This document shows positions 1 through 64,000 of a stretch of 64,000 nucleotides of DNA, one piece after another; the stretch's first letter is position 1; every line of letters starts with the position of its first letter. Location: the NCBI RefSeq assembly GCF_004768545.1, contig NZ_CP038639.1, positions 186,001 to 250,000 on the forward strand. Reading direction: 5' to 3'. Source of the stretch: Cupriavidus oxalaticus (GTDB taxonomy: Bacteria; Pseudomonadota; Gammaproteobacteria; Burkholderiales; Burkholderiaceae). Under the pieces are notes generated by a model. It saw only the letters and a program-made list of their open reading frames with translations, made no database searches and was not told the origin of the DNA. Made by a program: the position numbers and the translations under genes.

Positions 1-1
1 C

Positions 2-769
2 CGTTCGAGCAAGCCTGTTACCCCCACAGCGGTTGGCCGCCGTATTTATCAATTCGCAATTCAGTTGCTGCGGGACGCAGACCGGCTTATAAGTATCACC
101 GCTGAGGAAGAAGAGCCGAGCGGTACATTCCGACTGGGGTTGACGCAGGTTGTCGCGGATGTAGCGTTGTTTGAAGCCGTTAAGCAAATGAAGGCAGACT
201 TTCCGCGCCTCGATCTACGGTGTCTTACCGAATGGAGTTCGGGGCTGCAGCGGGAGCTCGATGCGGGTCGCCTGGACGCTGCAACGCTGATGCTTGTTTC
301 AGGAAGTGAACCTCCGCCGAGTGTGCAGCGGAGGTTCATTGCCACAATCGAGGTCTTGGTTGTCCAGAGCAAACGCAGGCCCCTCGTGGCGAAAATAGCC
401 AGCGTCGATGAACTTGCTGAGAAAGAGTGGATCCTGAATCCCTTGGGCTGCGGCTATCGAGCCGCTCTGCAACGCGCGGTGGAAGGCGCAGGAAAGCAGG
501 TGCGATTGGGGGTAGATACGCAGGGCACCGAGACGCAACTGCGCTTGGTGGCTGCGGGCTTTGGCCTAGGTTTGGCTCCCAGGAGTCTGCTCAAACAAAG
601 TGCCCATATGAAGGACCTTGCGATCGTGCAAGTGCCTGACTTTTCGCTCAGCCTGGACGTCTGGCTTATTCACGCGATCGAAGTCGGCAATCTTAAGCGT
701 GCTATGAGCGCACTGGGCGATGTTCTCTCTCAGACTTTTGGGTTGTATCAGTCTGTCAAAAGGTCTTGA
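2..769 (+). CDS. LysR-family regulator, 5' end outside window
   Basis: The reading frame is open from the first bases of the window. Its first residues (KPVTPTAVGRRIYQF) match the end of a LysR helix-turn-helix domain, the usual 'LTeaGr' segment, so the true start lies upstream. The rest is a LysR effector-binding domain of about 230 residues (GTFRLGLTQ..., later GFGLGLAPRSLL). A TTG at 65 would start only a headless domain and is not a credible start. The target genes are not visible. The family assignment is firm; the effector is unknown. Confidence 0.8.
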   Translation, partial: RSSKPVTPTAVGRRIYQFAIQLLRDADRLISITAEEEEPSGTFRLGLTQVVADVALFEAVKQMKADFPRLDLRCLTEWSSGLQRELDAGRLDAATLMLVSGSEPPPSVQRRFIATIEVLVVQSKRRPLVAKIASVDELAEKEWILNPLGCGYRAALQRAVEGAGKQVRLGVDTQGTETQLRLVAAGFGLGLAPRSLLKQSAHMKDLAIVQVPDFSLSLDVWLIHAIEVGNLKRAMSALGDVLSQTFGLYQSVKRS

Positions 770-842
770 TGACAATGTGTTGGGGCGTACCTTTCGCTAG
801 CAGGTTGGTTGAAGGCAGCGCCGAGACTGTTACCGCTTCAGT

Positions 843-1448
843 CTACTTCGTGAATGTTCCATTGGTTGAGCATTCTCCGTCGAGCGCTGGTAGCCATTGG
901 AGCATCTGATGCGCTAGGGTATCCACGGCGAATGCATCTACGTGAACCTTCTCGCCGAGGATGGGATCGTCGGATACGCGAAATCCCTCTAACGATGCGA
1001 GCGCCGTTCGCACTTCCGCCTGATATCGGTAGCTGCTGATGACGCCCGCAGCGTGAACGACGCAATTTCGGACGGTAACTATTTGGCGAAGTGTCTGGAT
1101 TTCCCTGGTCAGCCGATGTGCGATCTTGCTGTTGAGATAGTTGAGGACATGCACCGCCTCGTTTTCCTCTTTTGGCTCGATGGGCGGTGGTGAGGAAAGG
1201 CGATTGGCGAACAAGCGCATGCACCACTCAACGGAAGTCATGAACGATATGAGGCCGGCGTAGCGCACGGTCTGCGAAAAGCCGATGTCGAACCGAAGTT
1301 CGGCTGACTCAATGATCTGTTCACGAGCCTGCGAAAGTGAATGACTATTCGTGGGCGCAAGCTCCAGCGCGTTGGCTTCGTTGTGTGCCCGTTGGAGTTC
1401 TCGGCTACGCTGCCAGGTCAGGTTGCTCTCGGAGAAATCGTAGAACAA
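843..1448 (-). CDS. Hypothetical protein, 201 aa
   Basis: I do not recognise this protein. It is soluble and mainly alpha-helical by composition, with no signal peptide or membrane span. It carries many charged residues and a segment NSKIAHRLTREIQTLRQIVTVRNCVVHAAG that resembles HEPN-like or other small helical proteins, but no motif is diagnostic. It converges on the lysR gene to its left. Its start lies about 30 bases from a repeat that I take for the left end of the Tn7-like element, so it may be flanking DNA rather than cargo. Confidence 0.55.
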   Translation of the reverse strand: MFYDFSESNLTWQRSRELQRAHNEANALELAPTNSHSLSQAREQIIESAELRFDIGFSQTVRYAGLISFMTSVEWCMRLFANRLSSPPPIEPKEENEAVHVLNYLNSKIAHRLTREIQTLRQIVTVRNCVVHAAGVISSYRYQAEVRTALASLEGFRVSDDPILGEKVHVDAFAVDTLAHQMLQWLPALDGECSTNGTFTK

Positions 1449-1476
1449 AGGAAGAGTGTCACCGTTACCGAAGGAA

Positions 1477-1490
1477 TGTCGTCAATTCGC
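1477..1490. repeat. Candidate left-end transposase site
   Basis: The sequence TGTCGTCAATTCGC occurs here. Its 11-base core is the exact reverse complement of GCGAATTGACG at 7251-7261, on the other side of the tni genes. Related bases (GTGTCAATCG) occur at 1581-1590. Tn7-like elements carry several transposase sites per end, so this fits the left end of the module. The terminal base and target duplication could not be fixed. Confidence 0.4.
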
Positions 1491-1680
1491 GCGGCACGGC
1501 GCCGCCATGGGACGCATCATCAAAAAAATCAAGGACTTAGGCCGAGCGAACTAATATTGTCACCGGCTGAGAGGTGCGAAGTGTCAATCGAAGGCGTGCA
1601 AATGTCTGCGCGGACCCGGAATGCTACGCGGACTCCATCTGGCGAGCCGAGATCGGAGAGCCGAAGCGGTAAACGTCCTT

Positions 1681-2364
1681 CTACCCATGGCTCCGGCATC
1701 CCAGGCCTTGCTCAAAGTACGAGCGCGCGAACGCTATGCGTTGGTCCGGCCTCATGGGCCGTGGTCGGTCGGGTCGCCAAGCCCGGTTGCCATAGAATGC
1801 ATGACAATGCGCGCAACGGTGTGGTGCCTCGAGAAGCTGCACATTCAGGCAATACGGCGCTTCATGTCCGCACTGCCTACATGCCGACTCCACGGGGCAA
1901 CGATGCGCAGGACATCGACTCGCGGTTTCTAGTTGGTGCAAGAGGGAGTGGTACCCACGCACCATACAGAAATGGCAGTAGCGAAACACCTCGCTATAGC
2001 GTCGCCGATTGGTTTCCTCGATGAGTGCCATGTGCAGCGATTTTGTTGGCAAGCCCAGCGCTTCGTTCAGCCGAACGACATCGATGAATCCCCTCTTCGG
2101 CGGAAGGCTCTCGTAGGGATCGATGTCCAACCTCATCAACCGCATCACAGCGACACCTGACAAGGCATTCGCTACTTTGAGCTTCCACAAGATCGAGACG
2201 AGCGATTCCCGTGGGTCGATCCACTTCTTGTCGAACACGTAGCCTAGCGCCGGGGTGAGCTTCGCCTCGTCGAGCGTGAGGATAGGAAAGCGCGGCCGCC
2301 TTAGAAGGCCCTCACAAGGCGGCGGCGACGAGCACGCGTCCGATTGCATGGCGTGACTGGACAT
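1681..2364 (-). CDS. tniQ: TniQ-family transposition protein
   Basis: TniQ proteins help to select the target site in Tn5053- and Tn7-like transposition. This 227-aa protein has the typical C-terminal zinc-binding block: FRYCHFCMVRGYHS, then CPAHRCPVESACRQCG and HRCAHCHAF, giving repeated CxxC pairs. The N-terminal 50 residues overlap the end of tniB by 53 bases, so a later start is possible. It is the last gene of a leftward tnsA-like/tniA/tniB/tniQ set. It is shorter than many TniQ proteins (about 400 aa) and may lack the usual C-terminal half. Confidence 0.75.
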   Translation of the reverse strand: MSSHAMQSDACSSPPPCEGLLRRPRFPILTLDEAKLTPALGYVFDKKWIDPRESLVSILWKLKVANALSGVAVMRLMRLDIDPYESLPPKRGFIDVVRLNEALGLPTKSLHMALIEETNRRRYSEVFRYCHFCMVRGYHSLLHQLETASRCPAHRCPVESACRQCGHEAPYCLNVQLLEAPHRCAHCHAFYGNRAWRPDRPRPMRPDQRIAFARSYFEQGLGCRSHG

Positions 2365-3295
2365 AACCGGAATGCCGTACAGCGTGAGCCCATAACGCAG
2401 GCTCGGGACAATAGCCCGGGCAATCCCTGAGCTCGCTATCCTTTAACAGGATCTCTACGGCACGGGCGAAGGATTCCATTGGAATCTCCAGGGTGCCAGG
2501 CAAGCTGGCCTTGTGGTGCGCCGTCTCGAACGCGTCCCACAGCGCGTCGGCATCGTTGACCAGTCGATAGCCAGCGTCAAAGGCTTGCGGAACGTAAAAT
2601 CGGGTAAAGCTCCATTCGCTACGCTCAGGATAAGCCGTCTCGTCATAGCCGCTCAGACACGTCGCCACGTCCTTCGCATTTCGAATGCCGTAGAAGGCCA
2701 ATTCCTCGACCATCAGCCGCGCGACGATCTGCGTCTTCCCTGCCAACTGCATGGCCGTCTTCTGCGCAAGCAATTCCTGCTGCCCGACGAGGAAGGTGAA
2801 CAGCTTGATCTGCTGTCGATCCAACGCATCGTGAACATCACGCAGCCATTCGTATTCATTGTCGTTGTAGCGCTGCGCCTCATCACCGAAGAGCAGAACC
2901 GTGCCACTGCCTGCCCGAGCCGCGGCCTCACGTATCCTCAGCGCGAGGCGCAGACGTTTGGCCGGATTGGAGCCAGCGTTAGGATCCTGGTCGCCAACCG
3001 CCTCAAGCAGGTTTGCGAAGAACGGCCCTTCCGCATGCCTCGGCTTGTGTTCGCATCTTGCGTGGTAGCTGGTCATCCGTGGGTGATTGCGTGCCAATAG
3101 CAATCGCACGTACTCGATCGCCCGCGTCTTACCGATGCGCGACGGGCCGTAGATCAGGGCGCCCATGATCCTGTAGCGCAGACATCGAGTGACCAGTTCG
3201 TAGAGCTCTTCGATAGCCGGCGTGGCGATACGATAGTTGCCGGTGACCAACGGGTGCAGCGATGGATCGATCGGACGCGGTATCTGAAGCGACAT
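2312..3295 (-). CDS. tniB: TniB-like AAA ATPase of transposon
   Basis: This is an ATP-dependent transposition accessory protein of 327 aa. A Walker A (GPSRIGKT, near residue 53) and a Walker B (LLFGDEAQRY) are present, and the following ...FLVGQQELL is typical of TniB/TnsC AAA proteins that recruit the transposase to target DNA. The frame is open further upstream to 3592, but the ATG at 3295 sits just before the recognised domain, while the upstream residues are low-complexity and overlap tniA. It overlaps tniQ by 53 bases and lies 25 bases after tniA. Confidence 0.8.
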   Translation of the reverse strand: MSLQIPRPIDPSLHPLVTGNYRIATPAIEELYELVTRCLRYRIMGALIYGPSRIGKTRAIEYVRLLLARNHPRMTSYHARCEHKPRHAEGPFFANLLEAVGDQDPNAGSNPAKRLRLALRIREAAARAGSGTVLLFGDEAQRYNDNEYEWLRDVHDALDRQQIKLFTFLVGQQELLAQKTAMQLAGKTQIVARLMVEELAFYGIRNAKDVATCLSGYDETAYPERSEWSFTRFYVPQAFDAGYRLVNDADALWDAFETAHHKASLPGTLEIPMESFARAVEILLKDSELRDCPGYCPEPALWAHAVRHSGYVQSRHAIGRVLVAAAL

Positions 3296-3320
3296 GATGA
3301 CTCCCTCGCGAAGGACAGGG

Positions 3321-4250
3321 TTAAAAGACTTGGCCGGTACCGATAGACAGCTTCTTCGGTCGCGTCGGTGTTTTTTTCTGCTCGGAAGCCTTGTCTGCTT
3401 TCTGCTCTGACTCGGCGTTCGTTGCGGTCTGGGCGGCGGATGCTCCCCGCCCCATCGCAGTTCGCGCCGTCGGCGCGGATGACAGAATCCGCTTTGCTTC
3501 CGCCAGTTCGGATGCCGCCTTCCGTGACTTCTTTGCTTGCGCCATCTTTCCGTCGACGTAGTCTCCGATGGGATCCGCATCCACTGGCCCACGCGACCGC
3601 TTCTTGTCTTTCTTCTCCTGATTGATTTGCTGGCGTAGTTTCAGGTTATGCCGTATCACGCCCCAAGCCCCTTGCGCCTCCAAGACCCCAAACTCCGCGC
3701 CGTCTGGTTGGAACGCGCGGACACAGCGAAGATCATCGGCATTCAGGTAGATAAGCAAGCTCTTGCCGATCAAATCCGTGCTGCACGCAAGGACGATGCT
3801 TGTGTAGCGCACACCATACAAGTTGATGTGCGGTCGAACGCCCTGCTGGAGATATGCTCGTACGGTGCAACGCTTGGCCGATTGCATTAGACAAAGGGTA
3901 CGGCGACGATGCTCTGGCAGCCATGTCACCAACTGTTCCTTGCCGCGAATGAAATACTCCATCGCTTCAAGCGGCGTGACATTGTTCAGGCCGGCATGCG
4001 GCGTGCCGTTGTAGCTCGCAATAGCGTATTCGACCAGCTCCTCTAACTCGTCAAACGACACATACAAGCGTAGCTTTCCCTTCGGATCGGCCAGCGCGCG
4101 CCGCAAATCACGGGGATGCGAACCCGTGTAGCCAGGCAATCTGGAAGACAGCCTGCTCGCAATAGTCCCGAAGAAGCGTTCGATGTAGGGGCGATCATCG
4201 GGACTGTACTTCGGTCCTGCGTCTGCGCAACAGCCAACGAACTCACACAT
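3321..4250 (-). pseudogene. tniA: tniA/tnsB-like transposase, C-terminal fragment
   Basis: This frame carries the third catalytic acid of the DDE retroviral-integrase fold (DDRPYIERFFGTI), then the Mu-type C-terminal domain and a basic, lysine-rich tail rich in Ala, Glu and Lys. Such a tail usually contacts the AAA partner. The first two catalytic aspartates lie in the neighbouring frame (4243-5049). The two frames overlap only at 4243-4271, so one base shift there separates them. A start at the ATG at 4250 would give a protein without a complete active site. Confidence 0.75.
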
Positions 4251-5049
4251 TAGCCTTCGCGTTGTCCAGCTTCATCCATTCCCAGGTTGTATACGCCAGC
4301 TCTGGGAGGCGCTGTGAGGGAAAGCCGTCGTGCGGACCGTAGGCCAAACCAGGAATCGTGAAGTCGCGCAGTCGATGCGGCTCCAGGGCCGACTCGATGG
4401 TCTTGATGACGTCGTAGCGACTATACTCGCGGCAAATCGCAAGATGAAAGCCCAGCACCGCACGCGTGCAGACATCGATGATCGCAAGGAGCCAAACGCG
4501 TTCGATCTCGAATTCGTGTTCAAAGCCCAATGCATCGCGTACGACCACCTTCAGCCGGATATCGAGTCGGTGGCCGTCGAACTCCACGACCTGGTAGGGG
4601 CGCATGGCCGGCCGACTTTCCGCCTTATCGTAGTGCGGCAGCCCTTTCAGGTGAGTGGCGCCAGCCGCCCGTGCCGCGGTGCGGAAACTGCGGGACAACT
4701 CGTCTTTGAGGCGCGCGGATAGCGACCGAATGGCACCACCTTCCGTATTGAAGGGGTAATCCACTGCCGTCAGGCCCAGGGACCGGCATTGCCACAGAAA
4801 CTCCCCGTGCAGAGCATGCAGGCCGACCAAGCGCGTATGAAGTCGTCCATTGGTATGCACCTGTTTGAGCAACACGCGGCACTGCTTTATTTTTAGGAGC
4901 AGCCATCCTGCCAGCGCCGGATAGCTTTCTAAGAAGAGCGCGAACGCGCCGGCTTTACCCCGTCCATCTTCGCTGGGCCGACCATTGACGGGACTTATGC
5001 GGACGTACTCATTGACCCGCACGTGAGGTGTTCTGTCCAGCGCGGACAC
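4243..5049 (-). pseudogene. tniA: tniA/tnsB-like transposase, catalytic-core fragment
   Basis: This frame holds the central part of the transposase. It has the first catalytic Asp in YQVVEFDGHRL, the typical LAIIDVCTRAVLGFHL strand pair, and the second Asp in WMKLDNAKAN. It then meets a TGA. The matching Glu is in the next frame (3321-4250). The start is only the first GTG after the IS3 element that separates this piece from the N-terminal fragment at 6279-6575. The gene is therefore broken twice, unless the downstream shift is a recoding event. Confidence 0.75.
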
Positions 5050-5056
5050 GTCTGGT

Positions 5057-5965
5057 TCATGCTGCAGCTAGTCGACTGAGGTAGCTTGCAGCGACTTCGC
5101 CTGGCGTTCGGTACCCCAACTTCGAATGGCGCCGTTGGCGATTGTAAAAAATCTCAATGTACTCACGGACAGAGGCCATGGCTTCCAGCCGGGTGGCATA
5201 CCGATGGTGGTACACCAACTCTGCTTTCAGGCTGCCCCAGAAGCTTTCCATGGGCGCATTGTCGTAGCAGTTTCCCTTGCGTGACATCGAAGCCAGCATG
5301 CCGAACTGCGCTAGCAACCTGCGATAGCCGTGAGCACAGTATTGGCTGCCCCGGTCTGAATGATGAATCAGGCCGGGCCGTGGCCGCTTGCTGCGCACCG
5401 CCCGGAACAGCGCCTCGCCCACCAATTCCTGTGTCATTCTGGGCCCCATCGCGTAGCCCACGATCTCGCACGTGTACAGGTCCTTGATTCCTGCCAGGTA
5501 CAACCAACCCTCATCGGTCGCGATATACGTGATGTCTGTCACCCACGCGGCATTTGGCCTGTCGGCTTCAAATTTCTGCTCCAGTAGGTTGGGCGCCACT
5601 GGCAGATTATGAGCCGAGCGAGTTGTCGCTACGAATCGACGCTTTTGCCGACACCGAATCCCCATCTCGTTGCGCAATCTGGCCAGCCGATCACGGCCGA
5701 CCACGAATCCATCGCCAGCCAGCTCGCGCTGCAGGCGCCGCGTACCGTACGTCTGACGCGTGCGCTTGTGGGCTGCCCGGATCGCCAGACGCAGCCGCTC
5801 CTGTTCCGGACTGAGCCCGTAAGGTCTGTGTGTCCAGTCGTAGTAGCCACTGCGCGAGACCCCCAATACCCGGCACATCAACTTCACCGGATACACTTCT
5901 CGCCATTGACTCACGAACGCGTACCGGGCAGTGATTCCCTGGCGAAGTACGCCGCGGCTTTTTTT
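5057..5965 (-). CDS. IS3-family transposase OrfB (made as OrfAB)
   Basis: This is the catalytic DDE subunit of an IS3 transposase. The motifs are WVTDITYI (D), HHSDRGSQY (D) and NAPMESFWGSLKAE (E), with the HTH_21 region (YGTRRLQREL) before them and the IS3 C-terminal FYNRQRRHSKLGY. It has no start codon with a credible ribosome site. The frame runs on from orfA by a -1 shift at the A7 run, as in functional IS3 elements, to give a fusion ending at 5057. The element appears intact and potentially active. Confidence 0.9.
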   Translation of the reverse strand, partial: KKSRGVLRQGITARYAFVSQWREVYPVKLMCRVLGVSRSGYYDWTHRPYGLSPEQERLRLAIRAAHKRTRQTYGTRRLQRELAGDGFVVGRDRLARLRNEMGIRCRQKRRFVATTRSAHNLPVAPNLLEQKFEADRPNAAWVTDITYIATDEGWLYLAGIKDLYTCEIVGYAMGPRMTQELVGEALFRAVRSKRPRPGLIHHSDRGSQYCAHGYRRLLAQFGMLASMSRKGNCYDNAPMESFWGSLKAELVYHHRYATRLEAMASVREYIEIFYNRQRRHSKLGYRTPGEVAASYLSRLAAA

Positions 5966-6222
5966 ACAATATCGCGCTCCAGCCTCGCCTCGGCCAGCTC
6001 CTTGCGCAGCCTCGCATTCTCCGCCGCCAACTCTGCCACTGTCACGCCCCCTGGTGCCGCTGCTGTTCCAGGCGCCTTGGCTTTCGACACCCAATTCGTC
6101 AACGTGCCCTTCGGAATCCCCAGACGCTGCGCGGCCGACTGCAGCGTCAGTCCCTGTTCCAGCACCAGTCTCACGGCCTCTGCCTGAAACTCTTCCCCGT
6201 ACGTCTGTCTTGCCTTGCTCAT
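5911..6222 (-). CDS. IS3-family transposase OrfA
   Basis: This is the DNA-binding half of the IS3 transposase, 103 aa. The helix-turn-helix is GLTLQSAAQRLGIPKGTLTNWVSKA. A leucine-zipper-like stretch (LAAENARLRKELAEARLERDI) follows and mediates OrfAB dimerisation. The ATG at 6222 (MSKARQTYGEEFQ) is preferred over 6243 because IS3 OrfA proteins begin at this point. Its 3' part overlaps orfB, and the slippery A7 lies in its last third. Confidence 0.9.
   Translation of the reverse strand: MSKARQTYGEEFQAEAVRLVLEQGLTLQSAAQRLGIPKGTLTNWVSKAKAPGTAAAPGGVTVAELAAENARLRKELAEARLERDIVKKAAAYFARESLPGTRS
5959..5965 (-). other. Programmed -1 frameshift site of IS3 element
   Basis: Seven consecutive A residues on the minus strand (A AAA AAG read in the orfA frame as ...VKKAA) lie just where orfA and orfB overlap. 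Slippage by one base gives the CKKSRG... join into orfB. This is the standard recoding signal of IS3 elements, so the two frames do not mean a broken transposase. Confidence 0.85.
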
Positions 6223-6278
6223 CTGTGCACACTCCTGATCCACGATCTTAATCTAAGGACCAAGCGTGTCCGCCTCGA

Positions 6279-6575
6279 TCAGGCTACCTCAACGTACCTC
6301 AGCAAGGCGCGGAATCCAAAGATGCGTCCGTCAGGATGCAGCGCCAAGCCTCGCTCGAGCCACCGATAGAGCTGTCGACGGTCCACGCCGGTTGCCTTCT
6401 CAATTTCCTTGACACTTTCGCCGCTCGCGTAACGCTCGATGGCCTGTACTCTGACCTTTGTGACCTCGCGCACTTCGGCGTCAAGCTCCGTCCAGGCTAT
6501 GCTAGGCCAAGCGTTCAAATCGAGGGATTGGAGCTCAGGCTTTCGGCGAGGCATCATCGGACTCCCTGACTGCAA
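6279..6575 (-). pseudogene. tniA: tniA/tnsB-like transposase, N-terminal fragment
   Basis: This 98-residue piece is the DNA-binding N-terminus of the transposase of the Tn7-like module. It has a helix-turn-helix (SGESVKEIEKATGVDRRQLYRWLERGL) followed by DGRIFGFRALLRY. It stops at the right end of the IS3 element, where the TGA is formed by IS sequence. It overlaps the tnsA-like gene by 41 bases, as expected in a compact transposition operon. The remainder of the protein lies beyond the IS at 5049 and 4250. Confidence 0.7.
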
Positions 6576-7182
6576 ACTTCGTCATCCACGACAATGCGTC
6601 GGTTCGCAGTTCCTCAGCATGCACGCGACCGGTATGCAGCAGATTGAAGATGGCGGCGCGCACAAGCACTGGGTCGCCTTTCGAGAACTCTCGCTCGATG
6701 GCTGAAAGCGGCTTTGGACTGGCGACAAAGCGCTCGACGGCGTCAAGTAATGACACCGACACGAGCCCTTGCGTGGCTACGATACTGGGCAGCATACGCA
6801 GCCAGTTTTCGATCCAGACGCGTGAAGCGGCGTGTTCGGCCGCGTCGACCAACCGAACATTGACCGCATCAGCGTTCAACTCGAGGCCCTCCTTCGCTTC
6901 TTCATCGATCACTGGATCCGGCAGGAGGATCAACTCTTGACGATCGGAGTACGAGACCAGGAAGTCTGCTAAGTGCCGCCTCTCTCGAAACTGAATGAAC
7001 CCGGGGCGCTCACAAAAGTGGCCGATTGCCGGATCGGATTCGATCAAGACCCATTGATCGAACGCACAGCGTCGGTAGAAAGTCAGCCGACGCTTCAGCT
7101 TTGGACTGAATGCTTCGAAGCGGTGCGCACCGCGCGGGCGGACGAGCGCAACCGGCTCCGCTATATGCAGAGAATCTTCCAT
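6535..7182 (-). CDS. TnsA-like endonuclease subunit, active site degenerate
   Basis: The 215-aa protein has the layout of TnsA, the subunit that cuts the 5' ends in Tn7-like transposition. The N-terminal half is a restriction-enzyme-like fold (SDPAIGHFCERPGFIQF, then RHLADFLV with the catalytic-type Asp). The C-terminal half is a winged helix (LSAIEREFSKGDPVLVRAAIFNLLHTGRV). The Lys normally found after the Asp strand ('EVK') is replaced by ILLPDP, and the N-terminal Glu is not in place. It probably binds but may not cleave. It is the first gene of the tni set. The assignment is by fold pattern and is moderately sure. Confidence 0.6.
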   Translation of the reverse strand: MEDSLHIAEPVALVRPRGAHRFEAFSPKLKRRLTFYRRCAFDQWVLIESDPAIGHFCERPGFIQFRERRHLADFLVSYSDRQELILLPDPVIDEEAKEGLELNADAVNVRLVDAAEHAASRVWIENWLRMLPSIVATQGLVSVSLLDAVERFVASPKPLSAIEREFSKGDPVLVRAAIFNLLHTGRVHAEELRTDALSWMTKFAVRESDDASPKA

Positions 7183-7221
7183 GAGATCAATGCCTTACGA
7201 GCGGGATTCGAAGTCTAGGAC

Positions 7222-7261
7222 GCCAATTGACGAAATTAATCCGGACTAATGCGAATTGACG
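7222..7261. repeat. Candidate right-end transposase sites
   Basis: Two related motifs lie 29 bases apart: GCCAATTGACGAAATTAAT from 7222 and GCGAATTGACGATTTTCC from 7251. The second contains the exact inverse of the left-end core at 1480-1490. A further inverted copy (GTGTCAATTCACC) begins at 7291. Multiple binding sites at one end are typical of Tn7-like transposons. The terminal bases are uncertain; homology of the truncated sdhC-like gene suggests the border is between 7291 and about 7373. Confidence 0.45.
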
Positions 7262-7372
7262 ATTTTCCTTCGCTGGGAGTGCAAGCAATAGTGTCAATTC
7301 ACCGGCCGGATTTCTATATTCGATGCGGGTTCCAGCTGGATTCCGGAGTGACAGACTTGCTCCGTTCTACGA

Positions 7373-7563
7373 TGGACCGCCACGCTGATTACGAACAGCG
7401 AATAGAACGGAATCCAGAGCAGGCTGCCCTGCGTGCGGGAAAGGATCTCGGCAGCAGTCAAGCCGCCACGGACTGCGTAGAGAATCACGCCCAGATGCAC
7501 GAGCACGAATGGCGCCATGACCATTGCGCTGAGACGCTGGAGTGCGAACAGACGCTGCTCCAT
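7373..7563 (-). pseudogene. Truncated sdhC-like membrane anchor
   Basis: The first 64 residues (MEQRLFALQRLSAMVMAPFVLVHLG...TQGSLLWIPFYSLFVISVAVH) resemble the cytochrome-b-type anchor of succinate dehydrogenase/fumarate reductase, with its two first hydrophobic helices and the LVHLG heme-type histidine. After residue 64 the translation becomes unrelated and stops at 7294. The change coincides with the right edge of the Tn7-like module, so the transposon or a later deletion cut the gene. It lies 3 bases after sdhB-like and is surely part of the same former operon. Confidence 0.65.
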
Positions 7564-7565
7564 GG

Positions 7566-8300
7566 TCAGTCACCTCCCTTCAGGAATTGCAACAGCGCAT
7601 TTTTCTTGAGCCCTGCAATGCTGCCCGTCGGGCTCAGGCTCACAGGGCAGTGCGTCATGCAATTTCCCTGCGTATGGCAGGAATTGCAGCTGCTACCCGA
7701 CGTCGCCTTCTTCAGCACGTCCTTCGGATCGGCATGACGTTCGTCGTTGAACAGGGTCCACGCGCGGTTCAGCGCGGCGGGTCCGAGATACTCCTTGTCC
7801 CATGACACGACGTCGCACGAGGCATAGCAAACGCCGCAGTTGATGCATTCGATGGCGGCGTCGGCCATCTTGCGTTTCTTGCTTGTCGGGGACACCGCTG
7901 CCGGCGGATCGTGGCGCGTCGCCGTGCCGACGAACGTGTTGCCGGCCTTCTTCCATTTGTCGAAGAACTCCGACATGTCGACCACCAGGTCCTTGATGCG
8001 GGGCATATTGCGCAACGGCTCGATGACGATCACGCCATCCTCTTCCACGCGGCTGACGTGCGTGCGGCATGTCCAGCGTGGCTTGCCGTTCACGGTCATC
8101 GCGCAGGACCCGCAGACGCCCACCCGGCATGCGTAGCGGTAGGACAACGTCGGATCGATGCGGCGCTGCACTTCGGTCACCACGTCAAGCACGGTCTGGT
8201 TCTCGCGCCACGGCACTTCATAGGTTTTGAAATCGCCTTCGCCGGTGCCCCGGGCAATGCGTACCGTAAGCATGCGTTGCGCGGCCTTTGTCGCCTCCAT
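7566..8300 (-). CDS. sdhB: Succinate dehydrogenase/fumarate reductase iron-sulfur subunit
   Basis: This electron-transfer subunit passes electrons between the flavoprotein and the membrane anchor. The plant-type [2Fe-2S] site is clear (YRYACRVGVCGSCAMTVNG...WTC). The two cluster sites of the C-terminal ferredoxin domain follow (IECINCGVCYASC and SCNSCHTQGNCMTHCP). The ATG at 8300 is chosen because GGGAGA lies at a good distance, while the ATG at 8318 adds six unconserved residues. The next gene (sdhC-like) is truncated and no flavoprotein gene is present upstream, so the complex cannot be made from this locus alone. Confidence 0.85.
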   Translation of the reverse strand: MEATKAAQRMLTVRIARGTGEGDFKTYEVPWRENQTVLDVVTEVQRRIDPTLSYRYACRVGVCGSCAMTVNGKPRWTCRTHVSRVEEDGVIVIEPLRNMPRIKDLVVDMSEFFDKWKKAGNTFVGTATRHDPPAAVSPTSKKRKMADAAIECINCGVCYASCDVVSWDKEYLGPAALNRAWTLFNDERHADPKDVLKKATSGSSCNSCHTQGNCMTHCPVSLSPTGSIAGLKKNALLQFLKGGD

Positions 8301-8518
8301 CACTCTCTCCCGTTTCATTCAATGCGCTGACGCGCCAACCTGTTTGCGCGCGAAGACCGGCGCCTGATGACCTTCCATCTGATGTTCGGCCGTGGTCTTC
8401 TGCGGTTGAGTTGAAACAAGTTTAAGTAATCGATATTTCTGAATCAATAATATATAACTTGATATTTTTTGAACTAAATGCGGAAAAATGGCGCTTGGCG
8501 CACTCGTTGTGCGGGCTG

Positions 8519-9484
8519 TCAGATAAGGTTCGGAGGCGTCGACGAGAATCCTTGCGCAAAGGTCTCTCGCAAGTAGTCCACAAAGACCTGCGAGACCCGC
8601 GAGGCGTGGGCCGAATAGGGTCGAATGGCGTAGAGCCAGTCTCCGAATGCGCCGGTGGAGCGCCACTGTGGCAGAACCTCCACGAGTCGACCTGTTTCCA
8701 GAGCAGACTGCGCACTGAAGTCCGGCAGCAGCGCGATACCCAGGCCTTCGATCGCGGCATCGCGCAAGGCTTCGCTGTTGTTGACGGTCAGGGAACCTGT
8801 GACTGGCACTGTCACCGGGTCAGCATGCCTGGCATTGGACTCCGCCACCGCAGGGACAAATGTCCAGGTTGGCGTTCCCTGCAGCCGGGGATAGTGCAGG
8901 CACGCGTGCTCTGTCAGGGCTTGCGGCGTCTCGGGTGTCCCGCTGCTGCGCAGGTAAGCGCGGCTTGCGACAAGGACCGTGCGTGTTGTCGCGAGCGTCC
9001 AGGCCACGTGGGTTTCCGGCGGCGTAGACGTATGCCTGACCGCAATGTCGAAGCCCTCCTGGGCCAAGGGCCGCAAACGATCCGACATGTCGAGTTCGAG
9101 TTGGATCTGCGGATACCGGCGCAGGAAATCAGGCAGGCGCGGTACCAACTGCTGCCTGGAAAAAGCCACCGGCGCCGTTACGCGCAGGAACCCTCTTGGC
9201 GCCCCGGCCAAGTCTCGGACATTGGCATAACCTGTGGCGATCTGCTCGAACGCGCCGCGCATGGCATCCACCAGCTGCCGCCCGGCATCGGTCAGCGTTG
9301 CGCTGCGAGTGGTCCGCTGGACCAGCGTAATGCCCGCCGCCTTCTCGAGATCAGTGATGTGCTGGCTCATGGACGCCTTGCTGACGCCGAGGCGCGCGGC
9401 GGCCTTGCTGAAGCTGCCCTGCTGATGCAGCACCACAAGCCAGTGCAGGTGCTCCCAGAGTTCCTCGACGTTGTCCTTGCGCAT
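8519..9484 (-). CDS. LysR-family transcriptional regulator
   Basis: A complete LysR regulator of 321 aa. The N-terminal winged helix is QGSFSKAAARLGVSKASMSQHITDLEKAAG, followed by the TRSATLTDAGRQL hinge. The C-terminal effector domain includes the typical DIAVRHTSTPP and GLGIALLPDFSA segments. It diverges from mmsA with 187 bases between them, the usual layout for a LysR protein controlling its neighbour and itself. I infer control of mmsA; the inducer is unknown. Confidence 0.9.
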   Translation of the reverse strand: MRKDNVEELWEHLHWLVVLHQQGSFSKAAARLGVSKASMSQHITDLEKAAGITLVQRTTRSATLTDAGRQLVDAMRGAFEQIATGYANVRDLAGAPRGFLRVTAPVAFSRQQLVPRLPDFLRRYPQIQLELDMSDRLRPLAQEGFDIAVRHTSTPPETHVAWTLATTRTVLVASRAYLRSSGTPETPQALTEHACLHYPRLQGTPTWTFVPAVAESNARHADPVTVPVTGSLTVNNSEALRDAAIEGLGIALLPDFSAQSALETGRLVEVLPQWRSTGAFGDWLYAIRPYSAHASRVSQVFVDYLRETFAQGFSSTPPNLI

Positions 9485-9671
9485 GCAATGCTCCTAGATC
9501 AACACATTCAGATAGGCATATTTCATATCTATAGCATGCTGGTAGCAAAAATTCCTGAACAGTCAGTTCGGCGTTCGATGACTAGCCGTTGACAGGGGCC
9601 CTCCATACACTCCAGACATCGAAAACGCGGCGGGTATGCCAAATCCCGCCCAGTCCTGACAGGAGATGCCC
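9485..9671. promoter_or_regulatory. Divergent lysR/mmsA control region
   Basis: This spacer separates the start of lysR from mmsA. It holds an AT-rich interrupted dyad around 9511-9533 (ATAG...ATAT...ATAT...CTAT), which fits a LysR-type binding site. No further promoter element stands out enough to place. An AGGAG at 9661-9665 serves mmsA. Confidence 0.45.
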
Positions 9672-11186
9672 GTGACTGCGCCCTACACCAACCCCGTAGA
9701 CGTCATTCATTTCGTTGCCGGCGAGCCGTACGAAGGCAACGGCAAGCGATCGCAGGCGGTGTTCAACCCCGCCACCGGGGCCGTAGCGCGCCAAGTCCGC
9801 CTGGGCACGGGCGAGGACGTGAATGCCGCCGTGGCTTCCGCGCTGGCCGCTTTTCCGAAGTGGGCCGACACCCCGCCAATTCGCCGGGCCCGCGTGATGC
9901 TCAAGTTCCTGGAACTGATGAACCGGCACAAGGACGAACTGGCCGCGATCATTACGGCAGAGCACGGCAAGGTGCTAAGCGATGCGGCCGGGGAAGTCAG
10001 CCGCGGCATCGACATCATCGAGTTCGCCTGCGGCATCCCTCAACTGCTCAAGGGCGACTTCACGGACCAGGTCTCGACCGGCATGGACAACTGGACCATG
10101 CGCCAGCCGCTGGGCGTTGTGGCTGGCATCACGCCGTTCAACTTCCCGTGCATGGTGCCGTGCTGGATGTTCCCCATCGCCATCGCGGCAGGCAACTGCT
10201 TCATCCTGAAGCCCAGTGAGCGCGATCCTTCGGCCTCGCTCTTCATGGCACGCCTGCTCAAGGATGCGGGGCTTCCCGATGGCGTTTTCAATGTCGTCCA
10301 GGGCGACAAGACCGTCGTGGACGCCCTGCTCCATCACAACGACGTCAAGGCCGTGAGCTTCGTCGGGTCCACGCCCATCGCGAACTACATCTACGAGACA
10401 GGCGCCAGGCTTGGCAAGCGGGTCCAGGCGCTGGGCGGCGCAAAGAACCACATGGTTGTGATGCCCGATGCAGACATCGACCAGGCCGTAGATGGACTGA
10501 TCGGCGCGGCATACGGCTCGGCCGGCGAGCGTTGCATGGCCATCTCCGTGGCAGTGCTCGTCGGCGACGTGGCAGACAAGATCATGCCGAAGCTGGAAGC
10601 CCGCGCGCGCGAACTGGTCATCAAGAACGGCATGGAGGCGGACGCCGAGATGGGCCCCGTCGTGACAGGTCAGGCGCTCGAACGCATCGAAAACTACATC
10701 GCCCTCGGTGTCGAAGAAGGCGCCACGCTTCTGGTCGACGGCCGCAACTACAAGGTTCCTGGTCACGAGCGAGGATTTTTTACCGGCGGAACGCTGTTCG
10801 ACAACGTGACCCCGGACATGCGGATCTATAAGGAGGAGATCTTCGGTCCGGTGCTCTCATGCGTGCGCGTGGATGATTTTGCGCAAGCCGTGGAGCTGGT
10901 CAACGCGCACGAATTCGGCAATGGCGTGGCATGCTACACCCGCGATGGCCAGATCGCGCGCGAATTCTCGCGGCGCATCGAAGTCGGTATGGTCGGCATC
11001 AATGTACCCATCCCTGTTCCCATGGCATGGCACGGCTTCGGAGGCTGGAAGCGTTCGCTATTCGGTGACATGCACGCCTACGGCGAAGAAGGCGTGCGCT
11101 TCTACACGCGCCAGAAGAGCATTATGCAACGCTGGCCCAACGATACGGCTCGAGGAGCTGAGTTCGCGATGCCCACTGCGAAGTGA
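9672..11186 (+). CDS. mmsA: Methylmalonate-semialdehyde dehydrogenase (CoA-acylating)
   Basis: MmsA oxidises methylmalonate semialdehyde to propionyl-CoA, or malonate semialdehyde to acetyl-CoA, in valine, inositol or beta-alanine breakdown. The full aldehyde dehydrogenase length is present (504 aa). The MmsA-specific features are [17 protein letters not shown], the glycine motif [12 protein letters not shown], the catalytic Cys in [12 protein letters not shown] (near residue 288), and the C-terminal [24 protein letters not shown] lies 6 bases before the GTG at 9672 but directly touches the ATG at 9666, so the GTG is preferred. It is probably controlled by the divergent LysR protein. No mmsB follows. 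Confidence 0.9.
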
Positions 11187-11194
11187 TGCGCGAA

Positions 11195-11232
11195 GGGATC
11201 GACGTCGGGCGAACAGGCCTGGCGTCGATCCC
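11195..11232. terminator. Hairpin after mmsA
   Basis: GGGATCGACG at 11195 and CGTCGATCCC ending at 11232 form a perfect 10-bp stem just after the mmsA stop. There is no U run, so it could be an RNA 3' end or processing structure rather than an intrinsic terminator. A second hairpin, GCCCGC/GCGGGC at 11503-11521 followed by TTCTTTT, is a better terminator candidate further on. The rest of 11233-11794 shows no convincing gene. Confidence 0.45.
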
Positions 11233-11794
11233 AGCGCAAGTACGGCATAGCCCTCGCCCCAACTTTCCGCAAACTGTCGTATTAGAAAATGGACGCACCA
11301 TCACAGGCGGCAGCCATTTGTATCAAAACGGTTGTTGGTAGTTTCCAATCGCCGCCATAATCAATAATTTCGTGATCGTGAAATTACCAACCCACCTGCC
11401 GAGTGGCTGCATGCCAAAAGGTCCTGTTACTTGCGGACAGTCTGCAGAGTTTGCATAGGGGTTTATACCTATCCCCGTCTCCTCCCTTCCCAAGGGAATG
11501 GTGCCCGCGCTTGAAGCGGGCTTCTTTTGGCCGGCTGTCCCAGCTGCTCGAGCACCAGGCGCTGAAATCTGGGCGTGTAAAGCCTTCAATGCCGCTGTGC
11601 GTTTCGACTTTGCTGCCGTCTCCAGCGCCAGCGTGTTGACGGCCGACTGAGGTGCCGGCGGCGCTGACAGACGCCGGCACCTCCCCATCCAACATAACCT
11701 CCCAGCAAAAGCAAAATTTCGGGGTACGTTTGTACGACGCCAGTAGTGCGCCGGAGAACGCTTTTCCATCAAGCCTGATAACGCAGAGGATTAG

Positions 11795-11924
11795 GACTAT
11801 CGCCGTCCGGGCAAGCCGCGCATGATGCAATTGCCTGTGCACGAGTTCATCCGGCGCTTCCTGTTGCATGTGCTGCCTCGCGGCTTACAGCGGATTCGCC
11901 ATTACGGGCTGCTCAGCAATCGAC
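11795..11924 (+). pseudogene. Inverted 3' segment of IS91 transposase
   Basis: Read on the plus strand this 130-bp segment encodes DYRRPGKPRMMQL..., then FIRRFLLHVLPRGLQRIRHYGLLSNR. That is exactly the conserved C-terminal part that should follow ...HVRFRWK in IS91 transposases. The minus-strand transposase breaks off right after FRWK at 11925. Flipping the segment restores K-DYRRPGKP... and then PNPLRYQA with a stop near 11771. The segment is therefore inverted in place rather than missing. Confidence 0.8.
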
Positions 11925-12776
11925 CTTCCAGCGAAACCTCACGTGCTCGTCGCTCAGGTCAAGCAGGCGGCTGTTGGAGATCGCGACGCGATGTGTGTAC
12001 CGGCCGAGATAGTCGAGGACTTGCTGTGGGCCGCCGAATGGCTCCTTGGCATAGACGACCCATTCGGCGTGGCGCGGGCCAGAGAGATAGCGGGCAAATT
12101 CACGCGGCTCAGCCAGATGCCCCAGCGACGAGAAGAACTGCAGTTCGCCGGCTTCGAAAGCGCGTTGCAGTCGCTCGAGGAACAGCCGCCGGAACAGGCG
12201 CGAGAGCACTCGCACGGGCAGGAAAAACCCGGGCCGGCAAGCAATCCAGCGCTTGCGGTCAAGGGAAAGACCGCCGCCGGGGACCACGCAGTGCAGGTGC
12301 GGGTGATGCACCAGATTCTGCCCCCAGGTGTGCAGGATCGCGATGAAGCCGATGGTCGCGCCGAGATGTCTTGGGTCGGCAGCGATTGTTTGCAACGTGC
12401 CGGCGGTGGCTTGGAACAGGATGTCATAGACTACCCGCTTGTTCTGGAAGGCGATTGCTGCCACCTCCTCGGGCACAGTAAAAACGACGTGAAAGTACGG
12501 CACGGGCAATAGGTCGGCTTGGCGGTCATCGAGCCATTGCGCGCGGGCGAGTGACTGGCACTTGGGACAATGCCGGTTGCGGCACGAATTGTAGGCAATG
12601 CGTTGGTATCCACAGGCGTCGCACTGCTCGACGTGTCCGCCCAGTGCAGCCGTACGGCATTGCTCAATGGCGCGCATGACGCGCCGCTGCTCGCGACTGA
12701 GTGCGTCAGCGTGCAGTGCTCTGTAGGTCAAGCCGTGGCGGCGCAAGACGTCCGCCAGTTCCAACTGTGCAGCCAT
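11913..12776 (-). pseudogene. IS91-family transposase, C-terminus broken by inversion
   Basis: This is a rolling-circle (HUH) transposase. It has the N-terminal zinc-finger region (CDACGYQRIAYNSCRNRHCPKCQ), the HUH-type motif (HHPHLHCVVPGGG) and the downstream YLGRYTHRVAISNSRL tyrosine region. The last genuine residues are VRFRWK at 11925. The frame then runs into inverted DNA and stops after three alien residues. Restored, the protein would be about 335 aa. It is transcribed after the adjoining integrase-like gene. Confidence 0.85.
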
Positions 12777-12785
12777 GATCGCCGG

Positions 12786-13664
12786 TCAACGGTGCGCGGG
12801 CTGCTGCTCGGAGTCGAGGGGCGTGATGGGGTGCTGGGGGAGGCGGTCGAATGGACTGGTCGTCGCGCAGACGGTGCTAGTCGCGATCTTGAGGTAGCGC
12901 GAAGTGGTGGTAAGACTCCGGTGACCGAGTAGTAATTGAATGGTGCGCACATCGGTGCCGGATTCCAGCAGGTGCGTCGCAAATGCATGCCGCATTGCGT
13001 GCGGGGTGATGGGCTTGCTGATGCCGGCGCGACAGCGGGCGTCATGGCAAGCGCGTCTGAGGGTACTGGGGTCGATGGGCCGATCCGGGAAGCGGCCGGG
13101 GAACAGCCAGTGCTGCGGTCGGCCAAGGCGCCAGTAGCTGCGCAGGATATCTAGCAGTCGCGGCGAAAGCATAACGTAGCGGTCGGAATGCCCCTTGCCC
13201 TGCTCGACGCGCAGCACCATGCGCTGACTGTCGATGTCGCTGACCTTCAGGCGGGTCGCTTCCGAGATCCGCAAGCCGGCGGCATAGGCCGTCATCAGGA
13301 TCGCGCGGTACTTGACGCTACGAATGGCATCAAGGAAGCGCGTCACTTCATCCGGACTGAGAATGACCGGGAGCTTGTGCGGTTGCTTTGACATCACAAT
13401 CTCTTCGATTGCCAAGTGGCGTTTGAGCGTGACGTTGTAAAGAAAGCGCAGTGCGGCGGTGGCCACAACAAGCGTGCTGCGCGAGCGGTGGGCTTCAATC
13501 AGATGCAACTGCCAGGCACGGATCTCCTCGGGCCCCAGCAGCGCGGGCGAGCGCCCGAAGTGCTCGGCGTAGGCACGAACATATTGGAGATAAGCCCGCT
13601 GAGTATTGGCTGCGAGGTTGCGCACGCGCATATCCTCGATCATGCGTCGACGTAATGCTGTCAT
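12786..13664 (-). CDS. Tyrosine recombinase accompanying IS91 transposase
   Basis: A phage-integrase-type recombinase of 292 aa. The N-terminal SAM-like core-binding domain runs MIEDMRVRNLAANTQRAYLQYVR... The catalytic residues are in TAYAAGLRISEATRL (Arg), HAMRHAFATHLLE (His-x-x-Arg), LLGHRSLTTTSRYLKI (His and Tyr). The ATG at 13664 is preferred over 13742 because it follows a GGAG and matches the family start. Such genes sit upstream of IS91 transposases in one IS91 subgroup; their role in movement is not settled. Confidence 0.9.
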   Translation of the reverse strand: MTALRRRMIEDMRVRNLAANTQRAYLQYVRAYAEHFGRSPALLGPEEIRAWQLHLIEAHRSRSTLVVATAALRFLYNVTLKRHLAIEEIVMSKQPHKLPVILSPDEVTRFLDAIRSVKYRAILMTAYAAGLRISEATRLKVSDIDSQRMVLRVEQGKGHSDRYVMLSPRLLDILRSYWRLGRPQHWLFPGRFPDRPIDPSTLRRACHDARCRAGISKPITPHAMRHAFATHLLESGTDVRTIQLLLGHRSLTTTSRYLKIATSTVCATTSPFDRLPQHPITPLDSEQQPAHR

Positions 13665-13823
13665 GGTGAACTCCTCTCGAGATGGACGAGGCAGAACTGC
13701 ACTGCCATCGTCGCATTGGAGAAGAGTTGCCCGACGAGCCAAGCCAAAGCCCGTGTCGCCGGCCGACCACCTACTACCGCGTCAGCGGTTTAGTTCAACG
13801 CGTATTCTCAGGCTTGAATTTTT

Positions 13824-13868
13824 GTGGGTTTTGCCGGGTTTTGCCGGGTTTTGCCGGGTTTTGCCGGC
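13824..13868. repeat. 10-bp tandem repeat, about four units
   Basis: The unit TTGCCGGGTT is repeated perfectly three times (13831-13860), flanked by partial units on both sides. It lies just upstream of the IS91-associated integrase. It may be an IS91 end feature or slippage-prone DNA. Between 13869 and 14149 I see no gene. There is only a GC-rich inverted segment near 13880-13905 (GGCCGCGCGC/GCGCGCGGCC). Confidence 0.7.
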
Positions 13869-14149
13869 TTCACACCGAGGGCCGCGCGCCGCGCGCGGCC
13901 CTCGTACGTGTTCGCTGCCAGCACCTTCCCCTCCTAGAAACGCCGGCGAAGCCCTGGAGATATGAGGGATGAAGCGCTCCAAAATTATCGGCATTGCGTT
14001 TTACTACGCATTTTGCGCCGGTAAATGACAGGAGATAGCCTAATGCGTTACAAATCAACGGCTTAGAGTCATACAGTGGATGGGTGACTTTCCCGCTCCT
14101 GCCGCGCTAAGATCCGCCTGCCACAGCAACAGCACGGAACCTTCGGAAT

Positions 14150-14223
14150 AGTGTAATTCTTTGGTCCGCAAATACAGTCAACGGGTTCTCCACAGGGGCT
14201 ATGGTGTAAGGCGTTGGCCCGCA
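14150..14223 (+). repeat. Two outlying replication iterons downstream of parB
   Basis: Two 21-bp copies start at 14150 and 14203. Both carry the GTGTAA...TTGG(T/C)CCGCA pattern of the main iteron array at 19.6-20.2 kb, in the same orientation, 53 bases apart. They sit in the 700-bp stretch between the IS91 element and parB, where no gene is seen. They may bind Rep (a handcuffing or incompatibility site), or be the edge of an older, larger array. Confidence 0.7.
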
Positions 14224-14422
14224 AGACATCGAGCGACCTCGACGGTGGAGGTTCGCGCATGGGCTGTACCGCTCCCCTCCATCTGGGCCCGCGCTCGTAT
14301 TCCTTGCTGCTTTTCCGCCCACGACTCCTCCGAGGACAGAACCCCAAATGAAAGTCGCAAGGGCCAGTCGGTGCGGGATCCAGGCGGTTAGTTGCATCAA
14401 ACGGGGCGGCGCTCAACGATCA

Positions 14423-15502
14423 TCAGGTTACGTCCGTTGCCGACTGCGGTGCAAATTTGGCCTTGAGCTCCTCTACAAGCGCCTGGCGTTGAGCGGGATC
14501 CTTTAGGGTAATCTCAAACGAGACCTTTCCGGAGTCCCAGTCCTTCAGAACGCCAAGCGGCGAGCCGTCTGCGCCCAGGAGACGGTGCTGTCGAGAGGTC
14601 TCCTTCTGCTTACGAGCCGTTTTGCTTTCGTATCGGGCCCTCGCCTCTTCCACGTCGCGGCATACTGCGACCTCGTCGCGCACCTTGATCGCCATGACTC
14701 CCGCCACCGCCGGGCCGGCAACGCGCTCAAGCAAAGTCAATTGGTACAGCGTGGAAAGCGCAAAAGGCTCCGGTGCCTCCTTGACGGTGTCAAGCACGCT
14801 GTCGGAGAGCTTCAGGATGGCCAGCGTCTTGTTGATATTGGGCAAGGACATGCCGGTGACCTCCGCGATGGCGGATTCGTTCGGGTAGATACCTTGGTCA
14901 ATCAGGGCGCGCCATGCGAGAGCATTGTCCAACGGAGACTGCGCTTCGCGCTCGGCATTTTCCTTGTAGGAAAGCTGATACAGCTGCTGATCGGTGAGTT
15001 CCGGATGCACCAGCAGCTTCATGCGCTGGATCCCCGCAACTTTTAGCGCTTTGAAGCGATAGTGACCGCCAGCCAGTACTCGACGGCCGTTGCGGATCGT
15101 CGCGATCCCAGGAACGAGCTGACCGTCTGCACGCATACTCTCTGCGAGCTCATGGACGCGCTCCGGGCGATAGAGTCGTCGAGCGTTGAACGGATTCTCG
15201 TCAATGGTTCCAATGTCCGCTTCTTCGTAATACGGCTCATTGGAAGCGCGGGGAATTGCCCTCGATATGTCCTTCTTCCGGCCCTCTTCCCGCGGCGCAA
15301 CGGCACTCTCGTGTGAGAAATCCGCGCGCAGAATCTCGGCAGTGGGTTGCGTGTCGTGCGCAGGCTCAATCTGCTTTTCTGAGAAGCCCGTAGGTTGGCG
15401 CTCCACCAATGCTTGCGCCCGTGCGAAACGGTCAGCAGGCGGCGCAGCATTGACGGCTTTGGTGGCTTGCTCCCGCAGTTGCTCAAGGCGATTCTTAGCC
15501 AT
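14423..15502 (-). CDS. parB: ParB partition protein
   Basis: A ParB/Spo0J-family centromere-binding protein of 359 aa. The ParB N-terminal nuclease-like/CTPase domain is recognisable (DENPFNARRLYRPERVHELAESMRADGQLVPGIATIRNGRRVLAGGHYRFKAL), with the ENAEREAQSPLDNALAWRALID segment. A helix-turn-helix follows (NESAIAEVTGMSLPNINKTLAIL). Its start overlaps the parA stop (ATGA-type overlap), so the two are translated together. It likely binds the palindrome array upstream of parA. Confidence 0.9.
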   Translation of the reverse strand: MAKNRLEQLREQATKAVNAAPPADRFARAQALVERQPTGFSEKQIEPAHDTQPTAEILRADFSHESAVAPREEGRKKDISRAIPRASNEPYYEEADIGTIDENPFNARRLYRPERVHELAESMRADGQLVPGIATIRNGRRVLAGGHYRFKALKVAGIQRMKLLVHPELTDQQLYQLSYKENAEREAQSPLDNALAWRALIDQGIYPNESAIAEVTGMSLPNINKTLAILKLSDSVLDTVKEAPEPFALSTLYQLTLLERVAGPAVAGVMAIKVRDEVAVCRDVEEARARYESKTARKQKETSRQHRLLGADGSPLGVLKDWDSGKVSFEITLKDPAQRQALVEELKAKFAPQSATDVT

Positions 15503-16218
15503 TATGCTGCCTCCTTCTGCTTGGCCGCTGCGGTCTTAGCCTTGACCGGCTTCTTCGCCGTGGTGATACCCAGCTTGGTGAGTACAGCCTTTGCCAGTTC
15601 CTCTACCTCCTTAGTCGCTGCGGAAGATCCCGATAGGCCGTGGACACTGAGCCCAAACATCTGCGACTCCCCGTAGGCATTTCTTTGTTGCAGACCCGTG
15701 TCCAGTAGCGGGATTTCCTCGTCGCCTTGCAGGATTTCGGTACAAGCTTTGAAGACGTTTCCGCGGCGCGACATCGACGGAATGCAGTAGGTCTGAAGTT
15801 CCGGATTCTCTTCCTTTGCCCGGCGCGCCAGTTCCTTCGCCTCACGGCTAGCCCAGACGTTGTCCATCAACGGGATAACCGGGATCAACGCCAAGTCCGA
15901 GATATTTAGTGCTGCCCACGGAATCGATGATTCGATCGCCGGCGGGCAATCGATCAGGACAACGTCGTAGTTCTCCGCGTGCTTGGCGATTTCGCCAATC
16001 AGCTTTTCCCGAAGTGGCGCCAGGCTGATTACAGTTGCCGGGAACGGCTTCTCGACGCCGCCCTGCCCTGCCCAGATCGTGCTGGTGCCTTGCTTGTCCA
16101 TATCGACAAGTAGTGCCCGAAGGCCGCGCAAGGCGAAGCTGGCCGCAAGCTGCATCGAGACCATCGTCTTCCCGCAGCCGCCTTTTTGATTGAAGACGGT
16201 GACAACCTTTGCGGTCAT
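15502..16218 (-). CDS. parA: ParA partition ATPase
   Basis: A deviant Walker A partition ATPase of 238 aa: VVTVFNQKGGCGKTMVSMQLA at the N-terminus, LLVDMDKQGTSTIW, and DVVLIDCPPAIESS as Walker B. It has no N-terminal regulatory domain, so it belongs to the short ParA class (type Ib). The ATG at 16218 (MTAKVV) is preferred over 16251 because the fold starts there. It drives plasmid movement with ParB. The array of palindromes lies directly upstream of its promoter. Confidence 0.92.
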   Translation of the reverse strand: MTAKVVTVFNQKGGCGKTMVSMQLAASFALRGLRALLVDMDKQGTSTIWAGQGGVEKPFPATVISLAPLREKLIGEIAKHAENYDVVLIDCPPAIESSIPWAALNISDLALIPVIPLMDNVWASREAKELARRAKEENPELQTYCIPSMSRRGNVFKACTEILQGDEEIPLLDTGLQQRNAYGESQMFGLSVHGLSGSSAATKEVEELAKAVLTKLGITTAKKPVKAKTAAAKQKEAA

Positions 16219-16298
16219 ATATTTCTCCGAAAATATTTCACAAATCTGCAAATTCGATCCCAGCCGTCACTGTAGGCTACATCAGATCGTATTAGGCG

Positions 16299-17508
16299 CT
16301 TTCAAGCATGAAAGCAAACAAATTCCCCTTAGGCGTTGCACATGGGCCACAACTAAAAATTGTATGTGAACGATGAGTCGTCTCGCTTTTGGTGCTTGGC
16401 GATAGCGTGGGGAAATCTTTTATGGTTGTTGTTTGAAGGCGTTGCCAGTCCAGACTTTCACGCGTGAAAGCTCGCAAGTTGTCCCGCCCGCAGAGAGCTG
16501 CCCGGCTATGCCGGCTTTCAACGGAACAACTTTCATGTTTGAAAGCGCGGCAATCACCGTGGCCGAGATCCATTTTTTCCGTGAACGCCCCCGCCTCCAG
16601 GACCTCAGCAAAGCCAACTACGACGACGTCAATGATTTCCACCGGCCTGAACTTTCACGCTTGAAAGTACCCAACCGGATGGAGCCCGCCGCTGACCGCG
16701 AGGTTTCATGCTTGAAAGCCGAAGGAGCTGCCGATGGATTTCTACCGGAGAGTGAACTTTCACGCCTGAAAGTGCCCGCACGAAGTCCACCGTTTACCAC
16801 AAGGGTTGCCGGGTTGCTACCGGCCTGAACTTTCAGGCTTGAAAGTAGGCAACCGAATGAAGTCCGCCGCCGGTGACCTCGAGGTTTCATGCTTGAAAGC
16901 CGAAGGAGTTGCCGCTGGAATTCTAGAGGAGACTGACTTTCACGCTTGAAAGTGGCCCCGCACGGGACCCACCGCTGATCAGAAGGTTTCATGCTTGAAA
17001 ACTTAGCGAGCCATCAATCCGAGAGCATGGCTACTTTCAAACTTGAAAGTAGCCACCTCTGCGCCCGGCATTGACGTTTTATGCCTGAAGGTAAGCTCGA
17101 CACTGCGGCCGAATCCACGTCCCAGAATACCGCTCGACACGAACCGCTTCGCGTCGACTTTCAAACGTGAAAGCTTCAAAGGCAAAACCTGTTGAGGCTC
17201 GCGTTCCGAACCAGGTTCAGGACGAGGATGCAGGCACCGAGCTTTCACGATTGAAATCTGCGTGAGATCCTACCCAAGGCGGACTTTCAAGCGTGAAAGT
17301 ATTGGGAGCATGCCGGAGTAGCCTCGCGATGGTTTCATGCTTGAAAGCATCCAGGGCCGTGACGCGGCATGGAGACGGCGAAGGCGGGAACACCCACTGG
17401 AACTGCTGCCCGCGAGGTAGTGGCTGGTAGCGCCCCAGCGGCGCCACTTTCATACGTGAAAGTCGTGACCCGATTGTGGTTCGTGCCAATGACTTTCAAG
17501 CGTGAAAG
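16299..17508. repeat. Array of 18 16-bp palindromes (candidate parS)
   Basis: Eighteen copies of CTTTCANNNNTGAAAG, or the variant GTTTCATGCTTGAAAG, start at 16299, 16455, 16530, 16652, 16703, 16757, 16830, 16884, 16937, 16986, 17034, 17076 (degenerate), 17158, 17242, 17284, 17332, 17447 and 17493. Spacing is mostly 42-84 bp. They fill the non-coding gap between parA and rep. The palindrome length and place suggest the centromere bound by ParB; a Rep or regulator operator array is the alternative. The short frames across it are artefacts of the repeat. Confidence 0.9.
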
Positions 17509-17550
17509 GTACCGCGATAAATATTTTGAGAAAATATTTTCTTGATGGCC

Positions 17551-18885
17551 TTATGCTGCTTGGCGTGCGTCCGACCAGCGCTTAGCGTATTGACCAAGTT
17601 CCAGTTTCAACGCCTTGCGAGCCAAGATGGCAACCTCATCCGGCTTCGCCTTAACCTTTTGCCGGCGAGCAGCCATCTGAAAGGTCGTCTCCTTATACAG
17701 GCCCTCAAGAACTTTCAACCGATCATCAGACCCCAGGGAGTCGAAGATGGCCAATCCCTCCTCGATATCCCTCTCAAGACTTCGCGCGAACTCAATCTCT
17801 GCTGTTGGAACTTTCGGCTCGGCAGCGGACAGGGCAGGCGCATTCCCCGCTGCTGCCTCCCGTTCCATTTCGCTCAAGGCCCAACCTTCGTTAATCGCCC
17901 GCATGAGATAGGCACCTGGTGACTTGACCCCGCCGACCTTTACACGATACTTCACGAGCTCGATCGCGGCGCGGATTCTCTCATCCGTGTTCACCTCGCG
18001 ATTGCTAATGATCTCGTTGATCTGCTTTTTGCTTAGCCCGAAGCCCTTCACAAGGGTCTCGTACAGATCCTTCAGCTCGTGCGGCTGCGCGAAATCCAGA
18101 ACCAGCTTGCCCTCGGCGTTATCCCGAAGCTTGAAACGGATCGCCGCTACTCGACGCGAGCCCGGCGCGGTTTTCGTCTCGTATTCGATGAAGAGATCCG
18201 TCAGCTCATTGATTTGAGCGATGTTCTTATCGAGGACCAGCCGCTTGAACTGCTTGTATTCTGTCAGCGACTTCACGGCATCGGCATTAACCCACTTTCG
18301 GACATCCTCGATTGGAATCCAGCCGGTCGTGCCCATAAAACGAAGCGAGCCAAGCCGCTCATAAAGGATGTAGGCATACTGGCTCAAGGCTGCGGACATG
18401 CGCAACGAGAGATAGGTGTAGCGCTGGGGATCTTTCAACTGCCGACGGATCATCTCATCGACCTTGAACACGACACGCCCACCGGCAATACCTACGGAGC
18501 CCAGCAGCGGCACGGAGACCCATTGCGGATCGCCGCCTGAATCCTCGACAGATACTTGAACGGATGAGGCCTGGCACTCACGCAAAGCCTTCTTCAAATG
18601 CGCAACGTTATTCGACGTTTCAAACTTCGAAAGCCATTTGAAGTAATTCAGTTCGATGTCGTAATGCTCGAGATCCGGATTCTCTGATACGGTGAGCCAC
18701 AAGGCGTTGATAGCCCGCCTGGCCACAAGCGACATCGGTGATACGTCAATCAGAACATTGGTCTTGCGGTAACCGATCTCCCGGGTCGATTCGGTGATTG
18801 CGGTAGTGGGTCCCAGCTCATCGCGCACAGCGTTGAAGATGTCGAAGCCGAGTTGCTCCTGGATGTTCTTCGAGACGTTTGACAT
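17551..18885 (-). CDS. Plasmid replication initiator, Rep_3 superfamily
   Basis: A 444-aa initiator that should bind the iterons beside it and open the origin. The first half is the paired winged-helix Rep_3 fold (RAINALWLTVSEN...YDIELNYFKWL; SLRMSAALSQYAYILYERLG; TEYKQFKRLVLDKNIAQINE). The second half is helical and charged (KVGGVKSPGAYLMRAINEGWAL...). The ATG at 18885 is chosen because the frame upstream runs through the iterons and reads as low-quality sequence. It is transcribed towards the palindrome array. Confidence 0.8.
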   Translation of the reverse strand: MSNVSKNIQEQLGFDIFNAVRDELGPTTAITESTREIGYRKTNVLIDVSPMSLVARRAINALWLTVSENPDLEHYDIELNYFKWLSKFETSNNVAHLKKALRECQASSVQVSVEDSGGDPQWVSVPLLGSVGIAGGRVVFKVDEMIRRQLKDPQRYTYLSLRMSAALSQYAYILYERLGSLRFMGTTGWIPIEDVRKWVNADAVKSLTEYKQFKRLVLDKNIAQINELTDLFIEYETKTAPGSRRVAAIRFKLRDNAEGKLVLDFAQPHELKDLYETLVKGFGLSKKQINEIISNREVNTDERIRAAIELVKYRVKVGGVKSPGAYLMRAINEGWALSEMEREAAAGNAPALSAAEPKVPTAEIEFARSLERDIEEGLAIFDSLGSDDRLKVLEGLYKETTFQMAARRQKVKAKPDEVAILARKALKLELGQYAKRWSDARQAA

Positions 18886-18990
18886 GGAGAGGGCGCCGTG
18901 CACACAAGTGACGCTCGGTAATATCGCTGTAAAGGTGTAATGAGTCAAGTATACGATTGCACCTTTGCGCAGCACCATCGCCGACTCACA

Positions 18991-19239
18991 CCAATCGATG
19001 ACACCGTCGGGCCAATGGATACCACCATCAACGCGATGCGGTCGCCTTGGAAACCCAATCCACGTGCGGCTTCCCGGCAGATTAGACTGTGGCCACCAAC
19101 CGTTAACACCTTGCACCAACCACTTGCACCTTTACACCAACGGGTACCACCTTCTGAGGCCAACCGATTGCACCTTTGCGGCCCATTGCGAACCACCTTT
19201 GAACCAACTGATATCACCTTGCCACCAATCGTTAACACT
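18991..19239 (-). repeat. Iteron cluster A, eight copies upstream of rep
   Basis: Copies of CCAAYNGNTNNCACC start at 18991, 19012, 19096, 19116, 19137, 19160, 19204 and 19225, often 20-23 bp apart, about two helical turns. Read on the other strand the core is GGTG...TTGG, the same core as cluster B, but without its TCCGCA tail. They lie directly before the rep start, so they may serve Rep autoregulation as well as origin binding. Confidence 0.8.
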
Positions 19240-19294
19240 TTGCTCGCTGTAACCTCCTGATTTTCCAAGCAAATTCTCGGGTCGTATACGTTAG

Positions 19295-19369
19295 TTGGTT
19301 TACGTAAACCAAGCTGCTAGCTATCCGCAAGAACTTGCGGGCAGTCAAAACCAAGGGTACTTATCCACA
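19295..19369. other. Origin core: palindromes and DnaA box
   Basis: Between the two iteron clusters lie a perfect 18-bp palindrome (TTGGTTTACGTAAACCAA, 19295-19312), an inverted repeat CCGCAAG-aa-CTTGCGG (19325-19340), and TTATCCACA at 19361-19369, a perfect match to the DnaA box. With Rep iterons on both sides this is a likely replication origin. No clearly AT-rich melting region was singled out. Confidence 0.6.
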
Positions 19370-19596
19370 GTTGATACCTTCGCTGAGGCCGGGATAAAGC
19401 ACCGATCCAAAGCGACGAGCCCCACGACACGACGGCTGGAGTTCTGCCAGACCCGCACTCCGATCGACACTGCCACCTGTGTTACTCGCCAGCCAATGTG
19501 ATGACATCCGCCGCCGGCTTCGTTCGTGTGTTCCCACAGTAGGTGATATGGAACAACGGGAAAGGGTTTGAGTCGTGGGTAACCAGCTAACGTCAA

Positions 19597-20247
19597 GGTG
19601 TAGTTAATTGTGCCGCAGAGCCACGGTGTAGCTCATTGGTCCGCAAGTACGAAGGGCCAGGTGGGCGACATCAGTTGGTCCGCAAAGATAGTTATGGTGC
19701 AACGCGTTGGTCCGCATAGTTGCATCCAAAAGGCCATCCTAGCCTTCAGGCTCCCTAAAGGTGTCATCAGTTGGTCCGCAAGATGGCTATGGTGTAACGC
19801 GTTGGTCCGCATAGTTACTTCCAAAGCCCAATTCGAGTCCCCAGGGCCCTCAATTGCCGCTAAAGGTGTCATCAGTTGGTCCGCAAGATGGCTATGGTGT
19901 AACGCGTTGGTCCGCAAAGCTACTTCCAAAGTCCAATATGAGCCCCCAAGCCCTCAATCGCCGCTAAAGGTGTCATCAGTTGGTCCGCAAGATAGTTTAT
20001 GGTGCAACGCGTTGGTCCGCACAATTGCGAAAGCAAATCCGAGCCCCAGGTCCGCAACCACCGAAATGGATGGGCCCGCAAAGCACTCCGGAGGTGCGGT
20101 ATTAGTATCTTTATGACCAGCGAGCTGCTCGCATCCGCGGAAGGTGTATGGGTTTGGGCCGCAAATGCCGCAAGGTGTGATGGATTGGTCCGCAGAGGCG
20201 GGACGAGGCCAGTCTTGAATGACATTGGTGCATTGGATTGGTCCGCA
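19597..20247 (+). repeat. Iteron cluster B, 13 copies
   Basis: Twenty-one-base copies of GGTGYNNNNNNTTGG followed by TCCGCA start at 19597, 19625, 19664, 19696, 19760, 19791, 19865, 19896, 19969, 20001, 20143, 20174 and 20227. Many occur as pairs 31-32 bp apart, alternating ATCAG and AACGC in the variable middle. They fill DNA without genes between rep and the winged-helix gene. They are the likely Rep-binding and copy-control sites. Confidence 0.88.
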
Positions 20248-20336
20248 GAACTAGTCGAGGCGCCTTTAATAACCCACATTTGGTGCCTGCAAACGAAGGG
20301 AGCGCTCACTACTTCCGCAAAATTTCGCGGACTCTA

Positions 20337-20457
20337 CCAAACCGATGCACCTTTGCACCGAACCGACCGGTTTGCGGACCAAACCGATACACCATCCTCC
20401 AGTGCAATAAGCGGCATATCCGCGGGTACGACGACCTGCGGACCAAACCGATACACC
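20337..20457 (-). repeat. Three inverted iterons
   Basis: Copies in the opposite orientation start at 20337 (core only, CCAAACCGATGCACC), 20373 and 20437. The last two are identical over 21 bases, TGCGG then ACCAAACCGATACACC. They face cluster B and lie just after the stop of the minus-strand winged-helix gene. From 20470 to 20590 the DNA has GC-rich inverted segments built on AAGCGC/GCGCTT. Confidence 0.8.
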
Positions 20458-20591
20458 ATCCGAGTCGGCTTCAAGCGCGTCCACGCGCGTTACGGGCGCG
20501 CTGGAGCGCCAGCTCCTTGAAGCGCGCAACTCACACCTCTCGCGCTTCAGATAGCACATTCAAGCGCCTCCAAGGGCGCTTTAGCGCGTAC

Positions 20592-21800
20592 CTAAGCCCC
20601 CGAGCTAGCCGCAAGAGATGTTTTGAGGCCTTGGCTGCCGCCGACAAGACTGCGAAGGTGCCTAATAGCTGCCTGCGCCATGGCCGAGGATGACCTTGTC
20701 ACCGACGACCGCTGGTCCCGGGCATGTCCGAGCCCAGTCGCTGCTCTGTCCATCTCGATGAGCCAGGCTCGTGCCTGGCCATGCCCCAATGAACTTCGCC
20801 GACCATTGGCCTCGGTGATCACGATCGAAGCGGAGTCCACCTCATAGATCCGCCCGTCGGGTGCTGACACTCGTCTACCGCGGTACCGCTCAATGAATCG
20901 CGCAACTTCCTCCTGGTTCTGCGCGGCCCGATCGTCGGCTGCCTGTCTCTCGTCTTCTTGGATCTTTCGAGTTCGGGCCACATGGCCATAATCGATGGGC
21001 CTTCCAAGCAGCGACTTGAGGTAGGCGAACAGTTCTCGACCCCGGAGCGGCTCGAGAGCATGGCCTGATGCCGACACCACGTCTGATAGTCGGTGGCCAG
21101 CCGTCCTCGCGAGCCGCATCAGAAGAAAAAGGGCGGACGTCTTAAGCTCTTGATCTCGCACGAGAGGCGCCAGATCAATGGGGACAGCCCGATCATCGAT
21201 TTGCACAAAGGCACCCTGGCCCGGATGTTTCTTCGAAGAAGACTGCTTGGGTTTGTTTACGCCACTCACCGGTGCGAGACATGTAGCGCCAGCCTGAGAC
21301 GCATCGGTGCCTGTCGAGGGCGGGGCAGCGGACCCAAGTTGCCGGCCACCGATCCCTATGCACTTCAGCAACTTTGCGGTGAACCCGATCCGTCCAACGA
21401 CTTCGAGCTGCGCCCTGGTGCGTTGCTGCCGTTCACGCTCAATAAGCCCGGCATCCTCAAGTGCGCCAAGCGCTCGATAGACAGTGGCCTCGCTGATCGC
21501 GAGGTGCTGCGCAATCGTTGACTTCTTCATGAAGGCGAGCGCGCTGGGATCCTTCTGGTTCAAAGCGAAGCGGATGAGCGTAGCCAGAACTTGGCGACTC
21601 GTGATGTGCAAGCTCCGAAGGCCATCGGACTCGTAGACCAATGCGATCGCTTTGAGGATCTGCTCAGGCAGCCGCCCTGCATCGCACCTGGCTGCCTTGG
21701 GTTGCCTGCCATCGCTGACAATCGGGGTTGGAGCATGCAACGCGCTGCCGCATGCTGTTGTTTCTTGGGCAATAGGAAGCCCTTCGAAGCCAAAATTCAT
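20592..21800 (-). CDS. Winged-helix protein, possible replication regulator
   Basis: A 402-aa protein. Residues 55-125 form a winged helix of the MarR/replication-protein type (RQVLATLIRFALN...MKKSTIAQHLAISEATVYRALGALEDAGLIER). The middle is disordered and Ser/Gln rich. The C-terminal half is charged (TRKIQEDERQAADDRAAQNQEEVARFIERYRGRRVSAPDGR). It lies beside the iterons and is read towards them, so a role in replication or copy control is inferred. It might instead be a plain transcriptional regulator. I cannot name a family. Confidence 0.65.
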   Translation of the reverse strand: MNFGFEGLPIAQETTACGSALHAPTPIVSDGRQPKAARCDAGRLPEQILKAIALVYESDGLRSLHITSRQVLATLIRFALNQKDPSALAFMKKSTIAQHLAISEATVYRALGALEDAGLIERERQQRTRAQLEVVGRIGFTAKLLKCIGIGGRQLGSAAPPSTGTDASQAGATCLAPVSGVNKPKQSSSKKHPGQGAFVQIDDRAVPIDLAPLVRDQELKTSALFLLMRLARTAGHRLSDVVSASGHALEPLRGRELFAYLKSLLGRPIDYGHVARTRKIQEDERQAADDRAAQNQEEVARFIERYRGRRVSAPDGRIYEVDSASIVITEANGRRSSLGHGQARAWLIEMDRAATGLGHARDQRSSVTRSSSAMAQAAIRHLRSLVGGSQGLKTSLAASSGA

Positions 21801-21927
21801 CTTCGACCAATGCGCAAATTTGTGGAGGGAGCATTGACAGCGAAGGGCGAGTCTTCGTAGACTCGAACTGTCTTAGAGGTCGAGTCAAGAGGGGTTCGAA
21901 GCCTGCATCCCTCCTGTCTATGCCGAT

Positions 21928-21961
21928 AAAAAGCCTGGAGCGCCAACTCCAGGCTTTTTTT
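21928..21961. terminator. Bidirectional intrinsic terminator
   Basis: AAAAAGCCTGGAG, a 6-base loop, then CTCCAGGCTTTTTTT form a strong stem with U runs on both strands. It separates the winged-helix gene from the helicase transcript that comes from the right. It would end leftward transcription after 22220. Confidence 0.9.
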
Positions 21962-21973
21962 GTTGGGTTGTGC

Positions 21974-22177
21974 CTACGGACTCAACGACAACTCCTTAAA
22001 AATGCGATTGATCACGCTAGCTCCAGAAGCGTCCGCTCGAACAATATGTGGCGCCTGCAGGGTCGGCGAACCTGATGCGGATGGTTCATTCGCCATGCGC
22101 CAACATTCGCCGGCGGAGTAAGGCGGGGCAGCGTGGAGTTCCTTCGTGTTTTCGACATCGCTGCTGCAATTTCCCAT
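21974..22177 (-). CDS. Possible small protein, 67 aa
   Basis: A frame of 67 codons follows the helicase gene by 43 bases and ends just before the strong terminator. Its sequence (MGNCSSDVENTKELHAAP...FKELSLSP) has ordinary composition, but there is no recognisable motif and no clear ribosome site. An overlapping frame 22012-22239 is equally long. I list it only because it ends cleanly at the end of the transcript. Confidence 0.25.
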   Translation of the reverse strand: MGNCSSDVENTKELHAAPPYSAGECWRMANEPSASGSPTLQAPHIVRADASGASVINRIFKELSLSP

Positions 22178-22219
22178 CTCGTCGAGCAGCCGCCACTCAA
22201 CCGCCGGACATGTACCAAG

Positions 22220-23941
22220 TCATCCAAGCTCGGCTTCAAGGATGAACCTGGAAGTCGGATTCTTCTTGGTCATGGATACCCGTAGATCCTGCCGGGCACG
22301 CGTCACTGCTACATAGAAGAGACGGCGCTCTTCCGACTCGGTGCTTTTCTCGTCGGGAACGACCGTCTCCTCCGCCCTGATAATCCAGACGCGGTCCCAT
22401 TCGAGGCCTTTCGAGCTATGCATCGTCGTCAGCACCAGCGCATCAGGCGCCGGCTTGTTGTTGTCTCGCCGCAGGAACTCCAAGCGATCGGAGAAAGGAC
22501 CGTTCAACCGCGACAGCACGTCATACGTCGTCGTGATGGCGCGGCGGGCCTGATCAGCACCTGCGTGCTGCAACATCAACTCGTGCACGCCCTCCAAAAC
22601 TAACGAGTAGAACTGCCGGTCGCAGAGCGCGCGCCATTCTGCTAATCGCTTCATTAGCTCCCGATACTTGTCGGCCGAATTCTCTGAGAGACCCAACTCG
22701 ACCAAGTCCTTCCTCTGAAGTTTCTCGCCGGTGGTCTTGCCACTGTTATGGAGTAGTTGCAGTTCATGCGTTCCGACACCGACAAATGATAGTAAGGCGT
22801 CGATCCCGGTCTTCCTAGTCTTCTGGACGAGTTCCAGAAGGTTGCACATCAGGGCACCCTCAGGGCGGCTGAGAATAGATTTTCCCGACGCCCGATAGTA
22901 TTTGATGCCGTGGGCGCGACAAACCGCCTCGACCGGATCGAGGATGCGATTCGTACGGGCCAGGATCGCCGCAGACTGGTTCTTGTAGAGTGCAGGCGCG
23001 AGGTGTTCCATTGCGGCGACTGCCTCAGCGTACTCGTCCGGGAACCGTTGGAAGGCCACGTCGCCGCCTGGGCCCTTGTGAGCGACGAGGACTTTCGGAA
23101 TCCTATCGCGGTTGTGGCGAATGATCTTGTCGGCGGCGCCAAGAATCTCAGCATGACAGCGATAGTTTTTGCCCAGAACCACAGCTTGCGCGTCAAACTG
23201 CCGGATGAAGGACTCCATGCCGCGGAAACCGAGAGCCGACCGGAAGCCGTAGATGCTTTGATCGTCGTCGCCTACGACCGTAATAGTCGAACCCGCCTGG
23301 GCATGGAGCGCGATCCACTGGTACTGCAGCGGATCGGTGTCCTGAAATTCGTCAACGAGCAGATAGGTGAGAGGGTAGGGCGCGATCGTGCCGAGTTGCA
23401 TGCCTTCGACCGCCAGGCGCAGCATGTCCTGAAAATCGATCTTCCCATTGCGCTCCAACGAATCCTGATAGGCGCGGTACAGAACCTCCTCGGTTGTCCC
23501 TGCCTGGACTTGGCCAAAGTTTGTCTTGATGGCCTCGATGGTGGTGATAGCGTCCTCAACCTTCCAGTCCAATCCTGTGTCAGCAAGCGCCTGAGTGAGC
23601 AACCCAATGCGATCGCCATCGGTGGCGATATCACGCCTTCCTGCGACGCTGCTGCTGAGCTGCTTGTAGGCGAGCGAGTGGAACGTGCCGGCCATCAGCC
23701 GCTTCTTCGCAACACTGCCCGCAAGTGACCCAATGCGGTCGCGCAACTCAACGGCGGCATCCTTGCTGAAGGTGACGGCACCGACCGTTGCGTTGGGCGC
23801 CGAGAGCAGTATCGCGGCCTTTGCAGCGATGGTCGCCGTCTTTCCGGCGCCCGGGACAGCGATTGCAACGCAATGGGCACGGCAGTCAACGACTTCGCGT
23901 TGCGAAGGGTTGAGCTTAACAAGGGTCTCTGCAAGAGACAT
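22220..23941 (-). CDS. UvrD/Rep-type superfamily 1 DNA helicase
   Basis: A 573-aa 3'-5' helicase. Motif I is AVPGAGKTATI, motif Ia GAVTFSKDAAVELRDRI, motif II LLVDEFQDTDPLQYQW, motif III VVGDDDQSIYGFRSA, motif IV NYRCHAEIL, motif V TTMHSSKGLEWDRVW and motif VI FYVAVTRARQDLRVSM. It is shorter than chromosomal UvrD (about 720 aa). It sits between the replicon and the transfer genes, so it may unwind DNA for replication or process transferred DNA. No nuclease domain is attached. Confidence 0.92.
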   Translation of the reverse strand: MSLAETLVKLNPSQREVVDCRAHCVAIAVPGAGKTATIAAKAAILLSAPNATVGAVTFSKDAAVELRDRIGSLAGSVAKKRLMAGTFHSLAYKQLSSSVAGRRDIATDGDRIGLLTQALADTGLDWKVEDAITTIEAIKTNFGQVQAGTTEEVLYRAYQDSLERNGKIDFQDMLRLAVEGMQLGTIAPYPLTYLLVDEFQDTDPLQYQWIALHAQAGSTITVVGDDDQSIYGFRSALGFRGMESFIRQFDAQAVVLGKNYRCHAEILGAADKIIRHNRDRIPKVLVAHKGPGGDVAFQRFPDEYAEAVAAMEHLAPALYKNQSAAILARTNRILDPVEAVCRAHGIKYYRASGKSILSRPEGALMCNLLELVQKTRKTGIDALLSFVGVGTHELQLLHNSGKTTGEKLQRKDLVELGLSENSADKYRELMKRLAEWRALCDRQFYSLVLEGVHELMLQHAGADQARRAITTTYDVLSRLNGPFSDRLEFLRRDNNKPAPDALVLTTMHSSKGLEWDRVWIIRAEETVVPDEKSTESEERRLFYVAVTRARQDLRVSMTKKNPTSRFILEAELG

Positions 23942-24139
23942 GATGTTTCACCGGAAAAATGGACTTGGACTACTTCCAACCTGACGCGAAGTAGTACGCC
24001 GTGATAGCAAATGTCACTTGCATGCATCTAATATCAGAGGGTGCCATGAAGAGTCAGGAGATGACAGGACGCGGCACACGGCTAAACGAGAGATGCTGAC
24101 ACTAAGTGCGACATACTCACAGCAAGTGACACCTATCGG

Positions 24140-24988
24140 TCAGATGCCTCGAACAGTTGTCATCAGCTTCAGGTGAGTGGTGTAGCTACGCAGGCCCAGC
24201 GGCTGGAACTTGCGCAGGAAGCGGGTGACTTCGTCGTTGACGTCGCTCTGGTCCCGAATGCCGTTCCAGACCATAAAGTCGAACTGGTCCATGGTTTGAT
24301 CGAATTTGATCAGAAGCTGCAGGGCACGCACCGCGAAGCGCGAGTAGGACTGGACTTCGAGAGCAAGGGACGGGCGCTGGATCGTCGGCACAAACACGAT
24401 CTCACCTTGTACGCGCATCTCCTGTTCCCGCTGTTCGCGATATGCTTTCGCCACACGCAGCTGTTCGTCCACATAGTCCTCGATTTTCGAGAGTTCGCGT
24501 TCGAGGTAGTTCTCGAGCGTCGACAGTTCGGTGCGCGAGAACGTGGCAGCGCCGAAACGCTGCAAATTCAGCGACATGCGATTCATGTACGGCCACCATT
24601 GCTCGAAAAGTGGGCGCAGGCGCGTGTGATTGAGCTTCAGCGCCACAGGAACAACTGCTGCGCCAGCGAGCTCGCGATTAAGGATCAGCAAGCCGAGCTC
24701 ACGACGACGGCGAACGATCGCCTGGCGGTCCTCGGGCGCCAGGTCGCGGAACAGCTTGCGAGTACGTTCCACTTGGGCCTTACGCTCTTCATGGTCCGCT
24801 GTCGAGATCAGCCCCTCCTTGCGCAGTACATCGGCGGACTGCTCCATCTCCGCGAGCTCTGTCTCGACGTCGCCGGAGCTATCGATCGAGCCAAGCGTGG
24901 TAGGCGGTTCAGCGAGCAGTGCAACGGCGTCGGTCGTACCAATTTCCTGGAGCGGCTCATCTGCTGGGGTCAGATCGGTCGTGGTCAT
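24140..24988 (-). CDS. Unknown protein, possibly DUF1845/AcaB-type
   Basis: A soluble 282-aa protein with acidic N-terminus and a helical core (EEQ-rich LENYLERELSKIEDYVDEQLRVAKAYREQREQEM), followed by VPTIQRPSLALEVQSYSRFAVRALQLLIKFDQTMDQFDFMVWNG. The latter pattern recalls the DUF1845/AcaB family found beside TraD and DUF4400 genes of integrative conjugative elements. I make that link from memory and hold it loosely. It opens the leftward end of the transfer block, 54 bases after the DUF4400 gene. Confidence 0.55.
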   Translation of the reverse strand: MTTTDLTPADEPLQEIGTTDAVALLAEPPTTLGSIDSSGDVETELAEMEQSADVLRKEGLISTADHEERKAQVERTRKLFRDLAPEDRQAIVRRRRELGLLILNRELAGAAVVPVALKLNHTRLRPLFEQWWPYMNRMSLNLQRFGAATFSRTELSTLENYLERELSKIEDYVDEQLRVAKAYREQREQEMRVQGEIVFVPTIQRPSLALEVQSYSRFAVRALQLLIKFDQTMDQFDFMVWNGIRDQSDVNDEVTRFLRKFQPLGLRSYTTHLKLMTTVRGI

Positions 24989-25042
24989 AATTTCTCCTTT
25001 GTGAGGCCGGACACCCGGCCTTGTTAGTCGCTGCGGAGTCGG

Positions 25043-25660
25043 CTACTTGCCGACGTGGAATGAAGCTGCAAGGCGCCAGCAGAGCAACCCGACCAGGCAG
25101 ACACCGAAGGTCCACCAGCTCGCCAGCATCGGAAGAGGTAAGAGCATGGCGGACGCGCCGAAGCCAAAACAGAGCATCAAGCCGTGTGCCGCCACATGGA
25201 AGGACACCGGATTGGCAAAGCCCGCGCCGGCGGCGCGAATCTTGCGCGATACGGTTCCATCGTTGAACAGCGCAAGGAACAGCACGATTGCGCCAACGAG
25301 CCAATAATGGCCGACCGCGGCGCGATACAGTGCGCGGTAGATCGTCAGCCAGAAGTGCTGCATCCAGCTTCTACCGAAGGCAGACGCACCACCATCGGCA
25401 AATCCGGTCTGGGCGTCAGAGCCAGAGAACGACGACTTGACAACGCCGCTCTCGATGAACCATTGGTGAAAGCGGGCGTTGGCCAGGGTCACGGCGACGT
25501 CGGCCCTTTCGGGGCCGAGCACGCGCTCAACCGAGGCCTGTTCTGCCTCACTGATCTCGAAGGCGCTTTCGTCCTGGATGAACGGAGCGAGCGTGCAGAT
25601 CATCAGCGGCGAAAAGATCAGCCACAGGCGGACGTGCGACGCGAATCGGCTATTTGCCAT
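25043..25660 (-). CDS. DUF4400 membrane protein of conjugation system
   Basis: A 205-aa inner-membrane protein with an N-terminal span (LWLIFSPLMICTLAP), an extracytoplasmic stretch, then further spans around residues 115-195 (HYWLVGAIVLFLALF; ASWWTFGVCLVGLLCW). The layout and the ...GFANPVSFHVAAHGLML segment match the DUF4400 proteins that follow TraD in integrative conjugative elements. Exact function is unknown; assembly of the coupling complex is a guess. The upstream small gene ends 2 bases before its start. Confidence 0.7.
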   Translation of the reverse strand: MANSRFASHVRLWLIFSPLMICTLAPFIQDESAFEISEAEQASVERVLGPERADVAVTLANARFHQWFIESGVVKSSFSGSDAQTGFADGGASAFGRSWMQHFWLTIYRALYRAAVGHYWLVGAIVLFLALFNDGTVSRKIRAAGAGFANPVSFHVAAHGLMLCFGFGASAMLLPLPMLASWWTFGVCLVGLLCWRLAASFHVGK

Positions 25661-25661
25661 G

Positions 25662-25802
25662 TCAGCTCCATCGCAGGGCGAGCAGTACCGGCAGGCTCAG
25701 GAAAGCGACCAATGCGCCCCAGAAGACAGCCGGTTTGGCCACGGAGATCTTAATGAGCGCAAAGCACGCTGCCGCCGCTCCAGTGGTGAAGGCTAGCGGC
25801 AT
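25662..25802 (-). CDS. Small membrane protein, 46 aa
   Basis: An ATG at 25802 opens a frame MPLAFTTGAAAACFALIKIS, then VAKPAVFWGALVAFLSLPVLLALRWS, ending in TGA 2 bases before the DUF4400 start. It has two hydrophobic stretches and a basic tail, typical of a small inner-membrane protein. It overlaps the end of the 54-aa gene upstream by 10 bases. That packing, in a tightly coupled operon, is the main support. It is too short for usual gene callers. Confidence 0.6.
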   Translation of the reverse strand: MPLAFTTGAAAACFALIKISVAKPAVFWGALVAFLSLPVLLALRWS

Positions 25803-25957
25803 TGCAGGCGCGCCCGGAGGGGGGCCGTCAGCCACTCATGCATGTGCAGGGCAAGCGCTGGGTCGATACCGAAAATCTTGGCAGCCATGCGCACCGGAGC
25901 TTGCTTGAGCCGGATCGCAAGGCGGCGCGCGTCATTGTGCAAAGTTGCCAGCGACAT
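25793..25957 (-). CDS. Small basic protein, 54 aa
   Basis: An ATG at 25957 starts MSLATLHNDARRLAIRLKQA, then PVRMAAKIFGIDPALALHMH and a short basic tail ending LQCR. It overlaps the end of the 168-aa gene by 26 bases and the start of the 46-aa gene by 10, as in a translationally coupled operon. Composition is coherent for a helical, basic peptide. I do not recognise a family; support is from context and reading-frame packing. Confidence 0.55.
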   Translation of the reverse strand: MSLATLHNDARRLAIRLKQAPVRMAAKIFGIDPALALHMHEWLTAPLRARLQCR

Positions 25958-26438
25958 CGTAGTTCTCGAAGTAGCGGGTAAAGGTGTAGCCCGTCAGCAC
26001 GCGGGCGGCGAGCTGAAACGCAGCGCAGCGTTGGGTGATTGCGCCTGGCGCCGGCTCGTCGACGACCCGGCAGACATAGCCTTCCGGCTGGCGCTGCTCG
26101 AACGCCGGAATGGACTCGTGAAACGGATACCAGACGTTGTACTTTTCGCCTTTGAAAGCTGCGTACCGCTTGCCATAGAGTTCATGTGCGCGGGAGAACA
26201 GGCCTTTCATGAAGGCGACGTTGGGGTCGCCGTGCTTGCGTGCGGCACGCCATGCCGTGATGCCATCGGCCAGCATTTCCTTGACCAGCGGCTCTTCGCG
26301 GATTCGGAAGTTCACACCGATGTAGTCGACCACGCGAGTGCAAATGTCATCGAGGTCCGGCGATAGGGAAAACACCGGCGAAAGCTTCGCCGAGAGCTTG
26401 TAATCCTTGACGATTTGTCGGAACAGGCTGCTGCGCAT
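25932..26438 (-). CDS. Hypothetical protein of transfer operon, 168 aa
   Basis: A soluble protein (MRSSLFRQIVKDYKLSAKLS...) with no signal peptide or membrane span, rich in aromatic and charged residues (YGKRYAAFKGEKYNVWYPFHESIPAF). It follows traD by 6 bases and overlaps the next small gene, so it belongs to the traD/DUF4400 transcript. I do not recognise its family. A role with the coupling protein is inferred from position only. Confidence 0.65.
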   Translation of the reverse strand: MRSSLFRQIVKDYKLSAKLSPVFSLSPDLDDICTRVVDYIGVNFRIREEPLVKEMLADGITAWRAARKHGDPNVAFMKGLFSRAHELYGKRYAAFKGEKYNVWYPFHESIPAFEQRQPEGYVCRVVDEPAPGAITQRCAAFQLAARVLTGYTFTRYFENYDVAGNFAQ

Positions 26439-26444
26439 TGGTGT

Positions 26445-28310
26445 TTAGTCTTTGATGATCGGAATTCGGCCCTGGTAGACAGCGCCCCCAGAGATCCGCA
26501 GGAAGTACTGCAGGTTCGGCAGTTGCATGACTAGGTCGTGCGGAATCAGTGGTACCTTCTCAAGCTGGGCAGAACGGGACACCGACCCGCTGAACTCGCC
26601 GATGTGGGCCTCTGTTCCGGTGCTGGTGCTACTCGACACGACCAGGTTGCGAATGGCGGTGGTACCGGCCTTTTCGGAGAACCATTGCGCCGTGTCGATG
26701 TCTTCCAATCGTAAGACGATCTGGTTGTTCAAATTGCCCAAAACCTGCTGCATTTTGGCCACGTTTCCAAGCTTGGCCGTGAAGTCCGAGCGAGTCTGGT
26801 AGGCAACGAAAGCCTTGAAGCCGGCACCGCGGCCTTTGTTCAGCAGCTGGAGCAATTGCTCGTTGATGGCCTCGGCGGCTTCGTCGACCACCAGGACGAT
26901 CTCGGGCGGCTTGGCGTAGAAGTTGTATATGGCGCCTGCGACAGAAGCGATGTCGGCCAGCAGCATCGACATCACAGCCTGTGCCACCATCGAATTGGAA
27001 AGGGAGTCCGCCCCAACGTAGAGCACGGCCTTCTGCTTGATGACCTTGTCGATATCCCAGATCTCGCGGTCGTCCTCAAAGTCGTCGGCCTTTGGTGCCA
27101 GCATTAGACCTGTCTCACCCGTGGCGAGCATCTGCAGCAGGGGCAGGGCGGATGCAATGATCCGGCCATAGTGGTCGCGGTCGTGTTGATAGGTCGAGAT
27201 GAGGCCGTCGATCGCTTCATGCCCGTTGCCGAGCTTGGAGAATCGCTCGATGTACAGGCTGACCATGGCGTCCAGGCGGGTGCCGCCCGCCTTCTGCGCA
27301 ACCTTCTGCATGTATCCCGTGGCTTCCTCTTCCCAACCGAGCTTCCCGGCTTCAGGGAAGAAGCGCTCCAGCCCGCGCTCGAGAAGATTGTTGATGCCGT
27401 TCTGTGCGTACTGCAGGATCGATCGAAGGTTTGGCTTGTCGCCGACATAGAGCTCGCCCTTCACGGCGCGGTCGATGAACAGAAAGGCGAACTGCCGGAA
27501 AGGGCCTTCCTCCATCAGTTGGGCGATACGCGTTGGGATCTCCGAGGGCTGAGACCAGTTTTCCAGCGGATTCAACCGGATAGACTGCGATGGTGCGGCC
27601 TGTTTCCAGTACAGGAACTTGCGGCCGGTCCGCTCGCATTCGCGCTTGCACCTAGCGACCCAGTCGGGATCATTCTTGGGATCAATCGCGATCAAAACGT
27701 CATTCGGGTTGTGAATGACCTGTGTCGAGATGAGTTCGAACGTCCGTGTCTTACCCGAACCGGTCGTGCCGCTGATCGAGGTGTGGCCGCCCATCGCCTT
27801 GTAGTGAAAGGGGACGGGAATGCGCAGGGATTCCATGCCACCGATCCAGGATTTGCCCTGTGGCGATCGGTCTGCAATGCTGTTCTCCGGGGCGAACGCC
27901 TTCTCGATAGCCTTGACGGTATCCTTTGGCAGCCACTTTGGCAGGCCAGGGATGTCGCTCGACGGCATACGCAGGATGTCGTGGGCGATCTGACAATGCT
28001 TCTGGGTCCATTCGTAGCCGGTACCCAAATACATGGCATCGTCGTCCTTGTCACCCGAGCGCAACTTGCGGCTCTGTGTCAGGAGATCATCGATCCGGAC
28101 GAGAGTTAGCCATTTCGTGGAGATGGAAAGACGGAACCTGAGCGCACGCCACACCTGGCTGGAGCGAAAGAGCAGGAATGCCATGCCACCCAGCGCAAAG
28201 TAGCCACTGTTGGGCATCCCACTCACCAGCAGTAACAAGACAGCCAACGCCCAACCGACGACGGCGCGGAACTCGTAGATGGGACGGAAGTGGTTGATGT
28301 ACTGGTTCAT
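26445..28310 (-). CDS. traD: TraD/VirD4-type conjugative coupling ATPase
   Basis: This is the coupling protein that brings the DNA-relaxase complex to the secretion channel, 621 aa. Two N-terminal membrane spans lie around residues 13-50. Walker A is SISGTTGSGKTRTFEL (near residue 185), Walker B EIVLVVDEAAEAI, and a later helicase-like AYQTRSDF segment follows. The short N-terminus and MGGHTSISGTTGSGKT match the TraD form of integrative conjugative elements (SXT-like) more than VirD4. It overlaps the TraI_2 gene by 4 bases. Confidence 0.88.
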   Translation of the reverse strand: MNQYINHFRPIYEFRAVVGWALAVLLLLVSGMPNSGYFALGGMAFLLFRSSQVWRALRFRLSISTKWLTLVRIDDLLTQSRKLRSGDKDDDAMYLGTGYEWTQKHCQIAHDILRMPSSDIPGLPKWLPKDTVKAIEKAFAPENSIADRSPQGKSWIGGMESLRIPVPFHYKAMGGHTSISGTTGSGKTRTFELISTQVIHNPNDVLIAIDPKNDPDWVARCKRECERTGRKFLYWKQAAPSQSIRLNPLENWSQPSEIPTRIAQLMEEGPFRQFAFLFIDRAVKGELYVGDKPNLRSILQYAQNGINNLLERGLERFFPEAGKLGWEEEATGYMQKVAQKAGGTRLDAMVSLYIERFSKLGNGHEAIDGLISTYQHDRDHYGRIIASALPLLQMLATGETGLMLAPKADDFEDDREIWDIDKVIKQKAVLYVGADSLSNSMVAQAVMSMLLADIASVAGAIYNFYAKPPEIVLVVDEAAEAINEQLLQLLNKGRGAGFKAFVAYQTRSDFTAKLGNVAKMQQVLGNLNNQIVLRLEDIDTAQWFSEKAGTTAIRNLVVSSSTSTGTEAHIGEFSGSVSRSAQLEKVPLIPHDLVMQLPNLQYFLRISGGAVYQGRIPIIKD

Positions 28311-29566
28311 GCTTCAGGGTCTTGGGACGCAGGCAGAATCAGGTCGCCAACTTCGTTGACCAGCAGGAGGTCTTGCCCCACGATCTTGTAGAGATGCTTG
28401 AACTTGCGCAGATTTTCGATGAGCGTCTCGGAGGCAATGCCATAGTTGCCCAGCGAGCGCTTGCTGATGGCAACCTTTCCCTCAACGCGGGTTACTTTCG
28501 TCTTGCCGGCGGCCGCGTCCTGGGAGAGCGCCTTGAAGAATTCACGCATGAGGTTTGAGGTGCCTGCAATCGCCTTGAACGGATCCTCGGCCGGTGGTTC
28601 TTTGCGCAAGGATTGGGCGCCGTCGAGTTGTACGGCGTTAGGCGATGCACGGTGCTGCCCGCTTGCATCGCTGCCTGCCAGATGGTTTCCGGTTGGGGAG
28701 GTTGAATGGGCTTCGGCCGTTGCCATCGGCTGCTCCACTTCGGCCGTCGCCGTCGCCGTCGCCGATGCCGGAACCGGCACCGCGTCCGCACTCGCCTGCG
28801 CGGGCGGCGTCGACGCGCCGGTGATGGCATCAGCAGCCAGCGCTTTCGCTGGCGGGGCCGGCGTTGTGTCCGGGGAAAAGGCCGCCCGACGGGCCTTCAA
28901 CTCGAACTGGGTGACTGTCTCGATGGCCTGACGTACGACCTTCTGCAGCAGCGTCTCCAGGCCGGCTGGCCGTGGATCTGGGTTGATGGCGCCGAACAGA
29001 TCGGTCAGCACCTGGCTGTCAAATGTGCCCAGGCGCTCAGCCCCCAAGATTTCCCGTGCTAGCAGTGCCGTGCGCATCCGCTCGCTCGGCAGAGGTGCCT
29101 CACGACGGGTGACCCGGTATGTGTCATCGCCAAGCCAGATGCCAAAGGCGCCGTGGGCGGCAGGAACCCACTCCGCTCCGTCGCGCTGCCGGTGAAACTG
29201 GAAGTGGCGGCAAGGCTCGTCGAGCCGCGAACAGCACGCTGCGAGGAACAGCGCATAAAGGTACTGAGGCTCAAGCTGGCGGCGTCGCTCGGAGGGTTGG
29301 TCTGCGGCGAATTTCTGGGCGCCGGACAGCCGCATGGCGAAGTACGCGGCTTCGACCGTCGCGCGGAACGCTCCCCCTGGTTCGGCGTGCTCGGTCGGCC
29401 GAAGCGGCATGCTGGAGAACCACGCGGCGCAGCGATCTAGAACGCTGAGCCACTTGGTACGGAAGTCGCCCTCATTCGATTCGTTGGCATACTGTCGAAC
29501 CAACGCAAGGCGGCTGTCGTGGGATGCCAGCAAAGCCGGTGGAGTCAGGTGGTGATGGACCGTCAT
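28307..29566 (-). CDS. TraI_2-domain protein (MOBH relaxase-like, degenerate)
   Basis: The order of elements matches MOBH relaxases of the TraI_2 family. Residues 45-160 align with the TraI_2 core: a TEHAEPGGAFRATVEAAYFAMR helix, then LYALFLAACCSRLDEP where the family has a metal-binding 'LLHDLGKP'. A long Pro/Ala/Thr linker (about 225-330) leads to a TraI_2_C-like end (GKVAISKRSLGNYGIASETLIENLRKF, then GQDLLLVNEVGDLILP). The HD pair and several histidines are missing, and the protein is short (419 aa). It may have lost nicking activity or be a paralogue that only binds. It is coupled to traD and virB6. Confidence 0.65.
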   Translation of the reverse strand: MTVHHHLTPPALLASHDSRLALVRQYANESNEGDFRTKWLSVLDRCAAWFSSMPLRPTEHAEPGGAFRATVEAAYFAMRLSGAQKFAADQPSERRRQLEPQYLYALFLAACCSRLDEPCRHFQFHRQRDGAEWVPAAHGAFGIWLGDDTYRVTRREAPLPSERMRTALLAREILGAERLGTFDSQVLTDLFGAINPDPRPAGLETLLQKVVRQAIETVTQFELKARRAAFSPDTTPAPPAKALAADAITGASTPPAQASADAVPVPASATATATAEVEQPMATAEAHSTSPTGNHLAGSDASGQHRASPNAVQLDGAQSLRKEPPAEDPFKAIAGTSNLMREFFKALSQDAAAGKTKVTRVEGKVAISKRSLGNYGIASETLIENLRKFKHLYKIVGQDLLLVNEVGDLILPASQDPEA

Positions 29567-30609
29567 CACTTGCCCTTCTTGGCCAGGAACCCGCCGATGC
29601 CGCTAGCGGCTTTCATGCCCAGACGTCCGGCAGCACCACCGCTCAACCCGCCACCGGTCCCGAAGATTGCGCCCGCCATTTTGGGGATCTCCAGCGCGAC
29701 AAGCAGCATGAACATCGCGACGCCAAGCGCATAGGCAGCGCCCGCAAGGGACTGGGTGCCGATGTCAGTCTGATCGACCATGGTGGAAGTGAAAGCGCCG
29801 GAGACGAGTCGCGCCATGACGGAGGCAACGACCGTGTACATCGAGGCGCTAATCATGAAATCGAGCCAGGAGACGAAGAATCGGCGCGAGTAATCCGAGA
29901 ATGCGAGCGCTACAGCGAGCGGGCCCACGACGATGCCGACGGCGGCCTGCACCTCCCCTAAAGCGATGAAGAAGCTGTAGAGCAGCGCTGCAACCGCACA
30001 GACCACAAATGTAATGATGAGGACGATCCCGGAAAGGGCTACGCTAAGTATGGAGAGGCCGCTTGCCGCGTCCATAGCCTTGTTGTAGGTGTCCAGGAAG
30101 CCGGCGCCTACCGAGATGAGCGCCAAGGCCGGATTGCTGGAGCGAGTACCGGCGATCTTGTCGCCGAGCATTTTGAACCAGTCGAAAATTCCCGGTGCGA
30201 ACTTGTCGTACCCCAAATAGATCCCTGCGAAGATCCCCAAGAGCATGAACGCCTCAAAAATGTCCGTCCACGCCGTGGTCGGATCGTTCGTTGCAGCAAA
30301 TCGGATGCCGGCCAGAGTCAGCGTGATGAGTGCCAAGCCATAGGCCACCTTGTCGGTCTCCGATCGGATGGTCTGACTCAGCGGTGTAGCGCTTGCGATC
30401 AGGCCGCTGCGAAACGATTCGAACTGGCCGACCCAACTTTTGAGAGATTCGGCGATCGTCCCTTTCTGTCCTGAGAATGACGGCGGGGTCTTGGTGGATT
30501 CTTCCGCCTGCGACCCATTCATCAAGGGGGCAATCTCGGCCTGAGCGAAAGCCACGTTTGTGTGCAATAGCACAGCAGTGACCAGTAGAATCAATAGACG
30601 CAATAGCAT
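29566..30609 (-). CDS. virB6: VirB6/TrbL inner-membrane channel protein
   Basis: A polytopic membrane protein of 347 aa. It has a signal-like first span (LLRLLILLVTAVLLHTNVAFAQA), then a set of spans between residues 80 and 310 (AYGLALITLTLAGIRF; ILSVALSGIVLIITFVVCAVAALLYSFF; AGAAYALGVAMFMLLVALEIP). The FIALGEVQAAVGIVVGPLAVALAF segment is typical of TrbL/VirB6. The C-terminal tail is glycine rich (GTGGGLSGGAAGRLG). It forms part of the inner-membrane DNA path. Confidence 0.85.
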   Translation of the reverse strand: MLLRLLILLVTAVLLHTNVAFAQAEIAPLMNGSQAEESTKTPPSFSGQKGTIAESLKSWVGQFESFRSGLIASATPLSQTIRSETDKVAYGLALITLTLAGIRFAATNDPTTAWTDIFEAFMLLGIFAGIYLGYDKFAPGIFDWFKMLGDKIAGTRSSNPALALISVGAGFLDTYNKAMDAASGLSILSVALSGIVLIITFVVCAVAALLYSFFIALGEVQAAVGIVVGPLAVALAFSDYSRRFFVSWLDFMISASMYTVVASVMARLVSGAFTSTMVDQTDIGTQSLAGAAYALGVAMFMLLVALEIPKMAGAIFGTGGGLSGGAAGRLGMKAASGIGGFLAKKGK

Positions 30610-30626
30610 GGCTTCCCGGCACCCGC

Positions 30627-31385
30627 TCAGTCGGCTTGCAGCTTGCGAGAGAACACGCGGGCACGCAGTTGCCGGAGTTCCTCATCCTGCGCAGTCGTGA
30701 TCGCGCGCATCGCCTCAGCGCTTTGCGTTTCCCTGGCGACGCTCTGTTGGTCCTTATCCGCGTCCGCTTGGGCCCGCACGCTCATGAGCTGCAGCAAATC
30801 CGAGTTCTGGCTGGCAAGCACGTCCAGCATCTGATTGGTGGATTGCGCCGCCGCCTGAGCAGTGGGCGAGAGCTTGACCTGTGCCTGAATCTTCTGGCGG
30901 CGCTGCGCGACAGACTGCGTGTTCTTGAAGATTTGCTCGCCCAGGCTGAACAGGTTCTTGGCCGTCTTGTCGCCGTTGCTCAGCAGCTGGCGCTGGTCCT
31001 GGAACCACTGCTCCTTGGTCTTGCCCGAGGCGACGACCATGCTCTGGATCTTCTTCAGATAGTCGGCATTGTCCGAGACCGTGCCATACAAATCCTTGAG
31101 CGAGGTGCCGTAGACTTCGTACTTGCCGATGTCATCCTTGATCGCGTCCAGCTGCTCCGTCAGGGCGGCGGCGTCCAGGCCCGTGGACTGCAGAAGCTGG
31201 TTGGCCATCATCTTGTACTGGTAGGCGATGTTGGTATTCTCGTAAACCTCCGTTTTCAGCGATTGCATTGCTGTCATGGTGGTCTGAATGAGTCCCACCC
31301 AGTCGGTGACGGGCAGCGCGGCATGGGCCGAAGAAGCCCCGAAGACCGAGGTTGCGATGGCGATGTTGGCGATCCACTTCTTCAC
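30627..31385 (-). CDS. virB5: VirB5/TrbJ-like minor pilus protein
   Basis: A secreted 252-aa protein with a clear signal peptide (MKKWIANIAIATSVFGASSAHA). A long helical body follows (MTAMQSLKTEVYENTNIAYQYKMMANQLLQS...), ending in a charged coiled-coil. This is the pattern of VirB5/TrbJ proteins at the pilus tip. It lies between virB6 and virB4, the usual place. Sequence identity in this family is low, so the call rests on layout. Confidence 0.75.
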   Translation of the reverse strand: MKKWIANIAIATSVFGASSAHAALPVTDWVGLIQTTMTAMQSLKTEVYENTNIAYQYKMMANQLLQSTGLDAAALTEQLDAIKDDIGKYEVYGTSLKDLYGTVSDNADYLKKIQSMVVASGKTKEQWFQDQRQLLSNGDKTAKNLFSLGEQIFKNTQSVAQRRQKIQAQVKLSPTAQAAAQSTNQMLDVLASQNSDLLQLMSVRAQADADKDQQSVARETQSAEAMRAITTAQDEELRQLRARVFSRKLQAD

Positions 31386-31400
31386 GTTGATTCTCCAAAG

Positions 31401-33857
31401 TTATGCTGCGCGCGCGAGCATTTCGCGCACGTAGCGGTCTTGCCAGTCGGGTTCGCCCGATGCATGGTGCTTGTCGCAGATGGACTGTGCGACACCGTCC
31501 GAGCGCAGCATGGCTACCATCTCGTCGGAAAATGCCGTCTGCAGCATCCGGGTCTGGGTGTTCGTGATCAGGAGGTAGTCGCGGTTTGGCACCGCGTCAG
31601 AGATCAGCTGAACCTGATCATCGGTCAGGCCAAACTTGTCCTTGTAGAGCTCCGGGCTGGTCTTGGCCTGGCCGTTAGGCAGGTAGACCCAGTTGGCGAT
31701 GTTTTCCTTGAGGATTTCGAAGTTCGCGACGCGTGCAATCTGGCGAAGAGACTGCGTCGCGGACCAGATGGAACCGTTGAGCTTGCGGATGGTGGTAATC
31801 CAATCCTCGTACCGCCTGTAGAAGCGTTCGTTCTGGAAGAAGAAGCCGCATTCCTCCACCTCGATGATGGTGTAGCGGATACCGTCCATCGACTGGCTGA
31901 TGCGGTAGAAGGCGTAGTCGGTGAACAGTACCGCTGCGCGTTCATACTTCTGGAACAGCTCGCCCATCTCGATGCACAGGTTGTCACTGACGGCGAATGC
32001 GTCCTCGGCGTGATCGAAGAAGTGACCGTACTGACCGCCCTTGAGCCAGATCTGAAGCCGCGTGCGCAGGTCGGCATGCAGCATCGTGGAGAGCGAGCTG
32101 AGGGTCCAGCGTTCGCGGGGGTATCCCGCGACTAGCTTCACGGCCTCGAAGAGGTCCTGGACCTGCTGCGGCGAAAGCGTGAAGTCATCGTCTTCGAGGG
32201 CGAGCGTCAGCCATTCGGTGATGTAGGTGAAGTTCGCGGGATCGGCCAGCAGCGACAAGGGATTGACCGGCGTGCTGGTCTGGAACTTGCCCGTCACGTC
32301 GATGAACGTGCCGCCACTGAGCAGCGTGGGAATGCGGGTAGACCTATCCTTGTCGAAGCGAATCCGACGCGCCTTGTGCCTGTCGCCCTGCGACACCAGG
32401 AAGTTCAGGAACACGGATTTGCCAGCACCAATTGGACCGATCACGAACAAATGACCATTGCCACCCCGCTGGTGCATGTCGACGCGCTGGATGGTTCGGT
32501 GGCGGGTTGGCAGGCAGGTGAGCGGGGGAACCTCGGCGCCGGTCTTCTCGCTCAGCCATGCGTTGAATGTAGGACCTTCCAGGACAGAACGGACGGGCGC
32601 GATGTCGGACACGGCAGGCGTTTCGACGAACTGCAGTCGCCGTTGCTTGTCCCAGCGACCGGGCAGGGTGCTGTTCCAGGCAGGCATCAGATTGGCCTTC
32701 TCGCGGATCGCCCCGAAGCCGGCGTTGGTCAATGCGCCGACCACCTCGCTGACGGCGTCCTCGCATTCACTTTCCGAATCCGCGTAGATAATCACCGAAA
32801 TGTTGGCGAAGCCGTGCTGCACGCCCTCGGCGGTGAGCCGTTTGAGGGCGTGACCCGCTTCCTTGGCGAGCGCTTCACGGCCTTCGTCGTTCTCGTTTTC
32901 CTCCTTCGAGACGTACTGCTTCATCATGGAGCGCAGGTTCACCGCGGCCATCTTGTAGAAGCGGCGAACCTTCTCGATGTAGGCGGTGGCGCGCGCGGTG
33001 TCCAGAAACCGGTACATGATGCAGATGTCCAGCTCGGCATCCACCTGCAGGAGACTGTCTAGTGCCGCTTCCTGAAAGCTCATCCATTCCTTCACGGCGA
33101 CCACCGCCGCATAGCGCTTGCCGTGGGCGGATTCGAACAAGAGTCGCTCGGCACCGACCGTCACTTCGGATTCCGTCAGGTGCGTGTCGAGCAACGTGAC
33201 CGGATACCGGATGCGACGCGGCGGCACGCTGGGGTTGGCAACCTGGTGCAGCGCCGCATAGCTGTCTTGCATCGTGAGCCGGGTCGGCTTGATGCGCGGG
33301 ATGCCGCCGGCAAACGCGTCAAGCATGGCCTCGAAGCGTCGGGTATCGGCCTGCATCTTCTCCACATCGAACGCAAACGCGCTGCGAGACAGCACGGTAT
33401 CCTTGGCGGCTTCTACGATCGCACCGTAGACGGACCGCCCCCCGACGGTCATGTGGTAGCCAATCTTTTCGAAGAACTTGGCAATGCCGGATTCGGGGGT
33501 ATAGGCAATGCTGAGCGCATGCGTGTTGCGGAAGTACCGCCCAGTGGTCATGTGCGCGCGGTTCAGCGCGTTCAGCCGGGTATCGGTGGGGTTGCTGAAC
33601 TCTCCGTCGATGAAATCGGTAGTACGGCGATGGGAGAGACGCCACCAGGCTGTGATCCGGTTGTCGAAGGATCGGCACGCCTGGTCGAGCTGGTCACGGG
33701 CCGAGGTAATGTCACTGGCGTCGGCGCTGTCCGCATCGACGCCGCGGAACTCGTAGGTCGCAAGAAGGGAGCCGTCCTTGTTCAGGATCAGCTCAGGGGT
33801 GAGGGACGTGAGCCACGGCACGATCTCTGCCAGCGGCCGGCGTTTGAGTTTCAGCAT
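31401..33857 (-). CDS. virB4: VirB4 secretion ATPase
   Basis: The large assembly ATPase of the type IV secretion system, 818 aa. The N-terminal part is the membrane-contact domain (MLKLKRRPLAEIVPWLTSL...). The ATPase core has Walker A HLFVIGPIGAGKSVFLNFLV (near residue 480) and Walker B TIIEVEECGFFFQN, with the RKLNGSIWSATQSLRQI motif after it. The length is normal. It overlaps virB3 by 7 bases, and virB5 follows after 15. Confidence 0.93.
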   Translation of the reverse strand: MLKLKRRPLAEIVPWLTSLTPELILNKDGSLLATYEFRGVDADSADASDITSARDQLDQACRSFDNRITAWWRLSHRRTTDFIDGEFSNPTDTRLNALNRAHMTTGRYFRNTHALSIAYTPESGIAKFFEKIGYHMTVGGRSVYGAIVEAAKDTVLSRSAFAFDVEKMQADTRRFEAMLDAFAGGIPRIKPTRLTMQDSYAALHQVANPSVPPRRIRYPVTLLDTHLTESEVTVGAERLLFESAHGKRYAAVVAVKEWMSFQEAALDSLLQVDAELDICIMYRFLDTARATAYIEKVRRFYKMAAVNLRSMMKQYVSKEENENDEGREALAKEAGHALKRLTAEGVQHGFANISVIIYADSESECEDAVSEVVGALTNAGFGAIREKANLMPAWNSTLPGRWDKQRRLQFVETPAVSDIAPVRSVLEGPTFNAWLSEKTGAEVPPLTCLPTRHRTIQRVDMHQRGGNGHLFVIGPIGAGKSVFLNFLVSQGDRHKARRIRFDKDRSTRIPTLLSGGTFIDVTGKFQTSTPVNPLSLLADPANFTYITEWLTLALEDDDFTLSPQQVQDLFEAVKLVAGYPRERWTLSSLSTMLHADLRTRLQIWLKGGQYGHFFDHAEDAFAVSDNLCIEMGELFQKYERAAVLFTDYAFYRISQSMDGIRYTIIEVEECGFFFQNERFYRRYEDWITTIRKLNGSIWSATQSLRQIARVANFEILKENIANWVYLPNGQAKTSPELYKDKFGLTDDQVQLISDAVPNRDYLLITNTQTRMLQTAFSDEMVAMLRSDGVAQSICDKHHASGEPDWQDRYVREMLARAA

Positions 33858-34180
33858 GGCAAGTTACTGTCAAAGCCGTACGGGCGGCGGAACACTGCGT
33901 CGGACTTGCCGTGCCAAGGCACCGACTCGTACAGGTCGCCGTACATGTTGTAGACGTTGAGGATCTGGTTCCACCACGGATCTCGACTCGTCAGCCACGC
34001 CAGCAACGCATGGGTGCAAAGACCGATGACGAGGATCGACAACGGGATCTCCCAGCCGCTGCGGTAGGTGACATAGATCAGCAGCGCGACGATGGTGCCG
34101 TTCGCGATGGCGAGAGCCCGCACCGCGCCTGCGATCAGGCGCGGCATCGACAGACCGATGCTCACATGGTGCTTTCTCAT
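33851..34180 (-). CDS. virB3: VirB3 membrane protein
   Basis: A 109-aa inner-membrane protein with the VirB3 pattern: a basic start (MRKHHVSIGLSMPRLIAG), one or two spans (LAIANGTIVALLIYVTY; IPLSILVIGLCTHALLAWL), then DPWWNQILNVY. It acts with VirB4 in pilus assembly. It overlaps virB4 by 7 bases and lies directly after virB2. Confidence 0.88.
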   Translation of the reverse strand: MRKHHVSIGLSMPRLIAGAVRALAIANGTIVALLIYVTYRSGWEIPLSILVIGLCTHALLAWLTSRDPWWNQILNVYNMYGDLYESVPWHGKSDAVFRRPYGFDSNLPC

Positions 34181-34181
34181 T

Positions 34182-34529
34182 TCAGAACCCGGTGCAGGCG
34201 GCCACGATGTTCAGGGTTTTCAGGATCGACGGCGCCGCCGCGGCCAGGCCGACGCCAACGCACGCCCCCGAGATGAACTTGGACAGGCTCGACTCTGCAT
34301 TGGCATAGGCATAGGCGCCCAGGACAATGACGATCAGGCCGATGACGAACAGATACTTCGTGTTGATGAAGGTGGCGATGCCGCAGATGAAGTTGCCAAG
34401 ATTGCCGAGGAAGGAATCGTCCGCTGCGACGGCGGAGGTGGCAACGGCCATCATGCCGATTAGTAGCAAGGCGGATGGGGCATACTTGCGAGCCGTGGCG
34501 CGGGCGCGCTGGGAGAACTGGGAGGTCAT
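34182..34529 (-). CDS. virB2: VirB2 major pilin (TrbC-type)
   Basis: The 115-aa propilin of the conjugative pilus. A long leader ends at ATSAVAAD. The mature part has two hydrophobic helices (YLFVIGLIVIVLGAYAYA and FISGACVGVGLAAAAPSIL) and a short C-terminus with cysteines (CGI... and AACTGF). The ATG at 34529 (MTSQFSQRARA) fits better than 34571 because the upstream residues overlap the virB11 stop region. It lies between virB11 and virB3. Confidence 0.85.
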   Translation of the reverse strand: MTSQFSQRARATARKYAPSALLLIGMMAVATSAVAADDSFLGNLGNFICGIATFINTKYLFVIGLIVIVLGAYAYANAESSLSKFISGACVGVGLAAAAPSILKTLNIVAACTGF

Positions 34530-34548
34530 GCGGAAGGACTCCTGAGGT

Positions 34549-35598
34549 TTAGAAAACGCGTTGAAACTCATAGTCGTTGTTGCGAATGCCCTTGATCTCG
34601 ATGATCTCGGAGAGCACGCGCATGTCGCCTGAACGCTTCATGTGCACGACGTAGTGAATGCAGTCGGCAATGAAGCGACGCATATCTTCGACCTTCCAGC
34701 CGGAGCCGGGCGGGACGCCGAGCAGCGCCATGCTTTCAAGACGAGACAAGGCCATGCGGGGACTCGGTGCATGTAGCGATCCCATGCCTCCGTCGTGGCC
34801 GGTGTTGAAGGCCTGGAGCATGTCGTATGCCTCGCCGCCCCGGACTTCGCCAACAAGAATCCGGTCTGGCCGGAAGCGCAGAGAGAGCGCGACGAGATGC
34901 TGTGTGGTCACGCCCTTGTCGGCGTTGGAAAGCAGCCGCACGACGTTCGGCACGCTGGGCTTGAGCTCCGTCGTGTCCTCGATGGTGATGACCCGCTCCT
35001 CCGCCGGAATCTCTCCGACCATGGCATTGAGTAGTGTGGTCTTGCCTGAAGACGTACCGCCTGCCACCAGGATGTTCTTGCGCTGGCGGACTAGCTCGCC
35101 GAGCGCCTGGGCGAGTGCGTCGTCCTCGACAGGGCCGCAGAAGATGGGCGTCTCGGTTTCCGTGCGCGCATGCCGGGATGAGAACGCGCCGGCCTTCACA
35201 TAGTCCGAGAGGCGCATGTTCTTCTCGCGGTGCCGCCGGATGCTCAGAGCGTGGCCGTCGATCGACGTTGGCTGCATCACGGCGGCGATCCGCAGGCCTT
35301 TGTGACCTGCGTTGATGATCCCTTGGGCCGTGCCACGCACCGCGGACTTCTCGACTGAGGACGCCAATGAGCGGATGGCCCCCTCGACCTTGAACGGATC
35401 GAGTTCGACCTCGAGTCGGGTCATCATCCCACGTCGCTCGACCCAAATGCTGTTGTGGCGATTGATCATGACTTCTGCGACGTCATCCGCGTGGATGACA
35501 TCGTGCAACGGCGCCAGGGATTCGAAGAACATCGAAACCGCGCTGTCGGCCAGCTGCGTGAGCTGCAGAAGAGGGTGGTTGGTGGACGCTGATTCCAT
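34549..35598 (-). CDS. virB11: VirB11/TrbB traffic ATPase
   Basis: A hexameric secretion ATPase of 349 aa. The N-terminal domain (DVAEVMINRHNSIWVERRG) is followed by Walker A LVAGGTSSGKTTLLNAMV (near residue 182), the Asp box VITIEDTTELKP, Walker B RFRPDRILVGEVRGGEAYDML and the His box NTGHDGGMGSLHAPSP. It is the first gene of the leftward virB set and lies next to the divergent control region. Its small size matches TrbB. Confidence 0.93.
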   Translation of the reverse strand: MESASTNHPLLQLTQLADSAVSMFFESLAPLHDVIHADDVAEVMINRHNSIWVERRGMMTRLEVELDPFKVEGAIRSLASSVEKSAVRGTAQGIINAGHKGLRIAAVMQPTSIDGHALSIRRHREKNMRLSDYVKAGAFSSRHARTETETPIFCGPVEDDALAQALGELVRQRKNILVAGGTSSGKTTLLNAMVGEIPAEERVITIEDTTELKPSVPNVVRLLSNADKGVTTQHLVALSLRFRPDRILVGEVRGGEAYDMLQAFNTGHDGGMGSLHAPSPRMALSRLESMALLGVPPGSGWKVEDMRRFIADCIHYVVHMKRSGDMRVLSEIIEIKGIRNNDYEFQRVF

Positions 35599-35638
35599 GC
35601 CCGCTATTGTTGGCGGGCAGAGGGTCCTGTAGTCGACT

Positions 35639-35790
35639 GAAAGCTAGGCGATTTTCAAGAGCTTTCGACGAAGTCGTGTGGCGCCAGCCCGGTCCCCCCG
35701 CGTGACGAGGAACATGTTCCTCCTAAAGACTGCGAATGACGCGGTCAAATCCTGAGCTTTCGAAGGGTAGACGCCCGTACAGCCCCGACG
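35639..35790. promoter_or_regulatory. Conserved palindromic control module, copy 1
   Basis: The 653-bp gap (35599-36251) separates the divergent virB11 and virB8 operons and shows no convincing gene. It holds GAAAGCTAGG, CTTTCGA, the palindrome AGGAACATGTTCCT (35708-35721), then GCGAA and TTCGAAGG. The same elements in the same order recur at 56942-57160. Position between two transfer operons points to a regulator-binding region. From 35960 to 36200 I see only AT-richer DNA that may carry the promoters. Confidence 0.65.
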
Positions 35791-36251
35791 GGCGCAGTAA
35801 AGCTGAAGCAGTTGCTTTTGCCTCTCCAAGTCGTCCTTCAGGTCGTAGCTCGATACACGGCATAAGCCACGGTGCGGCGCGCGACATCGGGAGTGCGAAA
35901 TTGCTCCCTCCCGTCAGCGGATGACGCCAATAGCCACGCAAACTTCTGATTTCGTAACTATTTTTCATTCACTTCATCTATGTATTGGCGCACGCCGGCG
36001 CAGCCCGTGAATGATGCCTTTGCGCAAGAACACAAAACTTCTGATCAAGCTGCTCAAGCTCTTTGCCGGAGGATGCGGGGTAGCGGCATAGACGTTGCCA
36101 TTCTGCGAGCCATCCCGACGGCTATGGGGCCATAAAATTGAGGTGAAGAGAGAGGAAAATTGGAAAGCTCTGCAAATTGGCACAGCTTTCGAGGGCAGGT
36201 GCATGCCATTTCGCTGATTCAATTAGCGGCATCCCAAGAGCCCGCCGCATC

Positions 36252-36959
36252 ATGCGATTCATACGCAGATCCACCGACAAAGCCAAGCCCCTGACCGTTG
36301 CGCCAGGTATGTATGGCGAAGAGCGTCCAGAGCAAGTCATTTTCGATCGGACCACGCGCATCACCGTGGACCGCAATCACTGGAAGCTCGCAACGGTCGG
36401 CGCCGCGTGCGTCGCCCTCGCGGCGATTCTGACCCGCGAGCCGCCGCCGTCGGTGGTGAAGGTCGTTGGCGTTTCGGCGGATGCGACCGGCAAGGCGATC
36501 ACGCGTGAACTGGACGCATTCCATCCGGATGAACGACAGGTGCAGGCCGCGCTCAAGGACCTCGTGCAGCGGTGGTTCACGATCGAGCCCATTCTGACGC
36601 CTCAGATCGAGTCGTCGCGCATGGCGGCGAATCTGCGTTCGGTGCGAGAGCAGATGCTGGGATCGGCCAAGGAGCAGTTCAAGGCATGGGTCGATGAAGA
36701 CGAGCCGTTCCGGCAGGTGATGTCCGCGCCGACGCTCACCCGGGAACCGAAGTTCACCAATATTGCCAGCCTGCCCGATAGCACCGTGGTTGTGGAATTC
36801 GTGACCACGACCACCGAGGATGGGTACAAGCCGCGCAAGCAGCGGTACGCGATCACGTTCCGCTATCAGGTCAAGCCAGCGGACAAGGAAGCCATGCTCG
36901 GGACGAACCCCTTTGGTGTCTTCCCCATCTTCTTCTCCATCCAGAAATCTGCGGCCTGA
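36252..36959 (+). CDS. virB8: VirB8 assembly protein
   Basis: A 235-aa bitopic inner-membrane protein of the type IV core. One span lies near residues 47-63 (KLATVGAACVALAAIL), followed by the periplasmic NTF2-like VirB8 domain (DERQVQAALKDLVQRWFTIEPI...; YAITFRYQVKP). The ATG at 36252 (MRFIRRSTDKAK) is preferred; the frame is open to 36177 but without a family-like N-terminus. It is the first gene of the rightward operon and lies 3 bases before virB9. Confidence 0.85.
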   Translation: MRFIRRSTDKAKPLTVAPGMYGEERPEQVIFDRTTRITVDRNHWKLATVGAACVALAAILTREPPPSVVKVVGVSADATGKAITRELDAFHPDERQVQAALKDLVQRWFTIEPILTPQIESSRMAANLRSVREQMLGSAKEQFKAWVDEDEPFRQVMSAPTLTREPKFTNIASLPDSTVVVEFVTTTTEDGYKPRKQRYAITFRYQVKPADKEAMLGTNPFGVFPIFFSIQKSAA

Positions 36960-36962
36960 GCC

Positions 36963-37883
36963 GTGCAAATGCCCATGGAAGCGCGCACCCCCTCCCGACT
37001 TCTCCCGCTGGCCATCGCCCTCGGCCTGGCACTGTTGGTCTCCATCCCCGATGGCAACGCGGCGGAAAAGAATGGGCGCCGCCTCGGCGCAGGCGTCGCC
37101 GGTCTTGGTATCGGTGACCTGAGCGACGCCATGAACCCGGGCAACCCGTTCAATAGCGGTGTCGACCCTATCGCGTTGCCGGGTGATTCACGCCTGGTCG
37201 TATTCACTTACAGCCGCGACCAGATCTTCCGCGTGCTGAGCGCGCCACTGAAAGTCACAACGATCGAGTTCCCGGACGATGAGCAGATCGTTGGCGACCC
37301 GGCCTGGGGCGAGAACGTGCGCTGGGACTACGACACGGATGGCGCCAACCATCTCTACGTGAAGCCGCAGGCGGCGGGTCTCGTCAATACCCTGTCGGTG
37401 AACACGAATAAGCGCAGCTACGAGTTCACGCTGGTGTCCTCGCCGCTGGGCGGCATCTTTTACCAGAAAGTGCGCTTCCGCATTCCGACCTCCATCTCGG
37501 CCAAGCTAAAGGCGCGCAACGATGCGCGCGGCGAGCAAGGGGAGGATGCCAGGTCAGCCGGGGCCGATGCGCGCAACCCTGACGCCGTCGCAGTGTCGCC
37601 GGACCAGTTGAACTTCGAGTATTCCATTTCCGGCACCGCCAGCTTCAAGCCCGAGACCGCGTTCGATGATGGCAAGGCGCTCTGGCTACGACTGCCTGCC
37701 GCTGCGTTGCAGAGCTGGCCGGTCGCGCTGGTGAAGGACGGCAGCGACTTTGTTGTGGTCAATCAGCTTCGTCGCGGCGGCTATCTGGTGGTGCAGCGGC
37801 TCGCCGATACCATCGTCCTGCGCTCCGGTGACGATGAGATCAAGATCGAGCGTGGGCGCCGTCGCGTCCTGGGGATTTTCTGA
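36963..37883 (+). CDS. virB9: VirB9 outer-membrane core protein
   Basis: A periplasmic core component of 306 aa. The signal peptide is LLPLAIALGLALLVSIPDGNAA. The VirB9 N-terminal domain follows (SRLVVFTYSRDQIFRVLSAPLKVTTIEF), and the C-terminal CagX-like domain is LNFEYSISG...FVVVNQLRRGGYLVVQRLADTIVLRSGD. Starts at 36963 (GTG), 36969 or 36975 (ATG) are all possible. It overlaps virB10 by one base. No separate virB7 lipoprotein gene was found. Confidence 0.9.
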   Translation: MQMPMEARTPSRLLPLAIALGLALLVSIPDGNAAEKNGRRLGAGVAGLGIGDLSDAMNPGNPFNSGVDPIALPGDSRLVVFTYSRDQIFRVLSAPLKVTTIEFPDDEQIVGDPAWGENVRWDYDTDGANHLYVKPQAAGLVNTLSVNTNKRSYEFTLVSSPLGGIFYQKVRFRIPTSISAKLKARNDARGEQGEDARSAGADARNPDAVAVSPDQLNFEYSISGTASFKPETAFDDGKALWLRLPAAALQSWPVALVKDGSDFVVVNQLRRGGYLVVQRLADTIVLRSGDDEIKIERGRRRVLGIF

Positions 37884-39124
37884 TGCGCGCCTCGAAGATG
37901 GATCCAAACGCAGCTTCCGTGAGCGATGCGCAAGTCCGTACGGTGAAAGGGAAGCTTCCCCGCAACGTGATGTTCGCACTCGGCGGCATTTCGGCGTTGA
38001 TCGTGGGCGTTCTGGGCTACTACTTCCAGACCGTCACGGACGAACAGCTTGAAGCGAAGGCCGATCAGGCACGGGCGGATCAGATCAAGCAGCGCGCGGG
38101 CAATGCTGACAATGGGCAAAGCCTTGAGGCGGCGATTCGCGCACAGGCGGACAAGGCCCGCGAGGAAGCCGACAAGCAGCGCAAGGAAGCCATTGTGCCG
38201 GACACCAAAAAGCCGGTACTGACCGCTGCCGATCTGAACGGCGGTGGCAAGGCTACGCCAGCGGTGGATGCCAAGAAGAACGAGGAGGATGACCTCTACA
38301 CGGCACCGGTGTTCAAGTCTGGCGTGCGCAAGTCTCAACTGAATCAAGGGCGAGTGCCTGCCGGGATGGCGGATGTCTCGGACCCTGCGCAAATGCGCGC
38401 GATCCAGCAAGCGGTGGCGGCTCGCCAAGGCGCTGCGAATGCAGCCGCGCTCGCACAGGACAACGCGACGCCACAGCAAGTCTCGGGTGACCGGCAGTTC
38501 CTGCGTGACGCCGGGAGCATGAGCACGTTGCGAACCGGCTTCGATGGCAAGTTGCCGAAATGCACGGTCAGTCGAGGCTTTGTCATCCCGGCAGTGTTTG
38601 CCGGCGGCCTCAACTCGGACAAGCCGGGCGAGTTCCGCGCCACCGTGTCCCAGGACATCTACGACACCGTGCAGGGTACTTGCAAAGTGATCCCTGCCGG
38701 CAGCACGCTGGTCGGCATGTATAGCGCCGACATCGCCATCGGGCAGGAGCGCATTCTCACGGCGTTCGTGCGGATGCAACTGCCCAACGGCAAAACCGTG
38801 CCGCTCTTGGGGATGCAGGGTGCCGATCCGGATGGGACCGCTGGGAATAGCGGCGACGTCAACAACCACTTCTTGAGGATCTTCAGCGGTGCGCTGGTGA
38901 TCGGTGCGCTCTCGCTTCGTTTCAACGATAACCCGACGACGACGACCGTCGGGCCGGCCGGTCTGGTCGCGTATGGAAACGCTGCGGGGCAAATTGCCAC
39001 GCAGACGGCGCAGACGATCCTGAACCGCAACCAGAATATCCGTCCGACCATCACGACCGAGCCGGGGCAGAAGATGATGGTCCAGGTCAAGCATGACATC
39101 GTGCTGGAGGCCTATCGTGACTAA
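37883..39124 (+). CDS. virB10: VirB10 core-channel protein
   Basis: The 413-aa energy-sensing channel protein that spans both membranes. It has one inner-membrane span (MFALGGISALIVGVLGYYF, near residue 30), a charged coiled-coil, then the conserved TrbI/VirB10 domain (GFVIPAVFAGGLNSDKPGEFRATVSQDIYDT; CKVIPAGSTLVGMY; NNHFLRIFSGALVIGALSLRF). The end QVKHDIVLEAYRD is typical. It overlaps the virB1-like gene by 8 bases. Confidence 0.93.
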   Translation: MRASKMDPNAASVSDAQVRTVKGKLPRNVMFALGGISALIVGVLGYYFQTVTDEQLEAKADQARADQIKQRAGNADNGQSLEAAIRAQADKAREEADKQRKEAIVPDTKKPVLTAADLNGGGKATPAVDAKKNEEDDLYTAPVFKSGVRKSQLNQGRVPAGMADVSDPAQMRAIQQAVAARQGAANAAALAQDNATPQQVSGDRQFLRDAGSMSTLRTGFDGKLPKCTVSRGFVIPAVFAGGLNSDKPGEFRATVSQDIYDTVQGTCKVIPAGSTLVGMYSADIAIGQERILTAFVRMQLPNGKTVPLLGMQGADPDGTAGNSGDVNNHFLRIFSGALVIGALSLRFNDNPTTTTVGPAGLVAYGNAAGQIATQTAQTILNRNQNIRPTITTEPGQKMMVQVKHDIVLEAYRD

Positions 39125-39914
39125 GCGGCTCGCAGCATTCGTTGTCTGCGCGATCGCATCGCTTGCCGCGCAAGCTGCAACGATCGACGCGGTCATTAGC
39201 CCGAACGCCATCGTGGTGAAGGTGGACGGCCAGGCGCGTGTGCACACCCTCGAAGGCAAGCCGGTCCTGTATTGCGGACTGGAAGCCTTCCTCGGGTGGT
39301 CGGCGCGTCTGCTCGGTGCGCAGATCGATCCCGGTGCGGAGACTGGCCCAGTCGTTACGCTTGCCGGAAAAACCGTACCGATCGCCGCATTGCTCGTGCG
39401 CGAGGGTTGGCTGCGCCCGCCCGCACTGAGCGATGTCGCACAGGAAGCGCTGGCCGAGCGGCGCGGCGGCTGGGCGTGCGCCCCCAAGACGGAACCGTTC
39501 GCCCAGATGGGAAGCCGGGTGGACCCCAAGATCACGGCGGGCATTGCCATGAACGAGTCGTCCTACCGCGGCCGCCCCTGGCCGTGGACGCTCAATGTGG
39601 CGGGACGCGGCATGTTCTTCTCGACGCGCGAGGAGGCGTACGCGGCCATCAACCGGTTGCTCGCCAACCAACGCTGCGATTTCGATGTCGGGCTGATGCA
39701 GGTGAACTGGTGCTACCACGGCAAGCGGTTCGCTTCGCCGTGGGAGGCCCTCGCGCCGGCGACAAACATCCGCGTGGCAGAAGACATTCTGACCGAGAAC
39801 CTGCAACGCAGTGGCTCCGCCATGACGGCGGTAGCGTGGTACCACAGCGCGAACCCAGAGCGCGGTGGGCCGTACTTCTCCCGATTCATGAAACACGTCG
39901 CCCAATTCCAATGA
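39117..39914 (+). CDS. VirB1-like lytic transglycosylase with extra N-terminal domain
   Basis: A 265-aa secreted protein. The GTG at 39117 gives a good signal peptide (TKRLAAFVVCAIASLAAQA). Residues 20-120 look like a small beta-rich domain reminiscent of the SNase/thermonuclease-like fold (VDGQARVHTLEGKPVLYC, LVREGWLRP). Residues 130-250 are an SLT transglycosylase (ITAGIAMNESSYRGRPWPW, with DVGLMQVNW and TAVAWYHSANP). It opens the cell wall for the channel. It overlaps virB10 by 8 bases and the next gene by 4. Confidence 0.8.
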   Translation: MTKRLAAFVVCAIASLAAQAATIDAVISPNAIVVKVDGQARVHTLEGKPVLYCGLEAFLGWSARLLGAQIDPGAETGPVVTLAGKTVPIAALLVREGWLRPPALSDVAQEALAERRGGWACAPKTEPFAQMGSRVDPKITAGIAMNESSYRGRPWPWTLNVAGRGMFFSTREEAYAAINRLLANQRCDFDVGLMQVNWCYHGKRFASPWEALAPATNIRVAEDILTENLQRSGSAMTAVAWYHSANPERGGPYFSRFMKHVAQFQ

Positions 39915-41200
39915 TCAGGCCGCTTATCCTCTCCGCACTTGCTCTGATGGCGACGAACGCCATGGCGGCCGACACCGACCCGCTGGACTTCGACTATCAG
40001 GTCGTCGCGCGCGCTGCCGATCGCCCCGCCATGGTGTTCAACGATGGGCTGTCGACCTACATCCAGCCGCGACATGGCCAGGCCGTGCAGGCGGAGGGCG
40101 CGATCCAGAGTGGCCCTTACTGGGTGATAGAGGGCGTTCCCGACGTGGTTCGCTACATCGTGAACGGCCAGAGTGTGGTCGCGCGCTGGAAGCGTGCAAA
40201 CGGCTTCACGTCGGAGCCGGCTAATCCAGTGGGCGAAACGGCCCGTAGCCCCGCCGCAATCTCTGGGCGCCTCGCACTGATCGGCAGCTATGCCAGCCAG
40301 CCTTTGGTGCGCGCCGGCCGCTCCAACCTGCCGCTCGCGCAGCTGGTCAAGTCGATCGCGCCCGCAGGATGGAGCGGCACCGCGCAGAAGGACATCCCTT
40401 TGTCCGAAGAGGTGACCCTCGAAACGCGCGGCGGAGAAAACTGGCTGCAGGCGCTCGGCCGCGTGCTTGAGCAGCGCAACCTCTACGGCGAAGTGGATTT
40501 CAGCCGCCGCAACATCGCGCTGCGCGCTGGCCCACCGAAGAGCTTCGCCGTGGTCGAGGGTGGCGTCGCAGCTGCAACCGCTGACGGGAAGCTTCAGGCC
40601 GCTGCGCCGACAGCTGACACGGCGCGAGCTTCGCCGGCCACGTTGCCTGCTGCCCCTGCCGATGCGGTAACGCCGGTAGCCGGAACACCGGTGCCTGAGG
40701 GCCCGACGCTGGGCTCGGCATTCGGTGCCATGGCGATCCGCGACACCAAGCAGGGCCGCATTGAGATTCGGTTCGAGCAGGAGCCCAAGGACCTGGTCTT
40801 GCGCGACGCATCCGACAGCAAGATCTGGACGAAGTGGGATGAGGCCCAGCGCGTACTGTCCTTCGCCACGGTCGATCGATTCACGGCGACGGCGGATGGC
40901 AAGTCTGTCGACGTGATGCGCACCCCGGAGATCGACTATGAGTTCCCGAACCAGAACGGCGCAGGTCTGGAAATGGTCTTCGAAAAGGACGGCGCCACGT
41001 ACCTCAGTTTTGCCAAGTCGCTGGTGAGCGTGTCGGTGTTCGGCGATGAGCACCAGCGCAACGGTGAACTCAAGGACCGGTATTACAAGTTCAACGGTAT
41101 CGCCGCCCGCCTGACCGTGATCGCGGATGGGAGTGTGGTCTACGTGGATCGCGTGCCGCAGGTCCGGTTCAAAGAGCAGCCTGGAAAGGTGGCGCTGTGA
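39911..41200 (+). CDS. Periplasmic TcpQ-type protein with duplicated end domains
   Basis: A secreted 429-aa protein (signal LILSALALMATNAMA). The first domain (DFDYQVVARAADRPAMVFNDGLSTYIQP) and the last (IDYEFPNQNGAGLEMVFEKDGATYLSF) are alike, as in VirB9/TrbG-type beta domains. Between them a TcpQ-like unit (LAQLVKSIAPAGWSGTA...GGENWLQALGRVLEQ) is followed by a Pro/Ala linker. It probably joins the pilus secretin to the secretion core. It sits at the join of the virB and pil sets with 4-base overlaps on both sides. PilL is the closest known analogue. Confidence 0.6.
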   Translation: MIRPLILSALALMATNAMAADTDPLDFDYQVVARAADRPAMVFNDGLSTYIQPRHGQAVQAEGAIQSGPYWVIEGVPDVVRYIVNGQSVVARWKRANGFTSEPANPVGETARSPAAISGRLALIGSYASQPLVRAGRSNLPLAQLVKSIAPAGWSGTAQKDIPLSEEVTLETRGGENWLQALGRVLEQRNLYGEVDFSRRNIALRAGPPKSFAVVEGGVAAATADGKLQAAAPTADTARASPATLPAAPADAVTPVAGTPVPEGPTLGSAFGAMAIRDTKQGRIEIRFEQEPKDLVLRDASDSKIWTKWDEAQRVLSFATVDRFTATADGKSVDVMRTPEIDYEFPNQNGAGLEMVFEKDGATYLSFAKSLVSVSVFGDEHQRNGELKDRYYKFNGIAARLTVIADGSVVYVDRVPQVRFKEQPGKVAL

Positions 41201-41631
41201 GGATCGGTGCGATTGCGGTCGTCTGCACGGTCTTGCTGACCGGCGCCGCCCATGCCGACTGCCTGGATGATGCCGCGATGTTTCACGGCGTCAGCCCGCC
41301 TCTGCTACGGAGCATCGCCATGCAGGAGTCCGGCATGCGTTCTTGGGTCACGAACCGCAATACCAATGGCTCCGAAGATATCGGCCTCATGCAGATCAAC
41401 TCCCTCCACCTGCCGAGGCTGGGCCGGTACGGCATCACACGCGCCCACCTGTTTGATGGATGCATCAATGCCTACGTCGGCGCGTGGATTCTGCGCGAGA
41501 ACATCCAGCGTTTTGGGCCGACGTGGAAAGCAGTCGGGGCTTACAACGCCTCCTCACCCGACAAGCAGTTGCGCTACGCCAATCAGATTCATGCGCGGTG
41601 GCAGGCGCTGCAGCGCGCCGCCTTGCGGTAG
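41197..41631 (+). CDS. Lytic transglycosylase (PilT/VirB1-like)
   Basis: A secreted SLT-domain muramidase of 144 aa. The start GTG overlaps the previous stop (GTGA). The signal is IGAIAVVCTVLLTGAAHA. The catalytic Glu lies in LRSIAMQESGMRSW, followed by DIGLMQINSLHLPRLGRYGI and YVGAWILRENI...VGAYNA. It is the second transglycosylase in the operon and corresponds to PilT of R64-type thin pilus clusters, serving the pilus rather than the VirB channel. Confidence 0.85.
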   Translation: MRIGAIAVVCTVLLTGAAHADCLDDAAMFHGVSPPLLRSIAMQESGMRSWVTNRNTNGSEDIGLMQINSLHLPRLGRYGITRAHLFDGCINAYVGAWILRENIQRFGPTWKAVGAYNASSPDKQLRYANQIHARWQALQRAALR

Positions 41632-41659
41632 TTCCTTCACCTCAATCGAACGCATAGCT

Positions 41660-42157
41660 ATGTGCCAACTCAACCGAACCACCCGCATTGCCGTCGCCGC
41701 AGCGTCGTTGCTGAGCGGCCTGATCATGCCAGCGGCGCACGCGTCGCAGCTGTCGAACGACGGCTGGCAGCACCTGCAGCCGCTCCGTGCCCCCAAGGCT
41801 GCCGTCAACCCGACCATGCTGGCCGCGAATTCTCCCTCCATGGCCGCGGCACCGACCAAGGCGAGCACGCCGGCAGTGCCGAGCGTCGCGCCGGCGGCTG
41901 GTGTTGTGTTCCGGCTTGTGAAAGGGGAGGCGCTGCAACAGCAGCTTCAGAACTGGGCGAATCGGGCCGGTTGGACCGTCGCATGGAATGTCCCGGACGG
42001 CTGGATTGTGCCCGGCGACAAGGACTACGGCAGTGACTTCGAGAGCGCCGTCAAGCGCGTGGTCGAAGAACTCGCCAACAACGGTGCGGACGTGGTGGGC
42101 GATAGCTGGCGCGGCAATCGCACGGTGATTATCAGCCAAAACGGGATGGTGCAGTGA
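41660..42157 (+). CDS. TcpQ-domain pilus protein (PilL-like)
   Basis: A secreted 165-aa protein. Its signal peptide is AVAAASLLSGLIMPAAHA. A Pro/Ala linker leads to a C-terminal TcpQ domain (FRLVKGEALQQQLQNWANRAGWTVAWNVPDGWIVPGDKDYGSDFESAVKRVVEEL). TcpQ and PilL proteins dock the secretin of type IVb pili. The stop overlaps the pilN start, so the two are coupled. The ATG at 41660 is chosen; the longer frame to 41252 runs through the transglycosylase gene. Confidence 0.8.
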   Translation: MCQLNRTTRIAVAAASLLSGLIMPAAHASQLSNDGWQHLQPLRAPKAAVNPTMLAANSPSMAAAPTKASTPAVPSVAPAAGVVFRLVKGEALQQQLQNWANRAGWTVAWNVPDGWIVPGDKDYGSDFESAVKRVVEELANNGADVVGDSWRGNRTVIISQNGMVQ

Positions 42158-43836
42158 TGATGCAATTGAAGAGGAATACGGCGCGCTACACGGCGGCGAC
42201 CGTCGCGGCTGCAACGCTGCTGTCCGGCTGCGGTGTGATGGAGACGCGCAACTTGCAGAATGCCATCGGCAGCGAAGCGCATGCGGCCTACGCCGACGCG
42301 CCACGCAGCCGCCCGGTGTTCCGGGTGCATGAAGGCGCCTGGTTGATGGGGGAGAAGATCCGCGCCAGCAAGCCGCAACCGGACATCTACAACAAGCATG
42401 TGGTGTTCAGGGGCACGCTTGGCTCGTTGACCGAAGCTGCGAGCTGGATCGCACAGAGCGTCGGCGTGCGTGCGGCGGTAGACGCATCGGCCGTTGCTTC
42501 CGCTGCGTCCGCTGTGTCCGCTGTGTCCGGTACGGCGCCGACTCAGCCTGGCGCCGCGGCACGGCCGACCGGCCCCATCCCGATGGGTGGAACGCCGCGC
42601 GTGGACCTGGGCACTTCGCTGGCCGGCACGTCTGCGTCGGGCGCTGGCATGGCGATGACTGTGCCTCTGACCCTCAGGTACGAAGGCAACTTCAAGGGCT
42701 TCCTGGATGCCGTAGAGGCACATTTCGGGGTCTGGTCGCGTTACAACGACGGCACGGTGTCGTTCTTCAGGACGGAAACCCGGACCTTCATGCTGCCGAG
42801 CCTGGCGGATTCGTCCTCCATGAACGGCTCGATTACGACGTCCGACAGCAGTTCCGGCGGCACGGCGGGCAGCAATGGCGGCGGGTCGGGCGGAAGCGGG
42901 GCGGGAAGAAGCGGCCAGTCCATGACGATGTCGACCGAGATGAAGCCCTGGGAAACGTTGCAGGCGACCGCGAAGGCAGTTGCTGGCGCGAGCGCGGAGG
43001 TCGTGGTCGACAAAAATCTCGGCACCCTGACGGTCACCGGCGACCCCGTGCAGTGCGACCGCATTGAGCAGTTCGTCAAGAGCCTCGTGGCGATGTATGG
43101 CAAGCAGGTCGCCATCGACGTCCAGGTCTACGAGGTGCGCGTCACGCGCGAGGACAATTTTGGCCTGAATTTGTCGCTTGCCTACCAAAGCTCCAGCGGT
43201 AAGCCCGACGTCTCGTTCAGTTCCGTCAGCACGCCAACGATCTCAGGGAGCGCCACGCCCATGAATCTGGGCGCGACGATCATGAGCGGCCCTTTCGCCG
43301 GCAGCAAGGCCGTGGTGCAGGCGCTTTCGACGCTCGGCAATGTGTCGCAGGTGGTATCGCGCTCTGGCGTGACGCAAAACGGCAAGGTGCTGGCCCTACA
43401 GACCGCCACGCTGCAGGACTACGTCTCGCAATCCCAGACGACGCTGGCTGCCAATGTGGGTTCAACCAGTTCCATCCAGACCGGAACGGTGACCTATGGC
43501 TTCACCAGCAACTTCCTGCCGAAGGTCGTCGACGGCCGGATCCTGATGAATTTCGACATGACGCTGTCGGATCTGCTGCCGCTGCAGCGATTCAACTCGG
43601 GTGGCGATGCGAACAAGACCAGTGTGCAGCTGCGCACCATGCCGACTAACCGGTTCACGCAGTCGATCACCCTAAAGCCCGGCGAATCGCTGGTGCTCAC
43701 CGGCCTGCGCAACCAGAAGGCGTCCTCGACCAACAACGGCGTGGGTGAACCCTGGATGGCTGCGCTCGGCGGCGGGGTTGGTGCCCTCAGGGGAGACACG
43801 GTCATCGCCATCATGATCTCGGCCCGCTTGCTGTAA
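42157..43836 (+). CDS. pilN: PilN-type secretin lipoprotein
   Basis: The outer-membrane ring of the thin pilus, about 559 aa. A lipoprotein signal ends in ATLLSGC. The N-domains (residues 60-320) include a low-complexity Ser/Gly segment (SDSSSGGTAGSNGG). The secretin core runs from about 340 (YGKQVAIDVQVYEVRVTREDNFGLNLSLAYQ) to the end (TNRFTQSITLKPGESLVLTGLR). ATG at 42157 overlaps the tcpQ-type stop. The match to PilN of R64-like plasmids is clear. Confidence 0.92.
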   Translation: MMQLKRNTARYTAATVAAATLLSGCGVMETRNLQNAIGSEAHAAYADAPRSRPVFRVHEGAWLMGEKIRASKPQPDIYNKHVVFRGTLGSLTEAASWIAQSVGVRAAVDASAVASAASAVSAVSGTAPTQPGAAARPTGPIPMGGTPRVDLGTSLAGTSASGAGMAMTVPLTLRYEGNFKGFLDAVEAHFGVWSRYNDGTVSFFRTETRTFMLPSLADSSSMNGSITTSDSSSGGTAGSNGGGSGGSGAGRSGQSMTMSTEMKPWETLQATAKAVAGASAEVVVDKNLGTLTVTGDPVQCDRIEQFVKSLVAMYGKQVAIDVQVYEVRVTREDNFGLNLSLAYQSSSGKPDVSFSSVSTPTISGSATPMNLGATIMSGPFAGSKAVVQALSTLGNVSQVVSRSGVTQNGKVLALQTATLQDYVSQSQTTLAANVGSTSSIQTGTVTYGFTSNFLPKVVDGRILMNFDMTLSDLLPLQRFNSGGDANKTSVQLRTMPTNRFTQSITLKPGESLVLTGLRNQKASSTNNGVGEPWMAALGGGVGALRGDTVIAIMISARLL

Positions 43837-43849
43837 CAGAGAGACCTCC

Positions 43850-44497
43850 ATGCAGAATCGCGCATTCAATCTTCGTTGGACCCCGGCCGCGCTGGCCATC
43901 GCCGCTATCGTCGGCTTCTCGGTGATCGTTCCTGCCAATGCGGCGTCGACGATGTCGAACCCTGTTGCGGCGGCGATCGCATCGGCGGGGGGCGGCACAG
44001 TGACGTCGCGAGCGGGGACAGGCCCGGCGGTGCAACCGGTCGCTGCCACAGCGGCCAGCACGCCCCCGGTCGAGACGGCACAACCGTCGCGCCCCACGGA
44101 CGCGCCGGAACTTGCTGCGTTGCAGTCCCAACTGGCCTTGTGGAAGGCACGCGCCGAAATCGCCAAGTTCAAGGCAGAAGTGAAGCGTGCCGAGGATTCC
44201 ATGGTGGCAGCTCCTGCCGGGGCGGCGCCAGGAGCCGGCGTGCCATCGGTTTCGCTGGGCGGCCCAATGCCGACGGGCGGCGTCGCAGAGCGAGCACCGC
44301 TGCTCGCGCCGGAAGCGCCCCGGCTGGTGTCATTGCGCGCATTCGATGGTCACTACAACGCCGTAGTGGATGTCAGCGGCCGTACGGTTCCGGTGCAGAC
44401 TGGCGACATGCTGGACGGTGGTTGGAAGGTCGTGAGCATTGACGACGGTGGGGTCAAGCTTGCCAATGGCAAGCGCACGCGCACCCTGAGGCCGTGA
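43850..44497 (+). CDS. pilP: PilP type IVb pilus biogenesis protein
   Basis: A 215-aa periplasmic protein. It has a signal peptide (ALAIAAIVGFSVIVPANAA), an Ala/Pro-rich stretch, a short coiled-coil (LAALQSQLALWKARAEIAKFKAEVKRAE) and the PilP C-terminal beta domain (RLVSLRAFDGHYNAVVDVSGRTVPVQTGDMLDGGWKVVSIDDGGVKL). It lies between pilN and pilO, whereas R64 has the order N-O-P-Q. Confidence 0.85.
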   Translation: MQNRAFNLRWTPAALAIAAIVGFSVIVPANAASTMSNPVAAAIASAGGGTVTSRAGTGPAVQPVAATAASTPPVETAQPSRPTDAPELAALQSQLALWKARAEIAKFKAEVKRAEDSMVAAPAGAAPGAGVPSVSLGGPMPTGGVAERAPLLAPEAPRLVSLRAFDGHYNAVVDVSGRTVPVQTGDMLDGGWKVVSIDDGGVKLANGKRTRTLRP

Positions 44498-44500
44498 GCG

Positions 44501-45745
44501 ATGGCTGAGATCCTGTCATTCCCCGGACTGAAGGGCGGCTTTGCAATCGGACTGACCTGGCAACACGAGGAAAAGCAGCCGAGCAAGAGCGTCCTGCGCG
44601 CGCGTGCGGCGGAGCTTGGCCGTAATGTGCGCTGGGGTGTCGTGCATGAAAGCGCGGAAGGCGCCGTTCAGACGGGGTTCTGCGAAGCAATCGCAGGCGC
44701 GAAGCCGGCCGGGCTGAAGCCGCTCGCTGCGATTGTGGCCGGCCAGCACCGCCAGCCGTGGCGGGGACTCTTCCATCTGCAGGGCAGCCTCTACTGGTAT
44801 ATGGCGGTCCGTCAGGGCCACGCCGTCATTGCCGGCGGCGATCGGGTGGGCACGCTTGAGGAGCTTGCACCAGTCCGCGAGCGGCATCGTGCCCTGGGGG
44901 ACTGGACGGAAGTCGAAGGGACAGTACGGGACCTCGCGAACATGGCGCGGGCGTCAAAGGGCGTGTCGCCCATGCGGGACGTCCTGACCGGCCCTTGGAA
45001 GTCGACTTCTTACACGGTTGCTGCAGTGGCTGGGGTGGCGGCCCTTCTCGTGGGCGGCTGGTACTGGTACGACCGGCAGCAGGAAGCTGAGCGCGAGGCG
45101 CAATTGATGCGGCAGCGCGCGGTCGCTGCCGCGCAGCGTGCCAATGAGGCGGCTCGGCAACGGGCGGTCCCTTGGGTGGAGGAAGCTACGCCGACAGCTT
45201 TCCTGCAGGCGTGCCGCCGCGCGTGGGATCGGCAGGCCCTCGCGGATGCGGGCTGGACGCTCGCCAGCTGGCGCTGCAAGCCGGCCACGTCGACCGCCCT
45301 GTCGATCGAAACGACCTGGAAGCGGGAGGGCGGATTGGCGGCCAACGCGCCGGGCGCGCTTTCCGCGGACGGCAATCAGGCGTCGACGACCGCGAGCGCG
45401 CCGGCGGCATTCCTGCCTTCTTCCCGCGCGGTCAATCGGCCTGCCGAAGCGCAGCGTTCCATGTGGTCGTATGCACAGGGTAGTGGCGTGGGCTTGACGC
45501 TTACCTCGCCGCCTCCGCTGCTTCCGGCCGATGGAAACACGCCGGTTGATCCGTGGCTTGCAATGACGGCGGACATCGGCTTCAGTGCACCGCCCTGGTT
45601 GGGCTTGGGCGAGGGGTTGGACGCCGTGGCGGGTCTGCGGCTGACGGAAGTCAGCTACGAAGCGTCCGCCCAGGCATGGAAAGGAACCGGAAAGTTGTAC
45701 GCAATGCGGGATGGCGCGGTGTCGCCCGCCGGGAGTCAACAATGA
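44501..45745 (+). CDS. pilO: PilO pilus accessory protein
   Basis: A 414-aa inner-membrane protein. Residues 1-150 form the cytoplasmic actin-like/pilin accessory region (FAIGLTWQHEEKQPSKS...). A membrane span lies near 172-190 (TVAAVAGVAALLVGGWYWY). A charged helix and a periplasmic domain follow. The layout is that of R64-type PilO. It overlaps pilQ by 4 bases. Assignment comes from position and domain layout rather than strong motifs. Confidence 0.78.
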   Translation: MAEILSFPGLKGGFAIGLTWQHEEKQPSKSVLRARAAELGRNVRWGVVHESAEGAVQTGFCEAIAGAKPAGLKPLAAIVAGQHRQPWRGLFHLQGSLYWYMAVRQGHAVIAGGDRVGTLEELAPVRERHRALGDWTEVEGTVRDLANMARASKGVSPMRDVLTGPWKSTSYTVAAVAGVAALLVGGWYWYDRQQEAEREAQLMRQRAVAAAQRANEAARQRAVPWVEEATPTAFLQACRRAWDRQALADAGWTLASWRCKPATSTALSIETTWKREGGLAANAPGALSADGNQASTTASAPAAFLPSSRAVNRPAEAQRSMWSYAQGSGVGLTLTSPPPLLPADGNTPVDPWLAMTADIGFSAPPWLGLGEGLDAVAGLRLTEVSYEASAQAWKGTGKLYAMRDGAVSPAGSQQ

Positions 45746-47544
45746 TTGCGACGATCAATCGTCTGTGGCGCAGTCCACGCAGTGGGTCGGCACGAGGCAC
45801 CGCATTCGCGACGCGGGCCGAGCCGTCGGTCAAGTCCGATGCGCTGGCATTGCCGAAGCCTCCGGAGGTGCTTGAGCCCCATATCCTCTATCCACTAAAC
45901 CTGCCGGCAACATTTGACCGTGTTGCCTGCAACCTCGATCATCTGACAGCCGACCAGGCGGCGGCGCTTCGTCAACGCGTCGCGGATAGCGGCCTGCACG
46001 TGGAGGATGTCGCCAAAGAGCTGGGCCTGACCGATGACAACGTGCAGCAAGTGCTGGCGGTGCACGGCTGCGATATCTACGTAGATGCCCGGCATTTCGG
46101 GACGCCGCGGCTTCTGACCTGGGAAGCCAAGCTGCGCCGCGCTGGCGCCGCGCCCCAGCTGCGCAAGGTCTCCGCCCAGGAGCTTGCCGTGCTGCGACAA
46201 CAGCGTGGCGCAGGACAGCAGCAGGACACCGACCTGCAGACCCTGACCCTCGCGCGCCGGCTGATCGCGGATTGCGCTGTGCTTGTCGCCTCCGACATTC
46301 ACATTCTGGTCCGTGAGCACCACACCGAGATTCAGGTACGCATCAAGGGTGATCTGCGCACGGTGTCGGCCCTGTCGATGCGCCGCGAGGAGGGGGAACG
46401 CCTGATCCGTGCCATGTACACCGGCCTCGCCACGGTCAAGGCGGCTACCTACAATCCGCTGGACGTGCAGGACGCCCAGATCGCGGGCGACGCGCTGCCG
46501 GGCACTGGACTCTCCAGTGTGCGGATCGTGCGCGGACCGGCTTACCCGGTGGAAAGCGGCGGGGGCTTCCTCGTTGCACGGCTTCAGTACCGGGAGCACC
46601 ACGAAGGCGCACTGAAGGCGGATGCCATCGATGCGGCCAAAAGACTCGATCTGCGCACACCGAAGGCGCCGGGCGGCGAATTCAAGCTGGGCGAGATGGG
46701 CTACACGCCGCTGCAGGTTGAGCTCATCTCGCAGCTGCTGCGCCGCCCCATGGGCGTGATTGTCGTGACCGGCCCGACCGGTAGCGGCAAGACTACGACC
46801 CTCTTTGAGTGCACGCGGCATCAGGCGCGGCTGTTTCCCCAAAAGCGGCTCATCACGATCGAGAACCCGACCGAGTATCCGATGGATTGGGCGATTCAGC
46901 TCACCACGGAAAGCGAGCGGTTTCCGGAGATGCTGCGCATGACCCTGCGGATGGACCCGGACTCGGTGCTGCTGGGCGAAATCCGGGGCGTTGAGGAGGC
47001 GATTGCGACGCTGCAGGCAGCGGCGACCGGGCACCAGGTGCTGACGACCCTGCACGTGACCGACCCGTTCGAGACCTTCTCCCGACTGGTGATGCTGGAC
47101 CATGTTCGTCTGGCGATGGAGGTGATCGCCAACCACACGCAGATCATCGGCCTGATTTCGCAGCGGATTGTGCCGCTGCTCTGCCCGAAATGCTCGGTCA
47201 CCCTCGACAAGGCGTCTGAGCCGCTGCCGGACTACATGCTCAATGCGATGCGGTCGTGGGGCGACTTGTCTAAGGTGCGCGTTCGAGGGCCTGGCTGCGA
47301 TCACTGCCACGGCCAAGCCATCATTGGTCAACAGGCGGTTGCCGAGGTGGTCGTCACCAGCGAGCAACTGATGCAGGACTTCATCGACGACGGTGTCTTG
47401 GCCGCGCGGCGCAATCATCGGCGTCGGGAGGGATCGGACAAGCCCATGATTGCGCACGCGATGGATCTCGTGCTGGCCGGTCGTCTGAGCCCGGTCGACG
47501 CTGAGGGAAGCGTTGACGCGATTCCGATGCGGGAGGACCTATGA
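45742..47544 (+). CDS. pilQ: PilQ pilus assembly ATPase (GspE/PilB type)
   Basis: A 600-aa extension ATPase. The Walker A is VVTGPTGSGKTTTLFECT (near residue 347), with the Asp box LITIENPTEYPMDW, Walker B RMDPDSVLLGEIRGVEEA and His box ATGHQVLTTLHVTDPF. Two CxxC pairs (LLCPKC and CDHC) form the zinc site of the GspE family. It powers PilS polymerisation. Start ATG 45742 overlaps pilO; the stop overlaps pilR. Confidence 0.93.
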   Translation: MIATINRLWRSPRSGSARGTAFATRAEPSVKSDALALPKPPEVLEPHILYPLNLPATFDRVACNLDHLTADQAAALRQRVADSGLHVEDVAKELGLTDDNVQQVLAVHGCDIYVDARHFGTPRLLTWEAKLRRAGAAPQLRKVSAQELAVLRQQRGAGQQQDTDLQTLTLARRLIADCAVLVASDIHILVREHHTEIQVRIKGDLRTVSALSMRREEGERLIRAMYTGLATVKAATYNPLDVQDAQIAGDALPGTGLSSVRIVRGPAYPVESGGGFLVARLQYREHHEGALKADAIDAAKRLDLRTPKAPGGEFKLGEMGYTPLQVELISQLLRRPMGVIVVTGPTGSGKTTTLFECTRHQARLFPQKRLITIENPTEYPMDWAIQLTTESERFPEMLRMTLRMDPDSVLLGEIRGVEEAIATLQAAATGHQVLTTLHVTDPFETFSRLVMLDHVRLAMEVIANHTQIIGLISQRIVPLLCPKCSVTLDKASEPLPDYMLNAMRSWGDLSKVRVRGPGCDHCHGQAIIGQQAVAEVVVTSEQLMQDFIDDGVLAARRNHRRREGSDKPMIAHAMDLVLAGRLSPVDAEGSVDAIPMREDL

Positions 47545-48581
47545 GCAGATTGTCTTGGGCCATGCGCCGGCGCCTGTATCAACAGGCATCGAGCCAATTG
47601 GAGAACGGGCTGACCCTCGCGCAAGTCATTGAGGACTTCCGGGAGCGGCAGGACAGGCGAGGCCGCAAGCGCGCAGCTGAGGCTGCGCACGAGGTCGGAC
47701 GCCAGGTGCGCGACGGCAAGACGCTGATGGCGGCGATGGGGACGAGCCTCAGCGATCTGGAATGCAGCGTGCTGGACGCCGGCGAGAAGGCAGGGCAACT
47801 GCCGGATGCCATGCGGCTGGTGCTGGATGTGCGCGAGCTGACGACGCGGCTGCGCCAGAAGCTGCAGGCGAGCTTCTTTGCGCCAACGGTGTATCTGGCC
47901 ACGCTGTATGTCGTCCTGCTGCTGATCGGTGGCTACATCGTGCCGCAGTTTCTCGACATCCTGCCGATCGGGAAGTGGACCGACTGGGCCTATGCCATGT
48001 ACTGGATGGGCCAGTTGGCGGTGGGATGGCCTGCACCGGTGATCTTCGGGAGTCTCGGCGTATATGCCGTCTGGAGCTGGTGGGCACTGCCGCGGTGGAG
48101 CGGGCCTGGCAGGCGGTTCTGCGACCAGCACGTATTCCCGTTCACGGCGTACCGCGAAATCACCGGCTTCACCTGGGCGATGTCTTTCGTCGCGCTGCTG
48201 CGAGCGAAGGTCCCGGATATCGCCGCGCTGGAGGGACAGATCGGCTCGGCATCGCCATGGTTGGCCTCTCGTCTGAGACCGATTCGCCTCGGACTGGCCG
48301 ATGGACTGGACCTGGCGGAAGCCATGCGGCAGACGGGGAACGGCTTTCCATCGTTGGATCTGATCGACGAGGTCGGCGCGTATGCGGGATTCGATGACTT
48401 CACCGAAAAGATCACAGTCGCAGTGCGTCAGAACGCCGAAGTGATCGAACGGCAGTTGCTCGTCAAGGGGATGGCGATGTCGGCGGTCTTCACGGGTCTG
48501 ATGTTCCTTGCTTTCGTGGTGCTGCAGCTCGGCTCCAACTCACTGTCATCGATTCTCACGTCATCGATGGGTCAGTTCTAA
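47541..48581 (+). CDS. pilR: PilR inner-membrane platform protein (GspF type)
   Basis: A 346-aa integral membrane protein of the GspF/PilC family. The first cytoplasmic domain (GQVRDGKTLMAAMGTSLSDLECSVLDAGEKAGQLPDAMRLV) is followed by spans near 120-145 and 160-180. A second domain of the same sort (SFVALLRAKVPDIAALEGQIG) and a final span (GMAMSAVFTGLMFLAFVVLQLG) complete it. It anchors the pilus base with PilQ. pilS follows after 34 bases. Confidence 0.92.
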   Translation: MSRLSWAMRRRLYQQASSQLENGLTLAQVIEDFRERQDRRGRKRAAEAAHEVGRQVRDGKTLMAAMGTSLSDLECSVLDAGEKAGQLPDAMRLVLDVRELTTRLRQKLQASFFAPTVYLATLYVVLLLIGGYIVPQFLDILPIGKWTDWAYAMYWMGQLAVGWPAPVIFGSLGVYAVWSWWALPRWSGPGRRFCDQHVFPFTAYREITGFTWAMSFVALLRAKVPDIAALEGQIGSASPWLASRLRPIRLGLADGLDLAEAMRQTGNGFPSLDLIDEVGAYAGFDDFTEKITVAVRQNAEVIERQLLVKGMAMSAVFTGLMFLAFVVLQLGSNSLSSILTSSMGQF

Positions 48582-48615
48582 CAACCGTCGTATTCATACA
48601 CTTTAGGAGCTTTAC

Positions 48616-49116
48616 ATGGATGGCATTCTCGGGCGCATCGTCGCCATCGTCTTGGGCCTTCTCGCACTGGCTGGGATTGCCTATGCGGGCTATAACGGGT
48701 TTCAGAATCACAAGGCCAGTGTGGTGGCGACGAACATCGCGCAGTTGATCACGAACGCTCGCGCCGGATTCTCACAGGGCAACAACGGCTACACCAACTT
48801 CACTACCGCAAACATCCCAGCAATGATCACCGGCGGGATGTTCCCCTCCGACATGGTGCGCGGCACCACGCTGATCGACTCTTGGGGCAATGCAGTCACG
48901 CTTGCGTCGGCCAATAGCGGATCGCAGGGAGTGATCACCTTCGGCGGCGGTAATGCCCAGACTGCGAAGCAGTGCGTCAGCACGGCCCTCGGCCTCAAGG
49001 ATTACGTGACGCTGGTGGTCGGATCGACGACGTTCAACCAGACCAACCTGCCTGACCAGGCCACTGCGGGGGCGGCCTGTAGCGCCACGGCGACCTTTAC
49101 CCTCACTTTCCAATAA
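48616..49116 (+). CDS. pilS: PilS major prepilin
   Basis: A 166-aa type IVb prepilin. A very short leader (MDGILG) precedes the hydrophobic helix RIVAIVLGLLALAGIAYAGYNGF. The body has the pilin fold (TNIAQLITNARAGFSQGNNGYT) and a disulfide-type Cys pair (AKQCVS and AACSAT). Glutamate at mature position 5 is missing, if cleavage follows Gly6. It is preceded by AGGAG. It is the likely shaft subunit of the thin pilus. Confidence 0.85.
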   Translation: MDGILGRIVAIVLGLLALAGIAYAGYNGFQNHKASVVATNIAQLITNARAGFSQGNNGYTNFTTANIPAMITGGMFPSDMVRGTTLIDSWGNAVTLASANSGSQGVITFGGGNAQTAKQCVSTALGLKDYVTLVVGSTTFNQTNLPDQATAGAACSATATFTLTFQ

Positions 49117-49154
49117 GGAAGCTGGCGCTGTCGCCACTATCCGAGGAGCAGGAA

Positions 49155-49634
49155 ATGGGCTATCTCATCTTGCCGATCGCGACGGTCCTGTTCAGCCTTG
49201 GCATCGTGGCGCAAAGCTGGCAACTGTCACAAGCAGCGCCGGGGGCAGGCATTCCAGGCCGCATGGAAAACGTCGCGACGGTCACCGCGCAGCAGGCGCA
49301 GGCCTATGGGGCGGCATGCGTGTCGACCGCCGACTCAACGCCTGGCCTGGTTGGCGCGAGCCTGATCCCGGCGCTGCCATCCGGGATGGTGGCGCCGACT
49401 GGTGCGGGATGCATGGCCGTAGCCAACCCGGGCGGCGGGCGCGACGTGTACGGCTACGTGCGCGTTTCGTCTGGTGCCGGGGCCGCGCTGCTTGGGAGCA
49501 CGCAAGGCAGTCTCGCGTGGTTCCGGGTCCGTAGCCAGGGTACGGCCATCAACATCTCCACCGGCACCGCATACAGCGTGCCTTCGACCATTCCAGTTGG
49601 GGCGCTGGTTCATTGGGTCCAGCTGAACACCTGA
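49155..49634 (+). CDS. PilM-like pilus protein
   Basis: A 159-aa protein with an N-terminal membrane helix (MGYLILPIATVLFSLGIVAQ) and a small soluble domain (YGAACVSTADSTPGLVGASLIPALPSGM). The size and layout fit PilM of R64-type clusters or a minor pilin. It follows pilS and precedes pilV, although R64 places pilM before pilN. The function within the thin pilus is unknown. AGGAG lies at the right distance before ATG 49155. Confidence 0.65.
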   Translation: MGYLILPIATVLFSLGIVAQSWQLSQAAPGAGIPGRMENVATVTAQQAQAYGAACVSTADSTPGLVGASLIPALPSGMVAPTGAGCMAVANPGGGRDVYGYVRVSSGAGAALLGSTQGSLAWFRVRSQGTAINISTGTAYSVPSTIPVGALVHWVQLNT

Positions 49635-49641
49635 GAATCGC

Positions 49642-50889
49642 ATGGAAGCCATACTCGGATATCTCATCGCACTAATGCTCTCGATGCTGAGCTTTGCTGG
49701 CTTTGTAACGTGGGCGAAGGCGGGTGTTACGAACGTGCAGACCGCTGCCGCGGCGAGCCAGATGCTTGTTTTCGACAAGGCCGCCCTGCAGTTCGTGCAG
49801 GATGAAGCAGCGACACTGGTCGCGCAGGCCACCGCAAGCGTGCCCGTCAACGTTACGCCGGCCATGCTGATCAACGGCGGATATCTGCCGGCGGGCTTCT
49901 CGGCGACCAACGTGTTCGGTCAGACCTGGCTCCTTCAGGTCCTGCAACCGACGCCGAACAACTTGCAGGCGCTGGTCACGTCGCAAGGCGGGCGTGCCAT
50001 CACGGACACACGCCAACTCGTACAGATCGCTGCTCAGGCCGGCGCGCAAGGGGGATTCGTGCCCTACGCTGGCCAGAACGGCGATCCGACGATGGTCGCA
50101 AACCGGGCCTATGGGGCGTATGGTGCGTGGCAGGTGCCGCTCGCCAACTACACGAACCCGGGCAGCGGCAGGCTCGCGTCGTTACTCGCCTTTACCGGCG
50201 CGCAAGCCAACAACGGCTATTTGTATCGGGTGCAGGTTCCGGGTCATCCGGAACTGAATCGGATGCAGACGTCGATCGATATGGCAGGCAACGACGTCAA
50301 CAGCGCAGGCCGTGTCACGGCCACAACCGCGCTGACCAGCGGAGGAGACACCTACCTGACGAGTACCGGCGCTCCTGGCACTGCGTGTGGTGCCGAAACG
50401 TCGACCCGCCGGAGCACCACTGGAACGGGTCACGTAATCTGCTCTGGCGGCATCTGGCAGTCGGTCGGGACCGCAGTGGCAAACGTCTATGAAGGGCTTG
50501 GGTGTGGCAACAATGGTCAGATTGCAACCAGCGCTACGAACGTCGGCTACATCTGCAAGGCCAACCGATATATCGCACTCACCAATGCGGTTGGCAACAT
50601 GACCATAACTCGGAAGTACGAGAACGTGACCGATGGCATGACGTTCGGGAAAGACAACTGTCCTGGTGGCACTGCATGGGCGCTCTACACGCCGAAGCAG
50701 GGGATGGTCAATATCACCGGGGTAGTGATGCCGCCGATTCAGGGCACTTTCTTCTCAATGAATGACTACGGGAGCTACTGGTATGCGCAAGCGAGCGCCA
50801 TCTCTCCTGCGGCTTGGTATAGCGGCAACGATACAGGGGCGCTCGGCGGGCAACTCGTCGGCACTGTCACGACAGGCTGTACGTTCTAG
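49642..50889 (+). CDS. pilV: PilV minor pilin / tip adhesin
   Basis: A 415-aa protein. Its N-terminus (MEAILG then YLIALMLSMLSFAGFVTWA) mirrors that of PilS, so it is processed the same way. The long body has a pilin-like domain, then a repetitive Thr/Gly section (SAGRVTATTALTSGGDTYLTS) and a cysteine-bearing C-terminal domain, as in the PilV adhesins that select recipients. No shufflon segments or recombinase gene follow, so its C-terminus should be fixed. Confidence 0.82.
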   Translation: MEAILGYLIALMLSMLSFAGFVTWAKAGVTNVQTAAAASQMLVFDKAALQFVQDEAATLVAQATASVPVNVTPAMLINGGYLPAGFSATNVFGQTWLLQVLQPTPNNLQALVTSQGGRAITDTRQLVQIAAQAGAQGGFVPYAGQNGDPTMVANRAYGAYGAWQVPLANYTNPGSGRLASLLAFTGAQANNGYLYRVQVPGHPELNRMQTSIDMAGNDVNSAGRVTATTALTSGGDTYLTSTGAPGTACGAETSTRRSTTGTGHVICSGGIWQSVGTAVANVYEGLGCGNNGQIATSATNVGYICKANRYIALTNAVGNMTITRKYENVTDGMTFGKDNCPGGTAWALYTPKQGMVNITGVVMPPIQGTFFSMNDYGSYWYAQASAISPAAWYSGNDTGALGGQLVGTVTTGCTF

Positions 50890-50905
50890 TGGAGAATAAG
50901 GAAAG

Positions 50906-51385
50906 ATGAAGTATTCGATTGTCGCGTGCGTACTAGCGACCTGCGTCACAGCAGCCAATGCGCAGTTGTACTCTTTTCCAGCGCCGCCGATGACGGTCGC
51001 GGATTGTCAGGGAGGGCGCATTTGGATGAAGCGCAATGGATTGGCCACCTGTGACTTCTTTGTTCCGGACCCGCCGCCACCACCACCTCCTCCTCCTCCG
51101 CCGGCCCCTACGTGCCAGTATTTCCCTCAGCGCTTTGCCATCTACATCGGGGATATGGGCCAGTGTTCAGCAGATGGCGGCTGTCAGGGGACGGGATACA
51201 TGATTTACTACGGCGGCGCCATTGTCGCGACTGAAATGTGGGTTGACACATGGTTATGGCCCGATCTCAACGCCCGGGCCAGTGCCGCCATCGCAACAAC
51301 TGGATATAGCCTCGGCAAATTCCTTGGGGCCGACCCTGGCAATGGGAACAACATGGGAATGGGCATATACGAAGTCTGTCGGTAG
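50906..51385 (+). CDS. Secreted protein with polyproline stretch
   Basis: A 159-aa secreted protein with a signal peptide (YSIVACVLATCVTAANA), a short domain with Cys residues, an uninterrupted run of eleven prolines, then a second domain (YFPQRFAIYIGDMGQCSADGGC...). It follows pilV by 16 bases and ends the pilus operon, so it may be a pilus- or surface-associated factor. I do not recognise the family. The DNA to its right is an IS4 remnant. Confidence 0.65.
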   Translation: MKYSIVACVLATCVTAANAQLYSFPAPPMTVADCQGGRIWMKRNGLATCDFFVPDPPPPPPPPPPPAPTCQYFPQRFAIYIGDMGQCSADGGCQGTGYMIYYGGAIVATEMWVDTWLWPDLNARASAAIATTGYSLGKFLGADPGNGNNMGMGIYEVCR

Positions 51386-51403
51386 GAAGACGGAATAGCA
51401 GCT

Positions 51404-51670
51404 TCAAAGAGAAGGGCCCCGCAAGCGGTAATGCCGAGTGCCAGGTCGAGCGTCTCCAGCCAGATCGGGAATCGATTGGTGCCGATAAAGCGCCAGTGCG
51501 ATGACCAGCCAGACCACCTGCTCTGCTGACAGTCGACGCCGGCGAACGGACGCTTGTCCCCGAGGCAGCAGCGCCTGCTCAATCCAAGCCATCGGCAGGT
51601 GCTCGCTGAGCCGGGCAAAACTGGCCGGCTCACTAAGCTCAAGGGTTGCGTGGATCTGTTCCGATAGCAT
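51404..51670 (-). pseudogene. IS4-family transposase remnant, N-terminal
   Basis: The first 70 residues (MLSEQIHATLELSEPASFARLSEHLPMAWIEQALL...RRRRLSAEQVVWLVIALALYRHQSIPDL) are the N-terminal domain of an IS4-type transposase. A one-base shift follows: the neighbouring frame continues with ETLDLALG. The rest of the element is missing, including all catalytic parts. It marks the border between the pilus operon and the CAP genes. Confidence 0.7.
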
Positions 51671-51722
51671 CGGAACGGCAACTTAACAGCTCGATACCTT
51701 GTTTACAACCCCTGCGAAGAAA

Positions 51723-51752
51723 AATGCCGTTCAGAATTAACTGAACGGCATT
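51723..51752 (-). terminator. Intrinsic terminator of CAP gene 1
   Basis: AATGCCGTTCAG, a 6-base loop and CTGAACGGCATT form a stem of about 12 bp. On the minus strand it is followed by TTTTTC, so it should end transcription of the leftward CAP-domain gene whose stop lies 43 bases before it. Confidence 0.8.
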
Positions 51753-51794
51753 ACCGCACCGGCGGGTTTTCGTTGCGCCTCTAGCGGGCGGGGC

Positions 51795-52808
51795 TCATTG
51801 CACTGTGAAACTCCACGACTTGCTGATCGCCGAGCCGTTGCGTGCACCGCTGAAAGTGGCCGTGTGCGTGCCTGCAGCCAGTTGCTGCGTCGGTAGCATA
51901 AACACCACGCCAGCAAACAGATTTGCATCCTCAACGGCACCAGCCATCGAACCTGCCTTGGCCTTTGTCGGTACCATCACGCGTACCGGGATCGAGACAC
52001 CGCCTGGGCCAGTCAGCGTGAAGCTAGAAACGGTCAGCACATCGCTTGCTGCAGGCGCTGGCACCCGGAACATGATCGGGTGACCTGCATTGGTCAGATC
52101 CGGCGCCGGGTTGGGCGATTCGCCTGCCGGCGTGAAGCCGCCATAGACGGTTTCATTGTCCACTGGCGAATAGGCGAGCGCGTTGGTGGCCATCTGCTGG
52201 CCGCCCCACAGCGGAATGCCGTAGCCATTGCCATTGGCGCCGGTCTGCAGGCCATAGTTGATCACGCAGAAGTTGTCACGCATGGCGATGCCGACGGTCT
52301 CCTGCGGGCCGGTGATGCTTTGCAAGTGATAGACAGAATTCTTGAAGTTGGCGAGGCACGAAAGCGAGCCACCGGCCACTTGACCAATCCACTGATCCTT
52401 GTTGCCGCCAGCGGCCACCATTTGGTCATAGGGCGTTACACCGGTAAAGCCTGCGTTGCCCTGGACTTCGAGGTGACTGATGGTGCTGTTCGCCTTCATG
52501 TAGGCCAGGTGATTGGCCGCAGCCAGGTCCAGCTTGTCATCCTGCTTGAGCGCGCCCACGCCAATCTTGACTCGAAAGTCATTGAGATCGTTGAAGGTCG
52601 TCAAGCGCAGATCCGCATTCGGGTACGTCGGCGTCGGCGCACTGGTCGCAGGAGGAACCGAAGTGGGCGCTTGCGGGGTGGGCGGAGTGGTGGGCGGAGT
52701 GGTGGGGTTCTTGGTGCCACCGTCATCACCACCACCGCCACCGCATGCTGCAAGAGCGAGCGTCATGGCTGTGGCCAGCACCGAGAGAGCGAGTTTGGAT
52801 TTTTGCAT
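51795..52808 (-). CDS. CAP-domain lipoprotein, copy 1
   Basis: A 337-aa secreted lipoprotein. The signal ends in the lipobox LALAACGGGGG, followed by a Pro/Thr linker. The CAP (SCP) domain is seen in TFNDLNDFRVKIGVGALKQDDKLDLAAANHLAYMKAN, with a His in ISHLEVQ and VGIAMRDNFCVINYG. A C-terminal beta domain follows (FTLTGPGGVSIPVRVMVPTK). Substrate and role are unknown. It is related to the gene at 53415-54452. Confidence 0.8.
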   Translation of the reverse strand: MQKSKLALSVLATAMTLALAACGGGGGDDGGTKNPTTPPTTPPTPQAPTSVPPATSAPTPTYPNADLRLTTFNDLNDFRVKIGVGALKQDDKLDLAAANHLAYMKANSTISHLEVQGNAGFTGVTPYDQMVAAGGNKDQWIGQVAGGSLSCLANFKNSVYHLQSITGPQETVGIAMRDNFCVINYGLQTGANGNGYGIPLWGGQQMATNALAYSPVDNETVYGGFTPAGESPNPAPDLTNAGHPIMFRVPAPAASDVLTVSSFTLTGPGGVSIPVRVMVPTKAKAGSMAGAVEDANLFAGVVFMLPTQQLAAGTHTATFSGARNGSAISKSWSFTVQ

Positions 52809-53027
52809 GTTTCTTCTTCCTCTGACTTTTGCCGGCCGGGGATCGACCGTTACTTTTAGCTTACCTATCGCCGCGCGAAGTCAAGTGCCCGCAATCCCCG
52901 GCCGGACGTGAGAATACACGAAGGCGATTAGCACCTAGACGGCGAATAGGAGCCGAATTTGACCCCCAGAAAGTGGGGGGCCTTACCTATCGGCTCGATT
53001 TTCGGAGTGACTTTTGTCTGGGGCGCG

Positions 53028-53360
53028 CTACCGCGAACGGTACAGCGACGTTCCGCAGCTATTGCAGATATGCCATTGGTGGACCGCGATGAACGGCTGC
53101 TCGCGCCAGAGGCGAATGCTTCGAGATCCGCACCGATAGCACGACATGCCTCGCTCGGTAACACAAGCTGGATACTTGCGCGCATACTCGCTCACCGTTG
53201 GCAGGCCTTTGCGGGTCAGCACGAATGCGAGCAAGCCAAAGTACGAGAAGACCATGCACGCGATCGCCCATGGCCAAGCCAAGCGACCCTCCTGCCTGGC
53301 CCATTTGAACGCGAGGTACGCAGGCAAAGCGAAAGCGATCGCAATCGTTATCCATTCCAT
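53028..53360 (-). CDS. Membrane protein with C-terminal zinc ribbon
   Basis: A 110-aa protein. Two hydrophobic segments (WITIAIAFALPAYLAFKW and WAIACMVFSYFGLLAFVLTR) are followed by a zinc ribbon (MSCYRCGSRSIRLW ... WHICNSCGTSLYR). ATG 53360 is chosen since the residues up to 53399 are basic and unlike a membrane start. It sits between the two CAP genes in the same orientation. The family is unknown. Confidence 0.6.
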   Translation of the reverse strand: MEWITIAIAFALPAYLAFKWARQEGRLAWPWAIACMVFSYFGLLAFVLTRKGLPTVSEYARKYPACVTERGMSCYRCGSRSIRLWREQPFIAVHQWHICNSCGTSLYRSR

Positions 53361-53414
53361 CTTAGATCTCCTGTTGTCGCGTCTGAGCAGCCCCTTCATT
53401 CTCGGAGGGGCTGG

Positions 53415-54452
53415 CTATCGGAACGCCGCGGTGGTGGCCGTTGCAGTCTTGAACGTCCATGAAATGCTTACTGGCTTGCCGGCGCGGGTCCCCGAGAATG
53501 AGGCCGTGTAGGTCTCACGATCAGCCAAAGGCGCGAGCGGAAGCAGGAAGGCCGCGTTGTTGCGCAGGTACTCGTCGGCAACACCGTTCGAGCCCTCCGC
53601 TTTTGCTGCAGGCGACACCAAAACTCGCGCGGCCACTTCGGCGCCATTGCTGGCGACAAGCTTGAAGTCAGTCACGGACAGAACCTCCGCGAGCGCGCCG
53701 TTGGCGTACACCATCAGAGGCCGGCCTGGTGTAGGCAGGTCCGGGGCGGGATTTGGCGACTCACCGGCGACGTTGACTTCTCCCTGCACACCGATGTCGC
53801 CGTCCGCCGGCACAGTGACGAAAGTTTCAGCGTCAAACTGCTGACCACCCCCATAGGGCACGCCGTCGGGAGTCGGGCTTGGCTGCGTGGCAGTGATCGT
53901 GCCAAAGTCCAGAACGCAATGGTTCAGGCCTAAGGCACCCGTTCCGCTATACCCAATCCCGATAGATTCCTGGTTGGTGACAAGGGACTGCAGGTGATAG
54001 ACCGTGTGATACCACTGGTCGACGCAGCCGATGCCAATCTCGCTGTCGTTCGGCCCCCTTGCCGCCCCCACGACTTCTGCCACCCACTGGGAGTCCCGGA
54101 CACCGGCCTTCTGCGCGCGCAGCAGTGGCGTGGCCTCATAGAAATGCTGAGAGCCGGCAGTTTGATCGTGCTGCGCCACGCTGTGTGCACTGAGATAGAT
54201 GGCGTGTGCCTGGGCAGTCGTGTCGAGCGCCGCGTCCTGCGCCAACAGCCCGACGCCAAGCTTCTGGCGCAAGGTGTTGATGCCCTTGAATAGTGCGAGG
54301 TGTCCAGAGCCTTGCGTGTAAGTTGGGTCGGACACGTTCATCCTGGGCGAAGCGGCCGCAGGAGCCGCAGGAGGCTGGGCGGGCGGTGGCGCGCTGCCAG
54401 TCGCCCAAGCCGGGCCGGCGCAGCACGCTGCGATGGCGAGGAATCTTCGCAT
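53415..54452 (-). CDS. CAP-domain secreted protein, copy 2
   Basis: A 345-aa secreted protein with a standard signal peptide (MRRFLAIAACCAGPAWATG), a short Pro linker and a CAP domain (FKGINTLRQKLGVGLLAQDAALDTTAQAHAIYLSAHSVAQHDQ). It ends in the same kind of beta domain as copy 1 (LSVTDFKLVASNGAEVAARVLVSPAAK). It lacks a lipobox. The first copy and this one share the ESPNPAPDL segment, so they come from a duplication. It lies 4 bases after the FlhC-like gene. Confidence 0.78.
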   Translation of the reverse strand: MRRFLAIAACCAGPAWATGSAPPPAQPPAAPAAASPRMNVSDPTYTQGSGHLALFKGINTLRQKLGVGLLAQDAALDTTAQAHAIYLSAHSVAQHDQTAGSQHFYEATPLLRAQKAGVRDSQWVAEVVGAARGPNDSEIGIGCVDQWYHTVYHLQSLVTNQESIGIGYSGTGALGLNHCVLDFGTITATQPSPTPDGVPYGGGQQFDAETFVTVPADGDIGVQGEVNVAGESPNPAPDLPTPGRPLMVYANGALAEVLSVTDFKLVASNGAEVAARVLVSPAAKAEGSNGVADEYLRNNAAFLLPLAPLADRETYTASFSGTRAGKPVSISWTFKTATATTAAFR

Positions 54453-54456
54453 AGGC

Positions 54457-55629
54457 TCAGTTCCGACGACCGCCACGAGAGGGTGTCAACGTCCCGTTGC
54501 AGCAAGGGCAAAGGAACGACTGCGAGAGCTCGATCTTGGCAGAGGAGTTTGATGCGAGATAAGGAGTCCCGCACCTGCGGCAGGACCAGACCGCAAGTTC
54601 CTCATTCATCGACATCGAGCGAGCCAGATGCAGGGAACGCTCGGCCGGAACCTTGCAATCGTCCGCAAAGAAGGCCCGATGGATGTCAAGCGTTGCGACG
54701 AAGCTCTCCGGTGTCGTAACGTCACAGCCGATCGCGGAACGAAACAGCCAGATCTGGAAAGTGGCCTGGACGCGACGCTGCGGGGAATCGAGATACCACA
54801 TCAACGACGCAGGAGGTTGGCCCGAGGGCGAGGACTTCCCGTGTATCCGTTGGTAGGTCTTCCTCGTATGTTCAATGCTGGCGTTGAACAGCGAACAAAC
54901 GCTCATGGCGCGACAGCTAAAGGACAGAAACGCTTCGAACAGAGCGTCGCGCTCAAAAGTCTCCAGGCGGAACTTACCCCATGCCCCCGAGTGGGGCAGG
55001 CGGTCCGAGCGAAGCGGCGAGGTTTCCATCAGGTAGTGGGCGATCATTTCACGCGAGAGGCGGCCGGTGTGGGTCTCCAGCCAGAACATCTCATCCGCAA
55101 AGCGCCAGTGGAATAGCGGAATCAGACGTTCCGTCATGGCCACGTCGAGTTCGTGTTGTGGAACGGAGCGCAGGTACGCCGCCAGCTCGTTGGAGATGCC
55201 GATCAGCGGTGGCGCCAGCACGGACATGTTCAGGAGGTCGTACACAGCGTTGATGTACGAACGGTTGGTATGCTCGAGCGCCAGTCTGTCCACCACGGAT
55301 AGGCTGGGAGGCACCATTGACTTGAGACGTTCCATCGTGACCGTCGGCATCCTGCCCTCAATGAAGGAGCGCCAATCCTCAACGGTCGTGAGCGTAGGTG
55401 CGTAAGCAAGGAATGGCGTCCCCAATACCTTCGACGACTGGCCGATATTTTCACGAAGCGACCGAAGGTTTTCGCTGGAGACCCTGAAAACGTTCTCCAG
55501 CGTCGGATGCACCGATACCGTGTTCAGGACGTAGTTGCTGATCCGGAGATTCGCGGTGAGCACGCGATCTCGCACCCAGGCCGGCAGAACGAATTGCTCA
55601 AAGATGGAACGGGTAGGCGTGGATTGCAT
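54457..55629 (-). CDS. FlhC-like zinc regulator
   Basis: A 390-aa soluble protein. The N-terminal 250 residues are helical and unfamiliar. The last 120 resemble FlhC, the flagellar master activator subunit: IWLFRSAIGCDVTTPESFVATLDIHRAFFADDC, then MNEELAVWSCRRCGTPYLAS and FLCPCCNG, giving two CxxC pairs for zinc. ATG 55629 lies 1 base after the coiled-coil gene. It probably acts as a transcription regulator of plasmid functions. The N-terminal part is not found in FlhC. Confidence 0.6.
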   Translation of the reverse strand: MQSTPTRSIFEQFVLPAWVRDRVLTANLRISNYVLNTVSVHPTLENVFRVSSENLRSLRENIGQSSKVLGTPFLAYAPTLTTVEDWRSFIEGRMPTVTMERLKSMVPPSLSVVDRLALEHTNRSYINAVYDLLNMSVLAPPLIGISNELAAYLRSVPQHELDVAMTERLIPLFHWRFADEMFWLETHTGRLSREMIAHYLMETSPLRSDRLPHSGAWGKFRLETFERDALFEAFLSFSCRAMSVCSLFNASIEHTRKTYQRIHGKSSPSGQPPASLMWYLDSPQRRVQATFQIWLFRSAIGCDVTTPESFVATLDIHRAFFADDCKVPAERSLHLARSMSMNEELAVWSCRRCGTPYLASNSSAKIELSQSFLCPCCNGTLTPSRGGRRN

Positions 55630-55630
55630 G

Positions 55631-56797
55631 TCAGGCTCCGGTGATAGCGACCAGCTCGTTGTGGAAAGCCTCGGCGCTGCGGCGCAAGGACAACAGTGCG
55701 GCGCCGTGCTCCTTTGCCTTGATCGCCTTGACGGAGCTTCGAAGCTTCGCGAGGGCATCATCAAGATCGGCCTTCAGGCCGTCGATGCGCAGCGCCAGGC
55801 TTCTTGAATCTGCCTCCTTCGCCTCGTGTTGCTCAAGTTCGGCGTTGACCTCTGCCAGCCGTCGCTCAGCATCCTTGACTTGCGCCTTCGTGGCATCCAG
55901 CTTGCTGCTTTCGCCGATGACGGCGTCGGCGAGGTTCTTGTATTCAACGGGAACGACTTCTACCTTCACTTCCCTCACCACCTCCCGGATCTTTGACTCG
56001 GCCAATGCCTTTTGCAAAGCCTGGCGCTCGTCGTTCAATCTCTTGATGGAGAGCTGCAGGCTGTCCATTGCGTGCTGCTGGGACGTGAGTGCGCCAGAAG
56101 TTCGATCCAGTTGCTCTTTCTGCGCAGCATTAAGCGCGTCTGCAGAGTTCATTTGCTCACGCATGTGGCGCATCTGGGCTTCGAGATCGCGCTGGCGCTC
56201 CAGACTCTCGTTCAGTTGCTCTTCCGCGGCTTCCAGCGTGGCCATGACGTGATTGAGGTCCTGATGCGTGCGTCGAGTCCACTCGATATAAGGCAGGATC
56301 TCCTTGCGCGAATAGGATTCATCGTTTTTGCGCGCGTCGATGAACCGCTGTACTTCGTCGTTAGTGATGTCCGAACGCTTGAGGATCGTCAGTTCGCCAA
56401 GATTCAGAAACGTCAAGGCGTCGTGGTTCTCTGAGAAGTGATGAAATGCCTGCAGATACTTGATTACCGAGGCGCGTGAAATGCGCATGCCCCTGACGGC
56501 GAGGGCGTACAGACTGTCATCGGCTTCCTGGCGGGCGCGCGGCGTGTCGCCCAATCGCTTTTGCACGCACGTTAGGATCGAGTGGTAGATCTGGAATAGC
56601 CGAGACCCGATGGCGGTGTGTTCGGCCAGGATGCGTTTCCGGGAGAGCTCGATCTCCTGCGCTGCCTGCACGATACGCCCGATGGCGCCGGCGTCGATGA
56701 AGTGACCCAGTTGCTGGGTCACCAGTTCGCGCATAGCGTTTGGCGACTTTGGATCGACCAGATTGAATTCGCGACTTTCTTCTTCTTTCTTCTTCAT
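55631..56797 (-). CDS. Coiled-coil protein, partner of FlhC-like regulator
   Basis: A 388-aa protein. Residues 20-160 are a folded N-terminal region (AIGRIVQAAQEIELSRKRILAEHTAIGSRLFQIYH...). Residues 185-340 are a long coiled-coil (LEAAEEQLNESLERQRDLEAQMRHMREQM), and a short helix follows. It resembles KfrA-type plasmid proteins in layout only. It is probably co-transcribed with the FlhC-like gene, and might be its FlhD-like or structural partner. Confidence 0.6.
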   Translation of the reverse strand: MKKKEEESREFNLVDPKSPNAMRELVTQQLGHFIDAGAIGRIVQAAQEIELSRKRILAEHTAIGSRLFQIYHSILTCVQKRLGDTPRARQEADDSLYALAVRGMRISRASVIKYLQAFHHFSENHDALTFLNLGELTILKRSDITNDEVQRFIDARKNDESYSRKEILPYIEWTRRTHQDLNHVMATLEAAEEQLNESLERQRDLEAQMRHMREQMNSADALNAAQKEQLDRTSGALTSQQHAMDSLQLSIKRLNDERQALQKALAESKIREVVREVKVEVVPVEYKNLADAVIGESSKLDATKAQVKDAERRLAEVNAELEQHEAKEADSRSLALRIDGLKADLDDALAKLRSSVKAIKAKEHGAALLSLRRSAEAFHNELVAITGA

Positions 56798-56941
56798 TGT
56801 TTGCCCCTACGGAATAGTGTTGTGGCCCCGGTGATCGCGGCAGCCACTTCAACTTACACGGTAGAAGCACATGTCAAGCAGACAACGGATGCAGCGATCT
56901 TGGGTCGGAAGCATATGCCGATGTCGAGTACTTAACGGAAT

Positions 56942-57160
56942 CGAAAGCTAGGAAAAAACAGCCCGCTTTCGAAAGTCAAGTTCGAATCAGTAGTGCTTCG
57001 CTGTGCTTTTTATCGACTTGCACCATCCGAATTTAAGATAACACCCCCTTCAGATGGGGATGGTTGTATAGACAAGTGGCCCCCTCTGACGGGAGCTATG
57101 CGAGGAACATGTTCCTTTCGAAATTGCGAAAGCGCGGGATTTTGACTAGTGATTCGAAGG
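56942..57160. promoter_or_regulatory. Conserved palindromic control module, copy 2
   Basis: The 680-bp gap 56798-57477 holds no convincing gene. It carries CGAAAGCTAGG (from 56941), CTTTCGAAAG, the palindrome AGGAACATGTTCCT (57103-57116), then GCGAA and TTCGAAGG. These are the same elements, in the same order, as at 35639-35790. The gap lies upstream of the single-strand DNA module, so it probably contains its promoter and an operator shared with the transfer operons. Confidence 0.65.
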
Positions 57161-57460
57161 CGAGGCGCGATGCAACAGCGCGCTGCTTGTCATGCATTGA
57201 CGAGCCGTGTAGAGTGCAGACACCTCTAGCGTCTTTGACGCATCGACTCGGCGGTTAGATTGCACTGACATTCCGCTTGGGCTGCACAGGCCCATTTGGC
57301 GGTCCGCCCCATTCCATTTATTGCCGCATTCGGGCAGCGTCCTTACGACATGCATGGCATGTCGCAAGCGCGTTGCCGTTGTAAGCGCGCCTCATTGGAT
57401 TCCTTGCTCTTCAGAGCATCGAATAATCGCCTGGCATCCGTCCAGGAAATCCCTTTGACT

Positions 57461-57476
57461 GTTTCTCGTGAGAAAC
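57461..57476 (+). promoter_or_regulatory. Hairpin covering start region
   Basis: GTTTCTCGTGAGAAAC is a perfect 16-base palindrome that ends one base before the ATG at 57478. The purine-rich GAGAAA that would serve as ribosome site is inside it. It is one of four leaders in this operon in which the ribosome site is part of an inverted repeat. Confidence 0.55.
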
Positions 57477-57477
57477 C

Positions 57478-57786
57478 ATGGAATCCTTTGCCAATAACCT
57501 GATCAAGCGCCCGCTCAAGCTCTTCGCCTTTTGCATGGCGCTGTATCTGGCTTCTCAGTCCTTCATCGTCGGTGTGTTTGTTGCCGCAGTCGCGTTCTTC
57601 TACTTGAAGGAGAAGGCGATTCAGTGGAGCAGGGCAGTACCGGCCGCGCCGAAGGTCTCGATGCCGGAGCACAACTCCGCGCCGAAGCCATCGCCTGACC
57701 AACCCGCGGAGCCTTCTGAGCAGAAGTACGAGCGCTCAGCAGTTGTGACGCCAATCCGTCGTACCGGAACGCACGATCGTTCCTAG
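57478..57786 (+). CDS. Small membrane protein
   Basis: A 102-aa protein with two adjoining hydrophobic segments (LKLFAFCMALYLASQSF and IVGVFVAAVAFFYLKE) and a Pro/Glu-rich soluble tail. No family is recognised. It is the first gene of the single-strand DNA module, with a palindrome over its start. The next leader begins 7 bases after its stop. Confidence 0.6.
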   Translation: MESFANNLIKRPLKLFAFCMALYLASQSFIVGVFVAAVAFFYLKEKAIQWSRAVPAAPKVSMPEHNSAPKPSPDQPAEPSEQKYERSAVVTPIRRTGTHDRS

Positions 57787-57792
57787 CCTCTA

Positions 57793-57883
57793 GCCGCCCA
57801 ATCTCGTGGGCGGCCCTATTCCACCTGTCACGGGTACTCGCTACCCGCCGACAGGTGGGTCTCCGGGTGCCTGTCCGGAGACC
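57793..57883 (+). promoter_or_regulatory. Three-hairpin leader
   Basis: Three hairpins follow each other: GCCGCCCA/TGGGCGGC (57793-57814), CCACCTGTC/GACAGGTGG with an inner GGGTA/TACCC (57821-57858), and GGTCTCCGG/CCGGAGACC (57858-57883). The last one contains the GGAG that should serve the ATG at 57887. Such a structure would block translation unless opened. Confidence 0.6.
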
Positions 57884-57886
57884 ATC

Positions 57887-58315
57887 ATGGAATCAACGAC
57901 AGCAGGATGGCAGCTGGACTTCTTTGGTGAAGCTGCCGCCATCGTTCTCCCCCCTCCCAAGGTCGACCCATTACCAGACCCTTCGCTCTGGAGCGAATCG
58001 GTAAGAGAAGGGATGGTCGACGCCTTGATCAGCCTGGCCTGCGACAGTCGCCGCGGCGACAACATGCCGGAATCGCTGATTGACTGCGCTGAGCTGCTTC
58101 GCGCCCGTATCAAGAACAAGCCACTGGAACTGGAGGAGTACTCCATGACTTTGGGCTGGATCTTTGGATACTGGGATGGCGCACTTCCCTATACCTATGT
58201 CTGTGCAGTCTGCGGGGTTAGCCCGGAAGTCTTGCAGGACGTGATTCTCAACAATGCCCGCCTGCGTGCCGACCTCGATGGAGTGAAGCGCATGTGCTGC
58301 GGGTCTCTTCTTTGA
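57887..58315 (+). CDS. Hypothetical protein, 142 aa
   Basis: A soluble protein starting MESTTAGWQLDFFGEAAAIV. A helical middle (SVREGMVDALISLACDSRRGDN) and a C-terminal segment with paired cysteines (YTYVCAVCGVSPEVLQDVIL ... MCCGSLL) follow. No family is recognised. ATG 57887 is chosen since it follows the GGAG in the leader hairpin; the frame upstream runs through the hairpins. It is followed by the next gene after 8 bases. Confidence 0.6.
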   Translation: MESTTAGWQLDFFGEAAAIVLPPPKVDPLPDPSLWSESVREGMVDALISLACDSRRGDNMPESLIDCAELLRARIKNKPLELEEYSMTLGWIFGYWDGALPYTYVCAVCGVSPEVLQDVILNNARLRADLDGVKRMCCGSLL

Positions 58316-58323
58316 GCCAAACC

Positions 58324-59112
58324 ATGACACTGTTCCAGGTCATCAAGCAAGCGGCTGCCGCCATCATGGGCCAGCCGGCAGCGCCGTCCCCGCCCAAGGA
58401 TGAAGTGCCGGTGGGCACTGGCGCAGACAACGAGTACCAGATCCTGATCAATGGTGTGCCGAATCTGTTTCGCGACGAAGGCGACCATGTGGTTCACTTT
58501 ATTGCCGTCTTCGATAGCCAGATTCAGCATACGACTTATGGCGACAAGGTCCTGCCGGAAGTCGTTCCGCGCTGGAGCAAGCTCGACCGGCACGAGGGCG
58601 ATGGCGTAACGCCCCAGTCCGTGGCCGAATCTGTCATGCGTCAGGCGGAAGACCGCCTGCCAGTGGCAGCGCCTGCAGCAGCCCAGGACAACCCGGCCGA
58701 GTCGCGGCAATCAGGACACGCTGACCGTCAGATGCCGCACCGCGCACCCACAAAGTCGGCGGAGGCCCGTCAAGAAGGGCATGCCTCCCGGTCCAACTAC
58801 ACGGTCGGTACCCTGATCGAGTGGGGCGAAATGGAATTCCCGAATCGGAAGCCTGGCGGCAGGGCGACGTACACATCCTTTGCGGTCAAGCTGGACACTA
58901 GTGCCGGTGAGAAGACGCTGCAAGGTGAAGGTCTGAAAGACGCCCTGGCTGACGTCGCTTGTAACATCGGCGACCGCGTAGGCATTAAGCGATTGCACAA
59001 GGAGAAGGTGCCAGCCTTCCACCATGGGACCGGGCGCCCAATTCTGGACCCTGCCACCGGCGAACAAAAGCTTTGGGACCGGTGGGTCTGGCAAGTGAAC
59101 CGCATTCATTGA
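58324..59112 (+). CDS. Unknown protein with C-terminal beta domain
   Basis: A 262-aa protein. Residues 1-100 are a small domain (DNEYQILINGVPNLFRDEGDHVVHFIAVFD), the middle is a polar linker, and residues 155-260 form a beta-rich domain (YTVGTLIEWGEMEFPNRKPGGRATYTSFAVKLDT...KDALADVACNIGDRVGIKRL). The last domain recalls the small nucleic-acid-related C-terminal domains of plasmid TraC/KfrB-type proteins, but I cannot fix the family. It precedes ssb by 12 bases. Confidence 0.55.
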   Translation: MTLFQVIKQAAAAIMGQPAAPSPPKDEVPVGTGADNEYQILINGVPNLFRDEGDHVVHFIAVFDSQIQHTTYGDKVLPEVVPRWSKLDRHEGDGVTPQSVAESVMRQAEDRLPVAAPAAAQDNPAESRQSGHADRQMPHRAPTKSAEARQEGHASRSNYTVGTLIEWGEMEFPNRKPGGRATYTSFAVKLDTSAGEKTLQGEGLKDALADVACNIGDRVGIKRLHKEKVPAFHHGTGRPILDPATGEQKLWDRWVWQVNRIH

Positions 59113-59124
59113 CAAGGAACCAAC

Positions 59125-59691
59125 ATGGCATCCGTAAACAAAGTGATTCTCGTCGGCAACCTCGGAGCTGACCCCGAAGTCCGGTACCTGCCCAGTGGCG
59201 ACGCTGTGGCAAATCTTCGCATCGCTACCACCGATCGGTACAAGGACAAGCAGAGTGGCGAGATGAAGGAAGCCACTGAGTGGCACCGCGTCTCGATGTT
59301 CGGAAAGCTGGCAGAGATTGCTGGCCAGTACCTGCGCAAGGGCTCGTCGGTCTATATCGAGGGCCGCATTCGTACGCGCAAGTGGCAGGACCAGTCCGGC
59401 CAGGACAAGTACAGCACCGAGATCGTCGCAGATCAGATGCAAATGCTTGGCGGTCGCGGAGGTGCCAGCGATGGCGATAGCGATTCCGGCACGGATCGCT
59501 CGGCGTCGCAGCAAAGTCCTGACAGCGCGCAGCGGTCGGCCCCGACGGGGCAACGCCAGCCGCCCGCGCGTCGGCAGCCTGCACAGGCGCCGTCGAATGG
59601 CTTCGGAGATTTCGACGACGATATACCGTTCCGCCAACCGGCAGCGCTCGATGGGATTCCGTTCCGCTATGACGGCGCACCGATGTATTGA
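59125..59691 (+). CDS. ssb: Single-stranded DNA-binding protein
   Basis: A 188-aa SSB. The OB fold is complete ([81 protein letters not shown]). A Gln/Pro-rich tail follows. The usual acidic DDDIPF end is there, but 19 more residues follow it, so the partner-binding tip is internal. It likely coats incoming single-stranded plasmid DNA. AAGGA is well placed. Confidence 0.93.
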
Positions 59692-59724
59692 CGTGTAGTT
59701 GATCGCAATACCCGTCTTAACTGT

Positions 59725-59899
59725 CTGCTACCGGGGCCACCGGTAGCAGCAGTCACTCTTCTCCAGGCCGCCCGGCCATTCCCTCCTCCGTTTGCGCGAA
59801 CGTGATGCTGAAAAGACCTTCTGGCTTCTGCCGGGATGTCTTTTGAGCAAGCGTACCTTCGCCTGTCACAGGCATCGACAAACCTACTCCACCTGGAGT
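59725..59899 (+). promoter_or_regulatory. Structured leader of primase gene
   Basis: The 215-bp gap after ssb holds CTGCTACCGG/CCGGTAGCAG (59725-59749), AAAAGAC/GTCTTTT (59811-59844) and ACTCCA/TGGAGT (59886-59899). The last contains the GGAG for the ATG at 59907. The first could be an ssb RNA 3' end. It resembles the leaders at 57793 and 61026. Confidence 0.55.
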
Positions 59900-59906
59900 C
59901 CATCCC

Positions 59907-60989
59907 ATGAAGCTGAAAGACCTTAGTGAAATTGTTGCAGACTGGTCGTCCGATCAATGGGACGCCCTCGTAGAGCAGTACTTGCCGGCATCGGCTCTTA
60001 CCGACGCCTTCTGGCGTGGCCGCCCTGGACCGTGTCCGATGTGTGGTGGGCATGATCGATTCACCTACACCCGCAAGCGGAATCGCGGCGACTGGGTATG
60101 CCGAAAGTGCAACGACGGGAGCCCTGCTGGCGGCGACGGCCTTGAGCTTGTCCGCCGGTACACCGACATGTCGTACTTGGAGCTGAAGTGCCGGCTGAAC
60201 GGCCAGTCCATTGATCCCGTTCCTGTCGTCGCCCATAGGCCGCGGCCATCAAGACGAGAGTCTATGAGTCCCGCAGATCTGTTGCGCTGCGTGATGAAGC
60301 AAGTCGATTCGTCGAGGCCGCTGACGGCGGGCGACCACGGTATGCGTTACCTGGCTGCCCGTGTTCCTGGCTTATGCGCACCACTGCCACAGGGGTTGCG
60401 ACTGGCCACACAGGAGTACTGGCATGAGAAGGAGATCGTAGGTCGGTATCCCACGATCGTTGCTGAGTACCGTCTACCAGACGGAAGGATTGCGACGGTT
60501 CACCGGACTTCACTGGATCCCCACAAGCCTGAGAAGGCACTGGTCATTTCGAAGGACGGCGAGATCCTACCCTCGAAGCGAAACTACCTGACAGCGTTGC
60601 CGCTTGATGGTGGGGCAGTGCGCTTGATGTCACCGCGTAAGGGGGAAATCGGCGTCGCCGAAGGCCTCGAGAGTGCGTATGCCGCATACATGCTGTTCCG
60701 CGTGCCGACTTGGTTCTGTCTGAACCGCGTCGAGCTGAGCAGATTCGTGGTGCCAGATGGCTTGGGCATCCATACCGTGCACATCTTTGCGGACTTCGAC
60801 AAGGTCGACGCAAAGACGGGCAAGTCCCCCGGGATGGCCGACGCACTGACGTTGCAGAAGCGGTTGCGTGCGGCCGGCTTCAACGCTGTGCTGCATCGAC
60901 CGAAGGTCCGGGGTACTGATTTTTGTGATCAATGGCGAACGGAGTACCAGCTTCGCCAGATGTCCCTACGGGCTGCCGTCGCAGCCTGA
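59907..60989 (+). CDS. Primase-type protein: zinc finger and Toprim
   Basis: A 360-aa protein. The N-terminal zinc finger (GPCPMCGGHDRFTYTRKRNRGDWVCRKC) matches primase-helicase proteins. A linker and a Toprim-type domain follow (GEIGVAEGLESAYAAYML... with acidic TVHIFADFDKVDAKTGKSPGMADALTL). The order matches plasmid and phage primases lacking a helicase part. It should make primers on single-stranded DNA after transfer. Confidence 0.85.
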   Translation: MKLKDLSEIVADWSSDQWDALVEQYLPASALTDAFWRGRPGPCPMCGGHDRFTYTRKRNRGDWVCRKCNDGSPAGGDGLELVRRYTDMSYLELKCRLNGQSIDPVPVVAHRPRPSRRESMSPADLLRCVMKQVDSSRPLTAGDHGMRYLAARVPGLCAPLPQGLRLATQEYWHEKEIVGRYPTIVAEYRLPDGRIATVHRTSLDPHKPEKALVISKDGEILPSKRNYLTALPLDGGAVRLMSPRKGEIGVAEGLESAYAAYMLFRVPTWFCLNRVELSRFVVPDGLGIHTVHIFADFDKVDAKTGKSPGMADALTLQKRLRAAGFNAVLHRPKVRGTDFCDQWRTEYQLRQMSLRAAVAA

Positions 60990-61025
60990 CCTTTCCGCCA
61001 CCGCCTGGTGGCATCACTTTTCAAC

Positions 61026-61087
61026 CTCTGCCCTGTGGGACCGACCCACAGGGGCGGAGTCCCCCATGTGGCAGGTCTCTCTGGAGA
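61026..61087 (+). promoter_or_regulatory. Hairpin leader before small gene
   Basis: CTCTGCCCTGTGGG pairs with CCCACAGGGGCGGAG (61026-61059), preceded by CCACC/GGTGG near 61003. TCTC-tctG-GAGA at 61076-61087 includes the GGAG ribosome site of the ATG at 61093. The arrangement repeats that of the leader at 57793. Confidence 0.5.
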
Positions 61088-61092
61088 ATGCA

Positions 61093-61299
61093 ATGCCGCA
61101 GAAGGGCTTCACCATGATCGTCAATAAGCTGCACATTCACGCTATGCGCAGCACGCCGAACCGTGACGTGCAGGCTGGCCAGTCGGAGGCCCAGTTCTTC
61201 CACATCTATCGCCGCGACGACGCTGGCCGGATGGTGTTGGTAGAACGCAGCCTGTCTCTCGATTCTGCATTCGATTTCTGCTTGCCGACGCTGCACTAA
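61093..61299 (+). CDS. Small hypothetical protein, 68 aa
   Basis: The frame MPQKGFTMIVNKLHIHAMRS... ends in FDFCLPTLH. GGAG sits 6 bases before the ATG at 61093. It looks like a small beta/alpha protein (FFHIYRRDDAGRMVLVERSLSLD). Starts at 61066 or 61114 are possible. It ends the operon just before a strong terminator. No family is recognised. Confidence 0.6.
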   Translation: MPQKGFTMIVNKLHIHAMRSTPNRDVQAGQSEAQFFHIYRRDDAGRMVLVERSLSLDSAFDFCLPTLH

Positions 61300-61320
61300 T
61301 CCGGCCTTCCCCTTAACGAC

Positions 61321-61347
61321 AAAGCCCAGCATATTGCTGGGCTTTTT
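61321..61347. terminator. Intrinsic terminator between convergent operons
   Basis: AAAGCCCAGC, a 5-base loop and GCTGGGCTTTTTT form a clear terminator, with U runs for the plus strand and a shorter one for the minus strand. It ends the single-strand DNA operon and the leftward parM set. Confidence 0.92.
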
Positions 61348-61376
61348 TCGTTTGCGGCGCGTTGCTGGCTACGGGG

Positions 61377-61508
61377 TCAGCCTGCCTTGCGCGCCTTGAC
61401 GCCGCGATAGTAGTACACTACCCCCTCGATGACGCAGTAGCAGATCACGACTGCGAATACAAATCGGTTGATGTCGTGGTTGGTCGAAAGATAGTCGAAG
61501 AATGTCAT
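61377..61508 (-). CDS. Small membrane protein, 43 aa
   Basis: A frame MTFFDYLSTNHDINRFVFAV, then VICYCVIEGVVYYYRGVKARKAG, has one membrane helix and a basic end. The ATG at 61508 has a good GGAGAAA before it; the longer frame to 61562 overlaps non-coding DNA. It follows the parM set and ends near the terminator. Confidence 0.55.
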   Translation of the reverse strand: MTFFDYLSTNHDINRFVFAVVICYCVIEGVVYYYRGVKARKAG

Positions 61509-61571
61509 GTCCGTTTCTCCTGAAAGTTTGTTGCAGCTTGCCACACAAGAGGACGATGTCAAGCCATCGGC

Positions 61572-61994
61572 TTAGTAGCGGGCGATTGCGTTATTGAGCG
61601 CGTCGATGTCGATGCCGGCCAAAGGGTCCGTGTTGCCAGGACCGGTCGCCGGAGAATTCGTCACCCCACTGGCGGGGGGAGCCGGAGTCGTTGCCGGGGT
61701 TGGCATCGAGGCTTGGTATTGCAGAGTGGGCACAGCCGGCTCAGGTATGCGCGTCTCCTGCAGAGGCGGAGAAGGCACGGCCACAGGGACCTGCTCCGGA
61801 CGGGTATGCGTTGGTGAACCTGCCATCGGAGGCCAAAGGTGATTATCCGATACACCTGACCTGCCGGACTGAAGGCCGCGCAACGCCAGCATGCGCAGCA
61901 TGAAGGACCGCTCGCGTGCCCCGGAAAATTGCCGCAGGTATGCCAGCAGTTCGGGTTCTGACAGCGTCACGGTCATCTGAAGCTTGTCGTCCAT
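61572..61994 (-). CDS. Probable ParR/StbB-like partner of ParM
   Basis: A 140-aa protein. The first 45 residues (MDDKLQMTVTLSEPELLAYLRQFSGARERSFMLRMLALRG) look like a small DNA-binding or ribbon-helix-helix domain. The rest is a Pro/Thr-rich tail ending in an acidic helix (TDPLAGIDIDALNNAIARY). This is the layout of ParR-type adaptors that join parC to the ParM filament. It follows parM by 8 bases. No strong family motif was seen. Confidence 0.6.
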   Translation of the reverse strand: MDDKLQMTVTLSEPELLAYLRQFSGARERSFMLRMLALRGLQSGRSGVSDNHLWPPMAGSPTHTRPEQVPVAVPSPPLQETRIPEPAVPTLQYQASMPTPATTPAPPASGVTNSPATGPGNTDPLAGIDIDALNNAIARY

Positions 61995-62002
61995 TGAATG
62001 CC

Positions 62003-63025
62003 TCAGGCGGTGCGGGTAGCCTGCTGTGCTGCGCCGATTGTGTAGAAGCCACGAACGTTCGCGAAGCAGGGGGCCTCCATCATGTGGATGACGTTAAGCG
62101 GGAAGGCCGCGCGAATCGCCGGAGCATAGAGCTGTGCGCCCCCACCAGTCAGGATGATGGCTCGAAGATCATCGGTGCGTCCGACACGGCTCTGGATCTC
62201 TTTGACCGGTTGATGGGTGAGCGCCATTGCCTCGGCGAGGTAGGGGCCGACATCCAGATTTTGGCCGAAATACACGAGGGGCTTGGCCTCTCGGATGGCC
62301 TTGTCAATGCGCTCGATGCCGTCGACTGTTTCGCCACGATCCGCGGTAATCAGGCTTGCGACCTGCTGATGGATGCGTGCCGCCCCGCCTGGTACTCCGC
62401 CACTGCGGGTATCGTGAACCGTATAGCCGCGGGCAACCACCCAGTCCGTGGTGAAGTAGCCCACGTCGATGACAAGGTAGGCGTTGTCAGGATCGTAGGC
62501 CTTGCCGCTTTGCTGGATATAGTTGATGAGTGTGCCAAGCGGCTGCGGCAAGGGAAGCACACTGCCAATATGGACGTTGCCCCATCCGAAGTCATGGTCG
62601 CCGGCGAAACGGTCCTTGAGGTGGGCGGCATACTTCTGTGTGTTGTGGACCGGGAGGCCCAATACTAAGCGTTCTACTTCCCTGGCCCCAGCATAGTAGA
62701 GGGCACCGCCGAGTAGTGCAGCATAGTTCGCGGAAGCTGTGAAGTCTTCCGCCAAGGCACGACCAGTATTCACATGGGCGCCGCTGAATTCCACACCCGG
62801 ACCCACTTCATACCGTGCACCGTCGACTTCGACCGTGATGACATTGCGACCCTTGAAGACGCCGCCGCCGAAATCGTTCAAGGCTGTGTTGGCTGCAAGC
62901 GGGGCGAGGGACGGAAACATGTTCATCTTGATCTCCGACCCGAGCGCCCAGGCGGACTTGGTATTGCCGTAGCCGACGTCGATGGCAAAGGTTGGGTACT
63001 TGATGTGTTCGATTTGTTGCTTCAT
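62003..63025 (-). CDS. parM: ParM/StbA-like actin partition ATPase
   Basis: A 340-aa actin-like protein. Phosphate 1 is FAIDVGYGNTKSAWAL, phosphate 2 AYLVIDVGYFTTDWVVARG, and the adenosine motif IILTGGGAQLYAPAI. The start at 63025 (MKQQIEHIKYP) is preferred; the upstream 60 codons run through repeat DNA. It should polymerise to push plasmid copies apart. The tandem repeats before it are the likely parC. It is the second partition system besides ParA/ParB. Confidence 0.85.
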   Translation of the reverse strand: MKQQIEHIKYPTFAIDVGYGNTKSAWALGSEIKMNMFPSLAPLAANTALNDFGGGVFKGRNVITVEVDGARYEVGPGVEFSGAHVNTGRALAEDFTASANYAALLGGALYYAGAREVERLVLGLPVHNTQKYAAHLKDRFAGDHDFGWGNVHIGSVLPLPQPLGTLINYIQQSGKAYDPDNAYLVIDVGYFTTDWVVARGYTVHDTRSGGVPGGAARIHQQVASLITADRGETVDGIERIDKAIREAKPLVYFGQNLDVGPYLAEAMALTHQPVKEIQSRVGRTDDLRAIILTGGGAQLYAPAIRAAFPLNVIHMMEAPCFANVRGFYTIGAAQQATRTA

Positions 63026-63085
63026 GGTCCACTTCCTTGCAGGTGGTTTGGGTTCACTCAGTTCGATGTGCCGTGGCCGAAAGAG

Positions 63086-63204
63086 GTCAGCCCCAGTCAG
63101 TCCAAGTCGCTCCAAGTCAGCCATAGTGGCACTTGATGTCGCCAAGTCCCTCCCCGCCGATGAGCAAAGTGGCATTTCGAAGGACATGATTTGATCAAGT
63201 GCCA
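63086..63204. repeat. Candidate parC: 10-bp tandem repeats and dyad
   Basis: Four 10-bp units of the type GTCAGTCCAA lie head to tail at 63086-63125. Then TGGCACTTGAT (63127-63137) is the exact reverse complement of ATCAAGTGCCA (63194-63204). The site is directly upstream of parM, as parC is in ParM systems, and may also be its operator. Confidence 0.65.
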
Positions 63205-64000
63205 TGTGATCGGTCTTGGTTCAATTTCGTGGCACATCGTCATGACCCACTCTACCGTCGAAAAATTGAAGTCAAGTCACTGAAAGCTCGCGAAATTGGC
63301 GGCGATTTCGTTGCGACGGCTTGGAGCTTTGGTTTATGCTTGGCATACCTTCAGCGTCCCCGACGCATCGACCTCGCCACCAGTGAGTGGCAAATCAGTG
63401 CCCAAGTCCGTCTCAACATTGACCCCGGGCGCCTGTCTGTCCAAGCCGCACAATGTCGCGGCATTTTTTTCAATCGGCTCAAGTAGATACTGGCCCACAC
63501 TGAGGACCCCGGACACCGCGATACCAATTGGCTTTGCGGCCGGTTTTGGGAAATTGGTCAAAATGAGGACATGTGCAGACCGGACACCGGACACCTGCGC
63601 AGCCTCCATCCCTTCCACTTGCCCAGCTGCGAAACGCGGGGTAAGCGAACGCTGGAACCCGATACACCGCGGTTCAGATGTCGCTACCTGACGGGCAGGA
63701 CGTAGGTTGAGATCACTCAACCGGACGATCCATCTCCTATCGAACGGCGTGCGCGGCCGTCACCAAACAGCGCAACAAGAGTTACGCGGGCGGCGTAGCA
63801 GGGTGCTTGCACCGTGCTGCGTTCATGCTGGAGTGCGGTTCCTCCAGCAACCGGGTAGCCCGGCGGGCCGGTTTGCGCGTGAGCGCGATCAGTCAGTCGG
63901 GACAGTCATGCACGTTCTTCCACGTGAGGGCTGATCAGCCAATGGAATCGCTAACGGATACGGAAGAGCAGGACCATGGCCGATGGCTAAACGGCACGAT
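63205..64000. other. Right edge, no supported gene
   Basis: Frames of up to 128 codons exist on both strands but lack credible starts or motifs. Visible structure: CCGGACACC-type repeats near 63507 and 63578-63592, and an inverted repeat GGTTGA/TCAACC at 63705-63722 in front of position 63730. The region may hold further control DNA of the parM set or the start of the next unit. Confidence 0.4.

What the first reader, a model, noticed from the sequence alone, without database searches (positions are those of the whole stretch)
16299..17508. Eighteen 16-bp palindromes between parA and rep
CTTTCANNNNTGAAAG recurs 18 times in 1.2 kb. Some copies alternate with a GTTTCATGCTTGAAAG variant. The number is far above usual plasmid parS sites, and the spacing is irregular (42-156 bp), unlike iterons. 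The two arm variants may mark two binding affinities or two proteins. It may be an unusually large centromere for the short ParA/ParB pair.
Basis: partly seen in the sequence, partly recalled or inferred. Interest (0 to 1): 0.72.

Follow-up and report, generated by a model that had tools for sequence, protein, structure and literature searches.

The report
Plasmid centromere with loose-centred palindromes
A Cupriavidus plasmid carries a row of about 17 copies of a short mirror-image DNA word that almost certainly serves as its centromere, the handle by which copies are pulled into daughter cells; the word shares its two arms with the centromere of the same cell's second chromosome and differs only in the middle four letters, which may be what keeps the two from being mixed up.

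Summary
The array is real. The exact motif CTTTCAN4TGAAAG occurs 12 times, not 18; 17 sites match with up to 2 mismatches. It is very probably the parS centromere of the adjacent parAB operon. In 60 Cupriavidus genomes the 8 with an orthologous ParB are exactly those with 4 or more rule-obeying copies; the other 52 have 0-2. The palindrome follows ParB, not Rep: three plasmids with related Reps but other parAB lack it, and five replicons with the same ParB type but remote Reps have it. Inter-site DNA is not alignable with any relative, yet the palindromes persist.

The unexpected part is the centre. The second chromosome (chromid) of the same genome has parS CTTTCA-GCGC-TGAAAG: identical arms. 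Related parS examined here have a central CG. In this plasmid clade the centre is degenerate, but the middle step is purine-pyrimidine in 57 of 58 sites in 9 replicons, never CG and never GCGC. I propose that the centre separates centromeres with the same arms; one carrier (G058) keeps the rule without a GCGC chromid, so avoidance is not shown. The site number is high but not unprecedented. No binding was tested.

The parts
14423..15502 (-). parB (359 aa, ParB_N + HTH), proposed binder of the array
   Evidence: Pfam PF02195 E 2.6e-7; NCBIfam TIGR00180 E 4.8e-21; sequence relatives with solved structures include Caulobacter ParB 6T1F and KorB 8QA8
15502..16218 (-). parA (238 aa, no N-terminal HTH seen), 1-bp overlap with parB
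   Evidence: PF13614 E 7.4e-20; NF041546 ParA family partition ATPase matched at E 5.1e-43 but below its curated cut-off
16299..17508 (.). parS array: 17 sites with up to 2 mismatches to CTTTCANNNNTGAAAG
16299..16314 (.). site 1 CTTTCAAGCATGAAAG, about 80 bp upstream of the parA start; candidate autoregulatory operator (inference)
16455..16470 (.). site 2, centre CGCG
16530..16545 (.). site 3, centre TGTT
16652..16667 (.). site 4, centre CGCT
16703..16718 (.). site 5, position-1 variant GTTTCATGCTTGAAAG
16757..16772 (.). site 6, centre CGCC
16830..16845 (.). site 7, centre GGCT
16884..16899 (.). site 8, position-1 variant GTTTCATGCTTGAAAG
16937..16952 (.). site 9, centre CGCT
16986..17001 (.). 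site 10, two mismatches, GTTTCATGCTTGAAAA
17034..17049 (.). site 11, centre AACT
17076..17091 (.). degenerate 18th site, three mismatches
   Evidence: seen as a member of family D1; mismatches counted by eye
17158..17173 (.). site 12, centre AACG
17242..17257 (.). site 13, one mismatch, centre CGAT (central step purine-purine)
17284..17299 (.). site 14, centre AGCG
17332..17347 (.). site 15, position-1 variant GTTTCATGCTTGAAAG
17447..17462 (.). site 16, centre TACG
17493..17508 (.). site 17, centre AGCG
16636..16936 (.). two tandem units of about 180 bp carrying partly the same sites (86-89% identical pieces, offset 178-181 bp)
   Evidence: families D4 and D5
17551..18885 (-). rep (Rep_3 initiator, 444 aa), upstream neighbour of the array; not the proposed binder
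   Evidence: PF01051 and PF21205; Rep comparison

Best explanation
The array is the centromere (parS) of a type I ParABS partition locus on a Cupriavidus replicon (contig of 402,635 bp). ParB (14423-15502) binds each 16-bp palindrome as a dimer, one HTH per CTTTCA arm, nucleates a partition complex by loading and spreading, and ParA positions the plasmid copies before division; the site nearest parA probably also lets ParB repress parAB. Seventeen sites arose partly by local duplication. In this ParB clade the four central bases are free except that the middle step is purine-pyrimidine, unlike the central CG of the related parS examined here. The chromid of the same cell uses the same arms with centre GCGC, so the centre is the likely discriminator between the two systems. 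Shown: sites, conservation, co-inheritance with ParB independent of Rep, the centre rule. Inferred: binding, spreading, autoregulation, discrimination.
For: Co-occurrence: 8 of 8 Cupriavidus genomes with the orthologous ParB have 4-14 copies of CTTTCANRYNTGAAAG, 52 of 52 without it have 0-2 (Fisher p 4e-10); in 299 family genomes the 5 carriers drawn have 4 or more and the other 294 have at most 2. Rep dissociation: of the nine plasmid records sharing only the Rep region (H2-H10; 76-79% DNA identity) three were searched whole, pMOL30, HN-2 p1 and pRK1-2; they have other parAB genes and no match even with 1 mismatch. Five of 8 ParB-type relatives have only a remote Rep (about 23-24% aa) and no hit of this Rep at E 1e-20 in the whole genome. 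Position: in all 8 relatives the cluster lies upstream of parA. Selection: array DNA has no blastn hit at E 1e-5 in the 8 relatives (9 loci) although parAB aligns in all at 69-79%, yet each has 5-7 exact sites. Centre rule: 57 of 58 exact-arm sites purine-pyrimidine, background 23%, p 3e-35; deduplicated within arrays 38 of 39, p 2e-23. Related parAB loci carry their own palindromes with central CG. The plasmid ParB clade is one group with 98/97 support (8 rows).
Against: No binding data. One of 58 exact-arm sites has a CC central step (G001); of 10 one-mismatch sites 9, and of 8 two-mismatch sites only 5, keep the rule. Carrier G058 has no TTTCAGCGCTGAAA within 1 mismatch anywhere, while the other 7 carriers have 2-3 exact copies, and its 5 exact sites still obey the rule: so the rule does not need a GCGC chromid with the same arms in the cell, which favours plain ParB preference over avoidance (G058 does have another co-resident parS with centre GCGC but other arms). 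Lone rule-obeying sites occur in 16 of 52 Cupriavidus genomes without this ParB, so relics or another protein must be allowed for. The p values treat sites as independent, which descent and duplication make only partly true.
Confidence: 0.92

Rival explanations
1. The palindromes are Rep-binding sites (iterons or incompatibility elements) that control replication.
For: The array lies directly downstream of rep.
Against: Three plasmids with a related Rep (76-79% DNA identity) but other parAB have none; five ParB-type replicons with remote Rep have them. A separate direct-repeat family, TTGGTCCGCA, lies upstream of rep (13 copies at 19636-20446) and is the likelier iteron set.
Confidence: 0.02
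2. The array is chiefly an operator cluster for a regulator (ParB acting KorB-like as a transcriptional repressor, or another DNA-binding protein), partition being secondary.
For: One site sits about 80 bp upstream of parA; lone sites occur elsewhere on the plasmid (G000:C6:320485) and in other genomes; KorB is a sequence relative.
Against: In the complete USMAHM13 record the only exact sites are the six between parA and rep, and in the C. pauculus record all seven lie within about 1.6 kb upstream of parA; elsewhere these records have three and one sites with one mismatch. An operator set would be expected at many promoters. No promoter-like sequence was found in the array by a sigma-70 scan (0 against a shuffle mean of 0.8; weak evidence).
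Confidence: 0.05
3. Two site classes (CTTTCA and GTTTCA arms) mark two proteins or two designed affinities.
For: Four GTTTCATGCTTGAAA copies share one centre and orientation.
Against: Three of the four lie in a repeated segment; none of the other eight loci has a GTTTCA site within 2 mismatches; position 1 also varies (C/T/G) in chromid parS; ParB residue L220 aligns with Caulobacter R173, which contacts base 1, so no such base-1 contact is expected.
Confidence: 0.04
4. The degenerate centre is merely unread filler, and the plasmid and chromid systems cross-react or are separated by something else.
For: 25 different centres among 58 sites (19 when reverse complements are merged).
Against: The middle step is purine-pyrimidine in 57 of 58 against 23% background; G at position 7 is rare (4 of 116 half-sites).
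Confidence: 0.1

Closest known systems
Bsr (Burkholderiales secondary replicon) ParABS systems, e.g. Burkholderia cenocepacia c2, c3, pBC and Ralstonia pickettii 12J (PMC5450999; parts 1-4 of 5 of the text read)
   Same: 16-bp palindromic parS with T-rich ends, clustered by parAB; HTH ParB; several compatible systems in one cell; tolerance at position 1-16 (except 12J)
   Different: Bsr parS are described with a 2C/2G/1A/1T core including a central CG; here no exact-arm site has central CG and the centre is degenerate
Cupriavidus and sister-genus chromid ParABS with parS CTTTCAGCGCTGAAAG (found here)
   Same: identical six-base arms; ParB about 36-44% identical
   Different: centre GCGC in the chromid loci examined; usually 1-2 exact 16-mers per genome in the listed genomes; ParB has E254 where the plasmid clade has Q254
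Second partition locus of carrier genome G058 (L125, found here)
   Same: related ParB (39%), array of 9 palindromes upstream of parA
   Different: GTTTCGGCGCCGAAAC type: other arms, central CG, E254
IncC plasmid R55 parABS and SGI1 (PMC10954446; abstract and passages)
   Same: many parS (14) on one plasmid; parS copies on other elements
   Different: 22-bp inverted repeat; one site at the parA promoter, others elsewhere on the backbone
F plasmid sopC and RK2 O_B sites (recalled, not checked here)
   Same: about a dozen ParB sites per plasmid
   Different: regular 43-bp repeats (sopC); dispersed KorB operators (RK2)

Membership tests
Type I ParABS partition locus with HTH-ParB | Walker-type ParA gene next to a ParB_N/HTH ParB gene | tested here: met
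Type I ParABS partition locus with HTH-ParB | clustered palindromic sites next to parAB that co-occur with that ParB | tested here: met
   4 or more rule-obeying sites in 8 of 8 carriers and 0 of 52 non-carriers
Type I ParABS partition locus with HTH-ParB | ParB binds the sites and the locus stabilises a plasmid | not testable with these tools
   needs a gel shift or ChIP and a stability assay
Type I ParABS partition locus with HTH-ParB | CTP-dependent ParB clamp | tested here: inconclusive
   R149, N182 and R185 are invariant in the plasmid clade alignment A2, R149 and N182 also in A3; that these match the CTP-binding motifs is recalled; sequence only
Bsr parS family | 16-bp palindrome with T-rich 5' end | tested here: met
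Bsr parS family | core of 2C, 2G, 1A, 1T with central CG (as stated in PMC5450999) | tested here: not met
   central dinucleotides GC 35, GT 9, AC 7, AT 6, CC 1, CG 0 of 58
Bsr parS family | ParB falls in the Bsr phylogeny | tested here: inconclusive
   plasmid clade well supported (98/97), its place among chromid and other Burkholderiales ParBs unresolved and long branches flagged; no named Bsr reference ParB was used
Replication iterons | repeats co-occur with the cognate Rep | tested here: not met
KorB-type global operator set | sites at many promoters across the plasmid | tested here: not met
   exact sites only between parA and rep in W01 and only upstream of parA in W02; one distant exact site in G000:C6

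The most novel reading that the evidence does not exclude
Two centromeres in one cell share identical six-base arms and are told apart by the central tetranucleotide alone: the chromid system requires GCGC (pyrimidine-purine middle step), while the plasmid system accepts almost any centre with a purine-pyrimidine middle step, an indirect (shape) readout linked to the clade-specific change E254Q beside the DNA-contacting helix of ParB. Compatibility would then rest on DNA shape at the dyad and not on base contacts in the arms.
Probability: 0.36. Interest if true: 0.7.

Novelty: new variant of a known kind. Interest (0 to 1): 0.5.

Why it matters
How ParB proteins avoid each other's centromeres in cells with several replicons is an open question in Burkholderiales. 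Here a natural pair has identical arms and differs only at the centre, so the rule can be tested with a handful of 16-bp probes and two ParB proteins. It also gives a marker (CTTTCA-NRYN-TGAAAG clusters) for one partition type that moves between different Rep backbones.

Tried and rejected
Rep/iteron reading rejected. Helical phasing of the sites: none (63% of random placements as coherent). Promoter/terminator scan of the array: nothing found. Literature search for the motif strings: six strings, no paper; searches for parS in Cupriavidus, pMOL30 or Burkholderiales gave listings, and in the papers opened from them (PMC5450999, PMC4948915 passages, PMC13245405 passages) I saw no description of this parS; the DOI that I recall as the paper defining the Bsr families is not held, so the chromid GCGC parS may already be described there. 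My first reading of which ParB residue matches Caulobacter G201 (L252) was wrong; the HMMER alignments give S250 for G201, Y253 for R204 and Q254 for A205 (read off by eye). L252 is no clade marker either: Achromobacter, Bordetella and the second G058 system have L252 with E254 and central CG. A shared neighbour gene for the lone sites was sought and not found, apart from one related H-NS region in two loci of G000 and one weak pair (L093/L095).

Full report
What is there. The window is bases 186001-250000 of a 402,635-bp contig (C6) of a genome in the genus of Cupriavidus (the genome itself is unnamed). On the minus strand the order is rep (17551-18885), the array (16299-17508), parA (15502-16218), parB (14423-15502). 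CTTTCANNNNTGAAAG occurs exactly 12 times; with up to 2 mismatches 17 times; an 18th copy has 3 mismatches. With one mismatch allowed, 16 matches stand against a shuffle mean of 0.09. Start-to-start spacings are 42-156 bp without helical phase. Two tandem units of about 180 bp explain part of the number.

Which protein. Three comparisons point to ParB. (1) Across 60 genomes of the genus, a ParB hit of 69-78% identity in the table, or the split hit of G029 (its ParB straddles the record start; 77% over residues 85-351 in L008), marks 7 genomes besides G000; these 8 have 4-14 copies of CTTTCANRYNTGAAAG (lone copies included) and the other 52 (two of them under 80% complete) have 0-2. The pattern read backwards gives 0 in all 60. 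(2) Rep and palindrome are uncoupled in both directions: pMOL30, HN-2 p1 and pRK1-2, three of nine records that share only the Rep region (76-79% DNA identity), carry other parAB genes and have no match in the whole record with 1 mismatch allowed, whereas the ParB-type replicons of C. pampae, C. pauculus, YR651, U2 and C. agavae have only remote Reps (about 23-24%) and 5-7 exact sites. The other three relatives (USMAHM13, G058, G006) have a related Rep (80%, 66%, 78%; in G006 on another contig). (3) The array sequence has no blastn match to the eight relatives (nine loci; E 1e-5) though parAB aligns in all and rep in two; the palindromes are what is kept.

The other partition systems act as controls. 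The related parAB loci examined carry their own palindromes near parA or parB: Cupriavidus and sister-genus chromids and a Comamonadaceae plasmid CTTTCAGCGCTGAAAG, two Achromobacter plasmids CTTTCACCGGTGAAAG, a Bordetella plasmid CTTGCACCGGTGCAAG, two Polaromonas plasmids TGTTCTGCGCAGAACA, three Burkholderia plasmids TTTCTACGTAGAAA, Piscinibacter GTTTCCACGTGGAAAC, HN-2 p1 GTTGTCACGTAACAAC, and a second system in G058 GTTTCGGCGCCGAAAC. All of these have a central CG, as the published Bsr parS do (PMC5450999, parts 1-4 of 5 read). They are 13 loci of 353 plasmid records with a ParB hit, 18 family loci, the genus chromid loci and L125. The pMOL30 system, whose ParB gives no hit to the window ParB at E 1e-5, has TTTCACNGTGAAA, an odd-length site with no central dinucleotide.

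The centre rule. In the nine plasmid-type loci (window, L005, L082-L087, L098) 58 sites have exact arms; 57 have purine-pyrimidine in the middle, one has CC, none has CG or GCGC. In the window it is 12 of 12. Purine-pyrimidine steps make up 23% of the inter-site dinucleotides (214 of 922). Deduplicated within each array, 38 of 39. Of imperfect sites, 9 of 10 with one mismatch and 5 of 8 with two keep the rule; some of the latter are probably not sites. Position 7 is rarely G (4 of 116 half-sites). In a set of 55 genome and chromid loci (several overlapping), 116 places have TTTCAN4TGAAA: 100 have centre GCGC and vary only at positions 1 and 16; the other 16 fall, by their sequences, to the plasmid arrays of G022 and G029 and to four lone sites in the same set. 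Both kinds exist in the window's own genome: G000:C1 has CTTTCAGCGCTGAAAG and TTTTCAGCGCTGAAAG.

A case that bears on cause. Seven of the eight carriers have 2-3 exact TTTCAGCGCTGAAA; G058 has none within 1 mismatch, yet its five exact array sites obey the rule. It has instead a second related parAB locus with nine GTTTCGGCGCCGAAAC-type sites. So the rule is at least partly an intrinsic preference of this ParB type; whether it was shaped by, or suffices for, separation from the chromid is open.

Protein side. The plasmid ParBs form one group (98/97 support; 8 rows, G058 not included), whose position among the others is unresolved, and the tool warned of long branches among the outgroups. In all 20 plasmid-type rows (redundant; nine proteins) residue 254 is Q; in 78 other rows it is E in 76, the two exceptions being remote or poorly aligned, and E in the second G058 ParB. 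Residue 252 is L in the clade and G in 70 of the 78, but L also in Achromobacter, Bordetella and the second G058 ParB, which have central CG. By the alignments, Y253 matches Caulobacter R204, a DNA-contacting residue, so position 254 flanks the interface; L220 matches R173, which contacts base 1 of the half-site (PMC7383237, sections 9 and 12 and passages), in keeping with loose choice at position 1. This is correlation only.

The number of sites. Carrier relatives have 4-9 rule-obeying exact copies per genome; IncC plasmid R55 is reported with 14 parS (PMC10954446, passages); SCP1 has three per system (PMC13245405, passages). The window's 17 is large but of a known kind.

Loose end. Nineteen lone rule-obeying sites occur in 16 of the 52 non-carrier Cupriavidus genomes, and a few on carrier genomes away from the array. 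Ten proteins next to eight such sites (four of them in carrier genomes) were scanned: AbiEii, Schlafen/AlbA, an AAA ATPase, RES, an rve transposase, H-NS and DUF3739 were found, and three proteins had no family. The sites may be relics or parS copies on islands that use a plasmid's partition system, as SGI1 does with IncC (PMC10954446, abstract). In 259 non-genus genomes of the family 25 have a hit; in 18 of these, all of one genus, it is one recurring GATT/AATC site (one of the 18 has a second site), and the reversed control also hits 10 of the 259, so outside the genus the rest is near background.

Verdict. Ordinary in kind (a ParABS centromere), with an unusual and testable centre rule. No claim of binding is made; what is not in print is limited to the searches, in a library that lacks most subscription journals.

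Noticed in passing
G000:C6:320485-320500 (outside the window), G000:C3:277925, G026:C21:22413 and 35480, G022:C19:89980, G052:C43:64613, and 16 non-carrier genomes: Lone CTTTCANRYNTGAAAG sites away from any array, several next to accessory or mobile genes; more frequent in Cupriavidus than in the rest of the family.
   Followed up: partly
L125 4226-5494 (G058:C6): A second, related ParABS locus in a carrier genome with nine GTTTCGGCGCCGAAAC-type palindromes upstream of parA.
   Followed up: partly
19636-20446: 13 copies of TTGGTCCGCA upstream of rep (11 on +, 2 on -) and one more at 14161: probable replication iterons of Rep.
   Followed up: partly
11913-13742: IS91-type Y2 transposase gene beside a tyrosine recombinase gene, both on the minus strand.
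   Followed up: no
L088 2783 and 3632 (G000:C1): Chromid parS pair of the same genome: CTTTCAGCGCTGAAAG and TTTTCAGCGCTGAAAG, about 850 bp apart; the second lies within the parB match.
   Followed up: yes
L087 3249-4300 (G058): The plasmid-type ParB of this genome is matched in two pieces in two reading frames (residues 1-48 and 54-352): a frameshift or sequencing error.
   Followed up: no
L006 2241-3131 (pMOL30): pMOL30 has its own array of eight TTTCACNGTGAAA palindromes between parB and rep, a ninth at 6532.
   Followed up: partly
L083 2995 (G006): One palindrome lies directly after the parB gene, apart from the cluster upstream of parA.
   Followed up: no
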